A stretch of 64,000 bases of DNA from Pantoea endophytica. Lineage in GTDB: Bacteria; Pseudomonadota; Gammaproteobacteria; Enterobacterales; Enterobacteriaceae. The stretch lies in assembly GCF_002858935.1 (NCBI RefSeq), contig NZ_PJRT01000005.1, forward strand, positions 434,001 through 498,000, read 5' to 3'. The notes below the pieces were generated by a model, which was not told where the DNA came from, did not search any database, and worked only from the letters and a program-made list of their open reading frames with translations. The position numbers and the translations under genes are program-made. Shown here piece after piece: positions 1 to 64,000 of this stretch. The first letter of the stretch is position 1, and each line of letters begins with the position of its first letter.

Positions 1-11
1 ATTTATCGCGC
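1..11. repeat. Partial copy of palindromic repeat family A
   Basis: The first 11 bases end in ATCGCGC and match the core of the GTAGCGGCGC...GCGC palindrome found five more times in the window. The rest of this copy lies outside. It sits just downstream of the cysteine synthase stop codon. Confidence 0.5.
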
Positions 12-18
12 ATTATTT

Positions 19-1068
19 TCAGGCGATTTTCCTGGAGGTTTGCACGGCGCTCGCCAGCTTCAGCGATTCGGCTGGTACCTGATGCGCGAACAGCTGGGTG
101 GTTAAATAACTGCTGCCGCCATCGGCCAGCAACACCACAATGCGCTTGCCACGGTTCTCTGGTCGCGCTGCAACCTGTTGTGCCGCCCACAATACTGCCC
201 CGGACGAATCCCCCACCAGCACGCCCTCGCTCAGCGCCAACTGCCGCGCCGCTTTATACGCCTGCCAGGTTTCCACCGCGATCACTTCATCGTAAACGCG
301 GTGATCGAGATTGGCAGGAATACGCTCAGGCGTCTGGTTGCTGAACGCATGCACGCCGGTGATCTCCAGTGGATCCGGACGCAGTTCGCTCGGCTGTGAA
401 CCCACGCCCGGCTCCACGGCGATAACCTGTAATTCCGGATGCTGCTGTTTGAGATAGCGTCCGGTGCCGGAGAGCGTGCCGCCGGTGCCGACGGCGGCGA
501 TAAAGATATCCAGCTCGCCGCCGCTGTCGCGCCAGATCTCCGGCCCGGTGGTGCGCTCATGCACCGCCGGATTGGCCGGATTATCCAGCTGCAGCAGGAA
601 GTGCACTTCCGGTTCCGCTGCGGTGACCTGCTCGGCCAGCCATTTGGTGGCGGCGACGAAATCGCCGTTGCTGGCATCGTAAAACGCTTTGAACCCTTCA
701 ATGGTGCTGAACGGCACCACTTCGGCACCGTACGCCTGAATAATCTGGCTGCGTTCGATGCTAACGAAATCATTGATATAGACGCGGAACTTATAGCCTT
801 TCGCCGCCGCAATCGCCGCTAACCCAATGCCGGTGTTGCCGCTGGTGGTTTCAACCAGCGTATCGCCGGGCTGAATAATGCCGTTGCGTTCGGCGGCTTC
901 AATCATGCTGAGGGCGATGCGATCTTTCACGCTGTGATTGGGATTAAACAGTTCGAGTTTGGCGACCAAATCGGCCTGAATATCGTGTTGCTGTGCGTAG
1001 CGAGACAGGCGCAGCAGCGGCGTGTTGCCAATCAGTTCAGTGATAGAAGCAGAAATTTTTGCAGCCAT
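19..1068 (-). CDS. PLP-dependent cysteine synthase (O-acetylserine sulfhydrylase family)
   Basis: Fold-type II PLP enzyme that should make cysteine from O-acetylserine and sulfide in the cytoplasm. The N-terminus has the family signature ITELIGNTPLLRL, then HSVKDR with the PLP lysine, TSGNTGIG (asparagine loop) and a glycine-rich phosphate cradle GTGGTLSGTGRY. At 349 residues it is slightly longer than CysK. I start it at the ATG at 1068 because a GAGG lies six bases upstream; the in-frame ATG at 1080 has no such site. The gene lies downstream of, and on the same strand as, a sulfonate-type ABC permease, fitting use of released sulfur for cysteine. It could also be a CysM-like or cystathionine-beta-synthase-like paralogue. 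Confidence 0.9.
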   Translation of the reverse strand: MAAKISASITELIGNTPLLRLSRYAQQHDIQADLVAKLELFNPNHSVKDRIALSMIEAAERNGIIQPGDTLVETTSGNTGIGLAAIAAAKGYKFRVYINDFVSIERSQIIQAYGAEVVPFSTIEGFKAFYDASNGDFVAATKWLAEQVTAAEPEVHFLLQLDNPANPAVHERTTGPEIWRDSGGELDIFIAAVGTGGTLSGTGRYLKQQHPELQVIAVEPGVGSQPSELRPDPLEITGVHAFSNQTPERIPANLDHRVYDEVIAVETWQAYKAARQLALSEGVLVGDSSGAVLWAAQQVAARPENRGKRIVVLLADGGSSYLTTQLFAHQVPAESLKLASAVQTSRKIA

Positions 1069-1104
1069 AATCGACCTCATAAATAGATGAGATGAGCCTG
1101 AATG

Positions 1105-1172
1105 ATTGCGCGATAAATCGCGCCGCTACGGATGGGTGCACATACCGGATCGGCGCAATTCATTACGCAATG
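1105..1172. repeat. Palindromic repeat family A, double copy
   Basis: ATTGCGCGATAAATCGCGCC followed by GCTACGG at 1105-1131, then a second, inverted and degenerate copy (CGGCGCAATTCATTACGCAA) at 1151-1170. The pair lies between the cysteine synthase and the ABC permease, so it may form a stem-loop in an otherwise co-directional transcript. Confidence 0.7.
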
Positions 1173-1179
1173 TATGTCG

Positions 1180-2187
1180 TTACCATTTCACCGCGCTACG
1201 CTGCCATGACAACAGGCGATCGCGCACCAGGAACAGCAGGGAGATCAGCGAAGAGAACAGCAGCGCCATCACAATCAGCGCGGCGTACATATTGGCGTAA
1301 GCCGCCCAGCCTTGCGCCCACTGCAGATACCAGCCGAGCCCGGACTTCACGCCCATCATCTCCGCCGCCACCAGCACCGAGAACGACGCGCCCAAACCCA
1401 TAAACAGGCCGACAAACAAGTGCGGCAGCGCTGCCGGCACCGCCACGCGCAACACGAGGAACAGCGAATTGGCACCGAGCGTGCGCGCCACATCGTAATA
1501 ACGCGTATCAACGCTGGAAACGCCCGACCAGGTTAGCACCGTCACCGGGAACCAGGTCGCCAGCGCAATCAGAAATACCGCCGCCGAGAAGCTTGACGGG
1601 AAGAAGTAGAGCGACAGCGGCAGCAGCGCGGTAGAAGGCACCGGGCCAAGGAAACGCAGAATCGGATGCACCCAATAACCCAAGCCGCGCGACCAGCCAA
1701 TCGCTACGCCGGTAATAAAGCCAACCACGCTACCGTAGATAAAGCCGAAGGCCAGCAGACGCAGCGAATTGAGCACGCTATCCAGCAGGCGCGGCCAGTC
1801 GGTGGCATAGGCTTCGACCAGCGCACGCGGCGGGGCGAAAAACGGCGCGGGCAGCAGCGCCAGTTTGCCGGTGACGGTTTCCCACAAGCCGATCAGCAGC
1901 GCCAGTACCATCAGCCACGGACCGCTGCGTTTGAGCGGCGCGAGTAGTGTCAGCCGTGGGAACAGGCCCGAGGCAATCGCCAGCCCGGTGAGAAGCAGCG
2001 CGATGGCGGCAAACAGCTCGTGCGTTTCATTGACAAAGCGCGGGGCGGCAAAACCCTGCGGCTTATCCGGCACCGTCACCATCAGCGCGACCAGCGCCCA
2101 CCACAGCAGGAGCGCACCCCAAACCGCCGGTTGAAGGCGGCGCGGCACATCACGGTTGCGGGCAATCGTCAGGGTTTCACTGGCCAT
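1180..2187 (-). CDS. ABC transporter permease, sulfonate/taurine/nitrate type
   Basis: Inner-membrane permease of an SsuC/TauC/NrtB-type importer. The C-terminal two thirds carries the binding-protein-dependent transport domain, including the stretch VARTLGANSLFLVLRVAVPAALPHL, which is the EAA-loop region contacting the ATPase. At 335 residues it is longer than typical SsuC (about 260) because of extra hydrophobic helices in the first 120 residues. The start is 10 bases from the stop of the binding-protein gene, so both are probably on one transcript. Substrate cannot be read from the sequence; aliphatic sulfonate or taurine is inferred from the adjacent cysteine synthase. Confidence 0.85.
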   Translation of the reverse strand: MASETLTIARNRDVPRRLQPAVWGALLLWWALVALMVTVPDKPQGFAAPRFVNETHELFAAIALLLTGLAIASGLFPRLTLLAPLKRSGPWLMVLALLIGLWETVTGKLALLPAPFFAPPRALVEAYATDWPRLLDSVLNSLRLLAFGFIYGSVVGFITGVAIGWSRGLGYWVHPILRFLGPVPSTALLPLSLYFFPSSFSAAVFLIALATWFPVTVLTWSGVSSVDTRYYDVARTLGANSLFLVLRVAVPAALPHLFVGLFMGLGASFSVLVAAEMMGVKSGLGWYLQWAQGWAAYANMYAALIVMALLFSSLISLLFLVRDRLLSWQRSAVKW

Positions 2188-2197
2188 TCTCGTCTCC

Positions 2198-3271
2198 TTA
2201 ACTCGACATGTTGCTCATGTGCGCCATGTTGCTGGCGTGCTGATGGGCGGATTCCGCCGGCAACAGCTCCGGCACATAGTGTTCGGCGAAGCGCTGCGCA
2301 TCGGTATCCGGACGGATCACGTTGATTTTTTTCAGCTCATCGATATAAACCGCCACCTCTTTGCGCAGCTGCACGCCGGTGGAGTGATGACTATGAGTGT
2401 GCTCTTTCAGCATCGCGGCGATATCCTCCACCGCGACGGAGCCGGGCACAAACGGCTGGAAGATTTTCGCCGTCTCGTCCGGATGTTCGGCGGTCCACTG
2501 CTGCGCATCGACAATCGCCTGAGTGATAGCACGCGCGGTGGCGGGATCGTCACGTACCAGCGAGCCGCGCAGGCCCAGCACGCAGCAGGTGAGGTTGGCG
2601 TATTCGCCTTTTAGATTGTTATCAACTTCCACCAGGTTGTGCTGCTTCTTCAGCAGCCAGCCCTGCGGATCGTCGGTAGCCAGCGCCTGTACTTCGCCTT
2701 TGCGCAGCGCTTCGCCAAACAGGTCGGGCGGATATTGCAGCCAGTTGACCTGCTTATCGGGATCGATGCCCTGTTTCGCCAGCTGAATGGCGAAGAAGTT
2801 GCGAATCGGGCTAGCTTGATCGCTGACCGCCACCGATTTGCCCACCAAATCTTTCACATCGCGGATGCCGCTATTTTGCGGCGCGAGTAAACGCATGCAG
2901 CCGCCGTGCGTGCCAACGGTGAGATCCACATCAAAACCCTGCTCCAGCGGTTTCAGCCAGCGCAGCGCCATGCCGATGCCGCCATCGGCCTGGCCGGTGG
3001 CAATCGCTTGTAACAGCGCATCGGTGGGACCGCTGAAGTTCACCGGCTCAACATTCAAGCCGTACTTTTTAAAGAAGCCTTGCTTCAGCGCCACCGAAAT
3101 CGGTGACTGACACACTGCGGTTTGCCCCCAGGCCAGCTTGATGGTTTTGAGGGATTTATCGTCGGCTAACACGTTGCTGCTCAGCAACGGATTCACCGCC
3201 ATGCCGGCACTAAAAAGACCCAGCCCGCGTAATAACGCGCGGCGGCTCAGAGAGAATTGTTGCAATGCCAT
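2198..3271 (-). CDS. ABC transporter substrate-binding protein, NrtA/SsuA/TauA type, Tat-type signal
   Basis: Periplasmic binding protein of the same importer. The start at 3271 is chosen because AAGGA lies seven bases upstream and it gives a twin-arginine-like signal (SLSRRALLRGLGLFSAGMAV). The mature part begins near KTIKLAWGQTAVCQSPISVA, the usual beginning of this family, and carries the DLVGKSVAV motif in the middle. The protein ends in an unusual His/Met-rich tail (about HQHASNMAHMSNMSS). It is divergent from the ATPase gene across a 194-bp intergenic region, which must hold both promoters. Sulfonates are the likeliest ligand by context; nitrate or pyrimidine-type ligands are not excluded. 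Confidence 0.85.
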   Translation of the reverse strand: MALQQFSLSRRALLRGLGLFSAGMAVNPLLSSNVLADDKSLKTIKLAWGQTAVCQSPISVALKQGFFKKYGLNVEPVNFSGPTDALLQAIATGQADGGIGMALRWLKPLEQGFDVDLTVGTHGGCMRLLAPQNSGIRDVKDLVGKSVAVSDQASPIRNFFAIQLAKQGIDPDKQVNWLQYPPDLFGEALRKGEVQALATDDPQGWLLKKQHNLVEVDNNLKGEYANLTCCVLGLRGSLVRDDPATARAITQAIVDAQQWTAEHPDETAKIFQPFVPGSVAVEDIAAMLKEHTHSHHSTGVQLRKEVAVYIDELKKINVIRPDTDAQRFAEHYVPELLPAESAHQHASNMAHMSNMSS

Positions 3272-3465
3272 CCTGTCTTCCTTGTAGATAAAGTTCACAG
3301 GCACTATGGCAAAGGCAATTAGCGCGACCAAATAACAATCCCGCATGACATCATGCAGTTTTTCATTATGAATATTTGCGGATAGGTTTGCCGAAATGGC
3401 TATTTCGATGTGGGAAAGGCGAGGCTTATGCTTTATTTCTTAGCAAATCAAGCAGGAGCGAAAAT

Positions 3466-4242
3466 ATGGCTACCACTTCGGCGGGCGTTAATATTGCGAT
3501 TGAGAAGGTGAATCATCACTTCACCTTAGAAGGCGAAGATTTACCGGTGCTGGAGAATATTAATTTGCAGGTAGAGGCCGGTGAATTTGTCGCGCTGCTG
3601 GGGCCGTCCGGCTGTGGCAAATCGACGCTGCTGCGTTTGCTGGCCGGCCTCGAACCGCCCGCCAGCGGGTTACTGGCGGAGGAGGGCAAAGCGATAACCG
3701 CGCCCGATCCGTCGCGCGTGGTGGTGTTTCAGGATCCCACGCTCTATCCATGGCGCACCGTCTATGACAACGTCGGTCTCGGTTTGCAGATTCGTGGGGA
3801 GAGCCGGCCGGTGCGCGAACAGCGCATTAACGCGATGCTGGATCGCGTCGGCCTCAGGCAGTTTGCTCGCGCGTGGCCACATCAGCTTTCGGGCGGTATG
3901 GCGCAGCGTGCAGCGCTGGCTCGCGCGCTGGTTAACGTGCCGCGTTTGCTGATCGTGGATGAACCGCTCGGCAAGCTCGATTCCCTGACGCGATTGCGGA
4001 TGCAGCAGGAGATTGTCGACCTGTGGCAGGAGCAGCAGTTCACCACGCTGATGGTGACGCACGATGTTGAAGAAGCGTTGGTGATGGCGAATCGCGTGGT
4101 GGTATTCAGCCCAAGACCGGCGAAAGTGGTGGATGTGATCGAGGTGGATCTGCCGTGGCCGCGCCGTCGCGATGATCCGCAGCTGGTGGCGCTGCGCAGC
4201 AGGATATTGGATTTGTTGGGGGCGGATCGGGTAGCTGCGTGA
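3466..4242 (+). CDS. ABC transporter ATP-binding protein, SsuB/TauB type
   Basis: Cytoplasmic ATPase energising the permease and binding protein encoded divergently to its left. It has Walker A GPSGCGKST, the signature motif LSGGMAQR, Walker B LLIVDEP and the switch histidine in MVTHDVEEAL. I start it at the ATG at 3466 because AGGAG lies seven bases upstream; an earlier in-frame ATG at 3376 would add 30 residues unlike the family. It is unusual that the ATPase is on the opposite strand from its partners. Assignment to the same transporter rests on proximity and family. Confidence 0.87.
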   Translation: MATTSAGVNIAIEKVNHHFTLEGEDLPVLENINLQVEAGEFVALLGPSGCGKSTLLRLLAGLEPPASGLLAEEGKAITAPDPSRVVVFQDPTLYPWRTVYDNVGLGLQIRGESRPVREQRINAMLDRVGLRQFARAWPHQLSGGMAQRAALARALVNVPRLLIVDEPLGKLDSLTRLRMQQEIVDLWQEQQFTTLMVTHDVEEALVMANRVVVFSPRPAKVVDVIEVDLPWPRRRDDPQLVALRSRILDLLGADRVAA

Positions 4243-4246
4243 TGTG

Positions 4247-4266
4247 GGTCGCCATTCATGGCGACC
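4247..4266. repeat. Palindromic repeat family B between convergent genes
   Basis: GGTCGCCATTCATGGCGACC is a near-perfect palindrome between the converging 3' ends of the ABC ATPase and eptA. Similar copies lie at 14035, 23380 and 35553. At this site it could act as a bidirectional terminator. Confidence 0.7.
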
Positions 4267-4275
4267 TTCTGGCAT

Positions 4276-5919
4276 TTAACCCTGCACGATCCGGCAACCG
4301 GCCAAAATATCATCCGCAGGTTGATACTCGCTGGTCTGAATCCCCGTCAATCCAAGCAGGGTGGAGAACAGATTATCCTGAGAATAACTCTGATGCGCCG
4401 CTTGTTTATCGACACAGCTTTTACTCACGCCATAACGCTGCTGGTAATCTGGTGACAGCCAAATCAGCATCGGCACATGTTTCTGCACATCCGGTGCAAT
4501 TGCATACGGCATACCGTGCAAATAAGCACCATTTTCCCCCAACGACTCACCGTGATCCGATAAATACACCAGGCTGGTGGTGTATTGATCCTGATGCGCC
4601 TTCAATACATTGATCGCCTTATCGACAATGTAATCAATATACAGAATGGTGTTGTCGTAGGTATTCACCAGCTGCTGTTGCGAACAATCCTGAATTTGAT
4701 TGGTATCGCAGGTCGGCGTGAATTTTTTAAACTGCGGAGGATAACGGTTGTAATAGGTTGGGCCGTGACTGCCAATGGTATGCAGTACGATCACGCCGTT
4801 GCCTTTAAGGTTTTTAATAGAGTCCTCGATACCGTGAAATAATACCTCGTCATAACATTCCCCATCGTGACACATATTCGGCAGATTCAGGCTGGTCATA
4901 TCCTGATGCGGGACGCGATCGCAGGCACCTTTACAGCCGCCGTCATTATCATTCCACAAAACCTGCACGCCGGCGCGCTGGATAATATCGAGCATGCCTT
5001 CCTGATGATCAGCGAGCTGATCGTCATAATGCGCGCGCGGCATATTCGAGAACATGCATGGCAAAGAGACCGCAGTAGCGGTACCGCAGGATTTCGTATT
5101 AGGGAAATAAGAGACGTCATCTTTCGCCAGCAACGGCGTGGTTTCGCGACCATAACCATTAAGCTGGAAATTCACCGCGCGCGTGGTTTCACCCACCACC
5201 AAAATCGTCAGATTGCGCTTTGCACCCGCCAGCATCTGCGGCTTTTGTTTGGCATCTAAGCCAATTTTCACCAGCGGCAAATTGGCGGTGCGGCTGTGGT
5301 GATACCAGGAAAGTGTCGCCACAATGGAGTTCGACGGGCTGAGCGACTTGATCAGCTCTTTTTGGTTACGAAACAGCGAGGCGTAATCCTTATAGAAAAG
5401 TGTCGCCACCAGGGCGATGCAGATGACCGACACCACAATTGACGCGGCGCGTTTGGCGATGTTTTTCCACAGAGGTTCGTTATGTTTAATCCGAATCCAG
5501 AATACCAAAAGGGCAGCGAGCAGGCCGCTGCCACCCAGCGTGATAATTAACTTAGGCGACAATAAAGCAAAGGACTCGGACGGTGTGGTATCCAGAATAT
5601 TCACGATCATCGAGCGATCAATAACAATACCGAACGTCCAGATGAAATATTGCGCAGCCGCCGCCACTAATACGAACAGCGCAAGAATAAGCCGGTCAAG
5701 CCAAACAAAAGAGGCGAGGGTGGCGATAATATTGATCACGCTAAATGCCACCAGCGGCATTGAGACGAAGACGAATATCGTGCGCAGCGTATCGAGTGGC
5801 ATTGCTGCAATCACCTGACGATAAAAGGCAATATTCAGGAACACCGCAACATAAATTGAAAATAGCGAAATAAACGTCAGCCGACTTAGCGTCGGTCTTT
5901 TGCGCAGCGAAAACGTCAT
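4276..5919 (-). CDS. eptA: Lipid A phosphoethanolamine transferase
   Basis: Inner-membrane enzyme with a periplasmic catalytic domain that adds phosphoethanolamine to lipid A, lowering negative charge and sensitivity to cationic peptides. About five membrane helices occupy residues 12-180, followed by a sulfatase-fold domain. By analogy with EptA/MCR enzymes the metal ligand is E244 in VVGETTR and the nucleophile is T282 in CGTATAVSLPC, flanked by the conserved cysteine pair; further metal ligands lie in DHGESLGE near the C-terminus. Length (547) is normal. A PmrA-like box lies upstream at 5966-5982. No pmrAB genes are adjacent. Confidence 0.93.
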   Translation of the reverse strand: MTFSLRKRPTLSRLTFISLFSIYVAVFLNIAFYRQVIAAMPLDTLRTIFVFVSMPLVAFSVINIIATLASFVWLDRLILALFVLVAAAAQYFIWTFGIVIDRSMIVNILDTTPSESFALLSPKLIITLGGSGLLAALLVFWIRIKHNEPLWKNIAKRAASIVVSVICIALVATLFYKDYASLFRNQKELIKSLSPSNSIVATLSWYHHSRTANLPLVKIGLDAKQKPQMLAGAKRNLTILVVGETTRAVNFQLNGYGRETTPLLAKDDVSYFPNTKSCGTATAVSLPCMFSNMPRAHYDDQLADHQEGMLDIIQRAGVQVLWNDNDGGCKGACDRVPHQDMTSLNLPNMCHDGECYDEVLFHGIEDSIKNLKGNGVIVLHTIGSHGPTYYNRYPPQFKKFTPTCDTNQIQDCSQQQLVNTYDNTILYIDYIVDKAINVLKAHQDQYTTSLVYLSDHGESLGENGAYLHGMPYAIAPDVQKHVPMLIWLSPDYQQRYGVSKSCVDKQAAHQSYSQDNLFSTLLGLTGIQTSEYQPADDILAGCRIVQG

Positions 5920-5965
5920 TGGTCCATCCGTAACAGTGAAGATGGCGCCAGATTAAGAAATGAAG

Positions 5966-5982
5966 GTTAAGTCAACCTTAGG
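5966..5982 (-). promoter_or_regulatory. Possible PmrA box upstream of eptA
   Basis: On the minus strand the sequence reads CCTAAG-GTTGA-CTTAAC, one mismatch in each half from the PmrA direct repeat CTTAAG-N5-CTTAAG. It lies 47-63 bases upstream of the eptA start, where a PmrA-activated promoter would place it. eptA (pmrC) is a known PmrAB target; the site itself is an inference from the match. Confidence 0.5.
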
Positions 5983-6179
5983 CTGAATCCTGTCAGGCAG
6001 ATTTATCTTTAGACAGCATCATTGCGGCTGACCGTGGTGAACAATAATTCGCGCAACCAGCGATGCCCGGCATCGCGGTGCGTTCTTTCATGCTACTCCA
6101 CGGTTTTGGTGAAGCCTGAATCTCCAGCGGCGGCGCGCGCGTCCCATCGCATTCAAAGCCGCATCTGTGACGCCGTGAA

Positions 6180-6445
6180 AATTCCCGCCGAGATAAGACA
6201 CCAGCGCGTGATTCTGTGCGCAGAAGTGGTTAACGTGAGATTTCCAGGGTGGGGCAGCGATGATCGTCTGGACGTGCTGCATGCATGGTTGATCGAAGAT
6301 CTTTCCGATAATCGCGTGCGCCTCCTGACGCAGGAAACTCAAAACGGCAAACCGGCGGTTGAGCCGGCAAAAGCGCAGGCGAACCCGATGATTAACGGCC
6401 ATCAGGATTGGCGTTTGGTCAAACTTGCCACGCGTGTCCATATTC
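6180..6445 (+). pseudogene. Remnant of an SRPBCC (START-like) family gene
   Basis: The plus-strand frame here encodes FPGWGSDDRLDVLHAWLIED, then TQETQNG and NPMINGHQDW, which resembles the C-terminal half of SRPBCC/polyketide-cyclase-like proteins (HAWLIE...TEETQNG...HQxWL). Upstream, the same frame loses family resemblance and no good start or ribosome-binding site is present, so the N-terminal half looks scrambled or lost. A different frame on the minus strand is also open, but shows no recognisable family. I call this a decayed gene rather than a functional one. Confidence 0.4.
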
Positions 6446-6457
6446 ATCAAACACCTA

Positions 6458-6476
6458 TTGCGCGATAAATCGCGCG
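6458..6476. repeat. Palindromic repeat family A, short copy
   Basis: TTGCGCGATAAATCGCGCG, the core of the family A palindrome without the GTAGCG flanks. It lies just downstream of the SRPBCC remnant. The following stretch to the lipoprotein start at 6694 shows no gene and probably holds the promoter of the next operon. Confidence 0.6.
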
Positions 6477-6693
6477 GTGATTAGATAATATTACTAACGT
6501 AATTTCATCACTTCCTCCTGCGTCAATCCGTTTTAATCCTCTATCTCCTTGAATAGAAGAAATTCGCCACTGAGGTCTAAAGTCATCGGCATTGCTGCCG
6601 ATACAAACCTGTGAATTTTTTTTATCAATTAGCCTCAACCATTAATCATTGTTTCCTCCGCACGACAGAGGATTTTTCAATCAAGGATTTGAT

Positions 6694-8166
6694 GTGAATT
6701 TACCCTTTTCTAAAAAAGCTGCATCCGTGCTGATCGCCGCTTCTCTGACTTCCAGTTGTGCCTCAATGAATGACTTTGCTCGTGATTACGGTACCGCTGC
6801 CGGTTGTATCGGCGGTGCCGCACTGGGTGGCGGCATCACTTATCTGGTGACTCACGACGCAAAGAAAGCTCTGGTGGGTGGACTAGCGGGCGGCGTAGCG
6901 GGATGCGTGGTCGGAAACGTTTGGCAGAATCGTGAACAGGCGCTGGCTAAAGTCGCCCAGGAAGAAAAAATTCGCATTAGCACTCAGGCGCTTAAGGCGC
7001 AGGAGAACAGCAAGCAGGAGCCGGTTGGGATTGTTGCACAAGTTGAGGACGGTACCATGTTCGCCATCGACAGTGCAGAACTGACCAGCAGCGGCATGCG
7101 TCAGGTGCAAAAAATTGCCAAAGCGATGAAAGGCGGCCAGCAATCCTCCAGCGATGTTTTGCTGGTGGTGGGACATACGGACGCCACTGGCAACGCCGAA
7201 CACAATCAGCAACTTTCTGAAGCGCGTGCCCGCAACGTTGGGCTGGTACTGGAGCAAAGCGGCATTAAAGCCAGCCAACTCTATTTCCAGGGCGTGGGTT
7301 CCTCACGTCCACTGGCGGATAACGATTCCCTTTCGGGTCGGGCACAAAACCGCCGGGTTGAAATCGTGGCGTTAGCGAATGAAACACTGTTACGCCAGCG
7401 TCTGGCGCTGGAAAGCAATAATCCACTGTATTTGCGCCACAGCTCTACTGCTGAAAATACGCTGGCGCGTACTTCAACCGCCAGGGCGGCACCACGTAAA
7501 GCGAGCAAGAAGGCTGCGGCAAAAAGCGCTGAAGTAAAAGCGCCGGAAGTGGTGACCCAACCCACTCAAGCCATTGCTGAGAGCAATCCCGTTAACTTTG
7601 TCGATTTTGGTGGCAAGCCCACCAGCGCACAGGTTACGGGTCTCGCCAGCAACTTAAAGCCGCTGTCGCAAGGTTTCAGCCTGATTAGTCAGGCGCAGGC
7701 CAGCAGTGTCAGCGGTAGCTGTCTCACCGATCTTCCTCGCGTCAGTGGGCTGGCTAAGAATTTAGCCAGCGGTAAGGCGATCGATCAGCATGATACGCGG
7801 GAATATCTGCCCAATATGAACGGGCGCGCGTGGGCTGGATTGGTGAATGGCAACCTGGTGACATTGACGCCAGTGTTTGTTCTCAAAGAGGGTGCGGTGG
7901 TGACGCAAAACCCACAAGTGCTCATCACGCCAAATTATGCGCAGGGCAACCGCAAGGTGCTACAAGGCATGGCAAGTGTCGCCAACAGTTGGGAAGGTGA
8001 AGACAGCATTCTTTACCGCGTCTACATCGCCGATGCCCAGCAACAACCGATCTCGTGCGTCGACCTCTTGCTGCCGAAATCGGGCAAGCCTGCGCAACAA
8101 GGACAGCTCTTTTATAGCAATCATCGTCAGCCGTGGCTGGCCAATTACGCTCCTCAGCGTGGATAA
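6694..8166 (+). CDS. OmpA-family lipoprotein-like protein with glycine-zipper segment
   Basis: Envelope protein predicted to bind peptidoglycan. I start it at the GTG at 6694 because AAGGA lies just upstream. The first 24 residues form a signal peptide ending in SLTSSC, a weak lipobox. Next comes a glycine-zipper stretch (GCIGGAALGGGITYL and GGLAGGVAGCVVGN), then an OmpA C-terminal-like domain with VVGHTDATGNAEHNQQLSEARA and GRAQNRRVEI. The last 200 residues match no family I know. It is the first gene of a three-gene operon: 15 bases separate it from a membrane protein, which is followed after a few bases by a periplasmic vWA-like protein. Function unknown. Confidence 0.75.
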   Translation: MNLPFSKKAASVLIAASLTSSCASMNDFARDYGTAAGCIGGAALGGGITYLVTHDAKKALVGGLAGGVAGCVVGNVWQNREQALAKVAQEEKIRISTQALKAQENSKQEPVGIVAQVEDGTMFAIDSAELTSSGMRQVQKIAKAMKGGQQSSSDVLLVVGHTDATGNAEHNQQLSEARARNVGLVLEQSGIKASQLYFQGVGSSRPLADNDSLSGRAQNRRVEIVALANETLLRQRLALESNNPLYLRHSSTAENTLARTSTARAAPRKASKKAAAKSAEVKAPEVVTQPTQAIAESNPVNFVDFGGKPTSAQVTGLASNLKPLSQGFSLISQAQASSVSGSCLTDLPRVSGLAKNLASGKAIDQHDTREYLPNMNGRAWAGLVNGNLVTLTPVFVLKEGAVVTQNPQVLITPNYAQGNRKVLQGMASVANSWEGEDSILYRVYIADAQQQPISCVDLLLPKSGKPAQQGQLFYSNHRQPWLANYAPQRG

Positions 8167-8181
8167 ACGGATAACACTCTT

Positions 8182-9756
8182 ATGGAAATTTTAGATACCT
8201 TAATGCAGGCGATCGCCACCTATCGCTACATCTTCTGGCCGCTTTTCGGGCTATTGGCGCTAACACTTGGCGTGATCAAATGGTGGGATCAAGTTCGTTA
8301 CTTCTTTTTCAACCTGTTTTGTTCCCTACCGCTCTTTGGCCACATCACCCGTTTGTCGCGTAGCCATGAATCTCGCCGTGCGGGCACCGGCGGACGCATC
8401 TGGCATCCGGCTGAAGAAGCGTTGTGTGGCAAGTTTTATCAATTTCATAGCATTTCAAACCGCGATGCCGATTTTTATCTGCGCTGCGTTAACTATCTGA
8501 ACAAAGTGGATGAGCGGGGCCGCAAACCGACCAGCGTGGTGTTGTGGTTATGCAGTATCGCCCTCGTCATTCTGGAGGCCTTTATCTTTGCGCTGGTACT
8601 TTCGCCATTCATTGCCAACAACATCTCTGCGAACCAGGCGGAGCTGTCGGCGATTGTGGTTTCGGTGCTGATTGGTGTGATTTTAGTGCCCGCAACGCAT
8701 TTAATGGGCACGCAGTTACACAAAAATACGCTGCTGAGTAAAATCCGCTACTGGCATAAAGAAGCGCGTCTGGAAGGCCATGCGCAGGCGTTGGTTAAAG
8801 ACAACCGCGTCTCACTGGAAAACAGCCGCATTGACGATGATGCGCCTAGCTATTTGCAAATGCTTAACCGAGTGAACCACGGTATTGGCGCAAAACCGCA
8901 ATATGTACAAACGGTTGTGACGCTGCTGTTGATCTTCACCTTTGCGGTAGGTGCCTATTTCATTCGCGCGGCAACCATTAATGCCGCCGAAACCCAGGCC
9001 GTCAATGGCACGCCGTTCAGCCAAACCAGCGCGGCGAGCAACGCTTCACCTTTTGAGTTGCCACAGCAAGCGGTGGAAGATAATCAGCAGGCTGATAAGC
9101 AAGCGGCGCAAGAGGTCAGTGACAACCGCGTGTTCGCCTCCAAATTGACCTTCATTATTTTGTCGGTGATTTTCATTGGCGTGCAGATTATCGGTATTTT
9201 GATTGGTTATTACCGTTCTCTGGTCGGCATCGAATCGCGCCTGGCGGCGAAATATATTGGTAATTTTAGTAGCTCTGAAGAGTTTGCCGCGTGGTACGCC
9301 ATGCGCCGTGAGCGCGTAGAGCGTGATGCGCAGGATAAACTGGCATGCTTGCAGAATCGTATGGCGATGCAACGCGCCAGTAGCGCCAGCATTGCACAAA
9401 CTGATGTTCGGACCTTCGACGATTACGTGCGCGGTAAGCAGCGCGATAAAGCACTGGCCGACGATCAGCATCAGCAATTTAACGCCACACGCGCTACCGT
9501 TGCTCCAGAGCGCCCGGTACATCAGCCAGAACCGGCTTTGGTATTTGAACCTACAACGCCAACACCTGCACCGGTGGCACTGGAAACGGCACCTGCTGCT
9601 ATCGCCGATGAAAAGGCGCGCATTGCGGAGTTGGGCGATTTGACAGCCTTAGATGATGAAGAATTGCGTTTGGTGGCTGAGGATTTGGATCTGTCAATGG
9701 AAGCACTGATCAGTCGTCGTAAAGTGCAGCGCGTGCTTAATAAGGCCAGAGGATAA
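8182..9756 (+). CDS. Multispanning inner-membrane protein of unknown function
   Basis: Not recognised. It has five hydrophobic segments at about residues 16-34, 118-143, 155-172, 242-262 and 321-344. A polar stretch lies between helices 2 and 3 regions, a Gln/Ala-rich stretch at 270-315, and the 180-residue C-terminal tail is charged, with a Pro/Thr/Ala-rich linker (PTTPTPAPVALETAPAA) before a terminal helical part rich in acidic residues. The start ATG follows the upstream OmpA-like gene by 15 bases, and the next gene begins within about 5 bases, so translation is probably coupled. Placement between an OmpA-like lipoprotein and a vWA-like periplasmic protein suggests an envelope-spanning complex. 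Confidence 0.7.
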   Translation: MEILDTLMQAIATYRYIFWPLFGLLALTLGVIKWWDQVRYFFFNLFCSLPLFGHITRLSRSHESRRAGTGGRIWHPAEEALCGKFYQFHSISNRDADFYLRCVNYLNKVDERGRKPTSVVLWLCSIALVILEAFIFALVLSPFIANNISANQAELSAIVVSVLIGVILVPATHLMGTQLHKNTLLSKIRYWHKEARLEGHAQALVKDNRVSLENSRIDDDAPSYLQMLNRVNHGIGAKPQYVQTVVTLLLIFTFAVGAYFIRAATINAAETQAVNGTPFSQTSAASNASPFELPQQAVEDNQQADKQAAQEVSDNRVFASKLTFIILSVIFIGVQIIGILIGYYRSLVGIESRLAAKYIGNFSSSEEFAAWYAMRRERVERDAQDKLACLQNRMAMQRASSASIAQTDVRTFDDYVRGKQRDKALADDQHQQFNATRATVAPERPVHQPEPALVFEPTTPTPAPVALETAPAAIADEKARIAELGDLTALDDEELRLVAEDLDLSMEALISRRKVQRVLNKARG

Positions 9757-9760
9757 TCAG

Positions 9761-10597
9761 GTGAAGATCAGCAAATGGTGTTTGCTGCTGTTAGCCGGGG
9801 TGAGTGCCATGGCGCAGGCTGCGGATCGCAACGATATCCCGAGCTGTTATGACTATGCCAAACTCAGTCAATATCGCCCGGCCAACAGCGGTCGTGAGCT
9901 GGTGGTGATTATTGATCAAACGGTTAAAGTGCCGCTGCAGATCAAAAATACCAGTTGGCAGCAGATCATGCGTTTTAGCCAGCCCGGCGATCATGTGGTG
10001 CTGTATCAGTTCTCGGCGTTGCTGCAGAACAATTTCATGCAGCGCTTATTTGATGGACGTCTGGAGCCGCTACTCACGGACAAGAAGATCCGCGACAATC
10101 AAGGCATGGAGAGTTTGAAGAACCTCGACAAATGCCTGAGTGAGCAAAAGCAATATTTCGCGAGCGCAATGGGTGGGTTGATGTCAAAAAGTTTCGCTGA
10201 GAAGGGCGATAACATCGCTAAAAGCGAGATCCTCGATAGCCTGAAACGCATTAGTCACGATCTTGAGCAGGATGAAAACGCCTCACGCACTCTGTTTCTG
10301 ATCTCCGATATGTTGGAAAACAGCGCTTTTGATAGCTTCTACCGCAATAACGCGCTGCGTTTGCTTTCGCCTGAGAAAGCGTTGCAGCAGGTTAAACAGC
10401 AGAATTTGTTAGCGGATTTTGCCGGCGCTAAGGTATTTGTCGCAGGTGCAGGATTGATTGATACCGACGCGAAAAATAATTATCGCTCAGGGAAAATCAT
10501 TCAGCAACTGGAGATATTCTGGCGCGACTATTTTACTGCGTCGAATGCGGAGTTAGTCAGTTTTGGTGCCCCGGCGTTGAACGTGGATTTGCAATAA
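9761..10597 (+). CDS. Periplasmic von Willebrand factor A-like protein
   Basis: Secreted protein of unknown function, third gene of the OmpA-like/membrane-protein operon. The start codon is GTG at 9761. A clear Sec signal peptide (LLLLAGVSAMAQA) is cleaved near residue 20. The core shows a vWA-like layout: a first strand ELVVIIDQTVKVPL where the MIDAS motif DxSxS would sit, and a later strand RTLFLISDMLEN. The MIDAS serines are replaced (DQTVK), so metal binding may be altered or lost. Two cysteines (PSCYD, DKCLS) could form a disulfide. A strong stem-loop follows at 10616-10649, closing the operon. Confidence 0.65.
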   Translation: MKISKWCLLLLAGVSAMAQAADRNDIPSCYDYAKLSQYRPANSGRELVVIIDQTVKVPLQIKNTSWQQIMRFSQPGDHVVLYQFSALLQNNFMQRLFDGRLEPLLTDKKIRDNQGMESLKNLDKCLSEQKQYFASAMGGLMSKSFAEKGDNIAKSEILDSLKRISHDLEQDENASRTLFLISDMLENSAFDSFYRNNALRLLSPEKALQQVKQQNLLADFAGAKVFVAGAGLIDTDAKNNYRSGKIIQQLEIFWRDYFTASNAELVSFGAPALNVDLQ

Positions 10598-10615
10598 GTT
10601 GATCAGTACGATGTG

Positions 10616-10649
10616 TTAAATGCCTCAGTGATAAAACTGAGGCATTTAA
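10616..10649 (+). terminator. Stem-loop after the OmpA-like/vWA operon
   Basis: TTAAATGCCTCAGT pairs perfectly (14 bp) with ACTGAGGCATTTAA around a six-base loop GATAAA. The A/T base of the stem supplies a short T tract. It lies 18 bases after the vWA-like stop and before the minus-strand pseudogene, so it may work in both directions. Confidence 0.65.
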
Positions 10650-10759
10650 TAATAAGCGGCGAAATTAGGTCTTAATTATTTATAGGTCACTTAAAAGATT
10701 TTATGATTGTTGGCCGATTTAACGCGTACGGAGCCAGTCTGATAAGACAGCATTTGTTG

Positions 10760-10952
10760 TTATGGATTAAGTGCAATCGTACGCACTTTATCAACACCTT
10801 CGCGCGTGCAGGTAACAGACGTTCCTTGCAGCTGAGTAGCCGTGGTGCAGGACGGTTCCATAATCGCACCGCTGAAGCTAATCGTGCCATCAGCGGCCAT
10901 CGCCGTTTACAGCATCATCAAGCCTGACAGTAAAAACCAATACTTTACACAT
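10760..10952 (-). pseudogene. Small fimbrial-like secreted protein gene, disrupted in the signal peptide
   Basis: On the minus strand a strong GGAGG precedes an ATG at 10952. Reading on, the sequence codes for a signal-peptide-like stretch (LSGLMML, a TAA stop, then TAMAADG) and continues as GTISFSGAIMEPSCTTATQL with a second cysteine, ending at 10760. ADGTISFSGAIxEPSC is the start of mature type 1 fimbrial-like subunits. The start is in a different frame from the mature part, and the in-phase TAA interrupts the signal region, so the gene looks inactivated. It is about 60 codons in all, much shorter than a full pilin. Confidence 0.5.
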
Positions 10953-10964
10953 ACGCTATCCTCC

Positions 10965-11384
10965 AGAATGTCTAAAAGGATTTTCGTCCTCTTATGCTTG
11001 AACTTTAGAGGATGAGAAGCAACTTGCGAATAATCTTGGTATTTAGGATGCTGGCAGGGTTATGACGGCGGCTGAACGATGTGTATTGGTTGTTTGTTCA
11101 TCCGCCCACCGTCTACTTTCATGCAGGCTTATTAGTTTGCTTGAGCGAATAGTGGAAGTAAACTTGGACTAGGAAAGCCTGAAGTAACTTGATAATCCGT
11201 CGTGATTTAACCATCGAAGGTAATGTCTGTGTATAATGGCTTAAAAAAAGTGAAGTATGTCAAGTTCAGTGCGATCTGCAAAAAAATGCTTTGCTCAAGG
11301 GATGTTACAGGATCTAGGATTATTAGCTTAGATTGGTTAAAAGCAATGTATGTGTTTATATTATTTTTTTAAGGAGATTCTAGC
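10965..11384. other. Intergenic region, boundary into AT-rich island
   Basis: No gene supported. The first part is upstream of the fimbrial-like pseudogene; from about 11000 the composition becomes clearly AT-rich, marking the left side of the ParA/RelA-SpoT island. The promoter of that island should lie here; AAGGAG at 11371 is the ribosome-binding site for the ATPase gene. Confidence 0.5.
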
Positions 11385-12495
11385 ATGTCATCTATAGCCA
11401 TTTTTAATAATAAAGGCGGGGTGGGAAAATCTACAATGACTTATCACTTGGCTTATGCCTTAGCAGAGTCAGGAAAAAAAACATTGATGATAGATTTAGA
11501 TCCTCAGTCTAATTTAAGTCTTTTCGTCCTTGACGATGAGCAGATAGAAGAGATTTGGGATGCAGAAGATCCATTCATTGAAGATTATGAGAAAGCAAAA
11601 TCTGATTCTTCTGATGTTGAATTCAGAAAAATACATAATGCGCCACGATCAATTCATTACATATTGAAACCATCAGAAGATGGTCAGTCAGAAGAACAAC
11701 AACTGCCACCCAGTATAAGAGTTAATAATAACTTACATTTAATCCCGGGTAGGCTGACATTGCATCTGTTTGAAAACAAACTTTCAAAGCAATGGAGTGA
11801 AGCATTTTTGGGGGAACCTCAAGCCCTTCGTGTTATCACAGCCATAAGAAGAATTTGTAAGATTTATACTGAGAAACTCGGCTTTGATGTGATATTGATT
11901 GATACATCTCCGATGTCTAGGTATTTTAAATAAAGTAATAATATCAAATTCAGACGGTTTCTTGATTCCTTGCGCTCCTGATATGTTTTCTGGTTATGGA
12001 ATAAAAAATATAGGGAATGCACTTAAGACATGGAAAAAAGATTTTGATACAATGATGTCATTGCTTCCTAATTCTAAAAAAACGTACCTCCCTAACAAAT
12101 TTGTAAAGTTAATAGGGTATACAATATATAATGCTAAAAAAAGAGAGGATGCATCCAATCCACTTAAAATAGCTAAAGCACATTATAACTGGGCAGAAAA
12201 GCTACCAAATAAAATTTTGGATCATATACCTGAAGAATGCTATGCCCCTATCCATAAAGATACAATAAAGCAATTCATTGGTGGGAATTCCATTATATAT
12301 GGTCATGCTACAATGCCTGCGAATGCCCAAAAATATAAAAAACCTATGTGGCTTCTTCCATCAAGTGATTCCATTTACGATGCCCAGGATAGAAGCACGA
12401 TTAATGGAAGAAGGGATGAATATCTCGCTACTCGTCAAGTGTATACATCTTTTGCTAATGAAGTCCTTTTACGCGTAGAGGAGATTAGTAAATGA
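11385..12495 (+). pseudogene. ParA-like ATPase, interrupted by a one-base frameshift near 11914
   Basis: A ParA/MinD-type ATPase of about 370 residues when both parts are joined. The first part (11385-11933) has the deviant Walker A NNKGGVGKST, the LMIDLDPQSN motif and VILIDTSP. At that point the frame ends as MSRYFK and stops. The adjacent frame continues the family exactly as LGILNKVIISNSDGFLIP and runs to 12495. Removing one T at 11914 turns ATGTCTAGG into AGTCTAGG and restores the canonical DTSPSLG. AAGGAG stands eight bases before the start. The stop overlaps the RelA/SpoT gene start by 4 bases. This may be true inactivation, a sequencing error or, less likely, programmed frameshifting. 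Confidence 0.75.
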
Positions 12496-13154
12496 ATATG
12501 AAAAATGAAGATATCATTCAAAGTATTAATGAACATATTCATGATTATGAGATATTCTCAGATAGGATTGTATCTTATATCACGAGGGATCCTATTCTTA
12601 AAAATAATGTTCACAGCCATAAAAAAAGAACAAAAGACATAGAGCATTTAAATGAAAAAATAACCAGAAAGAATGACAGGCTAAGAGAATTAGGTCATTT
12701 GGAAATTAATAAAGATAATGTAATGGATTTGATTACCGATATTGTAGGTATAAGGATACTTCACTTACATCAAGGACAGTTTGATGCTATACACAAACGA
12801 CTTATGAAGTATGTCGATGATGGCGAGTTGGCTTTATATGAAACTCCCAAAGCTTATACATGGGATCCTGAGTATGCATCATTCTTTAGAGATGAAGGTA
12901 TAACGACAGAGCAAAAAGAAAGCTTCTATACTAGTGTTCACTATGTTTTCAAAGCTAACACTACAAGTAAAATAACATGCGAGGTTCAAGTTAGAACGTT
13001 ATTTGAGGAGGTTTGGGGGGAAATTGACCACGCAGTTAACTATCCAAAAGAAAGTGAAAGTATTTTCATTAAGGAACAACTAAAGGTTTTTGCTAGAATT
13101 GTTGGTGCAGGCACTCGGATGTCGCACTCAATTTTCAAAATACATGAAAATTAA
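12492..13154 (+). CDS. RelA/SpoT-type nucleotidyltransferase (small alarmone-synthetase-like)
   Basis: A 220-residue single-domain protein with the motifs of a (p)ppGpp synthetase fold: KKRTKDIEHLNEKITRK (44-60, ATP/GTP-binding basic region), DIVGIRI (83-89), YTSVHYV (146-152) and EVQVRTLFEEVWGEIDH (164-180). The HD hydrolase, TGS and ACT domains of long RelA/SpoT are absent. Small enzymes of this kind include alarmone synthetases and toxic toxSAS enzymes. It overlaps the ParA-like gene by 4 bases, so the two are translated together and probably act together. Codon use is strongly AT-rich, unlike neighbours, pointing to horizontal acquisition. Toxicity or defence is inferred, not shown. Confidence 0.8.
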   Translation: MNMKNEDIIQSINEHIHDYEIFSDRIVSYITRDPILKNNVHSHKKRTKDIEHLNEKITRKNDRLRELGHLEINKDNVMDLITDIVGIRILHLHQGQFDAIHKRLMKYVDDGELALYETPKAYTWDPEYASFFRDEGITTEQKESFYTSVHYVFKANTTSKITCEVQVRTLFEEVWGEIDHAVNYPKESESIFIKEQLKVFARIVGAGTRMSHSIFKIHEN

Positions 13155-13164
13155 GTTGGCAATT

Positions 13165-13199
13165 AAATCAAGTACAGTCTTTGATTGTGCTTGATTTTT
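13165..13199 (+). terminator. Rho-independent terminator after the ParA/RelA-SpoT pair
   Basis: AAATCAAG-T-ACA pairs with TGT-G-CTTGATTT, followed by further T residues. It starts 11 bases after the synthetase stop codon. Confidence 0.75.
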
Positions 13200-13450
13200 C
13201 CAATAAATTTTTCGTGTATATGTTGTCATTCATTATTAAAATTAAAATTAAAATCGGAATGTTTTTTATAAGGTCGATTGCGTACCTAACCGGTTGTAGT
13301 GAGGCTTCTAAAAAGCAGTCTCTAAAAACAATCCTATCTGAGTTTTTTATGTCTTTTTCTATCAGAAAGCCGCCTCACTTATGCTCTCCCTATAGCATAT
13401 CGTTAAGTCGCTAACCAAATCCGACTACCACCAAGTGGATAACACCTATA
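13200..13450. other. AT-rich intergenic tail of the island
   Basis: No gene supported. A plus-strand frame (13181-13414) is open, but starts inside the terminator, has no ribosome-binding site and a low-complexity Ile/Lys sequence. Composition returns to that of the host near 13440. Confidence 0.4.
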
Positions 13451-13990
13451 CTACAACCCATATTCCCCACACAACAACCCAAATACCCAATCGTTATGCC
13501 ACGCATTTCTCAGCCAGTAACTTTCCCGCAGTTCGCCCTCTAATTTAAATCCGACTTTTTCCAGCAGCCGACGAGAGGGCGTATTGCCTGCGGTGACGGT
13601 GGCGCTCAGGCGTCGGATGCCGCCGTCGCTGAACGCATAGTCACAAATCGCCCGAAGCGACTCGTGCGCATAGCCTTTGCCTTGCGCTTCTGGCGCGAAC
13701 AGAAAGCCGACTTCGGCGCAGTTATTTTCACGATGGATATAGCCGCTGACGCCGATGCGATTACCTGATTGTTTCTCCCGCACCACCAGACACAGCCAAT
13801 GCGCGCTGCGAGGCGACCAGCGCGGCAATCTTGCTGTGAAATCAGCGAGAATTTTTTCTTCAGATTTTGCATCGGCGACGTAATGCATGACGTGAGGCGA
13901 GAGCTGGAGCTGGCGGAAGAAGTCCCAGTCGTCTTCCGCGATCTGCGAGCAGGTGAGTCTGGGCGTATCGAGATGCAGTTTAGCGGTCAC
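13451..13990 (-). CDS. GNAT family N-acetyltransferase, RimJ/RimL type
   Basis: A 179-residue acetyl-CoA-dependent acetyltransferase. It begins with LDTPRLTCSQIAEDDWDFF, the usual RimJ/RimL start, and has the acetyl-CoA-binding region FLFAPEAQGKGYAHESLRAI and the terminal motif NTPSRRLLEKVGFKLEGELR. Substrate unknown; RimJ/RimL relatives acetylate ribosomal proteins or small amines. It stands alone, between the AT-rich island and the sulfur operon. Confidence 0.88.
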   Translation of the reverse strand: MTAKLHLDTPRLTCSQIAEDDWDFFRQLQLSPHVMHYVADAKSEEKILADFTARLPRWSPRSAHWLCLVVREKQSGNRIGVSGYIHRENNCAEVGFLFAPEAQGKGYAHESLRAICDYAFSDGGIRRLSATVTAGNTPSRRLLEKVGFKLEGELRESYWLRNAWHNDWVFGLLCGEYGL

Positions 13991-14034
13991 ATTTCACCTT
14001 CGTTTATGGATGAAAGTGGATCACGTTAAACCAA

Positions 14035-14060
14035 GTCGCCATAAATGGCGACCCTACAAA
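14035..14060. repeat. Palindromic repeat family B
   Basis: GTCGCCATAAATGGCGAC followed by CCTACAAA. It lies between the start of the GNAT gene and the stop of the VOC gene. Same consensus as the copy at 35553. Confidence 0.75.
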
Positions 14061-14073
14061 TGCGCGCGGGGGA

Positions 14074-14922
14074 TCACAACTGGAACCGCAACGCCACACC
14101 AAACGCCTGCTCGGCACCAACAATAATCGCCGACTCTTCTTCGCGGAACGGCACATCACCGAGCAGCAGGCTGGCTTTCACTTTGCGCAGATCCGAGGTG
14201 CGCAAACTCAATCCGGCCATGCGCGCGCTGCCGTCGTAATCAATCGGCAATCCGGCGAAGCGCTGCGTAACGTATTCCGCGGCGGCAAAGCGTACCGTTG
14301 CCACGCCCGCTTTGAGCACAAACGCGCCTTCCTGACAGGCGGTGAGTTTATCGGCACCGAATAAACGGCTGTAGGGCTGAGCAGCGGCGGCGGGATCCTG
14401 CGCCACCACCACGAACTCGACGATATCGCTCACGCCATTCGGATGGACGCGCCACGCGTCCTGCCATACCGAATCCGGTGTGTCGTGCTGACAAAAGAAG
14501 CTGCGGCCGTTCGCAACCAGCGACGGGCGCAATCGCACGGTGCGGAAGCGTGCTTCCTGCTCGGTGCCGTCCGGCAAAGTAACGGGACGGAAAAAGCTCG
14601 CCGGCAGATCGCCGTCGATGTCCTGGCTCTCCAGATAGCGCCACACCGCATCGGCATCCTCAGTTTTCCATACTAATCCGCTGAGGCCAATCGGCGACTG
14701 CCACAAATCCTGGCGCAGATTGCCGCGCCCAGGCTCAAACCCCAACAGCTCCAGATAGTTATCTCCAAAAATCGCCAGATGATTACTGGAGCCGAGCGAA
14801 TGATGGCCGCGCTCGGTCAGCTGAAATCCCAGGCGACGAAACAGCGCGCTGGCGTCATCCAACTGGCTTGCAACATTGATCACCACATGGTCGAGACGTG
14901 GAACAGGTACAGAAATCGCCAT
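14074..14922 (-). CDS. VOC family (glyoxalase-like) protein
   Basis: A cytoplasmic protein with two vicinal-oxygen-chelate modules. RLDHVVINVASQLDDASALFRRLGFQ opens the first, and GDNYLELLGFEPG supplies its metal-ligand region; the second starts near HPNGVSDIVEFVVVAQDP. I start at the ATG at 14922 because AAGGAG lies seven bases upstream. It is the last gene of a long leftward operon, 23 bases after the M20 amidohydrolase. The reaction is unknown: lyase, dioxygenase or isomerase activities occur in the superfamily. Co-occurrence with a flavin monooxygenase and a deacylase suggests a step in degradation of the imported compound. Confidence 0.8.
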   Translation of the reverse strand: MAISVPVPRLDHVVINVASQLDDASALFRRLGFQLTERGHHSLGSSNHLAIFGDNYLELLGFEPGRGNLRQDLWQSPIGLSGLVWKTEDADAVWRYLESQDIDGDLPASFFRPVTLPDGTEQEARFRTVRLRPSLVANGRSFFCQHDTPDSVWQDAWRVHPNGVSDIVEFVVVAQDPAAAAQPYSRLFGADKLTACQEGAFVLKAGVATVRFAAAEYVTQRFAGLPIDYDGSARMAGLSLRTSDLRKVKASLLLGDVPFREEESAIIVGAEQAFGVALRFQL

Positions 14923-14945
14923 CGCTTTTCTCCTTGCTCTCATGG

Positions 14946-16097
14946 TCACGATGCCAGCGCCTGTTGTTGGCGCAGCGTCAGCAGCGCGCGTTGGGCCAGC
15001 TCGGTAAAGTAATGCACCGCCGGTTCCAGCATCGCTTCATCCGGAGCGAATCCGGCGTGATGCAGGCCAAATTCACTGGCGCTGCCGATGCTGACGAACG
15101 CGCCCGGCAGCTGCTGCAGGTAGAAGGCGAAGTCTTCGCCACCCATCTGCGGCGTGCCGACCTGTGTTTGATAGCCTTGCTCTGCGGCCAGATCCAGCGC
15201 GAAATCGGCCCATTGCGGGGTGTTGACCAGCGAAGGCGGACCTTCCTGCCACACCAGCTCCGCCTGTGCGCCAAATCCGGCGGCGATCCCGTTTATCAGC
15301 GCTCTCATTTTCTGCGGGATCTGCGCGCGAATCGCCGCGTTGTGGGTGCGCACCGTGCCTTCCAGTTCCACCGTTTGTGGCAGCACGTTCCAGCTATTGC
15401 CTGCGGTAAAGCGCGTCACGCTGACTACCAGCGACTCCAGCGAACTGAACACGCGGCTCGGCAGCGTTTGCAGCGCGGTGACGATGTGGCTGCCAATCAC
15501 GATGCTATCAATGCCTTCATGCGGACGCGCGGCGTGCGCACCTTTGCCGTTGATAGTGATCTGGAAACGATCAACGTTGGCATAATAGGCACCGCCGCGC
15601 GTCCGCAGCGTGCCGGTTGGCAGATCCGGCGCGTTATGCAGGCCGAAAATCGCCTGCACCTCTTTCAGCGCGCCCGCCGCCAGCAGCTGTTTCGCGCCGG
15701 TAAAAATCTCTTCGGCAGGCTGGAACAGAATGCGCACGCGGCCAGGCAGCTGGGATTCGATGCGTTGCAACTGCTGTGCGACGCCCAGCATCACGCTGCT
15801 ATGCAGATCGTGGCCGCAGGCGTGCATCACGCCCGGCTGTTGGGAGCGCCATACTTGATCGGTTTGCTCGTCGATGGGCAGGGCGTCGATGTCGGCACGC
15901 AGCGCAATCAGCGGTTCACCGTGACCGATTTCTGCCACGACACCGGTTTTCAAATCCAGCGGCAGCAGCTTGACGTTGAGTTCCTGCAACCAGCGGGTAA
16001 GGCGCTCGGTGGTGGCAAATTCCTGATCCGACAGTTCGGGATGCTGATGCAGCTCGCGTCGCCAGCGCACCAGCTGTTGATGGGAAAGATCCGTCAT
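14946..16097 (-). CDS. M20 family amidohydrolase (N-acyl-amino-acid deacylase type)
   Basis: Metal-dependent amidohydrolase, probably removing an N-acyl group from an amino-acid derivative. It shows WRRELHQHPELS, the metal ligands in HACGHDLHS, the catalytic glutamates in FQPAEEIFTGA and the C-terminal ligand in MGGEDFAFYL. The start at 16097 has AAGGA six bases upstream. A close paralogue lies at 28134-29291, and both resemble the SndA-type deacetylase of the Bacillus S-cysteine operon. Three bases separate it from the CMD-domain gene, indicating one transcript. Confidence 0.88.
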   Translation of the reverse strand: MTDLSHQQLVRWRRELHQHPELSDQEFATTERLTRWLQELNVKLLPLDLKTGVVAEIGHGEPLIALRADIDALPIDEQTDQVWRSQQPGVMHACGHDLHSSVMLGVAQQLQRIESQLPGRVRILFQPAEEIFTGAKQLLAAGALKEVQAIFGLHNAPDLPTGTLRTRGGAYYANVDRFQITINGKGAHAARPHEGIDSIVIGSHIVTALQTLPSRVFSSLESLVVSVTRFTAGNSWNVLPQTVELEGTVRTHNAAIRAQIPQKMRALINGIAAGFGAQAELVWQEGPPSLVNTPQWADFALDLAAEQGYQTQVGTPQMGGEDFAFYLQQLPGAFVSIGSASEFGLHHAGFAPDEAMLEPAVHYFTELAQRALLTLRQQQALAS

Positions 16098-16099
16098 GG

Positions 16100-17197
16100 T
16101 CATCCTTGTGTGTGTTCAGGTAAGAAAGGTTCGCCGAGCGTCAGCATCAGGCGATTCGCCCAGGCAAAGAAGGCGGCGGATTGAATCAGGTCCAGCAGCT
16201 CCAGCGTGCTGAATCCCTGAGCGCGCAGCGCCTGCAGCTGTTTCAGGCTGGTGGCGGCAGGCGTAATCGATAAGGTAGCAACCAGATCGATCTGCGCCGC
16301 CCAGCGCGCCGATTGTCCGTGCGACAGCTCAGCGCCCGGCGCGACATTCAGCAGCTTCTGCACCTCCGGTTCATCTTTCGACAGCTGGCTGGCTTTGCGC
16401 GCATGCACCGAGGCGCAGTAGATGCAGCCGTTGACCTTGCTCACCACCGTGGCGGCGAGTTCTCGCTCGGCGCGCGAGAGTCCGCCTGCGGTGTAGAAGA
16501 TGCCTTTATCGGTTAGCGTGCGCTGCTCGAGCAGCGGCTGATTGCGGCCCAGCAGGCGGAAGTAATCAGAGTCGCTGTGGCCGAATTTCGCCAGCGTTGC
16601 CTGCTCTTCAGCGCTAAATTCCTGCAGCGGTTTTGCCGCCAGCCACGGTTCCCAGCCGAGTTCCTGTTGGGTAAAGGCGGTGAGGGCGGTTTTCCCGCTC
16701 ACGGTGAGCGGCGCATCGTGCCATTTACCGGCCACCGCATGCGGCTGCGACGCCGTCTCTTCACCGTTGAGCAAACGCAAACCCGCAAGCAAGCGGCTCT
16801 GGAAGCTGACAAAGGCAATCAGCTGCGCCAGCGTGACGATGCCACGTGGCGACCATCCGGCAGTTTGCAGCGTCTCGATGTGCTGCGGCGCAGCATCGAC
16901 CGGATGCAAGCTCAGCAGTTCCGCAAACGCCAGACCCGCAGCGAAGCGTGCGTTGTTGGGCTGATCCGGCTGTCGGTAATGCGCTTCGAGACTCGACGCG
17001 CCATGCCAGGCCGCGACCTGCGCGGCGAGGGCGAAACGTTCTGCTAACGGCAAATCCTCATCATCCTGTGAAAACAGCACGTCATAGCTGCCTTGCGTGT
17101 GCTGGGTGGCGGCGTGACGCTCGGCGCGGGCTTGCGCCAGTTCAGACGCGGGATCGATATCCGCCAGCGCGGCCAGTAAATCAAACGGTTGAGACAT
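16100..17197 (-). CDS. CMD domain / alkylhydroperoxidase-like fusion protein
   Basis: A 365-residue protein with two carboxymuconolactone-decarboxylase-like (AhpD-fold) modules. The first covers about residues 30-150 and lacks the redox pair; the second has the AhpD motif CIYCASVHARK (near residue 260), with the CxxC and histidine needed for peroxidase chemistry. From memory, the halves match the Avi_7170 and Avi_7169 families, which occur beside KPN_01854-type ABC transporters; here they are one protein. Its place beside a flavin monooxygenase suggests peroxide removal or a redox step in the pathway. It lies 12 bases after the monooxygenase gene. Confidence 0.82.
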   Translation of the reverse strand: MSQPFDLLAALADIDPASELAQARAERHAATQHTQGSYDVLFSQDDEDLPLAERFALAAQVAAWHGASSLEAHYRQPDQPNNARFAAGLAFAELLSLHPVDAAPQHIETLQTAGWSPRGIVTLAQLIAFVSFQSRLLAGLRLLNGEETASQPHAVAGKWHDAPLTVSGKTALTAFTQQELGWEPWLAAKPLQEFSAEEQATLAKFGHSDSDYFRLLGRNQPLLEQRTLTDKGIFYTAGGLSRAERELAATVVSKVNGCIYCASVHARKASQLSKDEPEVQKLLNVAPGAELSHGQSARWAAQIDLVATLSITPAATSLKQLQALRAQGFSTLELLDLIQSAAFFAWANRLMLTLGEPFLPEHTQG

Positions 17198-17209
17198 GAA
17201 ATTCTCCTG

Positions 17210-18211
17210 TTAAGCGTGGCTTAGCGCACGCAGCGCGGGCGCAATATACTCGGCAATCAATTCGATAGAACGCAGAATGTCGGTGTGTGGCGGATCAATG
17301 GAGTGCACCTGGAAGCTGATATCGGTGACGCGTTGCAGCGACGTATCGGCCAGCAGCGATTGCCGCACCGTGTCGGCATCGCCGAAGTGCGCATCCAGCT
17401 GACGCGCCTGTTCGTCCAGCGTGTTGCCAATCACGTGTCCCGATTCACGGAAATGCTGCGCCTGGCGCTGTAAGCCCGGCTCGGCAAGACGGCGCGCGTA
17501 GTCGTTGGAATCGGCCACAAAAGCGGTGCGCGATGCCAGAATGCGCGGCGCAATGCCTGCTGGTAAAGCCGCCAGATAGGCATCAATCATCGGGTTTTGT
17601 ATCTGGTGGAGTGGCAAATCAGGCTGGCCCGCCGGACGCGGCTGGGTGCGCGACAGCATCAAACCGTGCCCGGCAAGGCCTGCGCGCGCCGCACCTTCCA
17701 CCGAGAAGGTGGCGATCCACACGCGCTGCGCCAGCGTCGGCGCTGCGGGGTAAAGATGATTCTCCGGGTGGCCCAACGTATCGCCGCGCCAGGCGCTCAG
17801 CAGTTGATGCAGATGATCGGCAAACACGCTGGCACGCTGGTCGATAGTGATACCGAACGGCAGAAACGAGGTCGCGGTACCGCCCGATCCTAAACCGACT
17901 TCTAGGCGACCGTTGCTCAGCAAATCCAGCACCGCTGCATCTTCGGCGACGCGCAGCGCGTTCTCCATCGCCAGCGTGATGATGCCGGTGCCAAGCCGAA
18001 TAGTGCGGGTGTGCGCCGCAACGTGGGCCAGAAACAGCAGCGGTGACGGCAAGCCGCCTTCTTTCTCGTGAAAGTGGTGCTGAGCAATCCACGCGCTGTC
18101 AAAACCGGTGCGCTCGGCGTGCTGAATCTGTTCAGTTGCCAGGCGATAGCGCTGCTGTGCGGAAGTGTCATCCAGCAGGCGAGTGAAAAAACCAATGCGT
18201 TTGCGCGTCAT
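17210..18211 (-). CDS. FMN-dependent luciferase-like monooxygenase (KPN_01858-like)
   Basis: A 333-residue TIM-barrel flavin monooxygenase of the bacterial luciferase family, needing reduced FMN from a separate reductase. Features are FDSAWIAQHHFHEKEGG, RLGTGIITL and NGRLEVGLGSGG near the flavin phosphate. From memory it fits the putative FMN-dependent family named after KPN_01858. It overlaps the ABC ATPase gene by 4 bases, so the enzyme and importer are translated together and the substrate is probably what the importer brings in. No flavin reductase is encoded nearby. Confidence 0.87.
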   Translation of the reverse strand: MTRKRIGFFTRLLDDTSAQQRYRLATEQIQHAERTGFDSAWIAQHHFHEKEGGLPSPLLFLAHVAAHTRTIRLGTGIITLAMENALRVAEDAAVLDLLSNGRLEVGLGSGGTATSFLPFGITIDQRASVFADHLHQLLSAWRGDTLGHPENHLYPAAPTLAQRVWIATFSVEGAARAGLAGHGLMLSRTQPRPAGQPDLPLHQIQNPMIDAYLAALPAGIAPRILASRTAFVADSNDYARRLAEPGLQRQAQHFRESGHVIGNTLDEQARQLDAHFGDADTVRQSLLADTSLQRVTDISFQVHSIDPPHTDILRSIELIAEYIAPALRALSHA

Positions 18212-19818
18212 GCAGACTCCTTAATCAGCGGACGGAAAGCGGGTATCGCGTCAATCAGCGATCGGGTATACGGATGCTGCGGCGCGTTAAATAGAGTGAC
18301 AGTGTCACCTTTCTCCACCACTTCACCGGCGCGCAGCACGGTGACGCTGTGCGCAATGCGGCGCACGGTGGCGAGGTCGTGGGTAATAAACAGATAAGTG
18401 AGGCCGAGCTCGCGTTGCAGTTGTTGCAGCAGTTGCAGAATCTGCGCCTGCACCGTGACATCCAGCGCTGAGGTCGCTTCGTCCAGCACCAGAATCGCCG
18501 GTTGCAGAATCAGGGCGCGGGCGATGGCTACGCGCTGACGCTGGCCGCCGGACAACTCGCGCGGTTTACGCGTCAGCAGCTCCAGCGGTAACGCCACGCG
18601 CTGCGCCACGGCTGCGACGCGTTGCCGGCGCTCGTCGCTGCTGAGTTTCTCAAAGTTACGCAGTGGCTCTTCAATGATGGCGAACAGCGTCTGGCGCGGA
18701 TCCAGCGAGGCAAACGGGTTCTGATACACAAACTGAATCTTGCGGCGCAGCTGACGTTGCGCTTCGCCGCGCAGCGCGGTGGCATCGATGCCATCGATCA
18801 CCACGCGGCCGCTATCGGCCTGCTCAAAGCCTAAAAGAATGCGCGCCAGCGTGGTTTTCCCCGAGCCGGATTCGCCGACCAGCGCGTGCGTGGTGCCGCG
18901 CGCCACCGTGACGCACACCTCTTTCGCTACCTGCAGCTGCTGCTGGCGACCGAGGGAAAACTGTTTATTGATGCCGGAGAGCTGAATCGCTGGCGACGAG
19001 AAGTTGGCATGTGTCGGCACGGACAGCGCGCTGTCGCCCGGATCGGCGTCCTGCAACAGCTGCCGCGTGTAAGCATGCTTAGGCGCGTTGATCACCTGCG
19101 CCGCCGGGCCTTGTTCCTGAACTTCGCCATGACGAAATACCAGCAGGCGATCGGCACGTTCTGCCGCCAATGCCAAATCGTGCGTGACAAACAGCACCGC
19201 CGTACCGGATTCGCGGCGCAGCACATCCAGCAGATCGAGAATGCGTTTTTGCACCGTGACATCCAGCGCGCTGGTGGGTTCATCGGCAATGATAATCTGC
19301 GGACGCAGGGCGAGGGCGATAGCAATCAGCACGCGCTGTTTCATGCCGCCGGAAAGCTGATGCGGGTACTGCGTCAGACGCTGTTCCGGATGGCTCAGCC
19401 CCACTTTTTGCAGCAGCTCCAGTACGCGCTGCTGACGTTCGGTTTTGCTGATTTTCAGGTGCAGCTGCAACATTTCACCGACCTGATCGCCAATGGTTTT
19501 CACCGGATTGAGCGAGTTGCCCGGATCCTGCGGCACTAAGCTGATGCTGACGCCGCGCAGGCTATCAAGACGTTTAGAAGACCAACCGGCGATATCGGTG
19601 CCGTTCAGCACAATTTTGCCGCTGTCCCGGCGGCCGTTTTCTGCCATCAAACCAATAATGGCCTGCGCGGTGGTGGTTTTGCCGGATCCGGATTCACCGA
19701 CCAGCGCCACCATTTCACCCGGCTGCAACTCGAAGCTGACGTTGTGAACCACCGCGCGCCACTCGCCGCGCTGGCGATAGCTGAGGGTTAAATTTTCAAT
19801 GGCTAATAACGCGCTCAT
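18208..19818 (-). CDS. Dipeptide-type ABC transporter ATPase with two nucleotide-binding domains
   Basis: A 536-residue fusion of DppD- and DppF-like ATPases. The first domain has GESGSGKTT, LSGGMKQR and [11 protein letters not shown]; the second has a second GESGSGKTT, LSGGQRQR and LVLDEATSALD, each followed by its switch histidine (FVTHDLAL, FITHDLAT). Fusion into one chain is common for glutathione/peptide importers of the GsiA type. It overlaps its neighbours on both sides by 4 bases and powers the two permeases upstream. Confidence 0.93.
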   Translation of the reverse strand: MSALLAIENLTLSYRQRGEWRAVVHNVSFELQPGEMVALVGESGSGKTTTAQAIIGLMAENGRRDSGKIVLNGTDIAGWSSKRLDSLRGVSISLVPQDPGNSLNPVKTIGDQVGEMLQLHLKISKTERQQRVLELLQKVGLSHPEQRLTQYPHQLSGGMKQRVLIAIALALRPQIIIADEPTSALDVTVQKRILDLLDVLRRESGTAVLFVTHDLALAAERADRLLVFRHGEVQEQGPAAQVINAPKHAYTRQLLQDADPGDSALSVPTHANFSSPAIQLSGINKQFSLGRQQQLQVAKEVCVTVARGTTHALVGESGSGKTTLARILLGFEQADSGRVVIDGIDATALRGEAQRQLRRKIQFVYQNPFASLDPRQTLFAIIEEPLRNFEKLSSDERRQRVAAVAQRVALPLELLTRKPRELSGGQRQRVAIARALILQPAILVLDEATSALDVTVQAQILQLLQQLQRELGLTYLFITHDLATVRRIAHSVTVLRAGEVVEKGDTVTLFNAPQHPYTRSLIDAIPAFRPLIKESA

Positions 19819-20672
19819 GCGTCACCTCCGGCCAGTTGACGACTGATGCGGTTGGCGGCCAGCACCACGGCGACCACCACAATGCCGGGGAAGGTGGTGA
19901 GCCACCACGCAGTCGCCAGATAGTTACGTCCTTCGGCGATCAATAATCCCCATTCGGGCGTCGGCGGCGGCGTGCCGTAGCCGAGGAAGCTGAGCGTGGA
20001 TAACGCCAGAATCGCCTGGCCAAACTGCAAGGCGGCGAAGGCGATCACCGCCGTCAGCGAGTTGGGTAAAATATGACGCCACAACACGCGCCAGAAACTG
20101 CCGCCGCTGCCGTAAGCCGCTTCGACGAACTCGCTGCGGCGTACGCGGACCACTTCGCCACGCGCCAGGCGGGCAAAGCTGGCAATCGAGGCGATGCCCA
20201 CCGCCAGCGCGGCGTGCACGGTGCCAAAACCCAGCAGAATCAGAATGCTGAGCGACAGCAGCAGCGAGGGAATCGACAGCAGCACATCCACTAAGCGCAT
20301 CAGCCAGTTCTCAGTGCGACCGCCCATCGCGCCCGCCAGCACGCCGAGCGTGGTGCCGCCAATCAGCCCCATCGCCACCGCTGCGACCGCCGCCGACAGC
20401 GACTGTGACGCACCATAAATAATGCGCGCGTAGAGATCGCGGCCCAGCTGATCGGTGCCGAGCCAGTAAGCGGCCTGCGGCGGCAGACGTTGTGCGCCAG
20501 GCACGCCTTCCGTTGGGCTGAAATGGGTAAACAGACCAGGCGCAAATGCCGCCAGCAGCGCCAACAGCATCACGCCCCACGCCAGCCACAAACCTGGCTG
20601 GATGTTGAGCACGCGGGACGCACGTGCGTTGCCGTTGCTTTGACGCGCAGTTGAGTAATCGACCAGACTCAT
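19815..20672 (-). CDS. Dipeptide-type ABC transporter permease (DppC-like)
   Basis: Inner-membrane permease of 285 residues with an N-terminal helix near residues 28-48 and the periplasmic segment HFSPTEGVPGAQRLPPQAAYWLGTDQLGRDLYARIIYG typical of DppC (shown here as its start HFSPTEGVPG and its end TDQLGRDLYARIIYG). The transport domain includes the EAA-loop region EAAYGSGGSFWRVLWRHILP. It overlaps the DppB-like gene and the ATPase gene by 4 bases each. Confidence 0.92.
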   Translation of the reverse strand: MSLVDYSTARQSNGNARASRVLNIQPGLWLAWGVMLLALLAAFAPGLFTHFSPTEGVPGAQRLPPQAAYWLGTDQLGRDLYARIIYGASQSLSAAVAAVAMGLIGGTTLGVLAGAMGGRTENWLMRLVDVLLSIPSLLLSLSILILLGFGTVHAALAVGIASIASFARLARGEVVRVRRSEFVEAAYGSGGSFWRVLWRHILPNSLTAVIAFAALQFGQAILALSTLSFLGYGTPPPTPEWGLLIAEGRNYLATAWWLTTFPGIVVVAVVLAANRISRQLAGGDA

Positions 20673-21616
20673 CGGTTGCCTCCGGCAATGGATTGCAGAC
20701 GCGGATCGAACAGCGGCATCAGCGCATCGACCAGCAGGTTAATCAGCACAAACGCCAGTGCCGAGATCATCACCACCGCCTGTAACACCGCGACGTCCTG
20801 ATTATTCACCGCCTGCTGCGTCAGCTGACCGACGCCGCTTAGGCCAAACACGGTTTCGGTAATCAGCGCACCGGCGATCAGTTCCCCGAGCAGCAAACCG
20901 GCAACGTTCAGCACCGGCAGCAGCGCATTGCGCATCACGTGATGCCACAGCACATGGCTTTCGCTGGCGCCTTTAGCGCGCGCGACCGCCACGAACGGCT
21001 GGGTAGAAACCTGATCGATGCTGCGCAACAGAATCTGCGCCAGCGGCGCGGAGATTGGGATCGCCACGGTAATCACCGGCAGAATCAAACCCTGTAGCGC
21101 CGACGGATTGATCACCGGGATCCAGCGCAGCTGGAAGGAGAACAGCTGAATCAGCGCGATGCCGAGCCAGAAGGTCGGCAGCGAGATAAACAGCGCCGGA
21201 ATTGATTGCAGCACCGAACGCAGGAAGCGCAGCGCTGGCAAGCGCGATAACGCCGCCAGCGCGAACGCGATAAGGGTTGCCAGCGCAAAGCCGAGCAGCG
21301 CCAGTTGCAGCGTGGCGGGCAGGTTGCTGATCAGCTGTTCGCTGACCGGCACGCCCGCCTGCACCGAGTAACCAAAATCGCCGCGCACCATCGCCAGCAG
21401 CGTGTGCACGTACTGCTGCCAGAGCGGATTATCCGCGCCGTAAGCCAGTCGCATCTCGGCAATTTGATCCGGGCTAAGGCCCAGATCCGGGTTCTGAAAC
21501 TTGATCAGCACCGCATCGCCGGGCAGCACCTGCAGCAGAAAGAACGACAGGGTAAACGCGGCCCATAGCACCAAAACGCTTTGACCCACTCTTCGCAGCA
21601 GTGAACGTTGCATCAT
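20669..21616 (-). CDS. Dipeptide-type ABC transporter permease (DppB-like)
   Basis: Inner-membrane permease of 315 residues, partner of the DppC-like protein. It starts with LLRRVGQSVLVLWAAFTLSF, the usual first helix of DppB, and has the periplasmic loop YGADNPLWQQYVHTLLAM and the EAA-loop region VARAKGASESHVLWHHVMRN. Nine bases separate it from the binding-protein gene. Two start methionines are adjacent; either is possible. Confidence 0.92.
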   Translation of the reverse strand: MMQRSLLRRVGQSVLVLWAAFTLSFFLLQVLPGDAVLIKFQNPDLGLSPDQIAEMRLAYGADNPLWQQYVHTLLAMVRGDFGYSVQAGVPVSEQLISNLPATLQLALLGFALATLIAFALAALSRLPALRFLRSVLQSIPALFISLPTFWLGIALIQLFSFQLRWIPVINPSALQGLILPVITVAIPISAPLAQILLRSIDQVSTQPFVAVARAKGASESHVLWHHVMRNALLPVLNVAGLLLGELIAGALITETVFGLSGVGQLTQQAVNNQDVAVLQAVVMISALAFVLINLLVDALMPLFDPRLQSIAGGNR

Positions 21617-21625
21617 TAACCTGCC

Positions 21626-23248
21626 TTAGTGTTTTTCCAGCCACGCGCCGTAGAACGACGGACGACCCACGGCTTCAAAATTCACGCCTTTCAGCCACGG
21701 CGCACCGGCAAACACCTGCGGTTCTTCAAAGATCGGAATCAGATAGGCCTGATCGAGCAGATAGCGCTGCGCCTCGCCGGTCACCGCCAGGCGTTTCGCC
21801 GGATCGACTTCCGAGGAGATCCCCAGCAACAGCGTGTTCAGCTTGTCGTCGCGGAAGTTTTGCACCTTGTCGCTGGAGCCGCCTTTTTGCAGCAGCGCAT
21901 CACGGTTAGTCGGATAGAACTGGCTCTTCACCACGTCAGGATCGGCGCGTCCCACTTCGGACACCACCAGCGGGGTTTTCAGCGGATCGAGGTTATCCAG
22001 CACGCGGCTGCCGGCATCACCGGCTTTCACCGCCAGCGCGACGCCAACCTGACGCCACTGCTGTGCCACCAGCTGCAGCACCTCTTTGTTCTGCGGCTGC
22101 GGCAGCGATTCATAAATGGTCAGCGCCAGTTTCTTGCCATCCTTCTCGCGAATGCCGTCGCTGCCCGGTTTCCAGCCCGCTTCATCCAGCAGCTTTTTCG
22201 ATAACGCCGGATCGAATTTCAGCTTGTCGGCCAGATTGACGTAACCGGCCGCCGAGGTGGCGATCACCGACGTGGCCTGCGGATAGTTCGGTGAGAACAG
22301 GGTTTGCACCACTTGCTGAGCGTTGGTGGCGTGCAGCAGCGCCTGACGTACTTTCACATCGCTGACCAGCGGGTTATCCGGGCGGAAGCTGATGCTGTCG
22401 TTAACGCCACGCGTGGGTGCAGCGTAAATCGGGAAGTTTTGCTGCTGCGCCTGCTTCTCGTCGTAGGCTTGCACCTGACGAATAAAGTCGGCCTGACCGG
22501 CCAGCAGCGCGCCAATACGCACGCTGTCTTCCGGCGTGACGATGAATTTAATGCCGTCGAGATTGGCGGGACCTTGCTGGGCGAGGTTTTTCGGGCCCCA
22601 TTGATAATCTTTGCGCGCGGTTAAATCGACCTCGCGGCCGAGTTTCTCATCGCTGACCACAAATGGACCGGAACCAATAATATGACGCGCATCGCCGAGT
22701 TGGTCGAAGCTACGCTGCAGCGTACTGAGGGAAACCAGGCCTGAACCGATGGTAGCGGTGCCCTGTAAAAAACCGGGAGATGGCTTTTTGAAATAGAATT
22801 TCACCGTCTGAGGATCAATAACTTCACTGCGGTCGTAATTATTGATCACTTCGGAAACCGGCAGGCGCTGGGCTTTATTTCCCAGACCGTAAGTATCAAA
22901 GTTTTTGGCTACCGCTTTAGCATCTAAGGGCGTGCCATCAGAGAAGGTGACGCCGGGACGAATTTTAAAGGTATATTCGGTTTTATCGGCGTTACTGCTC
23001 CAGCTTTCGGCAATCCACGGTTCCACTTTTAAGGTTTCAGGATTCTGCCACGTCAGCTTATCGGTAATTTGATTCAGAATACCGCCATTGGGATAAAAGC
23101 CACCGGCGGGTGGATAAAGGTTGGTATGTGCCTGTTGTTCGAGGTAAACCAGCGTGCCGCCTTTGACGGGCGTGTCTGCCGCGTGGGCGCTAAAAATCCC
23201 TGATAGCAGGGCCAAACTCAACGCCTGCAAGTGAAAATGCTTAGTCAT
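21626..23248 (-). CDS. Dipeptide-type ABC transporter substrate-binding protein (KPN_01854-like)
   Basis: Periplasmic binding protein of the SBP_bac_5 family, first gene of the leftward operon. I start it at 23248 because AGGG lies about eight bases upstream; a Sec signal peptide (LQALSLALLSGIFSAHA) follows. The mature chain opens with KGGTLVYLEQQAHTNLYPPA and has FKIRPGVTFSDGTPLDAKAV, the family signature. From memory it matches the KPN_01854 family, which accompanies luciferase-like monooxygenases. The ligand is unknown; a sulfur-containing peptide or conjugate is inferred from the operon's enzymes. Confidence 0.88.
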   Translation of the reverse strand: MTKHFHLQALSLALLSGIFSAHAADTPVKGGTLVYLEQQAHTNLYPPAGGFYPNGGILNQITDKLTWQNPETLKVEPWIAESWSSNADKTEYTFKIRPGVTFSDGTPLDAKAVAKNFDTYGLGNKAQRLPVSEVINNYDRSEVIDPQTVKFYFKKPSPGFLQGTATIGSGLVSLSTLQRSFDQLGDARHIIGSGPFVVSDEKLGREVDLTARKDYQWGPKNLAQQGPANLDGIKFIVTPEDSVRIGALLAGQADFIRQVQAYDEKQAQQQNFPIYAAPTRGVNDSISFRPDNPLVSDVKVRQALLHATNAQQVVQTLFSPNYPQATSVIATSAAGYVNLADKLKFDPALSKKLLDEAGWKPGSDGIREKDGKKLALTIYESLPQPQNKEVLQLVAQQWRQVGVALAVKAGDAGSRVLDNLDPLKTPLVVSEVGRADPDVVKSQFYPTNRDALLQKGGSSDKVQNFRDDKLNTLLLGISSEVDPAKRLAVTGEAQRYLLDQAYLIPIFEEPQVFAGAPWLKGVNFEAVGRPSFYGAWLEKH

Positions 23249-23379
23249 GGTGTTTCCCTTTTTAATCAATAGCCCGACGGGCGGTTTTCATCATTGAATG
23301 CCGCACACGGGAGTTGAACCAAGGAATTGCACTAAGCTTTGCTAAAAAAAATAAATAGGCGTTCTATTCATACGATGGG

Positions 23380-23394
23380 GCGCCATAAATGGCG
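23380..23394. repeat. Palindromic repeat family B, short copy
   Basis: GCGCCATAAATGGCG, the core of the family B palindrome. It lies upstream of the binding-protein gene and next to the large palindromic element. Confidence 0.55.
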
Positions 23395-23454
23395 TAATGC
23401 TTATTAGCTAAGCCATTGGCGATGGCGCTGACCGGTGCCACTTTTGGTCCGGCG

Positions 23455-23849
23455 GTCCTCGCGCCGCTTACGCGGTACCTTCACTTCGCTCGTCTGCCTG
23501 ACGGACCGGCGGAGACGGGACGTCCTGTCCCGGCTCCGCCTTTCGCCCGCGTCCTGCGGGCTCTCCTGGCTTCCTCGCTTCGTTCAGCGCTGCGGATTGC
23601 CGGCCCAAAAGCGGCCCCGGCCTGCTCCAAACCTTCAGTGCGTGTTGTTGAAAAGGGCACATTTGCCAGAGGCGCTGACGCGTCTGCTGCGGCAAAAGGG
23701 CTATCCGCAGCGCTGAGGCTTTTACGTTGGGCCAGGAGCCTCACGCAGGGATGCGTGAGGCAGTTCGGGGCCGGCCAGGACGGCCGATCCCCGAATGATC
23801 CGTCGGCACGACGTGAAAGCCGAAGGTACCGCGCTAGCGGTGCGAGGAC
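23455..23849. repeat. Large GC-rich nested palindromic element (MITE-like or structured RNA)
   Basis: The ends, 23455-23482 and 23822-23849, are inverted repeats matching at 25 of 28 positions. Inside, each half has two hairpins in mirrored order: left 23508-23540 (loop GTCCT) and 23545-23561 (loop GTCCT); right 23739-23760 (CCTCACGC/GCGTGAGG) and 23764-23795 (loop AGGAC). A perfect 14-bp arm pair at 23584-23597 and 23703-23716 encloses a core of about 105 bases. Left and right hairpins differ in sequence but keep pairing. Open frames exist on both strands, but none has a ribosome-binding site or family resemblance. It lies between two leftward operons. Confidence 0.75.
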
Positions 23850-23915
23850 GGCCCGTGACGCAGTAGATGTGTCAGAGCCCGCAGCAGATTTAAAGCACAA
23901 TGATTTGACCGGTTG

Positions 23916-25202
23916 TTACATCACGCCCATTAAACGCGGTAGCCATAGCGATAACGCCGGAATATAGGTAATCAACATCAGCACAATAAACAACACGCCA
24001 TAGAAAGGCAGCATGGCGGTGACCACTTGCTCAATCTTTTGCTTACTCACGGCGCTGGCGACAAATAATACCGTGCCGACCGGTGGCGTAATTAAACCGA
24101 TGCCTAAGTTGGTTAGCATTATCATGCCGAAATGCACCGGATCGACGCCGAGTGCGGTGGCTACCGGTAATAGTACCGGCGTCAGAATCAGGATCAGCGG
24201 TGCCATATCCATTAGCGTCCCCACCACCAGTAGCAGCAGATTAATGCACATCAAAATCACATACTTGTTACTGGAAAATTGGGTAAAGGCTTCGGTAATA
24301 ATGGTGGGTAATTGCATAAAGGTCATTACCGCACCAAAACCGGCGGCGAAGGCGATCAACACCATCACAATGGTTACCGTTTTGATGGTACGAAACACCA
24401 GGATATGCAATTGCGTCCATTTGAAATCACGATAAATAAACATGGTGACAAAGAACGCCCAGATGCAGGCAATGGCTGCCGATTCCGAGGCGGTGAAAAC
24501 GCCGGACAGAATTCCGCCGAGAATGATGAAAATGGTGAACAATCCCCAAAACGCATCGAAGAAGATTTTCAACGCCTGCTTGTAAGGGATGCGCTCGCCT
24601 TTGGGATAGCCGCGTTTACGCGCAAATCCCAGGCACATTACCATTAAGCAAAAACCCAGTAACAGGCCAGGAATGATGCCGGCGACAAACAACGATGAGA
24701 TGGTGACAACACCGCCGGTGGCGAGCGAATAAATCACCGAATTGTGGCTGGGCGGGGTTAACACCGCTTGTACCGAGCCGCTGGCCGTTACCGCCGCAGC
24801 GAAGTCACGCGGATAGCCTTTCTCCTCCATCTGCGGAATCATCACGGAACCAATCGAGGCGGTATCCGCCACCGAAGAACCCGAAATCGCGCCAAAGAAG
24901 GTTGAGGCGACAATATTCACCAGCGACAAACCGCCGCGAATAAAACCAACGAAAATATAGGCAAAGTTGACCAGCCGCCGGGCAATGCCGCCTTCCGCCA
25001 TAATCGCACCAGCCAAAATGAAGAACGGAATGGTTAACAGTGAAAACTTATTAATGCCGTTGGTAATCTGAATCACCACCGCTTCCAGTGGTAAATCGAT
25101 CCACCATGCCCCGATAAACGCGCTCAATCCTACGGCAAATGCCACCGGGAAACCCACCAGCAGTAATACCACCAAACTGCCTATCAAAATCAGTGCGTCC
25201 AT
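23916..25202 (-). CDS. TRAP transporter large permease, DctM type
   Basis: Inner-membrane subunit of 428 residues with about a dozen hydrophobic helices, providing the transport path driven by the sodium gradient. Typical DctM stretches are LVVLLLVGFPVAFAVGLSAF at the start, FAYIFVGFIRGGLSLVNI and FFGAISGSSVADTASIGSVM in the middle, and NLGIGLITPPVGTVLFV near the end. It is the last of three genes (binding protein, small permease, large permease), 12 bases after the small permease. The substrate is an organic acid that cannot be read from this subunit. Confidence 0.93.
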   Translation of the reverse strand: MDALILIGSLVVLLLVGFPVAFAVGLSAFIGAWWIDLPLEAVVIQITNGINKFSLLTIPFFILAGAIMAEGGIARRLVNFAYIFVGFIRGGLSLVNIVASTFFGAISGSSVADTASIGSVMIPQMEEKGYPRDFAAAVTASGSVQAVLTPPSHNSVIYSLATGGVVTISSLFVAGIIPGLLLGFCLMVMCLGFARKRGYPKGERIPYKQALKIFFDAFWGLFTIFIILGGILSGVFTASESAAIACIWAFFVTMFIYRDFKWTQLHILVFRTIKTVTIVMVLIAFAAGFGAVMTFMQLPTIITEAFTQFSSNKYVILMCINLLLLVVGTLMDMAPLILILTPVLLPVATALGVDPVHFGMIMLTNLGIGLITPPVGTVLFVASAVSKQKIEQVVTAMLPFYGVLFIVLMLITYIPALSLWLPRLMGVM

Positions 25203-25214
25203 TTTCTTCTCCGC

Positions 25215-25721
25215 TTAGTGGGTGCCGCCAAGAGTCACGATGGCGCGTTGGCTTTGATCGCCAAAAACCAATCTTTCAATGACAAACAGCAGGGTGAAAA
25301 TCGCGCCGATTGGGATCGGCAGATACATTTCGCCATAGGTCACCACCGGTAGTGAGGCCAGCGTTTGCACCCACATCGCTTCACACAGGTTGTAACTGGC
25401 GCGGAAAATCACCAGACAGGTGATGATCATCAGCGCGTCAGACAACTTGAGCAGCCAGCGCTGATTCACCGGCGAGAGCCGGTCGGTCATCATCGAGACG
25501 CAAATATGCGTACCGGCGCGGAACCCGACTGGCGCACCAATAAAGGTAAAGATGATCATGCAAATGATGGCGACCGGTTCTGGCCAGGATAACGCGTCGT
25601 TCAGCACATAGCGGGTGAAAATCCCGATGGGAATCACCGTCACCATAATCAACAAGGCAACGGCGGCGATCGCCATGCACAGCAAATAAAGCCCATCCAT
25701 CAGACGAGAGTATGCAGTCAT
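25215..25721 (-). CDS. TRAP transporter small permease, DctQ type
   Basis: A four-helix membrane subunit that pairs with DctM. Helices lie near the N-terminus (LYLLCMAIAAVALLIMVTVI), around DALSWPEPVAIICMIIFTFIG, and two more in the second half. I start it at 25721, where AGGT precedes at a workable distance; the in-frame ATG at 25754 would add an unlikely 11 residues. About 168 residues, a normal size for the family. Confidence 0.88.
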   Translation of the reverse strand: MTAYSRLMDGLYLLCMAIAAVALLIMVTVIPIGIFTRYVLNDALSWPEPVAIICMIIFTFIGAPVGFRAGTHICVSMMTDRLSPVNQRWLLKLSDALMIITCLVIFRASYNLCEAMWVQTLASLPVVTYGEMYLPIPIGAIFTLLFVIERLVFGDQSQRAIVTLGGTH

Positions 25722-25769
25722 AATGTTTACCTGATTAAAACGCCACGTAGGCACGTGGCGTGGGGAGGA

Positions 25770-26747
25770 TTACTTCACATCAGCAATTTGTTTCATCAAA
25801 TCCTGATATTTCCCGCCAAACTGATCGCGCACTGGCTGGGTGGCTTTCATGAAGGTTTCACGATCGGTTTCCTGGAAGGTCACGCCACCGGCTTTCATCT
25901 TCTCGATGGATTGTTGGGTGTAAGTTGCCCAGAGCTGACGCTCTTCCTCCTGCGCCTCTTTGCCTAATTTCTTCAGCAACGCCTGGTCGTCAGCCGAGAG
26001 GCGATTCCACAACGGTTTAGAGTAGAGAATCATTTCAGGCTGAATGAAGTGGCCGGTGAGGGTGTAGTACTTAGCGACGGGCATATAGTTGTGGGCAACA
26101 AAGGTTGGCGGGTTGTTTTCAGTGCCATCCACCACGCCGGTTTGCATGGCGCTAAACACTTCGCTCACGCCCATTGCCACCGGGTTTGCGCCCATGGCTT
26201 TTAAGGTCGCCAACGAAATCGCACTGTTTTGCACGCGGATTTTCATACCCTTAAGATCGTCGGGTTTGGCAATCGGCTTTTTGGTGATCATGTTGCGCAC
26301 ACCGGCGTCGGTCCAGCCGAGGAATATCATGCGGGCGTTAGGATCGTTATCGAATTTCTCGACGATATTTTTCCCGATATCACCATCAAGCACCTTGTGC
26401 ATATGATCCTCATCGCGAAAAACATACGGCAAGGTTAATACGCTGGTTTCTGGCGCGATGGTGGTGACCGGTGCCAGCGAAACACGGATCATGTCAATGG
26501 CGCCCAGTTGCACCTGCTGCAGCGTCTGGTCTTCATCGCCGAGTACGCCACCGGCGTAAACCTTCATTTCTAATCGGCCATCAGTGGCTTTTTTTAGCTT
26601 CTCGCCCATGTGTTCAAGCGCCACCACGGTGGGATAACCCGCCGGTTGAACTTCGGCCACTTTAATGACCTTGGCAGAAGACACTGCCGGGCAAAACGCT
26701 GCCGCAGAGGATAACGAAACGACCAGAAGTAATTTTTTAAACGTCAT
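25770..26747 (-). CDS. TRAP transporter substrate-binding protein, DctP type
   Basis: Periplasmic binding protein, first gene of the TRAP operon. GGAG lies seven bases before the ATG at 26747, followed by a Sec signal (KKLLLVVSLSSAAAFCPAVSSA). The family carboxylate-binding arginine should be the one in MKIRVQNSAI, and the motif AMQTGVVDGTENNPPTF is typical. This resembles the uronate- and sugar-acid-binding branch, but that is uncertain. Nothing in the neighbourhood encodes a matching catabolic enzyme. Confidence 0.88.
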   Translation of the reverse strand: MTFKKLLLVVSLSSAAAFCPAVSSAKVIKVAEVQPAGYPTVVALEHMGEKLKKATDGRLEMKVYAGGVLGDEDQTLQQVQLGAIDMIRVSLAPVTTIAPETSVLTLPYVFRDEDHMHKVLDGDIGKNIVEKFDNDPNARMIFLGWTDAGVRNMITKKPIAKPDDLKGMKIRVQNSAISLATLKAMGANPVAMGVSEVFSAMQTGVVDGTENNPPTFVAHNYMPVAKYYTLTGHFIQPEMILYSKPLWNRLSADDQALLKKLGKEAQEEERQLWATYTQQSIEKMKAGGVTFQETDRETFMKATQPVRDQFGGKYQDLMKQIADVK

Positions 26748-27115
26748 GCTTTTTCTCCAGCTAAGGGGAGGCAGGAAGGTGCGGCGCATTAATTTGTCGA
26801 AGGATGCCGCGTGGTGTCAGCATAGAGAAAATAGTGGCTGGAAAAATAAGGGAATGGCGATTGGATGAATTACGTCACATTTTGAAACGATGTTTTAATA
26901 ATTTTATATTGAGTGTCACATTTTCAAAACATCACCACAACAATCCATATCCTGTGGGGATAATTATGTGTTTTCAAAGGAGTTTAAACCACATGGTCCA
27001 ATCTATCTCCCTGATATGCATAAAGTAAATATAGATACGACAATATCATGTTTTACGAATCCGCCTTCTCCGCCACAAACTACTCGCCATATTCATGACG
27101 AAAAGGATAAGGCGC
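26748..27115. promoter_or_regulatory. Divergent intergenic region between TRAP and monooxygenase operons
   Basis: A 368-bp AT-rich region that must hold promoters for both flanking operons. Two imperfect direct repeats beginning TCACATTTT stand at 26875-26892 and 26916-26933, about four helical turns apart. They could be regulator half-sites. No gene is supported. Confidence 0.4.
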
Positions 27116-28111
27116 ATGTCATACCGACTGAGTTTGCTGGATAAATCGCCGATTGCCGACGGAGAGACAGCCAGCCACGCGCTACACCGCACGTTACAGC
27201 TGGCGCAGCAGGCGGAAGCCTGGGGCTATCACCGTTTCTGGTTAGCGGAACACCACAATACCGATCGTCTGGCGAGTCCGTCGCCGGAACTGCTGATCGC
27301 CTGGATCATCGGCCAGACACAACATATTCGCGTCGGCTCCGGCGGCGTGATGCTGCAACACTACAGCCCTTACAAAGTGGCGGAAAACTTCAACTTGCTG
27401 GCGTCCTTAGCGCCGGGCCGCATTGACGTTGGGGTCGGCAAAGCGCCGGGCGGCTTGCCGCTCTCAACGCGTGCGTTGCAGCTCGGTGTGCATCTGCAAG
27501 AGAAAGGCAGCTTCGCCGAGCAATTGACGCTGCTGGATAGCTGGTTGCAAGTGCCGCCAGTGGGCGATGAAGAGATTCTGCGCGCTACGCCACAGCCGCC
27601 GCGTCCGGCCAATCGCTTCCTGCTGGGTGCCAGCGAAGAGAGCGCCAAACTGGCGGCGGAACTCGGCTGGCAGCTGGTGTTTGCGGCGCATCACAACGGC
27701 GATCCGCAACTGATGGAAAAAGTCCTTAACAGCTATCGCCAGCACAGCAACGGCCAGCGCGCGCTGGTGGCGGTGCAAGTGGTGGTGGCGGACTCGCCGG
27801 CGGAAGCCGATCTACTGGTGGATAACCTGCGCGTTTATCACGTCAACGTGAAGGATGGCCCCAGCGTTAACGTCGGCAGCGTCGAGCAGGCCGAACGCTA
27901 CGTGCGTCAGGGCGGTTATACCGATTACGTGATTGAACCGCGCACGCCATCGCTGCTGAAAGGCACCGCCGCGCAGGTGCATGCCAAGCTGGATGCGCTG
28001 CATCAGAATTTCGGCATTGAAGAATTCGTGATTGATACGCCGGTGGCTGAAGAGCAGGCGCGCGTGAAATCACTCGAACTGTTGGCCACTCACCGTTTAG
28101 TCACCGCATGA
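27116..28111 (+). CDS. Luciferase-like flavin monooxygenase, MsnO8 family (CmoO-like)
   Basis: A TIM-barrel FMN-dependent monooxygenase. It starts MSYRLSLLDKSPI, has HRFWLAEHHNTDRLASPSP, IRVGSGGVMLQHYSPYKVAE and PGRIDVGVGKAPGG, the signature of the MsnO8-type branch to which Bacillus CmoO (YtmO) belongs. I start it at 27116 because AAGG stands just before; the ATG at 27095 has none. It opens an operon that also has a second monooxygenase, a deacetylase-like M20 enzyme, an acetyltransferase and an amino-acid importer. Oxidative cleavage of an S-substituted N-acetylcysteine is the inferred role. Confidence 0.87.
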   Translation: MSYRLSLLDKSPIADGETASHALHRTLQLAQQAEAWGYHRFWLAEHHNTDRLASPSPELLIAWIIGQTQHIRVGSGGVMLQHYSPYKVAENFNLLASLAPGRIDVGVGKAPGGLPLSTRALQLGVHLQEKGSFAEQLTLLDSWLQVPPVGDEEILRATPQPPRPANRFLLGASEESAKLAAELGWQLVFAAHHNGDPQLMEKVLNSYRQHSNGQRALVAVQVVVADSPAEADLLVDNLRVYHVNVKDGPSVNVGSVEQAERYVRQGGYTDYVIEPRTPSLLKGTAAQVHAKLDALHQNFGIEEFVIDTPVAEEQARVKSLELLATHRLVTA

Positions 28112-28133
28112 TTCGCTGCTTCCGGAGGCAGGT

Positions 28134-29291
28134 ATGACGCAATTTAGCGAACATCAGCTGATTGACTGGCGACGTGAGCTGCACAGCTGGCCGGAGTTAT
28201 CCGGCCGCGAAGTCGAAACCACCGCGCGCCTGCGCCGCTGGTTACAGGACGCCGGTTTGCGTCTGCTGGATTATCCGCTGGAAACCGGCGTAATCGTGGA
28301 AGTGGGGCACGGCGACACGTTGATTGCGCTGCGCGCCGATATCGATGCGCTACCGATTCACGAAGCCACCGGACTCACTTACCGCTCGCGCAACAGCGGC
28401 GTAATGCATGCCTGCGGCCACGATGTTCACAGCGCGGTGATGCTGGGCGCGGCCTTGCAGCTGAAAGCCGTTGAAGATCAATTGCCGGGGCGCATCCGTA
28501 TTCTGTTCCAACCGGCGGAAGAGAACGCCACCGGCGCACGCCAGTTGATCAATGCGGGCGTGCTCGACAGTGTGCAGGCGATTTTCGGCATGCACAATGA
28601 ACCCGGTTTGCCGACCGGCACCTTCGCCACACGCGGCGGCGCGTTTTACGCCAATGCGGATAAATTTATCGTGCGCGTTTCCGGCAAAGGCGCGCATGCC
28701 GCGCATCCGGAAGAGGGCGTGGACAGCATTGTGGTCGCCAGCCAGATTATTCAGGCGCTGCAATCGCTCACCAGCCGCAGCTTCAATACGCTGGACAGCT
28801 TAGTGCTCAGCGTCACGCGCATCGACGCCGGCAAAACCTGGAACGTGTTGCCCGGCGAGGCCGAATTTGGCGGCACGGTGCGCACCCATGACAAACAGGT
28901 GCGCGCGGAGCTGGAGCAGCGCGCCCGCACGCTGGTGGAGAATATCGCCGCCGCCAACGGTGCCAGCGCCACCTTTAGCTGGCATCCCGGTCCGCCGGTG
29001 CTGGAGAACGATGCGCGCTGGGCGCAGTTTGCCAGCAATGTGGCGCAGCAGGTGGGCTACCGCGTGCAGACCGCTGAGTTACATCTCGGCGGCGAAGATT
29101 TCGCTTACTACTTACAGCAGATCCCCGGCGCGTTTGTCAGCATTGGCAGCGCGAGCGAATTTGGTCTGCATCATGGCGGCTTCAATCCTGATGAAGCGCT
29201 GATTGCCCCCGCTGCACACTACTTTACGCAACTGGCTCAGCAAGCGTTGCAGCACCTCAACGCGCGATGTCGTGACGCCATTCTGAACTAA
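28134..29291 (+). CDS. M20 family amidohydrolase (SndA-like deacetylase)
   Basis: A 385-residue metal amidohydrolase close to the one at 14946-16097. It has [20 protein letters not shown], the metal ligands in [20 protein letters not shown] and [15 protein letters not shown] stands five bases before the ATG. By analogy with Bacillus SndA in the S-(2-succino)cysteine route it would remove the N-acetyl group after side-chain cleavage, releasing cysteine or a close derivative. The paralogue in the other operon suggests two parallel substrates. Confidence 0.88.
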
Positions 29292-29373
29292 CGCGATTCA
29301 CCCTTTAATTCCGGTTCTGTACGGCGACAGGCATGTCGCCGTCAGGCTGCGCCTTGGCAAAAGAGAGAACATT

Positions 29374-30687
29374 ATGACTGCAAGACAACTGCGATTGGGC
29401 ACCATTCTGCATGGCGCGTCCGGCAATATGTCCGCGTGGCGTCATCCGGCGGCACTGGCCGATGCCAGCATCAATTTTGATTACGCCAAACATATTGCGC
29501 GCAAGGCGGAAGCGGGCAAGCTGGATTTCCTGTTTGTTGCCGATGGCCTGTTTATTAATGAAAAATCGATTCCCCACTTCCTCAATCGCTTCGAGCCGCT
29601 GACCTTGCTGTCGGCGCTGGCGGGCGTTACCGAGCATCTTGGTTTGGTCGGCACGGTTTCCACCTCATACAGCGAGCCGTTCACCGTGGCGCGGCAGTTT
29701 TCCAGCCTCGATCATCTGAGCGGCGGTCGTGCGGGCTGGAACGTGGTGACCTCGCCGCTGGAAGGTTCGGCGAAGAACTTCTCGCGCCAGCAGCATCCGG
29801 AACACGCGCTGCGCTACCGCATCGCTGATGAGTATCTGCAAGTCGTGAAAGGGCTGTGGGATTCGTGGGAAGGCGACGCTTTCGTGCGTAATAAAGAGAG
29901 CGGCCAGTTCTTTGATCCTGAGAAGCTGCACACGCTGAATCACCACGGCGATTTCTTCCAGGTGCAAGGGCCGCTGAATATCGAACGCACGCCGCAAGGA
30001 CGTCCGGTGGTGTTTCAGGCGGGCGCATCGGAAGATGGCCGCAAGCTGGCCGCTAAACACGCCGACGCCATCTTTACCCATCAGCCGACGCGCGAAGAGG
30101 CGCAGGCGTTCTACCGCGATGTGAAAAAACAGCTGGTGGCGAATGGCCGCGAACCGGGCGATCTGCACATTTTCCAGGGCGTCGGTGTGATTGTTGGCGA
30201 CAGTGCGGAAGATGTGGAGCAGCAGTATCAAACCACCGCCGCGCTGGTTTCCATCAAAGATGCGCTCAACTATCTCGGTCGCTTCTTCGATCATCACGAC
30301 TTCTCACAATATCCGCTGGATGAGCCGTTCCCGGAACTCGGCGATATCGGGCAAAACAGCTTCCGCAGCACCACCGACGAAATCAAACGTAAGGCGCGCG
30401 AGCATGGCCACACGCTGCGCCAGGCGGCGCTGGAAGCCGCGACGCCGCGTCCGCTGTTCCACGGCACGCCAGAGCAGGTAGCCGACGGTTTGCAGCTGTG
30501 GTTTGAGAGCGAAGCGACCGATGGCTTCATCATTCAGGGCGGCACACCAGATACATTCGAACGCTTTGTCGATCGCGTGGTACCGATTCTGCAAGCGCGC
30601 GGTTTGACCCGCAGCGAATACCCCGGAACCACGCTGCGCGCCAGCTTTGGTCTGAAAGATCCGGTTAACCAATACACACAAAAATAA
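29374..30687 (+). CDS. NtaA/SnaA/DszA-type FMN-dependent monooxygenase (CmoJ-like)
   Basis: A 437-residue luciferase-family enzyme of the nitrilotriacetate/dibenzothiophene-sulfone monooxygenase branch. Features are [32 protein letters not shown], the region [16 protein letters not shown] typical of NtaA/DszA, and [15 protein letters not shown] near the end. It depends on an external flavin reductase, not encoded nearby. It corresponds to CmoJ (YtnJ) of the Bacillus operon. With the MsnO8-type enzyme it should oxidise C-S bonds in the imported compound. Confidence 0.88.
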
Positions 30688-30705
30688 AACTCGAGAATAA
30701 ACGCT

Positions 30706-31638
30706 ATGCAGAAAAAATCCCTTATTGCGCTGTTGTTGCTGGGCATGAGCAGCGCCGTATTCGCCGAAGATGTGGCGGTTAACGGTCAAAACATCAGTGT
30801 TGAAGCCAACAAAACGCCGATCAATACCGCGAAAAATGACGCCGCAGTGGCGCAGATCCCGGCTGGACATCGCTTTGCCGTGCCGGGTTCGTTCACCGTA
30901 GCGGTCGCCGCGCTGAATTCGCCGCCATTAACTGTATTCAGTGATGACAACAAAACCCTGCTCGGCAGCGAAGTGGATATCGCCCGCTTAGTCGCCGACA
31001 GCCTGGGTCTGAAACTCAACGTGGTGCCAACTTCATGGGAAGACTGGCCGCTGGGCGTGGCATCGGGCAAATACGATGCGGCGATCAGTAACGTGACCGT
31101 CACTAAAGAGCGCAAAGAGCGCTTCGATTTCGCCACCTATCGCAAAGATTCACTCGGTTTTTACGTCAAATCCAGCAGTCCAATTAAGTCGCTGACCAAA
31201 GCCGAAGATATTGCCGGACTGCGTATTATCGTCGGCTCTGGCACCAATCAGGAATCGATCCTGCTGGCCTGGGATAAAGAGAATCAGGCCAAAGGGTTGA
31301 AGCCGTTTACGCCGGTGTATACCAAAGACGATGCGGCCCAAACGCTGGCGCTGCAGTCAGGCCGCGCCGATGCCTACTTTGGTCCGAACGTAATTGGCGC
31401 CTGGAAAGCGGCGCTGACCAAGCAGACGCGTTTGGTTGGCAGCGTCGATGGCGGCTGGCCGAAAGCGGCGCACATCGCGGTGACAGTGAAGAAAGATGGC
31501 GGTTTAGTGCAGCCGATCAACACCGCGCTGAATGGCGTGATCAAAAACGGCGATTACGACAAGGTGCTGAAGCGCTGGGGTGAAGGCGTGGAGCGTATCG
31601 ACAGTTCAGAGATCAATCCGGCCGGATTGGGCGATTAA
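30706..31638 (+). CDS. ABC transporter substrate-binding protein, polar amino-acid type (first)
   Basis: Periplasmic binding protein of 310 residues. A Sec signal (LIALLLLGMSSAVFA) is followed by an N-terminal extension and a SBP_bac_3 domain with LLGSEVDIARLVADSLGLKL and DAAISNVTVTKERKERFDFA. It shares this layout and much sequence with the second binding protein at 33874-34779, so they arose by duplication. Bacillus tcyJ and tcyK are a comparable pair. Ligand inferred as an S-substituted cysteine or cystine-like compound. Confidence 0.9.
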   Translation: MQKKSLIALLLLGMSSAVFAEDVAVNGQNISVEANKTPINTAKNDAAVAQIPAGHRFAVPGSFTVAVAALNSPPLTVFSDDNKTLLGSEVDIARLVADSLGLKLNVVPTSWEDWPLGVASGKYDAAISNVTVTKERKERFDFATYRKDSLGFYVKSSSPIKSLTKAEDIAGLRIIVGSGTNQESILLAWDKENQAKGLKPFTPVYTKDDAAQTLALQSGRADAYFGPNVIGAWKAALTKQTRLVGSVDGGWPKAAHIAVTVKKDGGLVQPINTALNGVIKNGDYDKVLKRWGEGVERIDSSEINPAGLGD

Positions 31639-31647
31639 GGAGGCCGC

Positions 31648-32160
31648 ATGAGCGAGCAACTGTTCCGCGAAGTATCACCGGAAGCGCCTGAGCTGCAACC
31701 GATTTTGACCGGACTGTTTGGTGAATATACCGCGCGCTACGGCGCGTTCTTCACCAGCCAAAAAGAGGTGGAGCTGACCGAATGGTATTTACCGCCGCGC
31801 GGGCTGTTTATCGTGCTGGAGCGTGACGGCGAGATCATCGCGATGGGCGCGTATAAACCCTACGACGAGGTGACCGCTGAGTTTAAACGCATCTGGACGC
31901 GCAGCGATCTGCGTCGTCAGGGATTGGCACTGCTAATCCTGCAGGAACTGGAGCGCCGTGCGCTGCGTGCGGGCTATCAGCGCGTGTTTCTCACCACCGG
32001 TTTCCGCCAGCCGGAAGCGGTGAAGTTGTATATCGGCCACGGTTATCAGCCGCAGTTTGAGCTGCTGGAGGATATGGAGGTCTACAGCCAGCCGCCACAC
32101 GATGGACGCTTGCGCTTCCTGAAAGTGATTGATGTACATAGCGTGGCGCAGGCCAGCTAA
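31648..32160 (+). CDS. GNAT family N-acetyltransferase (SnaA-like by position)
   Basis: A 170-residue acetyltransferase with FIVLERDGEIIAMGAYKPYD, the acetyl-CoA loop RSDLRRQGLALLILQELERRA and RVFLTTGFRQPEAVKLYIGHGY. Located between a binding-protein gene and the permease gene, nine bases after the former. In the Bacillus ytmI operon an acetyltransferase (SnaA) N-acetylates S-(2-succino)cysteine before oxidation; this protein would play that part here. Similarity to SnaA itself was not tested. Confidence 0.85.
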   Translation: MSEQLFREVSPEAPELQPILTGLFGEYTARYGAFFTSQKEVELTEWYLPPRGLFIVLERDGEIIAMGAYKPYDEVTAEFKRIWTRSDLRRQGLALLILQELERRALRAGYQRVFLTTGFRQPEAVKLYIGHGYQPQFELLEDMEVYSQPPHDGRLRFLKVIDVHSVAQAS

Positions 32161-32169
32161 GGAGTTGTA

Positions 32170-33096
32170 ATGCGTAATGAACCACAACGTTTAACCGTGG
32201 TGCCGGCGCGATATCCGGCACGTACCGTCGGCGCGATTGTCGCGTTGTTTATTCTGGCCAGCGTGATTGATTCGGTTGCGTTCAATCCGCGCTGGGAATG
32301 GGGCGTGTTCGCCAAATGGTTTTTTGATCCGGTGATCCTCAGCGGTTTGGGGCAAACGCTGCTGCTGACGCTGTTTGGCACCATACTCAGCCTGATTTTT
32401 GGCGGTTTGCTGGCGCTGGCGCGTCTCTCGTCATCCTGGCTGCTGAGTACGCTGGCGTTTGGCTATATCTGGCTGTTCCGCTCGCTGCCGCTGATCGTGG
32501 TGCTGATCATCCTCTACAACTTCTCCTATCTGTACGACACGTTGTCGCTCGGCATTCCGTTTACCGCGCTGTCGTGGGGCCATTTCCAGACCATCAACGT
32601 GCTCGGCCAGTTCCCGGCGGCGGTGATTGGTTTGACGCTGGTGCAGAGCGCTTATAGTGCTGAGATCATTCGCGGCGGCTTTTTGGGTGTCGATCACGGC
32701 CAGTTTGAAGCGGCTTCGGCGCTGGGATTATCCTCCACGCGCCGTACCTTCCGCATCATTCTGCCGCAGGCGCTGCGCGCGATTATTCCTACCACTTTTA
32801 ATGAAATCATCAGCCTCGCCAAAGGCACCTCAATGGTTTACGTGCTGGCGATGCCGGAACTGTTTTACACCATTCAGATGATCTACAACCGCACACAGCA
32901 GGTGATTCCGCTGCTGATGGTCGGCGCGGCCTGGTATCTGATCATCACCACCATTCTGTCACTGCTGCAGCACAGCGTTGAGCGCTGGCTGGCGCGCAGT
33001 GTCACCCGTGAACCGCAGCCGTCGCGCTGGCGTCAATGGCGTAACCGCAGCGCCAAACCTGCAACCGAGGAGCTTTCCCATGTCCGAAGCCATTGA
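32170..33096 (+). CDS. Amino-acid ABC transporter permease (TcyL/M-like)
   Basis: Inner-membrane permease of 308 residues with the HisM/GlnP-type transport domain: [22 protein letters not shown] at the start, [16 protein letters not shown], and the EAA region [24 protein letters not shown]. The operon has only one permease, so a homodimer is likely. The C-terminus overlaps the annotated ATPase start by 17 bases. Confidence 0.92.
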
Positions 33097-33874
33097 TTAC
33101 CGCAATCTGCATACCGCTGGCGCCATTAGCATTACCGGCGTGAGCAAGTCGTTCGGCAAACTGAAAGCGCTGGATGATGTGTCACTGGAGCTGGAACCGG
33201 GATCGGTGACGGTGATTCTCGGGCCGTCTGGCTCGGGCAAATCGACGCTGCTGCGCACCATTAACCATCTGGAGCGCGTTGATGAAGGCTATATCCAGAT
33301 CGATGGTGATTACATCGGTTATCAGCGTCGCGGCGACAAGCTGTATGAGCTGAAAGAGCAGGCAATTCTGCGTCAGCGCATCAACGTTGGCTACGTGTTC
33401 CAGAACTTCAATCTGTTCCCGCATCTGACGGTGCTGGAGAATCTAATTGAAGCGCCGATTGCGCATCGTCAACTGTCACGCCATGAAGCGATTGATCGTG
33501 CGGGTGAATTGCTGGATGTGGTTGGCCTGCGTCACAAAGCCGATGCCTGGCCGCGCCATTTGTCGGGCGGCCAGCAGCAGCGTATCGCGATTGCGCGTGC
33601 CTTGATGCTCAATCCGCGCGTGATGCTGTTTGATGAACCGACGTCAGCGCTCGATCCCGAGCTGGTGGGTGAAGTGCTGGATGTGATCAAAAAGCTGGCG
33701 CGTTCCGGCACCACGCTGGTGATTGTCACGCACGAAGTCGGTTTTGCGCGTGAAGTGGCGGACAACGTGGTGTTTATGGTCGATGGACGCATTGTTGAGC
33801 AGGGCAGCAGTAATCAGGTACTGAATCAGCCGCGCCACGAGCGCACCAAACGTTTTCTGGCGCGGGTACTTTAA
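33080..33874 (+). CDS. Amino-acid ABC transporter ATP-binding protein (TcyN-like)
   Basis: Cytoplasmic ATPase of about 264 residues with Walker [10 protein letters not shown], signature LSGGQQQR, Walker [15 protein letters not shown] and switch [12 protein letters not shown] start at the ATG at 33080, inside the permease 3' end, where AGGAG stands six bases upstream. Its stop codon overlaps the start of the next binding protein by one base (TAATG). Confidence 0.93.
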
Positions 33875-34779
33875 TGGAACGAGTGATTATTGCGGCGTTG
33901 CTGATAGTGATGTCAGGCGCGCCAGCCATCGCAGCAGAAACGCTGGATGCCAAAAACAACGAAACGCCGATCAATATAGCCGCGAATCCCCAGGCTATCG
34001 CGAAAATTCCGGCGGGTTTTCACTTTGTGAATCCGGGTTATTTGACCGTCGCCACTACGGCGATGAACTCGCCGCCGATCGGTTTGTGGGCGTCGGATAA
34101 TAAAACGCTGATCGGCAGCGATCCGGATATTGCGCGTCTGCTGGCGGACAGTTTGGGCTTAAAGCTGAAGCTGGTGCCAGCCGCGTGGGAAGATTGGCCG
34201 CTGGGTATTACCGCTGGACGGTATGACGTGGCGATGTTCAATATTGCCGTCACCGAAGAGCGCAAAAAGAAGTTCGATTTCGCCACCTATCGCGCGGATA
34301 ACCACGCCTTTGCGGTGAAAACCAACAGCGCGATAACCGCGATTAAGGGCCGCGAAGATGTGGCGGGTAAGCGCATCATTGTGGGTTCGGGCACCAATCA
34401 GGAGCGGATTTTACTCAGCTGGGATGAGAAGAACCGCGCGCAGGGCTTAGCGCCGGTGCAGCCGATCTATCTCAACGATGATGCGGCGGCCACGCTGGCG
34501 CTGCTTTCGGGACGTGCGGATGCAACGTTTGGCCCTCAATCATTGGCAGCATGGAAAGTCGCTTCGCGCGGGCAGACCAAAATCGTCGGCCACGGCCCGT
34601 TCCGCGCTTGGGTAGCGGTGACCACTAAAAAAGGTAATGGATTGGATGTGGCACTGCAGCAGGCAATTAATGGCGCGATTGCCAGCGGCGAGTACAAACA
34701 AGTATTGGCACGCTGGGGCGAACAGGAAGAGGCGGTGGAAACCTCGCAGGTAAATCCGCCGGGGATTGTTTACCAGTAA
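33874..34779 (+). CDS. ABC transporter substrate-binding protein, polar amino-acid type (second)
   Basis: Paralogue of the protein at 30706-31638, with a Sec signal (VIIAALLIVMSGAPAIAA), the shared extension (NNETPINIAANPQAIAKIPAG) and LIGSDPDIARLLADSLGLKL plus DVAMFNIAVTEERKKKFDFA. It is last in the operon and translationally coupled to the ATPase through TAATG. Two binding proteins feeding one permease would widen the range of ligands. A clear terminator follows. Confidence 0.9.
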   Translation: MERVIIAALLIVMSGAPAIAAETLDAKNNETPINIAANPQAIAKIPAGFHFVNPGYLTVATTAMNSPPIGLWASDNKTLIGSDPDIARLLADSLGLKLKLVPAAWEDWPLGITAGRYDVAMFNIAVTEERKKKFDFATYRADNHAFAVKTNSAITAIKGREDVAGKRIIVGSGTNQERILLSWDEKNRAQGLAPVQPIYLNDDAAATLALLSGRADATFGPQSLAAWKVASRGQTKIVGHGPFRAWVAVTTKKGNGLDVALQQAINGAIASGEYKQVLARWGEQEEAVETSQVNPPGIVYQ

Positions 34780-34805
34780 TTTTCTGTTCTGCTTAATTTT
34801 GCGAG

Positions 34806-34840
34806 AAAGCTCACGATGTGAAAGTTGTGAGCTTTTTTTT
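34806..34840 (+). terminator. Rho-independent terminator of the monooxygenase/ABC operon
   Basis: AAAGCTCAC pairs with GTGAGCTTT around a 12-base loop and is followed by a T run. It stands 27 bases after the last stop codon. Confidence 0.85.
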
Positions 34841-35109
34841 ATTTCATTGGGTTTTAGGTCGGCCCACATTAAATTGTCGGTAGATTGTTACTTGCTCAGT
34901 TAATTGATTATCTTCTTTGTTTTTTTGACAGTTATTTTTATTTTCTTATTCAAACCACTAATGTTTTTGAAAAAAACCGGTGTTAAGATGTTCAGGGTTT
35001 TGGGCCAGTGCGGTGTTTAACGTTTACCATTGCAAAAGGGAGTTTGATTATATGGCCTACCGTCAACCTGCATTACCCAATCAAAAATGAAAACGATTGG
35101 GGTGAAATA
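34841..35109. other. AT-rich intergenic region
   Basis: No gene supported. It probably holds the promoter of the following coiled-coil gene. An in-frame ATG at 35008 without a ribosome-binding site is unlikely to be its start. Confidence 0.4.
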
Positions 35110-35535
35110 ATGTTAGCTGAACCGTTAAATAAAAGTGTTATCAATTATGCGTGCCGTCAACGTAAATGCAAACAAGGCGGACAACCACCGAGCGGAGGTA
35201 AAGGAATGCAAGAGCGTGTTAAAAGTCTGGAAGACAATGTTACCGTATTGGTTTCTGACGTAGCGGTGATTAAGTCAAACTATGCCACGAAACAGGATGT
35301 CGAAGCGGTCAAAGCGGATGTAGCGGTAATCAAGTCAAATTATGCGACTAAAGAGGATGTGGCTGCCGTGAAAGCGGATGTAGCGGTGATCAAGTCTAAT
35401 TACGCTACCAGGGAGGATGTTACGGCGATAAAGGTCGATTTATATAAAGCAATGATTACACAAACCAAATGGATGGTGACTACCCAATTTGTAACCTTAG
35501 GAGCGGGTCTTTCACTTGCGAAACTGCTGTTTTAG
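35110..35535 (+). CDS. Small coiled-coil, membrane-anchored protein with 20-residue tandem repeats
   Basis: No firm family; it recalls phage-derived XhlA-like proteins (GMQERVKSLEDNV). Three 20-residue repeats of the type VAVIKSNYATKEDVAAVKAD run over 35260-35439, giving a heptad-like helical rod, and a hydrophobic segment (TTQFVTLGAGLSLAKLLF) ends the protein. The start is uncertain: 35110 fits the phrase PPSGGKGMQERV seen in relatives, while 35206 has the better GGAGG seven bases upstream. It stands alone between an operon terminator and a convergent EAL gene. Confidence 0.6.
   Translation: MLAEPLNKSVINYACRQRKCKQGGQPPSGGKGMQERVKSLEDNVTVLVSDVAVIKSNYATKQDVEAVKADVAVIKSNYATKEDVAAVKADVAVIKSNYATREDVTAIKVDLYKAMITQTKWMVTTQFVTLGAGLSLAKLLF
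35260..35439 (+). repeat. Three 60-bp tandem repeats inside the coiled-coil gene
   Basis: Units begin at 35260, 35320 and 35380 with GTAGCGGTRATYAAGTC and keep the reading frame. Each codes for VAVIKSNYAT plus ten helical residues. Such in-frame repeats can expand or contract, changing rod length. Confidence 0.8.
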
Positions 35536-35552
35536 TTAATATTTCGTGTGCC

Positions 35553-35579
35553 GGTCGCCATAAATGGCGACCCTGCAAA
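35553..35579. repeat. Palindromic repeat family B
   Basis: GGTCGCCATAAATGGCGACC followed by CTGCAAA. It lies between the converging ends of the coiled-coil gene and the EAL gene and may act as a terminator for both. Confidence 0.75.
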
Positions 35580-35587
35580 ACAGGAGA

Positions 35588-36949
35588 TTATATTTTGGCT
35601 TTCTTGATCCATACCTGCGCATCTGCGGGCGGCAGCGGGCGGGCGAAATGGTAGCCCTGAAACAGATGGCAGCCTTTATCGCGCAGGTAGGTGAAATACT
35701 CCTCACTCTCGATGCCTTCAGCCAGCACATTCAGACCCATTTCACGCGATAACTCGATGGTTTTCTGCACCACAATCGCCGATGACTCATTTTTAAAAAT
35801 CTGCATGATTAATGATTTATCAATCTTAATATCATCAATGGCAAAATCACTGATCGATTTAAGCGATGAATAGCCGACGCCAAAGTCATCAATCGCCCAT
35901 TTAACACCTAATTGGCTAAAATGGCTGATTACGTCGCCAATACGCTTCTGGTCGTAGACAAAGGTGGTTTCAGTAATTTCAAACTTGAGGCGTTCGGGGC
36001 GGATTTTATAATGTGACAGCGATAACAAGGTATCCTGGGTGAAATCGCGGTGTATTAACTGCAGCGGACTGATGTTAACAGAAAACACCAAATCACTAAG
36101 GTGCTGACCGCGATCCCATTCGGCGATTTGCTGTAAGGTGTGTTCCATCACCCACTTGCCAATGTCGATAATCAAGCCACTTTTTTCGGCCACTGGAATA
36201 AACACTTCGGGTGAGATAAAGCCTTTAACAGGATGCTTCCAGCGCAGCAGGGCTTCAAATCCAATCAGCTTTTTATTGCTGTCGACTTGTGGCTGGTAAT
36301 AGAGCTCCAGCTGATTCTTTTCGATGGCTTGTGAAAGTTCGCGTTTGATCAAATCGGTTTCGGAGTAGTTGCCGCGCAGCGTGAATGCCGTCAACAACAG
36401 CGCGATCATTGGCACTGCACAGTTGACGATATAAAAGCCGGATTCATGCGGAATATTGAGCTTAAACGCGCTATGTTGCCAGGTTAATCCTGTCGAGATA
36501 AAAAACAGATAAACCACCAGGCAGATTAACGGGAATATTTTACTTAAGTAAGGTGTTTGCTGGCGTAATACCAATGCTGAGCCGACGGTTAATGCCACCA
36601 GATAATTGTACTCTGAGTGTTTTTCTACTCTGTGGTCATTATCCAGCAGAAACAACAGCATTATGATCAGTAACAAAGCATGCACGATGATGTAGAGATG
36701 TTTGTTCAGCTTGTCACGGAATGCCGCAATGACAATATAAAATCCCATCGCGGTGCTCAGGCAATATAAGGCGGAAACACCATTTTCTCCCTTAATGAAA
36801 TTCGTCGCTACCATATAAAAACCCGCCAGGATACTGGAAAATCCAGCAATGAGCAGAGTTAAGCGCAATTTTTTTTCTGGGTTATCACCCTGCAAAATGA
36901 AGGGTAAATCTTTTAGCATGGAATATCTGGAGCTAAAATAAGAAATCAT
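35588..36949 (-). CDS. Membrane-bound EAL-domain c-di-GMP phosphodiesterase
   Basis: A 453-residue protein that should degrade cyclic di-GMP. The first 200 residues hold about six or seven hydrophobic helices, a MASE-like membrane sensor. The EAL domain follows, with the signature EALLRW, metal and catalytic residues in SVNISPLQL, FEITETTF, AIDDFGVGYSSL and DIKIDKSL, and AEGIES near the end; these look intact. There is no GGDEF domain. It is divergent from the HAM1-like gene with about 200 bases between them. Confidence 0.9.
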   Translation of the reverse strand: MISYFSSRYSMLKDLPFILQGDNPEKKLRLTLLIAGFSSILAGFYMVATNFIKGENGVSALYCLSTAMGFYIVIAAFRDKLNKHLYIIVHALLLIIMLLFLLDNDHRVEKHSEYNYLVALTVGSALVLRQQTPYLSKIFPLICLVVYLFFISTGLTWQHSAFKLNIPHESGFYIVNCAVPMIALLLTAFTLRGNYSETDLIKRELSQAIEKNQLELYYQPQVDSNKKLIGFEALLRWKHPVKGFISPEVFIPVAEKSGLIIDIGKWVMEHTLQQIAEWDRGQHLSDLVFSVNISPLQLIHRDFTQDTLLSLSHYKIRPERLKFEITETTFVYDQKRIGDVISHFSQLGVKWAIDDFGVGYSSLKSISDFAIDDIKIDKSLIMQIFKNESSAIVVQKTIELSREMGLNVLAEGIESEEYFTYLRDKGCHLFQGYHFARPLPPADAQVWIKKAKI

Positions 36950-37147
36950 CTGAGGTTCTCATTTTTACTGTCATATTTATTAAATTGAATCGCATAATTA
37001 TTCTAGATTCTTGCATCGATAAAGTCATAATTTTGTTTTCTCCTATCAGAGATTGTTCCTACCCAGTGCCCGGTAGGCGCGCTAGAATCAACGACCAACG
37101 GAAAGGCTTTCACAAAGCTTAAACTCACCTTCAACATACTGATTGCA

Positions 37148-37708
37148 ATGAAAATACGATTCCTGTCTGCCAATGAACTAAAGCTGGCCGAGGTGCGTAC
37201 CATCCTTGAGCCGGTCGGTGTCGAAGTGCTGCCCATCGCACGCCGTATTGAAGAGATTCAGACTGAAAATGAGGTTGAACTGGTGCGCGACAAGCTCACC
37301 AAAGCGTTCTCTATTATTGGTCGTCCGCTGTTTGTCGAACACACCGGGCTCTATCTGGATGGCCTGAACGGCTTACCGGCCGGATTGACGCGCATCTTCT
37401 GGAGCCGCCTGAATGCCGAGCGCTTCACCAAACTGGTGAACGGTTTAGATAGCGCCTGCGTCACGGCAAAAACCGTGCTTGGCTATTGCGATGGGCAAAA
37501 AATGTATCAGTTCGAAGGCGAACTGCGCGGCACCATCGCCACCGAGCCTGCTGGTCCACGCGAATTTCAATGGGACTGCGTGTTTATCCCGGAAGGGCAC
37601 ACGCAAACTTTCGCCGAAATGGGCGAGCTGAAAAATGAGATTTCGATGCGTCGCCTGGCGCTGGATCGCTTCGCAACCTTTTTGAAAACATCGCGGGGAT
37701 TGGCATGA
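37148..37708 (+). CDS. HAM1/ITPase-like protein, altered active site (KomB-like)
   Basis: A 186-residue relative of RdgB/HAM1 non-canonical purine NTP pyrophosphatases. The opening motif SANELKLAEV matches SxNxxKxxE of the family, and EPAGPREFQWDCVFIPEG matches the region around FGYDPIF. The catalytic Asp pair of RdgB (DDSGL) is replaced by E64-H65-T66-G67-L68, and SHRG near the end by SMRR (166-169), so it may sense nucleotides rather than cleave them. It overlaps the SIR2 gene by 4 bases. This pairing recalls KomB-KomC of the Kongming system (from memory). No strong ribosome-binding site is visible. Confidence 0.82.
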   Translation: MKIRFLSANELKLAEVRTILEPVGVEVLPIARRIEEIQTENEVELVRDKLTKAFSIIGRPLFVEHTGLYLDGLNGLPAGLTRIFWSRLNAERFTKLVNGLDSACVTAKTVLGYCDGQKMYQFEGELRGTIATEPAGPREFQWDCVFIPEGHTQTFAEMGELKNEISMRRLALDRFATFLKTSRGLA

Positions 37709-38499
37709 AACCCGAGCTAAAACGCGCCTACGACGCCGGTAAACTGATCCTTTTCGCCGGTGCAGGCATTTCACGCAATCTTGGCCTGCCGGAATGGCAT
37801 GAGCTGATTGCGCACCTGGCTAAAGAGCTGGGCTACGACCCAAAAATCTTCAATACCTACGGCACGCATCTGTCGCTGGCGGAGTATTACAAGCAGCGTA
37901 AAGGCTCGCTGGGACCGCTGCGCAGCTGGATGGATCGCGAATGGCATCGTCCGGATATTGACGTGCGCAGTTCTGAAATCCATACCATGATCACCCAAGG
38001 CAATTTCTCACGCATCTACACCACCAATTACGATCGCTGGCTTGAAATGGCGCATGAGGCGCACAACGTGCCTTACAGTAAAGTAGCGAACGCGGCAGAT
38101 TTGGTGTCGTTGACTGAAGATAAGCGCCACATCATCAAACTGCATGGTGATTTCGACGACGATACGTCAATTGTGCTGGATGAAAGCAGCTACTTTGAAC
38201 GCCTCTATTTTGATTCGCCGCTGGATATCAAACTCACGCACGACGTCATGGGCAACTCGGTGTTGTTTGTGGGCTACAGCATCAGCGATTTCAATATTCG
38301 TCTGTTATTCTACCGCCTGACAAAAATGTGGGGCCGAACCGGATTGGCCACCGCGCGTCCTAAATCGTACCTGTTCACCAACCGCAATAACCCGGTGGCA
38401 AAAGAGGTATTAGGGCAGTGGGGCATTGAGATGATCGTCTCTGAAGAGGACGATCCGCGCAAAGCGTTGGCGCTGTTCCTGGAAGAATTACTGGCTTAA
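37705..38499 (+). CDS. SIR2-domain protein, probable NAD+-consuming effector (KomC-like)
   Basis: A 264-residue protein made almost wholly of a SIR2-like Rossmann domain: LFAGAGISRNLGLPEW (NAD binding), IYTTNYDRW with N108, and IIKLHGDF with the catalytic H147. SIR2 domains of this kind act as NADases in several anti-phage systems. Start and stop overlap with the HAM1-like gene (ATGA) shows coupled expression. In Kongming, a HAM1-like protein and a SIR2 protein form the sensor-effector complex, with a deaminase (KomA) making the signal; no deaminase gene is present within this window. Confidence 0.85.
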   Translation: MKPELKRAYDAGKLILFAGAGISRNLGLPEWHELIAHLAKELGYDPKIFNTYGTHLSLAEYYKQRKGSLGPLRSWMDREWHRPDIDVRSSEIHTMITQGNFSRIYTTNYDRWLEMAHEAHNVPYSKVANAADLVSLTEDKRHIIKLHGDFDDDTSIVLDESSYFERLYFDSPLDIKLTHDVMGNSVLFVGYSISDFNIRLLFYRLTKMWGRTGLATARPKSYLFTNRNNPVAKEVLGQWGIEMIVSEEDDPRKALALFLEELLA

Positions 38500-38540
38500 C
38501 AGCAGAAAGTCATTGCCTGGAAAAGTTTGATCAGAATATA

Positions 38541-38556
38541 CTGTATATAAATACAG
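38541..38556 (+). promoter_or_regulatory. LexA (SOS) box of yebG
   Basis: CTGTATATAAATACAG is a perfect CTGT-N8-ACAG LexA operator, 17 bases upstream of the yebG start. yebG is an SOS gene in Escherichia coli. The box lies downstream of the SIR2 gene, so it controls yebG rather than the pair. Confidence 0.92.
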
Positions 38557-38572
38557 TTAATCGAGGTGCATC

Positions 38573-38920
38573 ATGGCAGTCGAAACCAAATATGTTGTAG
38601 TCAGAAAGGGTGAAGAAAAGATGACGTTTGCCAATAAAAAAGACGCGGATGCCTGGGACAAAATGCTCGATATGGCAGACGCCTTTACCGATTGGCTACA
38701 GCAACATCAGCCAGAGTTGGGTGAAGCGCAGGCCGAAGCATTGGGTCTGCTGTTGGCTGAACAGAAAGACGCGGTGCAGCATATCCTGCGCACCAGCAAG
38801 CTGCCGGATATTGTAAAGGCAGAAGAAGTTGCGCAAGCGCCTGAAGCCGCTGCGGAAACCGAGAGCGAAGCGGAAGCGGTAGCGCCGGAAAAGAAAGTCC
38901 GCGCGGTTAAAGCGGCGTAA
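38573..38920 (+). CDS. yebG: SOS-induced protein YebG
   Basis: A 115-residue homologue of YebG: MAVETKYVVVRKGEEKMTF, KKDADAWDKMLD, LAEQKDAVQHILRTSKLP. The C-terminal tail is Ala/Glu-rich and ends in a basic stretch, longer than in E. coli. Function is not settled; in E. coli it is LexA-regulated, and the operator here is intact. GAGGTG precedes the start. Confidence 0.95.
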   Translation: MAVETKYVVVRKGEEKMTFANKKDADAWDKMLDMADAFTDWLQQHQPELGEAQAEALGLLLAEQKDAVQHILRTSKLPDIVKAEEVAQAPEAAAETESEAEAVAPEKKVRAVKAA

Positions 38921-38930
38921 GCCGTTTTGT

Positions 38931-38954
38931 CAGGTGCGCATTGATGCGCACCTG
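38931..38954. terminator. Bidirectional stem-loop between yebG and the Fic gene
   Basis: CAGGTGCGCA and TGCGCACCTG form a perfect 10-bp stem with loop TTGA, placed between two converging genes. No long T run follows on either strand. Confidence 0.55.
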
Positions 38955-38962
38955 GTTACTCA

Positions 38963-40072
38963 TCAATGTTTAATCTGGTAGCGCGTGCTGCGCCCGCCGC
39001 CGGGTAATTTCTCCAGACAACCTTTCGCCAGCAGTTCTGTCAGATGTCGCGTCGCCGTGGCTTTACTCACTTTCGCCACCTTCTGATACTGGCCGGCGCT
39101 TATGCCTGCGTTAAATCCCTGTTCACCGCCATCCAGTAAGCGATTCAGCACGCGGGTTTGCTCCGCACTCAGCTCAGCAGCATTGTGCATTAACCAGAAG
39201 CGCGCTTTGTTTTGCGTGCGCGTGACGGTTTCCAGCGCGCGCTCAAGGCTGTCATTCAGCACATCACAAAACCACAGCAGCCAATCGGTGACGTCCAGCG
39301 CACCGCGCTGCGTCTGCTGCAGGATGCGGTAATAATCGGCACGTTGCGCCAGAATCGATGCGGACATGGCATACAAGCGGATGCTCTGGCTATCCGCTTG
39401 CGCCAGCGCCAAATCGGTCAGGGCGCGGGTGATGCGTCCATTACCGTCATCAAACGGGTGCAGCGTAACGAACCACAGATGGCACAGCGCGGCGCGCAAC
39501 AGCGGATCGAGCAGCGGATCCGCGCGGCTGTGATTAAACCACGCGATAAATTCTTCAAGCTGTGCCTCCAGCCCGGCGCGCGGCGGCGCTTCGAAATGTA
39601 CTGTTGGCCGATCGATACGCCCCGAAACGACCTGCATCGGTTCATCACCGCGCAGCGTGCCGACATTCAGTCGCTTGATGGTCCATTCGCTTGCGGGGAA
39701 TAACCAGCGATGCCACTGGCATAAACGCGCCAACGTGAGTTCCTGATCGCGTTGCGTGATGGCATCCATCATCATGGTTGCCAAACCTTCGGAACGTTCG
39801 GAAACCGGGTAAGGCTGATCGAGCGAAACGCCTAAACGGCGGGCAAGGGACGATCGTACCGACTGCGCGTTGACGCGCTCATCTTCAATCGCTGAGGAAG
39901 AGAGGATATTGCTGAGTAGCGTATCCAGCGTTTGTTGATCGCTGTTATCTTGCACGCTAGCGCGGCCCAGCAAGACGCCGCGCTGCTGCTGCAGCTGGCG
40001 CAGGCGCGGCAGTAATTTCTCTTCCTGCCAGCGAAACTGCGGCCAATCGGGCTGCTGCCAAATCCACATCAT
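38963..40072 (-). CDS. Fic-domain protein with C-terminal winged helix
   Basis: A probable AMP-transferring Fic enzyme of 369 residues. The N-terminus (WIWQQPDWPQFRW) matches DUF4172, often found before Fic. SSSAIEDE (about 58-65) is like the inhibitory motif (S/T)xxxE(G/N) of class II Fic proteins, which blocks ATP binding. The catalytic loop HPFDDGNGRITR is intact (about 205-216). The last 70 residues form a winged helix (YQKVAKVSKATATRHLTELL). I start it at 40072, where AGGAG stands seven bases upstream. Inverted repeats just upstream suggest the protein regulates its own gene. Confidence 0.9.
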   Translation of the reverse strand: MMWIWQQPDWPQFRWQEEKLLPRLRQLQQQRGVLLGRASVQDNSDQQTLDTLLSNILSSSAIEDERVNAQSVRSSLARRLGVSLDQPYPVSERSEGLATMMMDAITQRDQELTLARLCQWHRWLFPASEWTIKRLNVGTLRGDEPMQVVSGRIDRPTVHFEAPPRAGLEAQLEEFIAWFNHSRADPLLDPLLRAALCHLWFVTLHPFDDGNGRITRALTDLALAQADSQSIRLYAMSASILAQRADYYRILQQTQRGALDVTDWLLWFCDVLNDSLERALETVTRTQNKARFWLMHNAAELSAEQTRVLNRLLDGGEQGFNAGISAGQYQKVAKVSKATATRHLTELLAKGCLEKLPGGGRSTRYQIKH

Positions 40073-40091
40073 AAAGTCACTCCTGAATCGC

Positions 40092-40170
40092 ATGAGCTGA
40101 ATAGAACGGCTATTCGGCTCATATGGTGAGCTGAATAATAGTCTGTAATCGGCTCATTGACCAGCTGAGC
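40092..40170. promoter_or_regulatory. Cluster of inverted repeats upstream of the Fic gene (possible operator)
   Basis: ATGAGCTGAATA (40092-40103) and TATTCGGCTCAT (40111-40122) are inverted with one mismatch; GGTGAGCTGAATA (40126-40138) and GGCTCAT (40151-40157) repeat the half-site, followed by a further GCTGAGC. Repeated half-sites in the Fic promoter region fit a winged-helix operator. The region up to 40342 has no gene and also serves the MCP gene. Confidence 0.5.
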
Positions 40171-40342
40171 TTGCAGGCATCTGGCGCTGAGCTAATGTCG
40201 GTGACCATCAATGGCAATCCACCGGAGTTTGGCACCTTGCCATCAAGTTCTACCGACGCGCGCCGATAGAGTGTTCAAAGGGATGCACGCGCACAGGGAG
40301 TGGTTCTGAATACCGAAAAGTGTCAACTCCAGGAGCGCCATA

Positions 40343-42283
40343 ATGGCCAAACACGCATCACCTAAGAAAACAATGAGCACCCGCACGCAGATGCTGCTGA
40401 CGGGCGCCTTAACCATCACACTCGGCTTTGCCGTAACCATCGGCGTGCTGAGCTGGCAATCCAGTAACGAACAAAAGTCGCTGGCCGAAAGCTATCTGCA
40501 GCAGATTGCACAAAGCCAGGCGCTGCAAATTCAGCATGAACTTAGCTACGCGCGCGATGTGGCGCATAACCTCGGCCACAGCTTGATCTCACTGCCAGCG
40601 GCGGGCATTCAGGACCGTAAAGTTGCTGATAAGCTGATGGAATCGGCGCTGCGCGATAATCCCGATTACCTGTCGATCTCGGTGATCTTCGAAGAGAATG
40701 CCTTCGACGGACGTGACGCGGAGTTCGCCACCCAAGCCAATGCGGCACCGAAAGGTCGCTACGCCTTCTTCGTTGATCGCGATCAAACCGGCAATTTTAA
40801 CCTGCATCCGCTGACCTCGATCTTCACGCCAGGGCAGGGCGATTACTATCTGCTGCCGCAAAAAAGTCAGAAAGATATGCTGATTGAACCTTACAGCTAC
40901 GCCTACAACGGCGTGCCGACGCTGCTGACTTCGGTAGCGGCGCCGATTGTGAGCCAGGGCAAACTGTGGGGCGTGGTGACGTCCGATATTTCGCTGGCGT
41001 CGCTGCAGGAAAAGGTCAACAAAATCAAACCGTGGGATGGCAGCGGCTATGCGATGTTGCTCTCCAGCGCGGGTAATGTGGTCTCTTATCCGGATAAAAG
41101 CCAGACCAGCAAGCCGTGGAAAGGTGACACCCATAACTTCAGCAGCAGCGTGATGGAACATCATGATGCGTTGCTGGGTGAAGATGCGCTGGTAACCTGG
41201 CAGCCGGTGGTGATTGGTAATAGCGATCAGAAATGGTATCTCGGCGTGGTTGCGCCGGTCAGCCAGGTGATGGCGGCGGCGCATCGTCAACTTATTAACG
41301 CGGTGATCCTGATGATCATCAGCATTCTGGTGGTGTGTACGCTGCTTGGCATGCTGTTCAGCCGCAAAGTGCTGAAGCCGATTGGTGGCGAACCGCTGGA
41401 AGCCGCGACCATCGCGCTGGCCGTCGCCGATGGCAAACTCGATAACGTCATCACGTTGAAAGGGCGCGATAACAGCAGCTTGTTCTATGCGCTGCATACC
41501 ATGCAAAATCAGCTGCGCGATATCGTGGGACAGATTCAGGATGCCAGTTCGTCGGTGCGTCAGGGCGCGGGTGAAATCGCCAGCGGCAACCTCAATCTCG
41601 CCTCGCGTACCGAGCAGCAAGCTGCCGCGCTGGAGCAAACGGCCGCCAGCATGGAGCAGATCACTGCTACGGTGAAACACAACGCCACCAACGCGCATCA
41701 GGCGACAACGCTCACCGACAACGCCACGCACATTGCCAGCCGTGGTGAAACGCTGGTGGGCGAAGTGGTGCAAACCATGGCGCAAATTGACGACAGCGCG
41801 AAGAAAATTGGCGACATCACCGCCATCATCAATAGCATCGCCTTCCAGACCAATATTCTGGCGCTTAACGCCGCAGTAGAAGCGGCGCGTGCCGGAGAAC
41901 AAGGACGCGGCTTTGCCGTGGTGGCGTCGGAAGTCCGTAATCTGGCCCAACGCAGCGCCAATGCGGTGAAAGATATCGGCGCGCTGATTGAAGAATCCAC
42001 GCAGCGCGTCGGCAGCGGCGTGCAGCTGGTGCAGGATGCGGGCAAGACCATGCAGGAGATGACGCAGGCGGTGAATTCGGTGCGCACCATTATCGGTGAA
42101 ATCGTGATTGCTTCCGATGAGCAGGCGCGCGGCATCAGCCAGGTGACCATCGCGGTCAACGAGATGGACAGCACCACGCAGCAGAACGCCGCTCTGGTGC
42201 AGGAGATGTCTGCCGCCGCCAGTTCGCTGGAAGATCAGGCCTCGCAGCTGGCGAACACCGTTGGGCGTTTCCAGCTGAGTTAA
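40343..42283 (+). CDS. Methyl-accepting chemotaxis protein with periplasmic Cache-like sensor
   Basis: A 646-residue chemoreceptor. A first membrane helix ([21 protein letters not shown]) is followed by a periplasmic double-Cache-like domain with [17 protein letters not shown] and [13 protein letters not shown], then a second helix near residues 315-338. A HAMP-like linker leads into the signalling helices with [20 protein letters not shown] and [19 protein letters not shown], the CheA/CheW-binding tip. No C-terminal CheR-binding pentapeptide is present. It is unlinked to other chemotaxis genes. AGGAG precedes the start. Confidence 0.94.
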
Positions 42284-42294
42284 TCGAGCCTCAG

Positions 42295-43512
42295 CTAAGA
42301 ACGCGCTGAGCGTGGCACGCCGTTTTTCTCTGAATAACGGCTGCCTATCCACCAGGTGATCAGCGCCGCCAGGGCAATTGCGCCTAGCACGGCAAACGCA
42401 CTGCGATAGGAATAGGCTGCGGCAATGTTTCCCGCCAACGCGGGACTCATTGCCGCGCCGACGCCCTGCATGAGCATGATAAAACCCTGACCCGCATTGG
42501 TATGTCCGCTGCCCTCAAGCACCTTCACGATATAACCCGGCACCGCCACGCCCAGCAGACCCGCCGCTACGCCATCCAGAATCTGTACCGGAATCATGAA
42601 ATAAGCGCCGTCAAAAGCGGAGGCAATCAACGCACGTAATGGCAGCACCAGCAGCGCCGCCGTGATCAGCACGGGGTAGCCAAAACGCGGTGCGTGACGT
42701 GCAGCATACAGCGCCATGGGAATCATCACACATTGTGAAATAACCACCGTGGCGGCAGCATAAAGTCCAGGGCTGATGGCTGCGTTGTGCGCTGCCGCCA
42801 CCCGCAGGCTCAGCATAGGTAATAGCGCGGCATTGCCAAGATGGAAGAGTAACAGCGTGACTCCCGTGATAATGACGGCAGGATTACGGGCAATCTGATA
42901 AAGACGCGGGACGTTGCTGGCCGATTCGCTGCCAGAAAGCCCGCGCGCGGCAAGGTTATCGATGTCGTTATGACGAATAGCCAGCACGGCTGCACCTGCG
43001 CACAGCGCCATCGTCGTCATGAGTACAAACACCGCACCCGTTCCCCACAACCACACTGAAGCACCCGCAATAATGGCGGCTGTCATATTTCCGCCGTGGT
43101 TGAAGGCTTCATTTCTCCCCATTTGATGGCTGAATCCTTGCGGACCGGCCAGGCCAAGGGTAATACCCGTCAACATCGGCGCGATGAGCGCGGCGGAAAG
43201 GCCAGTCACAATCTGCGATAAAACCACGATCCATCCCTGATGGAAATACCACAGCAGCAAGGTGGATAGGGTGATCAGGAGTGAACCGATGAGCAACAAC
43301 GATCGTTTATGGCGAGTAGCGTCTGTGGCTAAACCCGCCGGCAGGGTGGCAACCAGACCTGCAAGGCCACCGGCGGTCATCACCCAGCCAATATCTCCTG
43401 CATTCCAGTGGCGTTCTGTCAGAAATATGCCGAGAAAAGGCCCAAGACCATCTCGTACGTCAGCCATAAAAAAGTTAACCAGACACAGAGCCTGAAGCGA
43501 ACGCAGTGGCAT
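42295..43512 (-). CDS. MFS transporter
   Basis: A 405-residue major facilitator with about 12 helices. DVRDGLGPFLGIFLTERHWN lies in the first helix pair, and the A-like loop TRHKRSLLLIGS links helices 2 and 3. It recalls MFS proteins in tolerance or efflux families without a known substrate. I start it at the ATG at 43512, with AAGGA six bases upstream. It runs against the MCP gene with only 11 bases between the stops. Confidence 0.85.
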   Translation of the reverse strand: MPLRSLQALCLVNFFMADVRDGLGPFLGIFLTERHWNAGDIGWVMTAGGLAGLVATLPAGLATDATRHKRSLLLIGSLLITLSTLLLWYFHQGWIVVLSQIVTGLSAALIAPMLTGITLGLAGPQGFSHQMGRNEAFNHGGNMTAAIIAGASVWLWGTGAVFVLMTTMALCAGAAVLAIRHNDIDNLAARGLSGSESASNVPRLYQIARNPAVIITGVTLLLFHLGNAALLPMLSLRVAAAHNAAISPGLYAAATVVISQCVMIPMALYAARHAPRFGYPVLITAALLVLPLRALIASAFDGAYFMIPVQILDGVAAGLLGVAVPGYIVKVLEGSGHTNAGQGFIMLMQGVGAAMSPALAGNIAAAYSYRSAFAVLGAIALAALITWWIGSRYSEKNGVPRSARS

Positions 43513-43591
43513 AGGAATCCTTAGCAAGTAATCGGAACGGGACGAACGTAATCATGGCAGGAAAACGGCAATTTTCCTGCTGTGATGGGCG

Positions 43592-44590
43592 TTAATTATG
43601 TTGCCGGGTACCAAACCGCTGCCGATACTGGCCGGGCGTGACGCCGGTGAGTTTGCGGAAAATTTTGCGGAAAGCGGAAGGGTCGCTGTAGCCGATCTCC
43701 CAGGCGATCTGATCGACCGAACGATTACTCAGCTCTAGCGCGTCGCGCGCTTTCATAATGCGTACCTGCTGCAAATAATCCGTTGGCCGCAGGCCGGTCG
43801 CTTTCTGGAAATGGCGCAGAAAAGTACGTGGCGTCATGCTTGCCAGCGCCGACATGCTCTCAATGCTGTGATGCTCGGCAACATGGGCATGAAGATGATG
43901 CTGCGCGCGCAGAATTTGGCTATCGCCGTGATCGAAATTGGGGATAAATGCCGAATAGGTGCTTTGCTCGCGTCGCGGCGGGTCGATCAGTAAAAAGCGT
44001 GAGGTCGCCAGCATGGTGCCGGTGCCGAGCACTTTTTCGATCAGCGTTAAACCCAAATCGGTCCACGCCAAAATCCCACCGGCGGTAATAATGTCGCCAT
44101 CGTCAATCACCATATTTTCCACCGCGACGTCTACCGAAGGAAAACGCTCCGACAGCGTCTGCGCAAAGGCCCAGTGCGTGGTGGCGCGACGGTGATCGAT
44201 TAGTCCGGTTTCGGCCAGCACAAAGGCACCGGCGCACACCGAACAGAGCGTTACGCCTGCGTCATAAAGCTCACTCATCCAGTCGGCGGGCACCTTCATG
44301 GGCACCATTTTCGCTGGCACCACCAGACTTGGCGGCGCAATCACGTGGCTCAGGCGATGTGCTGTATCGGGATGGCTATCCCAGACGCAAACCATGTGAT
44401 CGCTGTGCGCATCGATCTGCCAATGTGAAACACGAATCGTCCGCTTACGCTCTTCACCCGATATATTCTCGGCCCATTCCGCAGCAATCCTGAACATATC
44501 GGTTAAGCCATATATCGCCGCGAGTTGGCAATCGGGATAGATCACCAAGCCAATCTCCGCGACAACGCTGCTTTCGTCAGTTTTTTTCAT
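43592..44590 (-). CDS. GlxA-type AraC regulator with DJ-1/PfpI-like domain
   Basis: A 332-residue transcription factor. The first 190 residues form a DJ-1/PfpI-like domain with [26 protein letters not shown] (shown as its start [16 protein letters not shown]), where C118 sits at the nucleophile-elbow position, and the last 100 form an AraC HTH ([33 protein letters not shown]). It is divergent from a chloroperoxidase-like hydrolase, its likely target. Confidence 0.9.
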
Positions 44591-44698
44591 TTGTCAGTTA
44601 CGGCCCTTAATGTGTCATATTTGACAATATTAGCCGCTGCCGCTTTCCATAACAATAAGCCCATCGAACGCAGACAATCACATACAGAGGACTTACTC

Positions 44699-45535
44699 AT
44701 GAGCAACGGCATCATCACCACTCAAGACGGTACCAAAATTTTTTACAAAGACTGGGGCCCAGAAAACGCCCAACCGGTAGTGTTTCATCACGGCTGGCCG
44801 TTAAGCGCCGATGACTGGGATAACCAAATGTTGTTCTTCCTGGCACAAGGTTATCGCGTTATCGCCCACGACCGTCGCGGCCACGGACGTTCCGACCAAA
44901 CCGCTAGCGGCAACGATATGACCACTTACGCCGCTGACGTGGCAGAACTGGCCAAAGCGCTGGACCTGCGCAACGCCATCCATATCGGTCACTCTACAGG
45001 TGGCGGCGAAGTGGCGCGTTATGTGGCGCATGCCGAAAAAGGTCGCGTGGCGAAAGCGGTGTTGATGGGCGCCGTGCCACCAATCATGTTGCAAACCGCC
45101 GCCAATCCAGAAGGTTTGCCGAAAGAGGTGTTTGATGGTTTCCGCTCGGCGCTGGCCGCTAACCGCGCGCAGTTCTTTATCGATGTGCCAGCGGGGCCGT
45201 TCTACGGCTTTAACCGTCCGGGTGCGAAAGTGAGCCAGGGTTTGATCGATAACTGGTGGCGTCAGGGCATGGCGGGCGGCGCTAAGGCGCAGTACGACTG
45301 TATCGCTGCGTTCTCGGAAACCGATTTTACCGAAGATTTAAAAGCGATCACGGTGCCGGTATTGGTGCTGCACGGGGAAGACGATCAGGTGGTGCCGATT
45401 AATGATTCGGCGCATAAGGCGATTAAGCTGCTGAAACAGGGCACGCTGAAAACCTACCCAGGCTTGTCGCACGGTATGTTCGCGACGCATCCTGAGCAGA
45501 TTAATCCTGATTTGTTGGCGTTTGCGAAAGCGTAA
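44699..45535 (+). CDS. Alpha/beta hydrolase, non-haem chloroperoxidase type
   Basis: A 278-residue hydrolase. [16 protein letters not shown] carries the oxyanion region, [10 protein letters not shown] the serine nucleophile, GEDDQVVP the aspartate and LSHGM the histidine. Proteins of this group act as esterases and can perhydrolyse acids in the presence of peroxide. I start it at 44699, the first position giving [20 protein letters not shown]. It is divergent from the GlxA-type regulator. A family A repeat lies downstream. Confidence 0.92.
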
Positions 45536-45553
45536 ATTACCGAGTTCACGAAT

Positions 45554-45595
45554 CGTAGCGGCGCAATTATTTGCGCGATAAATCGCGCCGCTACG
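45554..45595. repeat. Palindromic repeat family A, full copy between convergent genes
   Basis: CGTAGCGGCGC (45554-45564) and GCGCCGCTACG (45585-45595) are perfect inverted arms around a core ending GCGCGATAAATC. It separates the converging hydrolase and AraC genes and may work as a terminator. Confidence 0.85.
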
Positions 45596-45615
45596 AGATA
45601 TTCAATATTTTTATT

Positions 45616-46581
45616 TTATTCGTTATTTTCCGTCATTTTGCGGTAAGCGGCGGGTGTAATGCCTGTCACCCGGCTGAACGCCCGCCGCATCACGTCAGCG
45701 CCGGAAAATCCGCACTGCAATGCCAGCGTTTTAGCGGGCAGCGATTTTTGTTCCAGCAGCTGTTTTGCTTTCGCCACGCGCTCGCGCTCCAGCCATTGTC
45801 CCGGCGTCATCCCCAATTCATTGCGGAACAATCGCGTCAGATGCCTTTCACTGATCGCCATATGTTCGGCCATCATCACCACGGTTTTAACTTCCGCCAG
45901 ATGCGAAATCACCCAACGCTGTAACTCCTGCAACGCCGAACGGCCGCTCAACGACGCGCTGTCGCTGCGCATAAAATGCGTCTGATTGACCGGACGACGG
46001 AAAAACATCACCAAATGCGCGGCAATCTCAATCGCGACTTCACGCCCAAGATCCTCTTCCACCAGGCGCAGCGCCAGATCCAGCCCAGACGTGACCCCCG
46101 CGGCGGTACGCACTCGCCCATCTGCAACGCACAACGCATCGGCATCTACGGTGATCTCCGGATAGCGTGAAGCCAGCAAAGCGGCGCTTTCCCAGTGCGT
46201 GGTGACGCGTTTTCCGGCCAGCAATCCGGTGCGCGCCAGCAGCAACGCGCCGCTGCACACCGAGCCGAAACGCTGGCTGCGCTGGCATAAACCGCTCAGC
46301 GCATGCAGCAGGTTGTCATCGGCAGCAAAATTTTCTATGCCCGGCGCGCCGGCGATCAGAAAGGTGTGCGGCGCATAGTTCTGCGTTTCAGCCAGCTGCA
46401 TATCGGCGCTCAGCCGCACGCCGGATGATGCGTGAATCTCACCGCCCTCAACCGCGATAATGCGTGGCGTGTAAATCTGGCGCTGCAGCAGACGGTTGGC
46501 TTCGGCAAACACATCCAGCGGGCCGGAAACGTCGAGTAACTGCACGCCCGGCACCGCCAGAATCGCTATTTCATGACGCAT
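45616..46581 (-). CDS. GlxA-type AraC regulator with DJ-1/PfpI-like domain (second)
   Basis: A 321-residue regulator like the one at 43592. The N-terminal domain has IAILAVPGVQLLDVSGPLDV and FGSVCSGALLLARTGLL with the conserved cysteine; the C-terminal AraC domain has MAISERHLTRLFRNELGM and ALQCGFSGADVMRRAFSRV. It is divergent from an HD-domain protein across about 110 bases, suggesting control of that gene. Confidence 0.9.
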   Translation of the reverse strand: MRHEIAILAVPGVQLLDVSGPLDVFAEANRLLQRQIYTPRIIAVEGGEIHASSGVRLSADMQLAETQNYAPHTFLIAGAPGIENFAADDNLLHALSGLCQRSQRFGSVCSGALLLARTGLLAGKRVTTHWESAALLASRYPEITVDADALCVADGRVRTAAGVTSGLDLALRLVEEDLGREVAIEIAAHLVMFFRRPVNQTHFMRSDSASLSGRSALQELQRWVISHLAEVKTVVMMAEHMAISERHLTRLFRNELGMTPGQWLERERVAKAKQLLEQKSLPAKTLALQCGFSGADVMRRAFSRVTGITPAAYRKMTENNE

Positions 46582-46694
46582 TCATTTCCTCATGTCGCAA
46601 AACATCACAATGTCTTTAATCGTCTGTATTGGGTGCTTTAAGACTTTTAGCCTGCGCTCTATGGTTGAAAAAGACAACCAACAGGAGAGAAAAA

Positions 46695-47336
46695 ATGAGC
46701 GTGAACATTACCGGCATCCGCATCCCGGACAGCAAAATGGCCCGTGAAGCGACAGAGTTTGTGCGCGATACCGAATCAGAGTTGCTGTTTAACCACTCCA
46801 GCCGCGTCTTTTACTGGGGCGCGCTAGCGGGGCAGCAGCGTGGAGTTAACGTCGATCGCGAGCTGCTGTATATCGGCTGCATGTTCCATGACATCGGCCT
46901 GACGCACGAACACTGCAGCTGCGATAAGCGTTTTGAAGTAGATAGCGCCAATGCCGCGCGGGCATTTTTGCAGGGCTACGGCATCGCCAGCAGCGATATA
47001 GACAAAGTGTGGACCGCGATTGCACTGCACACCACGCCGGGAATCCCGGAGTTTATGGCACCAGAAATAGCGCTGGTTACCGCTGGCGTGGAGATGGACG
47101 TGCTGGGCATCGGTTATGAAAAGTTCGCGGAAGAGGAGATTGTCGCCGTGACGGCGAACTATCCGCGCCCGGCGGCGTTCAAGGAGGCGATCATTCAGGC
47201 CTTTTACGATGGCATCCGGCATAAACCGGATACCACCTTTGGCAATGTAAAAGCTGATGTGATTAAGGATAAAGAGCCGGATTTCTCACCGCTCAATTTC
47301 TGTCGCGTTATCCGTCAGTCTCGCTGGCCGGGCTGA
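46695..47336 (+). CDS. HD-domain protein, cyanamide-hydratase-like
   Basis: A 213-residue metal-dependent hydrolase-like protein. The HD motif is CMFHDIGLTHEHC, with further ligands in TAIALHTTPGIP. The layout (RVFYWGALAGQQRG before the HD motif) resembles HD proteins related to cyanamide hydratase. I start it at 46695 with AGGAGAG upstream. The last 29 bases overlap the 3' end of the convergent MFS gene. Substrate unknown. Confidence 0.85.
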   Translation: MSVNITGIRIPDSKMAREATEFVRDTESELLFNHSSRVFYWGALAGQQRGVNVDRELLYIGCMFHDIGLTHEHCSCDKRFEVDSANAARAFLQGYGIASSDIDKVWTAIALHTTPGIPEFMAPEIALVTAGVEMDVLGIGYEKFAEEEIVAVTANYPRPAAFKEAIIQAFYDGIRHKPDTTFGNVKADVIKDKEPDFSPLNFCRVIRQSRWPG

Positions 47337-48531
47337 GTGAGGTTTTCGCCCGGCTGTTCGCAGCCGGGAAACCCTGCTTAGCACGCAGCGCAATTCTCAA
47401 CGCGACCAACAGCAATAGCAGAATCGCCCACGGAAAAGATTGGGAGCCGACATGTTCCAGCAACATTCCGCCGGTCAAACCGCCGAGGGCGATAGCGCTG
47501 TTCCAAGTGACGACATTCATGGAGAGCGCGACATCGGCATATTCGCCGGCGGCATCTGCCAGAGCCGTTTGCAGCAGCGTCGCGGCGCCGCCGAAGGTGA
47601 GTCCCCAAACGGCTATGCCCGCATAGATCACGGCGGGTGTTGGCGTACTCAGACCAAAAATCACCGACACCGCAGCAAAGATGGAGAGTGACAGCAGCAC
47701 CGCTTTGCGCAGATGCGTATCAATGATCTTACCGGTGATGAATATTCCCCCCAATGCCGCCATACCAAAGATCAGCAGCACCACATCCACGCGATGCGCC
47801 AGACCGGCTGAAGCAATGAACGGTGCAATGTAGGTATAGAGAATGTTATGCGCCAGCATCCAGGTCAGCACCACACCCAGCACGGCACCTACGCCGGGGA
47901 GGCGTAACACTGCGCCGAGCGGCATTTTTTGCGTAGCAGATTGGCCGGGATAGTTCGGCACGGCCAGCAGAATCCAGCCGATAAGAATGAGAGAGAGACC
48001 CGACATGGCGGCAAATGTCAGACGCCATCCCAGCAACGAACCCATCCATGTGCCTGCCGGAACACCGAGTGAAAGAGCTATTGGCGTGCCCACCATGGCG
48101 AGCGCCAATGCACGTCCCTGCAGCGATGGAACCACCATTCTTCGCGCATAGCCCGCAATCAGACTCCACGCCAAACCGGCTGACGCACCAGCAAAAAATC
48201 GCGCTATTAAGATGATGACAACGTCAGAAGAGACGGCGGTAAGAGTGTTAAACAGCAGAAATCCACACACGGTGCTCAGCAGCACAACCCGGCGCGACCA
48301 GCTTCGGGTCAGCAATGTGAGCGGAATCGCGGCCAGTAGCGAACCGGCTGCATAGGCGGTAACCCATTGACCGGCCAGCGAGGGGGAAATATTAAGCCCC
48401 TGACTGATTTGTGGCAGCAATCCGGCGGGTATGGTTTCAGTCAGGATGCAGATAAAACCTGCCATTGCGAGCGCCAAAAGCGCCAGGATGGGCAGCCGTT
48501 GGGCTTCTTCGTGCTTAAACGTTGAATTCAT
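47308..48531 (-). CDS. MFS transporter, sugar-efflux/AraJ-like
   Basis: A 407-residue transporter of the DHA1 group, with about 12 helices. GFICILTETIPAGLLPQISQ is the typical helix 1 of this group, GQWVTAYAAGSLLAAIPLTLL helix 2 and ARFFAGASAGLAWSLIAGYARR helices 4-5. Export of a toxic compound or sugar is plausible. It is divergent from a TetR regulator, whose operators lie between the two genes. Confidence 0.9.
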   Translation of the reverse strand: MNSTFKHEEAQRLPILALLALAMAGFICILTETIPAGLLPQISQGLNISPSLAGQWVTAYAAGSLLAAIPLTLLTRSWSRRVVLLSTVCGFLLFNTLTAVSSDVVIILIARFFAGASAGLAWSLIAGYARRMVVPSLQGRALALAMVGTPIALSLGVPAGTWMGSLLGWRLTFAAMSGLSLILIGWILLAVPNYPGQSATQKMPLGAVLRLPGVGAVLGVVLTWMLAHNILYTYIAPFIASAGLAHRVDVVLLIFGMAALGGIFITGKIIDTHLRKAVLLSLSIFAAVSVIFGLSTPTPAVIYAGIAVWGLTFGGAATLLQTALADAAGEYADVALSMNVVTWNSAIALGGLTGGMLLEHVGSQSFPWAILLLLLVALRIALRAKQGFPAANSRAKTSLSPASETDG

Positions 48532-48584
48532 TATTTAGCCTTCTCTTGATTTGCAACAGCGCCGCGAAGCGCCATGGATATATG

Positions 48585-48650
48585 TATCGATCGGTATTTA
48601 TATTGCGGAGGCGAGCTGTGCGTTGTCAATGAATTCTGTATCGATTAGTA
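48585..48650. promoter_or_regulatory. Pair of probable TetR operators between the MFS and TetR genes
   Basis: TATCGATCGGTA (48585-48596) and TATCGATTAGTA (48639-48650) share the imperfect palindrome TATCGATYRGTA. The second stands about 20 bases before the TetR start, the first nearer the MFS start, fitting control of both divergent genes by the regulator. Confidence 0.6.
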
Positions 48651-48668
48651 TAAATGGCGGAGGATGTG

Positions 48669-49292
48669 ATGATGAGAACAGGCAGACCAAGACAATTTGA
48701 CCGGGATGAAGCGGTGATCAAAGCGATGCACCTTTTCTGGGAAAACGGCTATGAATCAACCTCGCTGGCGCAGCTCAAAGCCTCAATAGGCAAAGGCATC
48801 ACCGCGCCAAGCTTCTACGCCGCGTTTGGATCGAAAGAGGCACTCTTTGCTGAAGCCGTGAACTGTTATTTGCAAACCCATGCTCAGGTCACGGAAGCTT
48901 TGTGGGATACCCGCGTGCCCGCTCGGCAGGCGCTGGAAACCGCGCTGCTCAACTCCGCCAGAATGCAGTACGATCCTGCGCATCCGCGTGGATGCATGGT
49001 GGCGCTAAGCGTGATGTCTTCATGTTCTGAAGAAAATCGCCACGTGCTTAAACCGCTTGAAGCATCGCGCATGCGCACCCGTGAAGGGATAAAGCATTGC
49101 GTTGAAAGAGGGATTGGCAGCGGTGAGTTGCGGGATGAGGAGGAGACGCTTTCGCTGGCGGTCAGCTTCAACAGTTTTATGCTGGGGATCTCAACGCTAG
49201 CGCGCGATGACGTTCCTCTCCACGAAGTTGAGCGCGGAATCGCACAGATGATGAGATTGTGGGATGCCTCGCGGGCACTCCCACAATCTTAA
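48669..49292 (+). CDS. TetR family transcriptional regulator
   Basis: A 207-residue regulator. The HTH lies in RPRQFDRDEAVIKAMHLFWENGYESTS (start RPRQFDRDEAVIKAMHLF), with LAQLKASIGKGITAPSFYAA as the recognition part. The rest is helical and recalls the C-terminal domain of AcuR/YxaF-like relatives. GGAGG precedes two adjacent ATG codons; I use the first (48669). It probably represses the divergent MFS gene. Confidence 0.9.
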   Translation: MMRTGRPRQFDRDEAVIKAMHLFWENGYESTSLAQLKASIGKGITAPSFYAAFGSKEALFAEAVNCYLQTHAQVTEALWDTRVPARQALETALLNSARMQYDPAHPRGCMVALSVMSSCSEENRHVLKPLEASRMRTREGIKHCVERGIGSGELRDEEETLSLAVSFNSFMLGISTLARDDVPLHEVERGIAQMMRLWDASRALPQS

Positions 49293-49297
49293 GTGCG

Positions 49298-50416
49298 TTA
49301 CGGTTTGCGCTGCAGCGTAATGCGGGTCAACTCTGAGGGGCGGCCCAAACGCACCGCCATGCCAGGCCAGAGCGCGGTGCCATTGTTGACGTAGAGCTGC
49401 ATGCCGTCGACCTGATACAAACCCGACACGAAACCCGCGTTGGGTTTGGCAAATAGGCGATCGAAGCCAACAATCAGGCCGCCGTGCGTGTGGCCAGACA
49501 GCTGTAGATCGATGTTTTTCAATGCGTTTTGCCGGGCGTTGCGCGGCTGGTGGTCGAGCAAGATCACCGGAGCGTCTTCCGGCGCACCGGCCAGCGCCAG
49601 TTCCAAATTGGGGCCAACTGCGCCACGTCGTGCTGCTGACGTATCCGGCATGCCGGCGATCACCAGCTCGGCGTTATCGCGCTTAATCACCGTATGGCGA
49701 TTGAGTAACGGCTCCAGACCTAGCGACGCCAGATGTGCGGTCCAGCGCTCCTGCTCAAAGAAATATTCGTGATTGCCGGTGATGGCGAAAACGCCATCGC
49801 GGGCGTGTAATCCGCGCAGCGGTTCGACGTCCGCACGACGGTTCTGCAGCGTACCGTCAATCACATCGCCAGTGACCAGAATCAAGTCAACGTCCAGCGT
49901 CATGGCTTTTTGCACTAGCGCGCGCGTCCATTTCTCATTAAAAAGTTTGGTGATGTGCATGTCCGTTAACTGCAACAGTTGATAGCCTTCGAATTCGCGC
50001 GGAAGGTTGTCGATTTCGATGGTCACATCTTTGATCGGCGGAACGCGGATAGCCTGATAAACGCCAACCGTGGCCAGAATCAAGGCAAACGCCGCCGCCA
50101 CATAACGCACCGCGGGTACGATTTCGAACGGATGGCGGAACAACAGCGAAACCAGCGCCACTCCATCAATCACAAACTGCGTCAGCGCGAGGAATAAAAC
50201 GGCGCTGAAACCCCAGTTGAACAGGATGACGATGGCGCGCGGCATTTCCGGCGAGAACATGCTGCCAGAGGTAAAACGGCTCACCAGCAGATATTGCGAA
50301 GCCAGCAACACCAGCAGAGAAAGGATGATTTTTAACAGCAAGGGCATGGCTAACGGGAACAAAAATCGGGCGATCACATACCAGCTCGGTATGCTGAAAA
50401 TCAGATGGAACATCAT
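49298..50416 (-). CDS. Membrane-anchored metallophosphoesterase
   Basis: A 372-residue calcineurin-like phosphoesterase. About four hydrophobic helices fill residues 1-120, followed by the catalytic domain with QLTDMHITKL, LVTGDVIDG, TGNHEYFFEQ, LDHQP and LSGHTHGG, which together provide the two-metal site. The group includes YkuE/YaeI-like lipid-related phosphoesterases. Substrate unknown. Confidence 0.9.
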   Translation of the reverse strand: MMFHLIFSIPSWYVIARFLFPLAMPLLLKIILSLLVLLASQYLLVSRFTSGSMFSPEMPRAIVILFNWGFSAVLFLALTQFVIDGVALVSLLFRHPFEIVPAVRYVAAAFALILATVGVYQAIRVPPIKDVTIEIDNLPREFEGYQLLQLTDMHITKLFNEKWTRALVQKAMTLDVDLILVTGDVIDGTLQNRRADVEPLRGLHARDGVFAITGNHEYFFEQERWTAHLASLGLEPLLNRHTVIKRDNAELVIAGMPDTSAARRGAVGPNLELALAGAPEDAPVILLDHQPRNARQNALKNIDLQLSGHTHGGLIVGFDRLFAKPNAGFVSGLYQVDGMQLYVNNGTALWPGMAVRLGRPSELTRITLQRKP

Positions 50417-50537
50417 TCACTTCCCTGGTTTAAGGGCACTGATTTAGCGCAAGAAATCTATACGCAGTGTAGACGTAACTGATTACTATCATGGCTTCGC
50501 ACGTACTTTTTTAGGCGCAATACACCACGGAGGATGC

Positions 50538-50891
50538 ATGCAACGCCAGCAGCTGTTCGACTACATCATTCAGCACTATCAGGTAGAACCCGATTATCCG
50601 TGGAAAAAGCACAGTGAATATGCGGTGCTGCGTCATCCGCGGCACCGCAAATGGTTTGCGCTGGTGTTCCCGCTGGAGAGTCACAAACTCGGTTTACCGG
50701 ATGGGCCGGTAATTGATGTGATGAACATCAAAGCGCGACCTGAACTGATTGGGTCGCTGCGCCAGTTGGCCGGCGTTTATCCGGCTTACCACATGAACAA
50801 AGAGCATTGGCTGAGCATCACGCTGGAGAACGGCTTACCGGATAGCGAGATTCTGGCGTTGCTGGATGACAGCTTCAGTCTGACGTTTTAG
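50538..50891 (+). CDS. MmcQ/YjbR family protein
   Basis: A 117-residue single-domain protein (DUF419), with YPWKKHSEYAVLRHPRHRKWFALVF and VMNIKARPELIGSLRQLAGV (quoted in part: YPWKKHSEYAVLRHP). Relatives have a fold like that of phage DNA-binding proteins, but no settled role. The 3' end overlaps the convergent cytochrome b561 gene by 17 bases. Confidence 0.92.
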   Translation: MQRQQLFDYIIQHYQVEPDYPWKKHSEYAVLRHPRHRKWFALVFPLESHKLGLPDGPVIDVMNIKARPELIGSLRQLAGVYPAYHMNKEHWLSITLENGLPDSEILALLDDSFSLTF

Positions 50892-51429
50892 CGCCCGAGC
50901 GGCGCGCAGGCATCATGCGCACTAACGTATTGTCTTTGAACAGATAATGGTGCGCCAGCGCGGCCACGGCATGAATGCCGATCAGCCAGTATCCGTAAGG
51001 CGCGAGGGTTTCATGCCAGTCCGCAATCATGTCGGCGAAATCCGGATCCGGATCGCCACTCACCGGCATCGGAATGCCAAAAATCCACCAGGTGCGGCCC
51101 ATATAGAAGCGCGACAAAATGCCCAGCGTGGGTAAGACAATGAAAAACACGTAGATCGCCAGATGCATCAGATGCGCCAGGCCGGTTTGCCAGTGCGGCG
51201 GCTTGGGCAAAATCGCCGGGCTGCGATGGCGGAAACGCAGCAGGATGCGTGACAGCATAATCACCAGCACACAACTTCCTGCGCTGAAGTGACCAATAAT
51301 CATGGCAAAGCCTTGCCACGAACCGCGCGTCGCCAGTCCACGAAATTCCATGGTGCAATACGCAGTGACGACCAACAGGAAGGTCAACCAGTGAAGAAAA
51401 ATCTGCGATGGGGCGTATTTATTGCTCAT
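50875..51429 (-). CDS. Cytochrome b561 family protein
   Basis: A 184-residue inner-membrane di-haem cytochrome with four helices. Probable haem ligands are the histidines in QIFLHWLTFLLV, MIIGHFSAGSC, LAHLMHLAIYVFF and DWHETLAPYGYWLIGIHAVAA. CybB-like proteins move electrons from ubiquinol to superoxide or other acceptors. Overlaps the YjbR gene at its end. Confidence 0.92.
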   Translation of the reverse strand: MSNKYAPSQIFLHWLTFLLVVTAYCTMEFRGLATRGSWQGFAMIIGHFSAGSCVLVIMLSRILLRFRHRSPAILPKPPHWQTGLAHLMHLAIYVFFIVLPTLGILSRFYMGRTWWIFGIPMPVSGDPDPDFADMIADWHETLAPYGYWLIGIHAVAALAHHYLFKDNTLVRMMPARRSGAKTSD

Positions 51430-51520
51430 TTTTAATCCGTAAAAAGGCCTGGCGGGACGGTTACTTTAATGGAAAATGCGCTGAATGAATTCATTATTTG
51501 ACACATCAGCAACAGCGTTT

Positions 51521-52015
51521 TTACCTTTCCGCTTCTGTTGCCACCAACAATTGACTCAGCAAGGTTTTCAGCTGCGCTTGCTGCGCTGCATCCAGCGTTT
51601 CCAGCAGGCTATTTTGCGTTTGCGTGTGTACCAGCAGGGCTTGCTCGATCTTCGCTAATCCTTCTTCAGTCAGCGCCACCAGCATGCTGCGCTTATCGTC
51701 GGGATCGGCAACGCGCACAATCGACCCCACTTCTTCCAGCCGATTGAGGCGATTGGTCATCGCGCCCGATGTCACCAGCAATGATTTATACAGCTGGGTC
51801 GGCGATAAGCGATAGGGCGCACCCGCGCGCCGCAGCGTCGCCAGCACATCAAACTCGCCATCGCGAAATCCAAACGGTGCCAGCGCTTCAGCGCGCGTTT
51901 TCGCCAGATGTTTCATGATACGCAGCATGCGACCAAATACCGCCATCGACGATGCATCCAGCTCCGGCATCGCGCTGGCCCACTGTTCAACTACAAAATC
52001 GACGTGATCGGTCAA
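51521..52015 (-). CDS. MarR family transcriptional regulator
   Basis: A 164-residue regulator with the winged-helix core LSPTQLYKSLLVTSGAMTNR and VRVADPDDKRSMLVALTEEG. I start it at the TTG at 52015, because AGGAG stands seven bases upstream. A longer reading from an ATG at 52081 would add residues encoded by the palindromic repeat (MRDESRRYG), the same artefact seen at other copies. It is divergent from an MFS gene, with an 18-bp palindrome between them. Confidence 0.9.
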   Translation of the reverse strand: MTDHVDFVVEQWASAMPELDASSMAVFGRMLRIMKHLAKTRAEALAPFGFRDGEFDVLATLRRAGAPYRLSPTQLYKSLLVTSGAMTNRLNRLEEVGSIVRVADPDDKRSMLVALTEEGLAKIEQALLVHTQTQNSLLETLDAAQQAQLKTLLSQLLVATEAER

Positions 52016-52048
52016 ATTGATTTCTCCTGATGCTGTTGTTGCCTGTTT

Positions 52049-52106
52049 GCACAATCCGTAGCGGCGCGATTCATCGCGCAATAAATTGCGCCGCTACGGA
52101 TTGTGC
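52049..52106. repeat. Palindromic repeat family A, longest copy
   Basis: GCACAATCCGTAGCGGCGC (52049-52067) and its exact complement GCGCCGCTACGGATTGTGC (52088-52106) flank a 20-base core. The 19-bp perfect arms lie in the leader of the MarR gene. Confidence 0.9.
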
Positions 52107-52176
52107 GGTGATTAATATTCGCCATCTCATCCCCATTTGTTGCTTTGTGCGCATGGGCTGTTGCTGCTGCGAAAAT

Positions 52177-52194
52177 TATCTTAACGTTAAGATA
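52177..52194. promoter_or_regulatory. Probable MarR operator
   Basis: TATCTTAACGTTAAGATA is a perfect 18-bp palindrome 25 bases before the MFS start and between the divergent MarR and MFS genes, with the size and symmetry of MarR-family sites. Confidence 0.7.
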
Positions 52195-52219
52195 CTTTTA
52201 ATGAGCATGGAGATGCAAA

Positions 52220-53368
52220 GTGAATCGTACTTTACCTGCGGTTGGGATGTTTGCCTTACTGGTTTTTGTTATCGCACTGAATTTGCGGCCGATTATGGCG
52301 GCGATGGGACCGCTCTTTCCACTCCTGCAGCGCGACGCGCAGCTCAGCGCCACGCAGCTTAGCCTGCTGACCACGTTGCCGGTCATCATGATGGGATTGG
52401 CGGCGATGGCCGGGCCGCTGCTGTTGTGCCGGCTCGGCGAAGTACGCGGTATCGCTGCCGGATTGCTGTTGCTGGCGCTGGCGAGCGTCGCGCGTGGGTT
52501 CGAGCAATCTGCCACAGCGTTGATTACCAGCGCGCTGGTGGCGGGTTGCGGAATCGGATTGATTCAGGCCTTAATGCCAGCGCAGATCAAACGTCACTTT
52601 GGTGCGAAAGCAGGCACGCTGATGGCGCTCTTCACCACCGGGATTATGGCGGGCGCAGCGATTGCCGCCGCCAGCGCCGCACCATTGGCGAAATCGCAAG
52701 GTTTAGCGTTAACGCTGGCAATTCCTGTTGTCCCCGCAGTCATCGCGCTGTTGCTGTGGTTGACGTTTTCACGCGGCGTAACGCCAATGCAAAGCAGCCA
52801 GGCTCCACGCACTGCTCGCTCACCGCGTGCCTGGCTGTTGATGATCTTCTTTGGCATTGGCACCGGCGCGTACACCTTGGTGCTGGCGTGGCTGCCGCCA
52901 TTTTACATGCAGCACGGCTGGCAACCTGAACAAAGTGGCTATGTGCTGGGCGCGCTCACGCTGACGGAAGTTGCCGCGGGTTTTGTGCTGTCGGCGTTGA
53001 TTCATCGCTTCCGCGATCGTCGCCGTCCGTTGCTGGTGGTGTTAACTTTGATTCTGCTGGGCTTGATCAGTCTGCTGTGGCTTGGTGGGGCGCAGGCGTG
53101 GTTGCCTACATTGCTGCTCGGATTAGGCATTGGCGCGCTGTTCCCGCTCTCGCTGATCGTCACGCTCGATCACGCGCACACGCCGGAAGAAGCGGGCGCA
53201 TTGCTATCCTTCGTGCAGGGCGGCGGTTATTTGCTGGCGGCGTTGATGCCGCTGATCGCTGGCATCGTGCGTGACCGCGCCGCCTCGCTCGATAGCGCGT
53301 GGATAATCATGAGCGTAGGCATTATGTTGCTGATGGTGATGGCGCTGCGGTTTAAAACGCAGCGATAA
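52220..53368 (+). CDS. MFS transporter, CynX/NimT type
   Basis: A 382-residue transporter with 12 helices. IALNLRPIMAAMGPLFPLLQ at the start is the CynX-family signature. The start is GTG at 52220, with GGAG seven bases upstream. It is probably controlled by the divergent MarR protein. The family includes cyanate and 2-nitroimidazole transporters. Confidence 0.9.
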   Translation: MNRTLPAVGMFALLVFVIALNLRPIMAAMGPLFPLLQRDAQLSATQLSLLTTLPVIMMGLAAMAGPLLLCRLGEVRGIAAGLLLLALASVARGFEQSATALITSALVAGCGIGLIQALMPAQIKRHFGAKAGTLMALFTTGIMAGAAIAAASAAPLAKSQGLALTLAIPVVPAVIALLLWLTFSRGVTPMQSSQAPRTARSPRAWLLMIFFGIGTGAYTLVLAWLPPFYMQHGWQPEQSGYVLGALTLTEVAAGFVLSALIHRFRDRRRPLLVVLTLILLGLISLLWLGGAQAWLPTLLLGLGIGALFPLSLIVTLDHAHTPEEAGALLSFVQGGGYLLAALMPLIAGIVRDRAASLDSAWIIMSVGIMLLMVMALRFKTQR

Positions 53369-53415
53369 ACGCACGGCACAGAATGTGATAAAACGTGGGG
53401 CAATTTTTAACGCAG

Positions 53416-53435
53416 GGCCGTCATTTTTGACGGCC
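53416..53435 (+). terminator. Stem-loop between the MFS and Nudix genes
   Basis: GGCCGTCA and TGACGGCC pair around a TTTT loop. It lies 48 bases after the MFS stop and 20 bases before the Nudix start; no T run follows. Confidence 0.45.
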
Positions 53436-53455
53436 TGGCAAACCAAGGAGCAACC

Positions 53456-53878
53456 ATGTCGCCACAAGTGGGAATCGGCGTTTTAATTTTCCGCGATGGA
53501 AAACTGTTATTAGGGCAACGCAAAGGCAGCCACGGCGCGGGCGACTGGTCTGCGCCGGGCGGGCATCTGGAGTTTGGCGAATCGCCGGAAGCCTGCGCGC
53601 GTCGCGAAGTGCTGGAAGAAACCGGCTTACAGCTTGGTGAACTGCAAAACGGCGCGTTCGTTAGCGATGTGTTTCCCGAGGTCAACAAGCACTACATTAC
53701 GCTACTGATGGTGGCGCAGGACGCAATCGGTGAACCACAACTGATGGAGCCTGAAAAGTGCCACGGTTGGCAATGGTTCGTACCAGACAATCTGCCGCAA
53801 CCGCTGTTTGCGCCGCTGCGCACATGGATGGCACGCGACGGATTGGCGGCGCTGCAGGCGTTGGCTACAGGGCGATAA
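53456..53878 (+). CDS. Nudix hydrolase
   Basis: A 140-residue pyrophosphohydrolase. The Nudix box runs from GGHLEFGESPEACARREV to LEETGL. The start VGIGVLIFRDGKLLLGQRKG and the tail HGWQWFVPDNLP resemble NUDT15/dCTP-pyrophosphatase-like enzymes. AAGGAG precedes the start. It overlaps the 3' end of the Rid gene by 14 bases. Confidence 0.92.
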   Translation: MSPQVGIGVLIFRDGKLLLGQRKGSHGAGDWSAPGGHLEFGESPEACARREVLEETGLQLGELQNGAFVSDVFPEVNKHYITLLMVAQDAIGEPQLMEPEKCHGWQWFVPDNLPQPLFAPLRTWMARDGLAALQALATGR

Positions 53879-54236
53879 TCGCCTCGATCTCAATCTTTAA
53901 ATCCGGCGAGAAAAGTTGACTAATTTGTACCAGCGAACTCGCCGGAAGATGTTCGCCATAATGTTTAAACAGCACGCCGCGTAAGGCGTTGATCTCATCG
54001 AATGAGGTGATAAAAATCGTCACCTTAATTAGCTTTTCCAGCGAACTCTTTTCTTCAGCCGCGATGGTATGCAACTGCTGGAATATAGTTTCTGCTTGTG
54101 TAGCGATATCGGCCTGCTGCGCTGGCGTACCGAAAGCGGTCAAGCCAGAGACATATAAAGTTTCATTGTGCTTTACCGCGTGCACATAAGGCGCTTTGAC
54201 TTCACCCAATTGCGGATAGTTTTTACGCATCAGCAT
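53865..54236 (-). CDS. RidA/YjgF family protein
   Basis: A 123-residue Rid-family protein; members hydrolyse reactive enamine/imine intermediates. It has VKHNETLYVSGLTAFGTPAQ and LIKVTIFITSFDEINALRGV; the C-terminus ends in KIEIEAIIAL. The arginine usually binding the carboxylate in RidA (near FKARPARSAR) is not obvious here (PASSLVQISQL), so activity may differ. I start at 54236, where AAGGAG stands six bases upstream. Confidence 0.87.
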   Translation of the reverse strand: MLMRKNYPQLGEVKAPYVHAVKHNETLYVSGLTAFGTPAQQADIATQAETIFQQLHTIAAEEKSSLEKLIKVTIFITSFDEINALRGVLFKHYGEHLPASSLVQISQLFSPDLKIEIEAIIAL

Positions 54237-54246
54237 CTGCTTCTCC

Positions 54247-54711
54247 TTAAACAATGTTTAGAACCATCACCGTAACATCTTCATGAGCAATCTCGCGCTG
54301 CTCCACATCCTGCCAGCCGAAGCGGCGATACAGGGCTTGTTGATCCGGTGTATACAGCCACAACGCGGTGATCCCACGCTGACGCGCTTCGGTAATTAAG
54401 CGCGTCACCAGGCCACTCGCCAACCCTTTTCCACGGTGTGTTGCGGCAGTAATGACTTCGCCGAGCCAAAACTCGCGCTCGGCGATATCGTGCAGTTCGT
54501 AATGGATAATGCTGGCGATCGCCATCAATTCGCCGTCGCTTGTGGTGGCCACCAGCGTCAGCGTTTTGGCCTCGACGGCATTGCGCGCCTGTAATCGCTG
54601 CTCAATCACTGCCGCATCGCGCCAGTTGGGGAAATCTGACCATTCTTGATGCAGCATTTGCGTCACCGCATCCAAAAACTGTGGCTGTTGTGCCAGCAGG
54701 CTGATGTGCAT
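54247..54711 (-). CDS. GNAT family N-acetyltransferase
   Basis: A 154-residue acetyltransferase with LGEVITAATHRGKGLASGLV as the acetyl-CoA loop and YTPDQQALYRRFGWQDVEQR at the C-terminus. I start it at the ATG at 54711 (MHISLLAQQPQFLDAV), with AGGA seven bases before; an earlier in-frame ATG at 54789 would run into the next gene. It is 10 bases before the Rid gene, in the same direction. Confidence 0.87.
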   Translation of the reverse strand: MHISLLAQQPQFLDAVTQMLHQEWSDFPNWRDAAVIEQRLQARNAVEAKTLTLVATTSDGELMAIASIIHYELHDIAEREFWLGEVITAATHRGKGLASGLVTRLITEARQRGITALWLYTPDQQALYRRFGWQDVEQREIAHEDVTVMVLNIV

Positions 54712-54754
54712 TCCGATTCCTAAAAGGTGGCGGGCGAGAGTGACAACATAGCGA

Positions 54755-55450
54755 TTAGTGATTGATATTGCCAAGCAAACTGCGTTCAATAATAGCGCCG
54801 GGCATCATCTGCTGAATACCTTGCTCCAGCATATCGCCCGCATGTTGCAATGCTTCGAGTGGCATCGCCGGTAATCGCTCCAGCACAAACCACATCTGCG
54901 TTTGCTCAATACTGAGACGCGTGCGCACACCTTGTCGCCAGTTCCAGCGACGACAGGTTACGCCTGCGTCATCCCGCCACACCACTTCGCCAGGTTCGGG
55001 AGATTCATGGCTCAAGACGCCTTCTTTATAGACATCGAAGGGTTCGCTGCCATCGGCGCGCGTCAGCCGCGGGTTGCCCACGTAAGCGGCCACATTCTCA
55101 CCACCAACCGGAATGGCGAAACGAATGCTCACCGCATTGTAGAGATCCACGATTGGATCGATGGCTGCCATTGATCCGTCGCGCTGCACGCGCTTGCGCA
55201 AGGCATCTGCCGAACAGGGCGTGCGTTTCGGTTTGGCACCAAAATGTTTGAACATTTCCGCCCATTGCGTCAGATGTGCTTCTGCCCAGGGAAAATCATC
55301 CTGCAGCATATCGAGACAAGCTTGTACGAGGGCTTCTTTACCAACTTGCGGACGCAACACTGGCGCAGCCTGAACTAAAATGCTGAGCGCGGTAAAGTCA
55401 GGCGCTAAGGCAGAAACGGAAGGATCGATTGACGGGCTTAAGGCGAACAT
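54755..55450 (-). CDS. B3/B4 domain-containing protein
   Basis: A 231-residue protein with a B3/B4 domain as in the phenylalanyl-tRNA synthetase beta chain: LRKRVQRDGSMAAIDPIVDLYNAVSIRFAIPVGG (quoted from RDGSMAAIDPIVDLYNAVS) and GVTCRRWNWRQGVRT. Such free-standing domains may edit mischarged tRNA. It is divergent from the XRE-cupin regulator and probably its target. Confidence 0.88.
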   Translation of the reverse strand: MFALSPSIDPSVSALAPDFTALSILVQAAPVLRPQVGKEALVQACLDMLQDDFPWAEAHLTQWAEMFKHFGAKPKRTPCSADALRKRVQRDGSMAAIDPIVDLYNAVSIRFAIPVGGENVAAYVGNPRLTRADGSEPFDVYKEGVLSHESPEPGEVVWRDDAGVTCRRWNWRQGVRTRLSIEQTQMWFVLERLPAMPLEALQHAGDMLEQGIQQMMPGAIIERSLLGNINH

Positions 55451-55493
55451 AACATAATCCTGTAATGACTAATTTATTCCATGATAGTGACCG

Positions 55494-56096
55494 ATGAAGA
55501 CAAAAGTCAATAAATTGACCGAAGCAGGTTCTGATATCGACTATGTCAGCGCCGCCGTTTCAGCCAGCGTCAAAAGTTTCCGCCAACAGCAAAAACTGTC
55601 GCTGGATGAGCTCTCGCGCCGCGCGGGCGTCAGTAAAGGCATGTTAGTTGAGATTGAAAAAGGCAGCGCGAATCCCAGCATCGCCATTTTGTGCAAAGTG
55701 GCGGCAGCGCTGGGAATATCGGTGGCCGATATTGTGAATGTCACCGCCGATCCGCTGGCGCATCTGGTTGCTGAAGAGGACATTCCAATACTTTGGCAAG
55801 GGGACAAGGGCGGTACGGCGCGTTTGCTGGCGGGCACGCAAGGCCCGGATATGATCGAGCTATGGCGTTGGGAGATGTTCCCCGGCGAACAGTTCGCCTC
55901 GCCGGGCCATCCGCAGCGCACTTACGAACTGCTGCATGTCGAGCAAGGTGAACTTACGTTGACGGTTGATGAACAGCAGTTGCAGGTGCCGCGCGGCAGT
56001 TCAGCGGTGGCGAAAACCGCCGCACCGCACAGTTATGCGAACCTCGGCGAACTGCCGCTGGTTTTCACCATGGCAGTCGCCGAAATTCACAGTTAA
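55494..56096 (+). CDS. XRE family regulator with C-terminal cupin domain
   Basis: A 200-residue regulator. The HTH lies in LSLDELSRRAGVSKGMLVEI and SANPSIAILCKVAAALGISV; the cupin domain follows (SPGHPQRTYELLHVEQGELTLTV). It is divergent from the B3/B4 gene. The ligand is unknown. The stop codon overlaps that of the SDR remnant. Confidence 0.92.
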   Translation: MKTKVNKLTEAGSDIDYVSAAVSASVKSFRQQQKLSLDELSRRAGVSKGMLVEIEKGSANPSIAILCKVAAALGISVADIVNVTADPLAHLVAEEDIPILWQGDKGGTARLLAGTQGPDMIELWRWEMFPGEQFASPGHPQRTYELLHVEQGELTLTVDEQQLQVPRGSSAVAKTAAPHSYANLGELPLVFTMAVAEIHS

Positions 56097-56285
56097 CCCA
56101 CTTCGTTCGCCAGCGCCACCGCATCTTTGCCAGCTGGAATGCGCATCGGAGCATGCGGATCGGTCGCCGCACGCCACACAGCTTCCGCCACATCCAGCGC
56201 CTTGGTGGTGGGTTGTGGCTGCTGCATCGTGCTGAAAACGCCATCTAACAGCGGCTGATACGGCTCAAGCTGCGTGTTCTCCATG
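56093..56285 (-). pseudogene. SDR oxidoreductase, C-terminal fragment
   Basis: About 64 residues survive: ENTQLEPYQPLLDGVFSTMQ and TTKALDVAEAVWRAATDPHA, ending PAGKDAVALANEVG, typical of the last part of an SDR enzyme. The Rossmann fold and catalytic Tyr-Lys are missing. Homology stops near 56285, where the AraC fragment on the other strand begins, which suggests one deletion that removed the 5' ends of both genes. Confidence 0.65.
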
Positions 56286-56776
56286 CGCGGAGAATCGCGC
56301 CTGACCACGCTGGTGCAGTTGGTGATGGATGAGTGCCGCGCACAGCGTCCGGCGCGTCATGTGGTACTGGAACGCTTGCTAGAGCTGCTGTTAATCGAAG
56401 CGCTGCGATCAATGCCGATCTGCAATGCGTGTCCGGGCGTGATGAGCGGTTAGCTGACGAACGGCTGGCGGCGGCAATCCGCGCCATTCATGCCAATCCT
56501 GCGCACAGCTGGACGATGGCCGAACTGGCGAAAGCCGCCGCGCTGTCACGCTCCTCTTTCTTTGTGCGTTTCCGCGAAGCGGTTGGCGTGGCGCCGATGG
56601 TCTACCTGCTGACGTGGCGTATGGCGCTGGCGAAAAATCTGCTGCGCGGTAAAAGCATGGCGGTGGCTGAAGTGGCGGAGCGCGTTGGCTATCGCTCCGC
56701 CAGCGCCTTCAGCGTGGCATTCAGTCGCTACGTCGGCCAGCCGCTAGCGTGGTACGCCGCCGAAGAGGATGTTTAG
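56283..56776 (+). pseudogene. AraC family regulator, truncated and frameshifted
   Basis: The sequence picks up inside the cupin_6 domain of an AraC regulator (GESRLTTLVQLVMDEC, VVLERLLELLLIEALRS), runs into a stop near 56452 and continues in another frame with LADERLAAAIRAIHANPAHS, a complete HTH (MAELAKAAALSRSSFFVRFR) and YLLTWRMALAKNLLRG. The N-terminal 100 or so residues are missing. The HTH part could in principle be translated from an internal start, but the gene as a whole is broken. Confidence 0.72.
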
Positions 56777-57102
56777 CGATAAAGCTTAAAATTGCCGGTT
56801 AAACGGGTAATTTTTTTCTTAGGACCGATCAAACCGATCGCCACCAACTCAATCTGATCGCTGTGCGCGTCAGCAATACGCTCGCCATACTCTTCGTAGG
56901 TTTTGCAGGATTGCGCCAGCGGCGCGTAGATGACGCCGGGATAATCAACGCCATCCTGGCTTTGCTGATTCGGCCCCACCAAATTTCCTGGTAATTTGCC
57001 AAAACTAATGCCGATAATGCTGGCAGCGTTCATTGCCAATCCGGCGGGCAGTTGCTGATCAATCAAGATGGTGCAGCGATGGGTGTTTGCGTCGAAATCC
57101 AT
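56773..57102 (-). CDS. DUF2000 family protein
   Basis: A 109-residue protein with RCTILIDQQLPAGLAMNAAS, IIGISFGKLPGNLVGP and VDYPGVIYAPLAQ, the DUF2000 pattern. Function unknown; relatives look like peptidyl-tRNA-hydrolase-fold proteins. I start it at 57102 (MDFDANTHR); an AAGG lies a little far upstream. It converges with the AraC fragment, the stops overlapping. Confidence 0.8.
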   Translation of the reverse strand: MDFDANTHRCTILIDQQLPAGLAMNAASIIGISFGKLPGNLVGPNQQSQDGVDYPGVIYAPLAQSCKTYEEYGERIADAHSDQIELVAIGLIGPKKKITRLTGNFKLYR

Positions 57103-57171
57103 GTTGAGTATTTCACCTTGAGTGGGAATGCAAAAGTAAGCGATCGCTGGAGTATAAATTCCGCACATTTT

Positions 57172-57193
57172 GTAGCGGCGCGATTTATCGCGC
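57172..57193. repeat. Palindromic repeat family A, short copy
   Basis: GTAGCGGCGCGATTTATCGC followed by GC. It lies upstream of the DUF2000 gene. The remaining stretch to 57586 is AT-rich, has no gene and should hold the autotransporter promoter. Confidence 0.65.
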
Positions 57194-57586
57194 AGTTGGA
57201 GATGCAGAGTATGTTTGTACTGCAGGAATTAAAGGGATTAGCGGCCTGGCCTTTGGCTGAATAAAAGATTCGAATAAATCACAATGAATTCATGAGAGTT
57301 TTATTAAATCCCATATTGCTTACTTGATGTTTCAATATCATCATCTTTACGACTATTAGGTCCGGATAATTATAAAATCACCCTGGCTTAATTCCTAAAT
57401 CCTTTCTCCCACCTCACAAATCCTTAACTCAAACTGGACGCTTGCCAGCTAAAGCGTAGATACTCATTTCACCCGATTTCAAACATTAAAAAGCTGAAAC
57501 AAAATAATTCGATTACTTAAACAAACCTAAAGCGCAACGGTAATAATCCGTGCGCGTATTGTCTTTTCTCTGTTGAGGAAAACATT

Positions 57587-60500
57587 GTGTTTAAATTAAA
57601 TCCGGTGTTACTAAGCCTTGTGGCTGCGCAAGGCGTGATGTTCCCTGTGTTGCCGACAACGGCAGCGATATTAAAGCCTTATACGCCTGAAATTAATGAC
57701 AATAAGGTTGGTGCTTACTGTTTATGTAATGGCAGCACGCAAACGCTGAGCGGATTGCCGCAGTTCGCGCCGGGTGAAAACGGTACGGGCAGCGTAACGA
57801 TTGGTGAGTTGCGCAATATTGGGCGAATTATCAATGACAACGTGATTGGCGCGGCGCGGCTGCAAATCGGTGCGCAGAATTACGCTATTGGCATCCCCAA
57901 TTACGAAGAAAATACCTACACCACCTATCAGGTATTTAATACTGCAGAACTGGTCGATTTACCTGCAGTAGGTCTGGATACCGTGGTGCCAGATTATTTT
58001 GATGTAAACGACAAACAATATATCAACGCGCGTGTCGCTTCCGTCAGTAATGGCACGCTGAATATCGATATTGGCAAGCATAACGCGGCGACGACTTCCT
58101 CCAGTAATAGCTGGTCGATGGCGGCGAAGCAAAGCCAGTTATTTACCGCCAGCAAAAAAGGCAATTTGAACTGGAATTCCAATAACCGTATCGCCTTCAC
58201 CGCCGGCACCACGCCGTACGGTGGCGATCGCCTGGCTTACGATGTCGGCAACGTGGTGGAATACGCGGGTGTATTCACCGTCAATACACTGGATGGCGGC
58301 ACTAACACGTTCAACGTCACTAATCTCAATGAACTGCGCAATTACAACGACTGGCTGATCGATCAGCTCTCCAACGCCAACCTCAGCACCGAAAGTTACA
58401 ACACAGAATTCAATAAGGCCTACGCGCTGCGCGAAGGGCGCGTGGTGTATCGCATGAGCACCAACAACTTCGATGATGAAGTGGCGCTACCGATATTCGA
58501 TCAGGTGGTGCTTAGCGCCGATGGTCCGAAGGCAACAGTGAAAATCAATCGCGGCAAAACGCTGGAAGTGGTGAACAGCAACAGCGCGGTGATGCGCGCC
58601 AGCAACGGGGCGAAGGCGATAGTCGATGGCAAACTTGCCAGCACCGGTTCTGGCCTCGAGTTGCTCAGCGGCGCGCGCGGCTTCAACAACGGCGTCATCA
58701 ACGCCGGTTTTCTTAATAACGCCAATGGCAAAGGCGTCGATATCAGCACGGTTGGCGCGGGCGGCAGCGCGGTCGACGTCAGTTATGAAAGTCGCTTTAT
58801 TAATCGTGGCGTGATCAACCTGCAACCCGGCGCGGGCTTCAGTACCGGCATCAATGCCTATAACAGCAAAGTGGTTAACCACGGCAACATCAACGTTGGC
58901 GTCAGCGATGTCAGCAGCGGCGGCACAGCAGCGGGCGTATTGCTGAGCAGCGACGGCAAAGGCGGTTTCGTTAACGCCAAAGATGGCACCATCTACATCG
59001 GGCGCACACCGCAAAATCGCAAAAATGATCCCACCGAAGATGTCGCCGTCAATCTAAGTGGCGGCGCCAGCGGCATCTATCAATTTCTTGATTCAAAAGC
59101 CGTGAATAATGGCCACATCGTGATTGGATCCAAAGTGCAAAACGCGGCAGGGATGAAGGTGGAGCTCGCGCCTCACGCGGTTACGCTGAACAATGGCGTC
59201 ATCGACGTTAACGGCAAGGCGCAAGTTCAACCCGCCGAGAACGTTGGCATGTTGGTGCTGGATTCCGGCAGCCTTGGCAAGGTTGGCAATATCGGCACCA
59301 TCAATGTCAACGGCTACAACAGCACTGGCCTAAAAGTCATCGCGCGCGATGGCAATGACTCCGTGGCATTTTCCAGCGGCGCGATCAACGTGCCTGGCGA
59401 TGGCGATCGGTTTGTTAACTCCTTTAACACGGCGGTATGGGTGAAGGGCGATCCGGGCGGCACAGCTTACGCGAAACTGACCGGACCGATCCGGCTCGGC
59501 GGAAACTCGAATATTGGTATTCGTGCAGAAGGGCTTGCTGTGGTTGATGTCAGCGCTAATGCGGTGCCGCTATCCGTGCCTGATCCCAACGTGTATACCG
59601 CACGGCATATCAGTTTTTATACCCTTGGCCCCAACGCCAGAATCAACTTGCCCGCCAACGGCAGCTACAGCGCAACCGTGCCGTACGGCAATATTTTCCG
59701 TGTTGCAGATGGTGCAGATTTTGACGGCACCGGCCGCACGCTTTCCATGAACAACTCGTTCTCCACGGGCGTGTACGGCAGCGGTGAGTTCACCGACGTC
59801 AACACCAATGGCGCGACCTTCAACGTTGCCGGCAATTACGCGCGTGCTATTGAGATCAGTGATGGCGCGCACGCCACCATTGATGCGGCGACCCGCATCA
59901 GGCTGCTCAGCAACGGCGCGACCGGCGCGGTGGCGGATGGCAATAAATTCACCCTGACAGGCGACCCGATCAATCCGCAAACCCAGTTCAATCCGGACAC
60001 GCTGCTGGTCAACCATGCGGCGCTCAGCGGCGTTGCTGACAATCAGCAGGCGCTGGTTGTCAGCAATCACGCCCAGTTGATCAATACCGGCGACATTACC
60101 TTAGGCGGTCAGAGCACCAACGGTATTTATGCGCAGAATGGTGCCTTTACCTTCAACCGTGGCGATGTCACCGTGACGCGCAGCAGCACCGGTCTGTATG
60201 CGTACGGCAATCCCGAGTACACCGATGGCGTAACGCCGACCGAGGTTATCAATATTGGTTTGCTCAATGTGTATAACCTGGATGCCGAGAGTTTCTCACC
60301 CAGCAGAGGATTGATCTCTTATCACGAGCTGGCGCGCTTCTATCAAAACGGCACCATCAATTTGTTTGGCTCAAACGCGCTGGCGGGCGCGGTGTTTGCC
60401 GGTGGACTACTTGATTTAGGTGATGGCAATCGCGTGGTGTTCCACGACAGGAACCAATACGGTTTTCGCGCCGCAGATCCCGGCACGCGTTTGATCAGCC

Positions 60501-63500
60501 ACGGCGGCAGCGTTGATGTCAGCACTGAAAACTCCAGACTATACGAGATTGTCAACGGCGCGTGGCTGTATGCCGAAACGCCAGGCAATGTAACGCTCAG
60601 CGGGGAAAACAGCACTGGGATGGAGGTGAGCGGATACGACGCGATGGTTTCCCGCACCGACAATTACACCGTGACCGGCAAAAATGCCACCGTGATGCGC
60701 GTCAGCGGCAGCGCCGAGGGCGTGATCACCAGCGGCATTGCCCTGAATGGCGAAAACGGCACCGCGGCGGTGGTCGGCGGCGATGAGTCGGAAATCTACG
60801 CCGCCTCGCAAATCATCGGTAACGGCAGCAATAGCACCGCTTTTGATGTGAGCGGTGGCGCACGGTTGTTTAATCAGTATCAAGGCGTCGTCGATCTCAC
60901 CGGACCAAACAGCACCGGCGCGCGCGTGCATGACGGCGGTAACTTCATTAACCGTGGCAGCATGCGTATCGCGTCGGGCATCGGTGTGGATGTCAGCAGC
61001 GGCTACGGCCAATACGTACCGGTGGACAGTTCCCTGCGCGTTGATGACGGCACCGCAGCGTTACGCGTTGGCAACGGCGGCTGGCTGAGAATCTACGGCG
61101 ACGGGCAGGGCGCGAGCAATATTTATGCGATGGGCAAAGCCGATGGCTTGTTGCTGGATAATGGCGCGCAGGGCTTTGAAGCCAACGACATCATTCTCGG
61201 CGCTTATGGCAGCGGCAGCGTAATCAACAACCGCGCGGAAACCAGCAATATCTCGCTGGATAACGTGATGCTCGATGTGAGCGGCGGCAACGGCGTGCGT
61301 TCGGCGACCTCGTTTGATCCTAATGGTCGCGCGTTAATCAACGTCAGCGGTGGTGCTACCGGTTATCGCTTCGAAAATGCCGATGGCTCAACCACCAGCA
61401 ACGATCTGGTGATCGGCAAGGATTACGCCATTCTGGTTTCCGGCCAGGGTACCGGCGTTCGCGCTAACACCAGCGGAAAAGTGATTTCGCAGGGCTCAAT
61501 TGGCATTCGCGATTTCAACGGCGGTTCGGCGATTGTCACCAGCACCGCCAGCCAGGTGATCAATCAGGGTTCGATTGCCTCACTCAGCCGCGTCTCTCCG
61601 CTGATCGATTTGCGCGGTGGCGATACGGTATTTATCAACCAGGGCACCATCTCCGCGCCGTTCCCGGATCAGGTCGTCGTAGCCGGAGGCGCAGGCAATG
61701 ATGTGATCGCGCTGCTCGATGGTGCGGTGGTCGGCGATGTGAATACCGGCAGCGGCAACGATGAACTGGTGGTGACCGGCGGCACGCTGAACGGCAGCCT
61801 GACGATGGGCAATGGTGCGGCGAATCAGGCGACGGTGCAGAGAGTCAGCCTGGCCGATACCCGTCACATCACCACCGAAAACGGCGCTGGCAGCACGCTC
61901 AATCTCAGCGAACTGACGGCGCGCGGCGGCTCGTTTACCCGCGATGATGTCAGCAAAGGCACCAACCTCGGCGCGGGCTGGAGCACGCTCAACTTCTTCG
62001 CCACCCAATGGACGCTAACCGACAACATCAAGCTAGCGCACAGCACCATCAATATCGACGCCGGCAGTACGCTGTTTGCCGGTGATAACGTCAATCCGCT
62101 GCTGCAAGGCGCGACCGATGATTCGCTGGTGGTAAATAACGCCGGTACGCTGGATCTCACTAACGGCGGCAACGCGGCGGCGAATGTTTTAACCATTGAT
62201 GGCCAACTGGCATCGGCGGGCGGCAGCCTGAAACTCAACTCTACCGCCACGCAGAGCGACAACCTGCGCGTAAACGGCAATGTGTCGGGCACCACCTTGA
62301 TCGACGATACGCTGATCGGCGGCCCGCAGCTGGATAGCAATCGCGATGGCGTGATTGCCGCCAGCGAAGGTGTGTCGCTGGCGCAGGTAACCGGCAGCGC
62401 CAGCGCAACCAGTTTTGCGCTCAAGAGCGGCTATGTGGCGTCCGGGCCGTGGCAATATGGTTTGGCCAGCTTCGCGCCGGGCAGTTCAACATCCGGTGCG
62501 TGGGATTATCGACTCGCTAACACCTTTGTCTGTGAAGACGGTTCGCTGTGCCAGCCACAAGCGGGCAGCAATCAGCGTGCCGCGCGGCTGGCCGTGACGC
62601 CGCAGGTGCCGTCCTACATCTCCGCGCCGGTGGGTTTGGCGTATTACTCGCTGGCGGTGACCGACGATCTGCATAAACGTCTTGGCGAACTGCGTCAGCA
62701 GCAAACCGCATCCGATGCCGTGGGCGGCGAGATGTTTATCCGCTATCTCGGCTCCAACCTGAAGTATCAAAGCAATCGCGGTTTGGCCGATTACGGCTAT
62801 GACTTCGATCTGGATTACAGCGCGGTACAGCTGGGCGGCAACGTACTGCGCGCCGACGGCCCACAAGACAGCTTGCGCGGCGGCGTGGCCTACACGCGTG
62901 GCAACACGCGCATTCGTCCTCATGCAGCCGACGGTTACAGCTCCACCAGTTTCGACAGCGACAGCATTTCGCTGTACGGCACCTGGCTGCGCGACAGCGG
63001 ATTCTACCTCGATGGCTCGCTGAGTTGGGGTTGGTATCGCGGTGAAACCGACATCGCCCGGCAGAAAGAGGTGGCAACACCGAAAGGCAAAGGCTGGACG
63101 GCGTCGGTGGAATCGGGCTATCCGTTCACCTTCGCCAACGGCGTGCGCCTTGAACCGCAGGCGCAAATCACCTGGCTGCAGATGAAGATGGACAGCTTCA
63201 CCGATCAGGATCGCACGCGCGTGTCGTACAACGATTACGATCAAACCATCGGCCGACTCGGCGCACGCCTCGATCGCACCTGGCTGGATACCAGCCAGAA
63301 CGCCTACACGCCGTACGTTCGCGCCAATTACTACAAAGGCTGGGGCGGCACCGCGAAAACCAAAATCGGTGCGGCGGATACTGAAGGCAGTCAAATCTTC
63401 GAAAGTGGCAAGTTTGGTCAGATGTGGGACGTTGGTTTAGGCGGCAGCGCCACGCTGAATAACGACGTTGCGCTGTATGCCGAAGCCGATTACCGCAAAG

Positions 63501-63562
63501 AGATCGACGGCAACGGCGCCAAAGGCTGGCGCTATAACGCGGGCGTGAGGTGGTCGTTTTAA
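57587..63562 (+). CDS. Very large type Va autotransporter
   Basis: A 1991-residue outer-membrane protein. GTG start with GAGGAA upstream; Sec signal over the first 27 residues (NPVLLSLVAAQGVMFPVLPT). The passenger of about 1650 residues is built from short repeats of VINxGxINV type, expected to form a beta-helix. It contains an EF-hand-like loop DSNRDGVIAASEG. The translocator domain of about 280 residues starts near GGEMFIRYLGSNLKYQ and ends in RYNAGVRWSF with the terminal Phe. No serine-protease motif is seen, so adhesion or biofilm is the likelier role. Its size and repeats set it apart from its neighbours. Confidence 0.9.
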   Translation: MFKLNPVLLSLVAAQGVMFPVLPTTAAILKPYTPEINDNKVGAYCLCNGSTQTLSGLPQFAPGENGTGSVTIGELRNIGRIINDNVIGAARLQIGAQNYAIGIPNYEENTYTTYQVFNTAELVDLPAVGLDTVVPDYFDVNDKQYINARVASVSNGTLNIDIGKHNAATTSSSNSWSMAAKQSQLFTASKKGNLNWNSNNRIAFTAGTTPYGGDRLAYDVGNVVEYAGVFTVNTLDGGTNTFNVTNLNELRNYNDWLIDQLSNANLSTESYNTEFNKAYALREGRVVYRMSTNNFDDEVALPIFDQVVLSADGPKATVKINRGKTLEVVNSNSAVMRASNGAKAIVDGKLASTGSGLELLSGARGFNNGVINAGFLNNANGKGVDISTVGAGGSAVDVSYESRFINRGVINLQPGAGFSTGINAYNSKVVNHGNINVGVSDVSSGGTAAGVLLSSDGKGGFVNAKDGTIYIGRTPQNRKNDPTEDVAVNLSGGASGIYQFLDSKAVNNGHIVIGSKVQNAAGMKVELAPHAVTLNNGVIDVNGKAQVQPAENVGMLVLDSGSLGKVGNIGTINVNGYNSTGLKVIARDGNDSVAFSSGAINVPGDGDRFVNSFNTAVWVKGDPGGTAYAKLTGPIRLGGNSNIGIRAEGLAVVDVSANAVPLSVPDPNVYTARHISFYTLGPNARINLPANGSYSATVPYGNIFRVADGADFDGTGRTLSMNNSFSTGVYGSGEFTDVNTNGATFNVAGNYARAIEISDGAHATIDAATRIRLLSNGATGAVADGNKFTLTGDPINPQTQFNPDTLLVNHAALSGVADNQQALVVSNHAQLINTGDITLGGQSTNGIYAQNGAFTFNRGDVTVTRSSTGLYAYGNPEYTDGVTPTEVINIGLLNVYNLDAESFSPSRGLISYHELARFYQNGTINLFGSNALAGAVFAGGLLDLGDGNRVVFHDRNQYGFRAADPGTRLISHGGSVDVSTENSRLYEIVNGAWLYAETPGNVTLSGENSTGMEVSGYDAMVSRTDNYTVTGKNATVMRVSGSAEGVITSGIALNGENGTAAVVGGDESEIYAASQIIGNGSNSTAFDVSGGARLFNQYQGVVDLTGPNSTGARVHDGGNFINRGSMRIASGIGVDVSSGYGQYVPVDSSLRVDDGTAALRVGNGGWLRIYGDGQGASNIYAMGKADGLLLDNGAQGFEANDIILGAYGSGSVINNRAETSNISLDNVMLDVSGGNGVRSATSFDPNGRALINVSGGATGYRFENADGSTTSNDLVIGKDYAILVSGQGTGVRANTSGKVISQGSIGIRDFNGGSAIVTSTASQVINQGSIASLSRVSPLIDLRGGDTVFINQGTISAPFPDQVVVAGGAGNDVIALLDGAVVGDVNTGSGNDELVVTGGTLNGSLTMGNGAANQATVQRVSLADTRHITTENGAGSTLNLSELTARGGSFTRDDVSKGTNLGAGWSTLNFFATQWTLTDNIKLAHSTINIDAGSTLFAGDNVNPLLQGATDDSLVVNNAGTLDLTNGGNAAANVLTIDGQLASAGGSLKLNSTATQSDNLRVNGNVSGTTLIDDTLIGGPQLDSNRDGVIAASEGVSLAQVTGSASATSFALKSGYVASGPWQYGLASFAPGSSTSGAWDYRLANTFVCEDGSLCQPQAGSNQRAARLAVTPQVPSYISAPVGLAYYSLAVTDDLHKRLGELRQQQTASDAVGGEMFIRYLGSNLKYQSNRGLADYGYDFDLDYSAVQLGGNVLRADGPQDSLRGGVAYTRGNTRIRPHAADGYSSTSFDSDSISLYGTWLRDSGFYLDGSLSWGWYRGETDIARQKEVATPKGKGWTASVESGYPFTFANGVRLEPQAQITWLQMKMDSFTDQDRTRVSYNDYDQTIGRLGARLDRTWLDTSQNAYTPYVRANYYKGWGGTAKTKIGAADTEGSQIFESGKFGQMWDVGLGGSATLNNDVALYAEADYRKEIDGNGAKGWRYNAGVRWSF

Positions 63563-63614
63563 AATTCAGCCTGTCCATCGCGCATGCTGGAGTGCGTCAA
63601 TATAAGTGGTTTTC

Positions 63615-63636
63615 AACCCCTCAAAGATGAGGGGTT
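63615..63636 (+). terminator. Stem-loop after the autotransporter gene
   Basis: AACCCCTC and GAGGGGTT pair around AAAGAT. It stands between the converging autotransporter and metal permease genes; no strong T run follows on either strand. Confidence 0.5.
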
Positions 63637-63669
63637 AGAGGTGATTTAATTTCCTGGCGACCAAAAACA

Positions 63670-64000
63670 TTAGCCAGGCACTTGCTGCGTGCGCCGATCC
63701 TTCACCGTGACATACAAAAACGCCAGCACGAACAGCGCCGCGTAGATCACCACAATGGTTGGGCCCGGCGCGCTATCGAGGAAGAACGAGGCGTACACGC
63801 CGCTGAAACCTGTCACCACCGCAATGCCAATCGCCAGCAACATTACCTGCACGAAACGACGTGCCAGCAGCAAAGCGATAGCGCCAGGCGCGATCAGCAT
63901 GGAAATCGACAGAATCACGCCCACCGATTTCAGCGCAGCGACGATGGTTAACGAGATTAAACACAACAAGCCGTAATGCATCAGTTTGCCGTTGATGCCG
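63670..64000 (-). CDS. Metal ABC transporter permease (SitD/MntB-like), 5' part outside the window
   Basis: The C-terminal third of an ABC-3 family permease for manganese, iron or zinc. It has LKSVGVILSISMLIAPGAIA, the typical ABC-3 stretch, then two more helices and a short charged tail (VKDRRTQQVPG). The frame stays open through 64000 on the minus strand, so the start lies beyond the window. SitD is the closest in feel, but MntB/ZnuB cannot be excluded. Confidence 0.85.
   Translation of the reverse strand, partial: GINGKLMHYGLLCLISLTIVAALKSVGVILSISMLIAPGAIALLLARRFVQVMLLAIGIAVVTGFSGVYASFFLDSAPGPTIVVIYAALFVLAFLYVTVKDRRTQQVPG

Follow-up and report, generated by a model that had tools for sequence, protein, structure and literature searches.

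The question raised by this locus is whether a 395-bp nested palindrome at 23455-23849 of the window (the whole 64,000-nucleotide stretch of Pantoea endophytica DNA analyzed) is a mobile MITE-like element, a large DNA cruciform or a structured RNA, the three readings offered by the original prediction. The geometry was as described there: the end arms (23455-23482 and 23822-23849) are 28 nt long and complementary at 25/28 positions, and a perfect 14-bp pair (23584-23597 and 23703-23716) flanks a 105-nt core. Arm pairs of at least 25/28 with an outer span of 300-420 occurred once in the window and 0 times in five shuffled windows. The symmetry was also seen as a 55-nt arm pair (23451-23505 and 23799-23853) with 75% complementarity and an inner pair of 18 nt with 94%. 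Folded as RNA, positions 23445-23859 reached -253.6 kcal/mol compared with -188.4 ± 6.7 kcal/mol for 100 shuffles (z = -9.7). The palindrome is real and beyond chance; the 395-bp span covers no more than the inner part of a longer element of approximately 23395-23905 (other copies: 519-618 bp), the left end of which was placed by aligning copies at 23395, 60 bases outside the predicted limits.

Within the 395 bp, a single structured-RNA unit occurs in two diverged copies, set back to back on opposite strands. Both matched the TwoAYGGAY family (RF01731; gathering score 43): 46.8 bits on the minus strand at 23493-23568 and 45.7 bits on the plus strand at 23693-23845. Scanning 20 loci with RF01731 at E<=0.01 gave 21 matches in 15 loci, of which 20 reached 43 bits, and none in L013, L017, L018, L064 and L065. 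On its sense strand each unit contained, in order, CGCAGCGCTGA, GCCAGGAG, hairpin 1, hairpin 2, CGGTCCGTC, GAAGG, a CCGC/GCGG hairpin and CGAGGAC. Folded singly, the right unit had z = -7.5 and the left unit z = -3.1; a full copy is predicted to fold with the outer stem of one unit paired to that of the other and with the four hairpins kept local, an arrangement in which the UCC loops may mask the GGA loops. The facing GTCCT and AGGAC loops pointed out earlier are present (GTCCT at 23455, 23522 and 23551; AGGAC at 23777 and 23845), and do not form a separate feature, their complementarity arising because two copies of a unit with GGA loops are inverted. The features of the window copy are listed in Table 1, in which R1 denotes a model of these units.

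Table 1. Coordinates of the window copy, its parts and the adjoining genes.
Feature	Position	Strand	Details
Left half of target site, palindrome GGGCGCCATAAATGGCG	23378..23394	+	Variant of the dispersed 20-bp palindrome GGTCGCCATNNATGGCGACC
Left IS4-type terminal inverted repeat TAATGCTTATTAGCTAAG	23395..23412	+	Slightly degenerate; matches ends of E. coli IS4 and related IS4-type elements
Left arm, stem closing the left module	23432..23453	+	19/22 complementary to 23599-23620
Left RNA unit, TwoAYGGAY-type	23455..23594	- (sense)	R1 model 136.2 bits
Left unit hairpin 2	23508..23540	-	Tip GGGAC-AGGAC-GTCCC on sense strand
Left unit hairpin 1	23545..23561	-	GCCCGC-AGGAC-GCGGGC on sense strand
Centre between units	23595..23705	.	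Poorly conserved in alignments
Right RNA unit, TwoAYGGAY-type	23706..23849	+ (sense)	R1 model 141.5 bits
Right unit hairpin 1	23738..23761	+	Loop AGGGAT
Right unit hairpin 2	23763..23796	+	Loop AGGAC
Right subterminal part	23850..23905	+	Homology to other copies ends near 23900-23906
TRAP transporter large permease gene	23916..25202	-	Name from the matching Pantoea sp. SS70 plasmid record
ABC transporter substrate-binding gene	21626-23269 (as ORF)	-	Other neighbour of the palindrome

Compensatory change was measured on an alignment (A1) of 81 of 100 distinct units; the other 19, from genomes already represented, were omitted by hand. The 32 consensus pairs were paired in 96.5% of cases (81.8% when shuffled), and 17 pairs showed double changes (11.9 when shuffled). 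The covariation score was 0.383 compared with 0.140 for shuffles (0/500 as high), a contrast that the relatedness of the units overstates, and slid versions of the structure scored at most 0.069, a control biased towards the consensus structure, which was derived from the same alignment. With right and left unit types separated by one rule (T in columns 57-60), double changes were found inside both: at 11 pairs among the 38 right-type units and at 14 pairs among the 43 left-type units. The structured-RNA guess was thereby supported. Departures from Watson-Crick pairing on the sense strand were G-U 105 times and A-C 16 times (30 and 16 without two G-U-rich pairs), and this bias gives moderate backing to action as RNA on the sense strand.

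The units resembled TwoAYGGAY in having two adjacent, covarying hairpins with GGA loops and conserved bases beside them. GGA was present in 80/81 hairpin 1 loops and 74/81 hairpin 2 loops (lost in 1/81 and 7/81, respectively), while the adjacent bases varied. By hand count, the CsrA-type motif A(N)GGA lay in the loop of 74/81 hairpins 1 and 65/81 hairpins 2. Tandem G-A pairs in the TwoAYGGAY stem are mentioned in the accessible part of a 2014 paper (PMC4333381), and by eye a stem of this kind seems possible in the left-type units.

Protein coding was rejected. Open frames of 183 aa on the plus strand and 139 aa on the minus strand cross the window copy; a plus-strand frame of any kind is open from end to end in only 6 of 45 full copies, the window copy included, and the lengths of these 45 copies are spread over all three classes modulo 3. 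The SS70 record annotates a "hypothetical protein" across the left edge of the element.

The element is dispersed. In the own genome (5.1 Mb, 31 contigs), a 511-bp query gave 48 matches, a number that includes second, inverted hits within a single copy. Six copies were near full length (88-100% identity), and others consisted of a left or a right part only. Right-half copies lacked the stretch between 23432-23453 and 23599-23620 as a block; since half copies miss one half in this way, the element appears modular. Full or partial matches were present in 47/60 genomes of the genus (own included) and in 47 plasmid records, all of them from Pantoea, among them Pantoea sp. SS70 (100%) and SO10 (99.6%). 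A DNA search of 5,426 E. coli genomes returned zero matches to the element. A single-copy sequence devoid of covariation, named in the original prediction as the outcome that would count against it, was thus not what was found.

Aligned copies ended in TAATGCTTGTCAGTTAAG...CTTAACTGACAAGCATTA, 18 bp long with three variable middle bases. These ends match those of IS4 in E. coli K-12 (TAATGCCAGTCAGTTAAG and TAATGCCGATCAGTTAAG; the K-12 element is flanked on each side by ATCTTGGTTCTG) and those of IS4-type elements elsewhere in the genus (TAATGCTTGTCAGTTAAG and TAATGCCGATCAGTTAAG). Terminal repeats of the IS4 family were therefore present at the level of the element family, and at the left end only in the window copy, which is without the right end repeat and the right target duplication. 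The same gene pair occurs without the element in Pantoea sp. X85 and SOD02 (in SOD02 the gap holds solo palindromes), and the C-terminal residues of the gene at 23916 are identical in both; it follows that the window copy lost its right end, near 23905. A search for the IS4 N-terminal domain (PF13006) found none in the own genome, hence no autonomous partner there, and the family may therefore be immobile in this genome now. The domain was present in 4/40 genomes searched, three of them of the genus.

Other repeats with the same type of end were also observed. A sister IS4-ended MITE (L061, L062, L063, L066, L098, L099, L109 and L111) lacks an RNA unit and has a core of 130-136 bp; the cores read (L061-L063 and L066) contain a further palindrome of the GTAGCGGCGC...GCGCCGCTAC kind. 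A second long repeat (L064/L132 and L065/L133) carries one weaker TwoAYGGAY-type unit (R1 59-61 bits), which in L064 adjoins an IS4-type left end like that of the element. One more own-genome unit (L106, G000:C9:158000-158700; R1 64.7 bits) is adjacent to an IS4-type end and to palindrome remnants.

In total, 53 end pairs were kept among the loci: 30 from RNA-carrying elements, 16 from short sister elements, 2 from IS4-type elements and 5 others, the last being mostly chance pairings of ends. Direct repeats of 11-14 bp (flanks at least 85% alike) bordered 18 of the 30 RNA-carrying elements, compared with a mean of 2.5 and a maximum of 7 for re-paired flanks; the remaining 12 had no clear duplication. 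The other kinds gave 11 (sister), 2 (IS4-type) and 0 (others). Altogether 31 of the 53 pairs had such flanks (re-paired: mean 6.6, maximum 12), or 20 under a stricter rule (re-paired: 2.6, maximum 8). Re-paired flanks match at times because the targets are alike, and the control for the sister set was high (mean 5.2, maximum 9/16) because its targets resemble each other.

The usual target in the own genome was the palindrome GGTCGCCATNNATGGCGACC. Matches to its first 17 bases numbered 121 forward and 125 reverse in the own genome, counts in which a full palindrome scores on both strands, compared with 3 and 0 for a reversed control. Solo copies in the window lie at 4247-4266, 14034-14053 (one mismatch) and 35553-35572; by eye, solo copies often follow genes. 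The palindrome family is REP-like, and no RAYT gene was found in the own genome. Some targets were atypical and nevertheless duplicated exactly: GCACCATCAGGTCC (14/14) at an RNA-carrying element (L187), and CACCATAATGGGTG (L101) and CGCCATAAATGACG (L111) at sister elements. When sites were rejoined, 26/30 formed a hairpin of at least six pairs around the duplication, compared with 36% of base-shuffled sites. Several targets in other Pantoea species resemble intrinsic terminators, for example AAAAAGGGCGACGCAAGTCGCCCTTTTT at L189. An A-run together with a T-run was found at 6 of the 23 element sites examined (L184, L189, L190, L191, L196 and L210) and at one of two IS4-type sites (L140).

An empty site was also recovered. 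Copy L004 is flanked on both sides by CGCCATGAATGGCG, and a relative (G122, locus L244) has a single palindrome and no element there; the flanks are 93.8% and 96.1% identical and the variable palindrome bases agree. Among 24 other loci compared with L004, 22 had both flanks, and the gap matched the element in 6 and not in 16. Taken together, the ends, the duplications and the orthologous empty site establish the anatomy of the element and its past mobility. That solo palindromes are mere deletion products was rejected as a general account, given the exactly duplicated atypical targets (L101, L111 and L187) and the orthologous solo site (L244), and may apply to individual cases.

The units also occur outside Pantoea. 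Across the order, RF01731 at E<=0.001 matched 28/119 genomes, 19 of them above the gathering score and with up to 19 matches per genome, and 0/14 controls. Across the family, sampled at one genome per genus with the own genome included, R1 matched 32/119. Divergent pairs were found in 6/14 loci of other genera (L228, L229, L232, L234, L235 and L241). L235 combined a divergent pair with IS4-type ends and an exact 13-bp duplication, CTGTCAGCGGGGG; in L232 the ends are IS4-like and the duplication is less exact. Both IS4 ends were detected in 2/14 of these loci and in 0/840 shuffled loci; the other 12/14 had no end pair at the stringency of the test, which overlooks degenerate ends such as those of own-genome locus L227. 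Carriage by IS4-type ends is thus not general. Among the matches listed, neighbouring units at most 700 bp apart were divergent in 8 cases, tandem in 10 and convergent in 0 with R1, and divergent in 7, tandem in 13 and convergent in 0 with RF01731. An avoidance of convergent arrangements is at most an apparent rule here, since the "tandem" matches of one genome (G257) are in fact three divergent unit pairs arrayed approximately 550 bp apart (L228, 213-1644).

Gene context was assigned by a rough rule that took, on either side, the longest ORF (90 codons or more) lying within 450 bases. Of the 22 own-genome copies and fragments, 21 were faced by one or two gene 3' ends: 13 lay between two 3' ends, seven between a 3' and a 5' end, and one had a 3' end on its sole resolved side. 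The remaining one lay between two 5' ends. At the window copy the right-hand gene alone points at the element. For the window copy, a consensus scan of 23260-24010 found no sigma-70-like promoter, internal or adjacent; any transcript is therefore expected to originate in the neighbouring genes. As the units diverge, a transcript from either side would pass the antisense unit first and the sense unit after. The own genome had one csrA match.

On these observations the family is a non-autonomous IS4-type MITE with a divergent TwoAYGGAY-type pair as cargo, and it probably acts as a mobile 3'UTR cassette offering GGA hairpins to CsrA. An IS4-type transposase acting in trans would have moved the element into hairpin-forming DNA at gene ends, where it would become the 3'UTR of a read-through mRNA; at the window copy, read-through from the TRAP permease gene would enter it. 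We infer that the element is transcribed and that its units are bound by CsrA. Because the units diverge, transcription from either side would yield an RNA with one sense unit, the paired GGA hairpins of which would bind a CsrA/RsmA dimer. The outcome could be titration of CsrA, or a host mRNA with altered stability or an altered 3' end. An element inserted in a terminator would have the terminator hairpin on each side of it but the T-run at the far side only, so that read-through could end after the element.

Comparison with known systems places the element between several of them. TwoAYGGAY is listed as "probably" a biological RNA, and the accessible text of that source (PMC2864571) describes neither mobility nor divergent pairing; the units here, by contrast, occur in many copies, form pairs and lie within a transposable element. 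CsrA binding has been proposed for TwoAYGGAY from motif matches (PMC4333381, accessible part). Motifs given for CsrA in the available portion of PMC7652899 are RUACARGGAUGU, ANGGAN hexaloops and the CAGGA(U/A/C)G repeats of CsrB; most SELEX ligands reported in the same portion have at most four contiguous stem pairs, and the stems here are longer. CsrB and RsmX-type RNAs share the GGA-loop hairpins, and RF01731 and rsmX both belong to Rfam clan CL00106; the present units differ in being dispersed and mobile, with two hairpins each and no promoter-like site found. IS4 (insG of E. coli) and related IS4-type elements share the 18-bp ends and the 11-14-bp target duplication, and one of them (L140) also lies in a terminator-like hairpin; the element here differs in having no transposase gene and an RNA pair inside. 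Insertion of an IS4-family element, ISRm22, into REP palindromes is described in the accessible part of PMC1525189.

A further likeness was with the MITE-like repeat YPAL/RU-2 of Yersinia, which has target duplications at dyad symmetry. YPAL is approximately 168 bp long and is reported to be expressed with upstream genes (PMC2229807, accessible part), and the sequence printed in PMC2759123, as far as available, shows by eye two GGA-loop hairpins like the units here. YPAL-like loci differ in matching RF02770 (Ysr224) on the strand opposite the GGA loops. YPAL was rejected as the same family, none of 10 YPAL-like loci matching RF01731 or R1 at E<=1. The own genome also has YPAL/RU-2-like repeats with cores 82-86% identical (G000:C25:378316, C27:90236, C11:118979 and C20:23584).

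Three other accounts were weighed. That the folded RNA of a MITE does no more than protect or trim the 3' ends of host mRNAs, with GGA incidental and CsrA uninvolved, is possible and rather unlikely: the very stable fold and the position of copies after genes agree with it, as do effects on RNA stability attributed to YPAL and ERIC repeats of Yersiniae in the available text of PMC2229807 and PMC2267715, but it leaves unexplained why GGA is nearly invariant while neighbouring loop bases vary, why both diverged unit types retain it, and why RF01731 shares a clan, CL00106, with rsmX. Purely selfish DNA, whose hairpins would aid transposition or protect the element with no role as RNA, is improbable. 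It would account for the IS4-type ends, the target duplications and the patchy distribution; the units of other genera are mostly without IS4 ends, however, and the loops are conserved, to which the excess of G-U over A-C on the sense strand adds a moderate argument. Mobilization as a REPIN/BIME-type element by a RAYT tyrosine transposase, suggested by the abundant REP-like 20-bp palindrome at the ends, sometimes after GTAG, is very improbable and was rejected, as the ends are IS4-type with 11-14-bp duplications, the targets in other species are other palindromes, and a search for Y1_Tnp (PF01797) was negative in the own genome and positive in the E. coli control.

The preferred reading, an IS4-type MITE carrying a CsrA-directed RNA pair, joins two of the three initial guesses. 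The MITE-like one was borne out by dispersed copies, IS4-type ends and family-level target duplications, and holds jointly with the structured RNA; a cruciform as DNA structure is not favoured. The anatomy of the element accounts for the palindrome without a special cruciform. A bolder extension, held only tentatively, is that of a transposon-borne, direction-blind CsrA sponge: jumps into terminators would add CsrA sites to the 3'UTRs of both neighbours, and the family would help to set the pool of free CsrA. No report of TwoAYGGAY as transposable-element cargo or in divergent pairs was found among the papers listed in searches of the mostly open-access literature, and a word search of the available text of a 2024 review of prokaryotic MITEs (PMC10969869) gave no mention of CsrA, IS4 or Pantoea. 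The findings tie an orphan RNA family, TwoAYGGAY, to a concrete carrier, an IS4-type element, and to a concrete target, palindromes that include some terminators. They also point to a possible route through which a mobile element may supply many 3'UTRs with sites bound by a global regulator.
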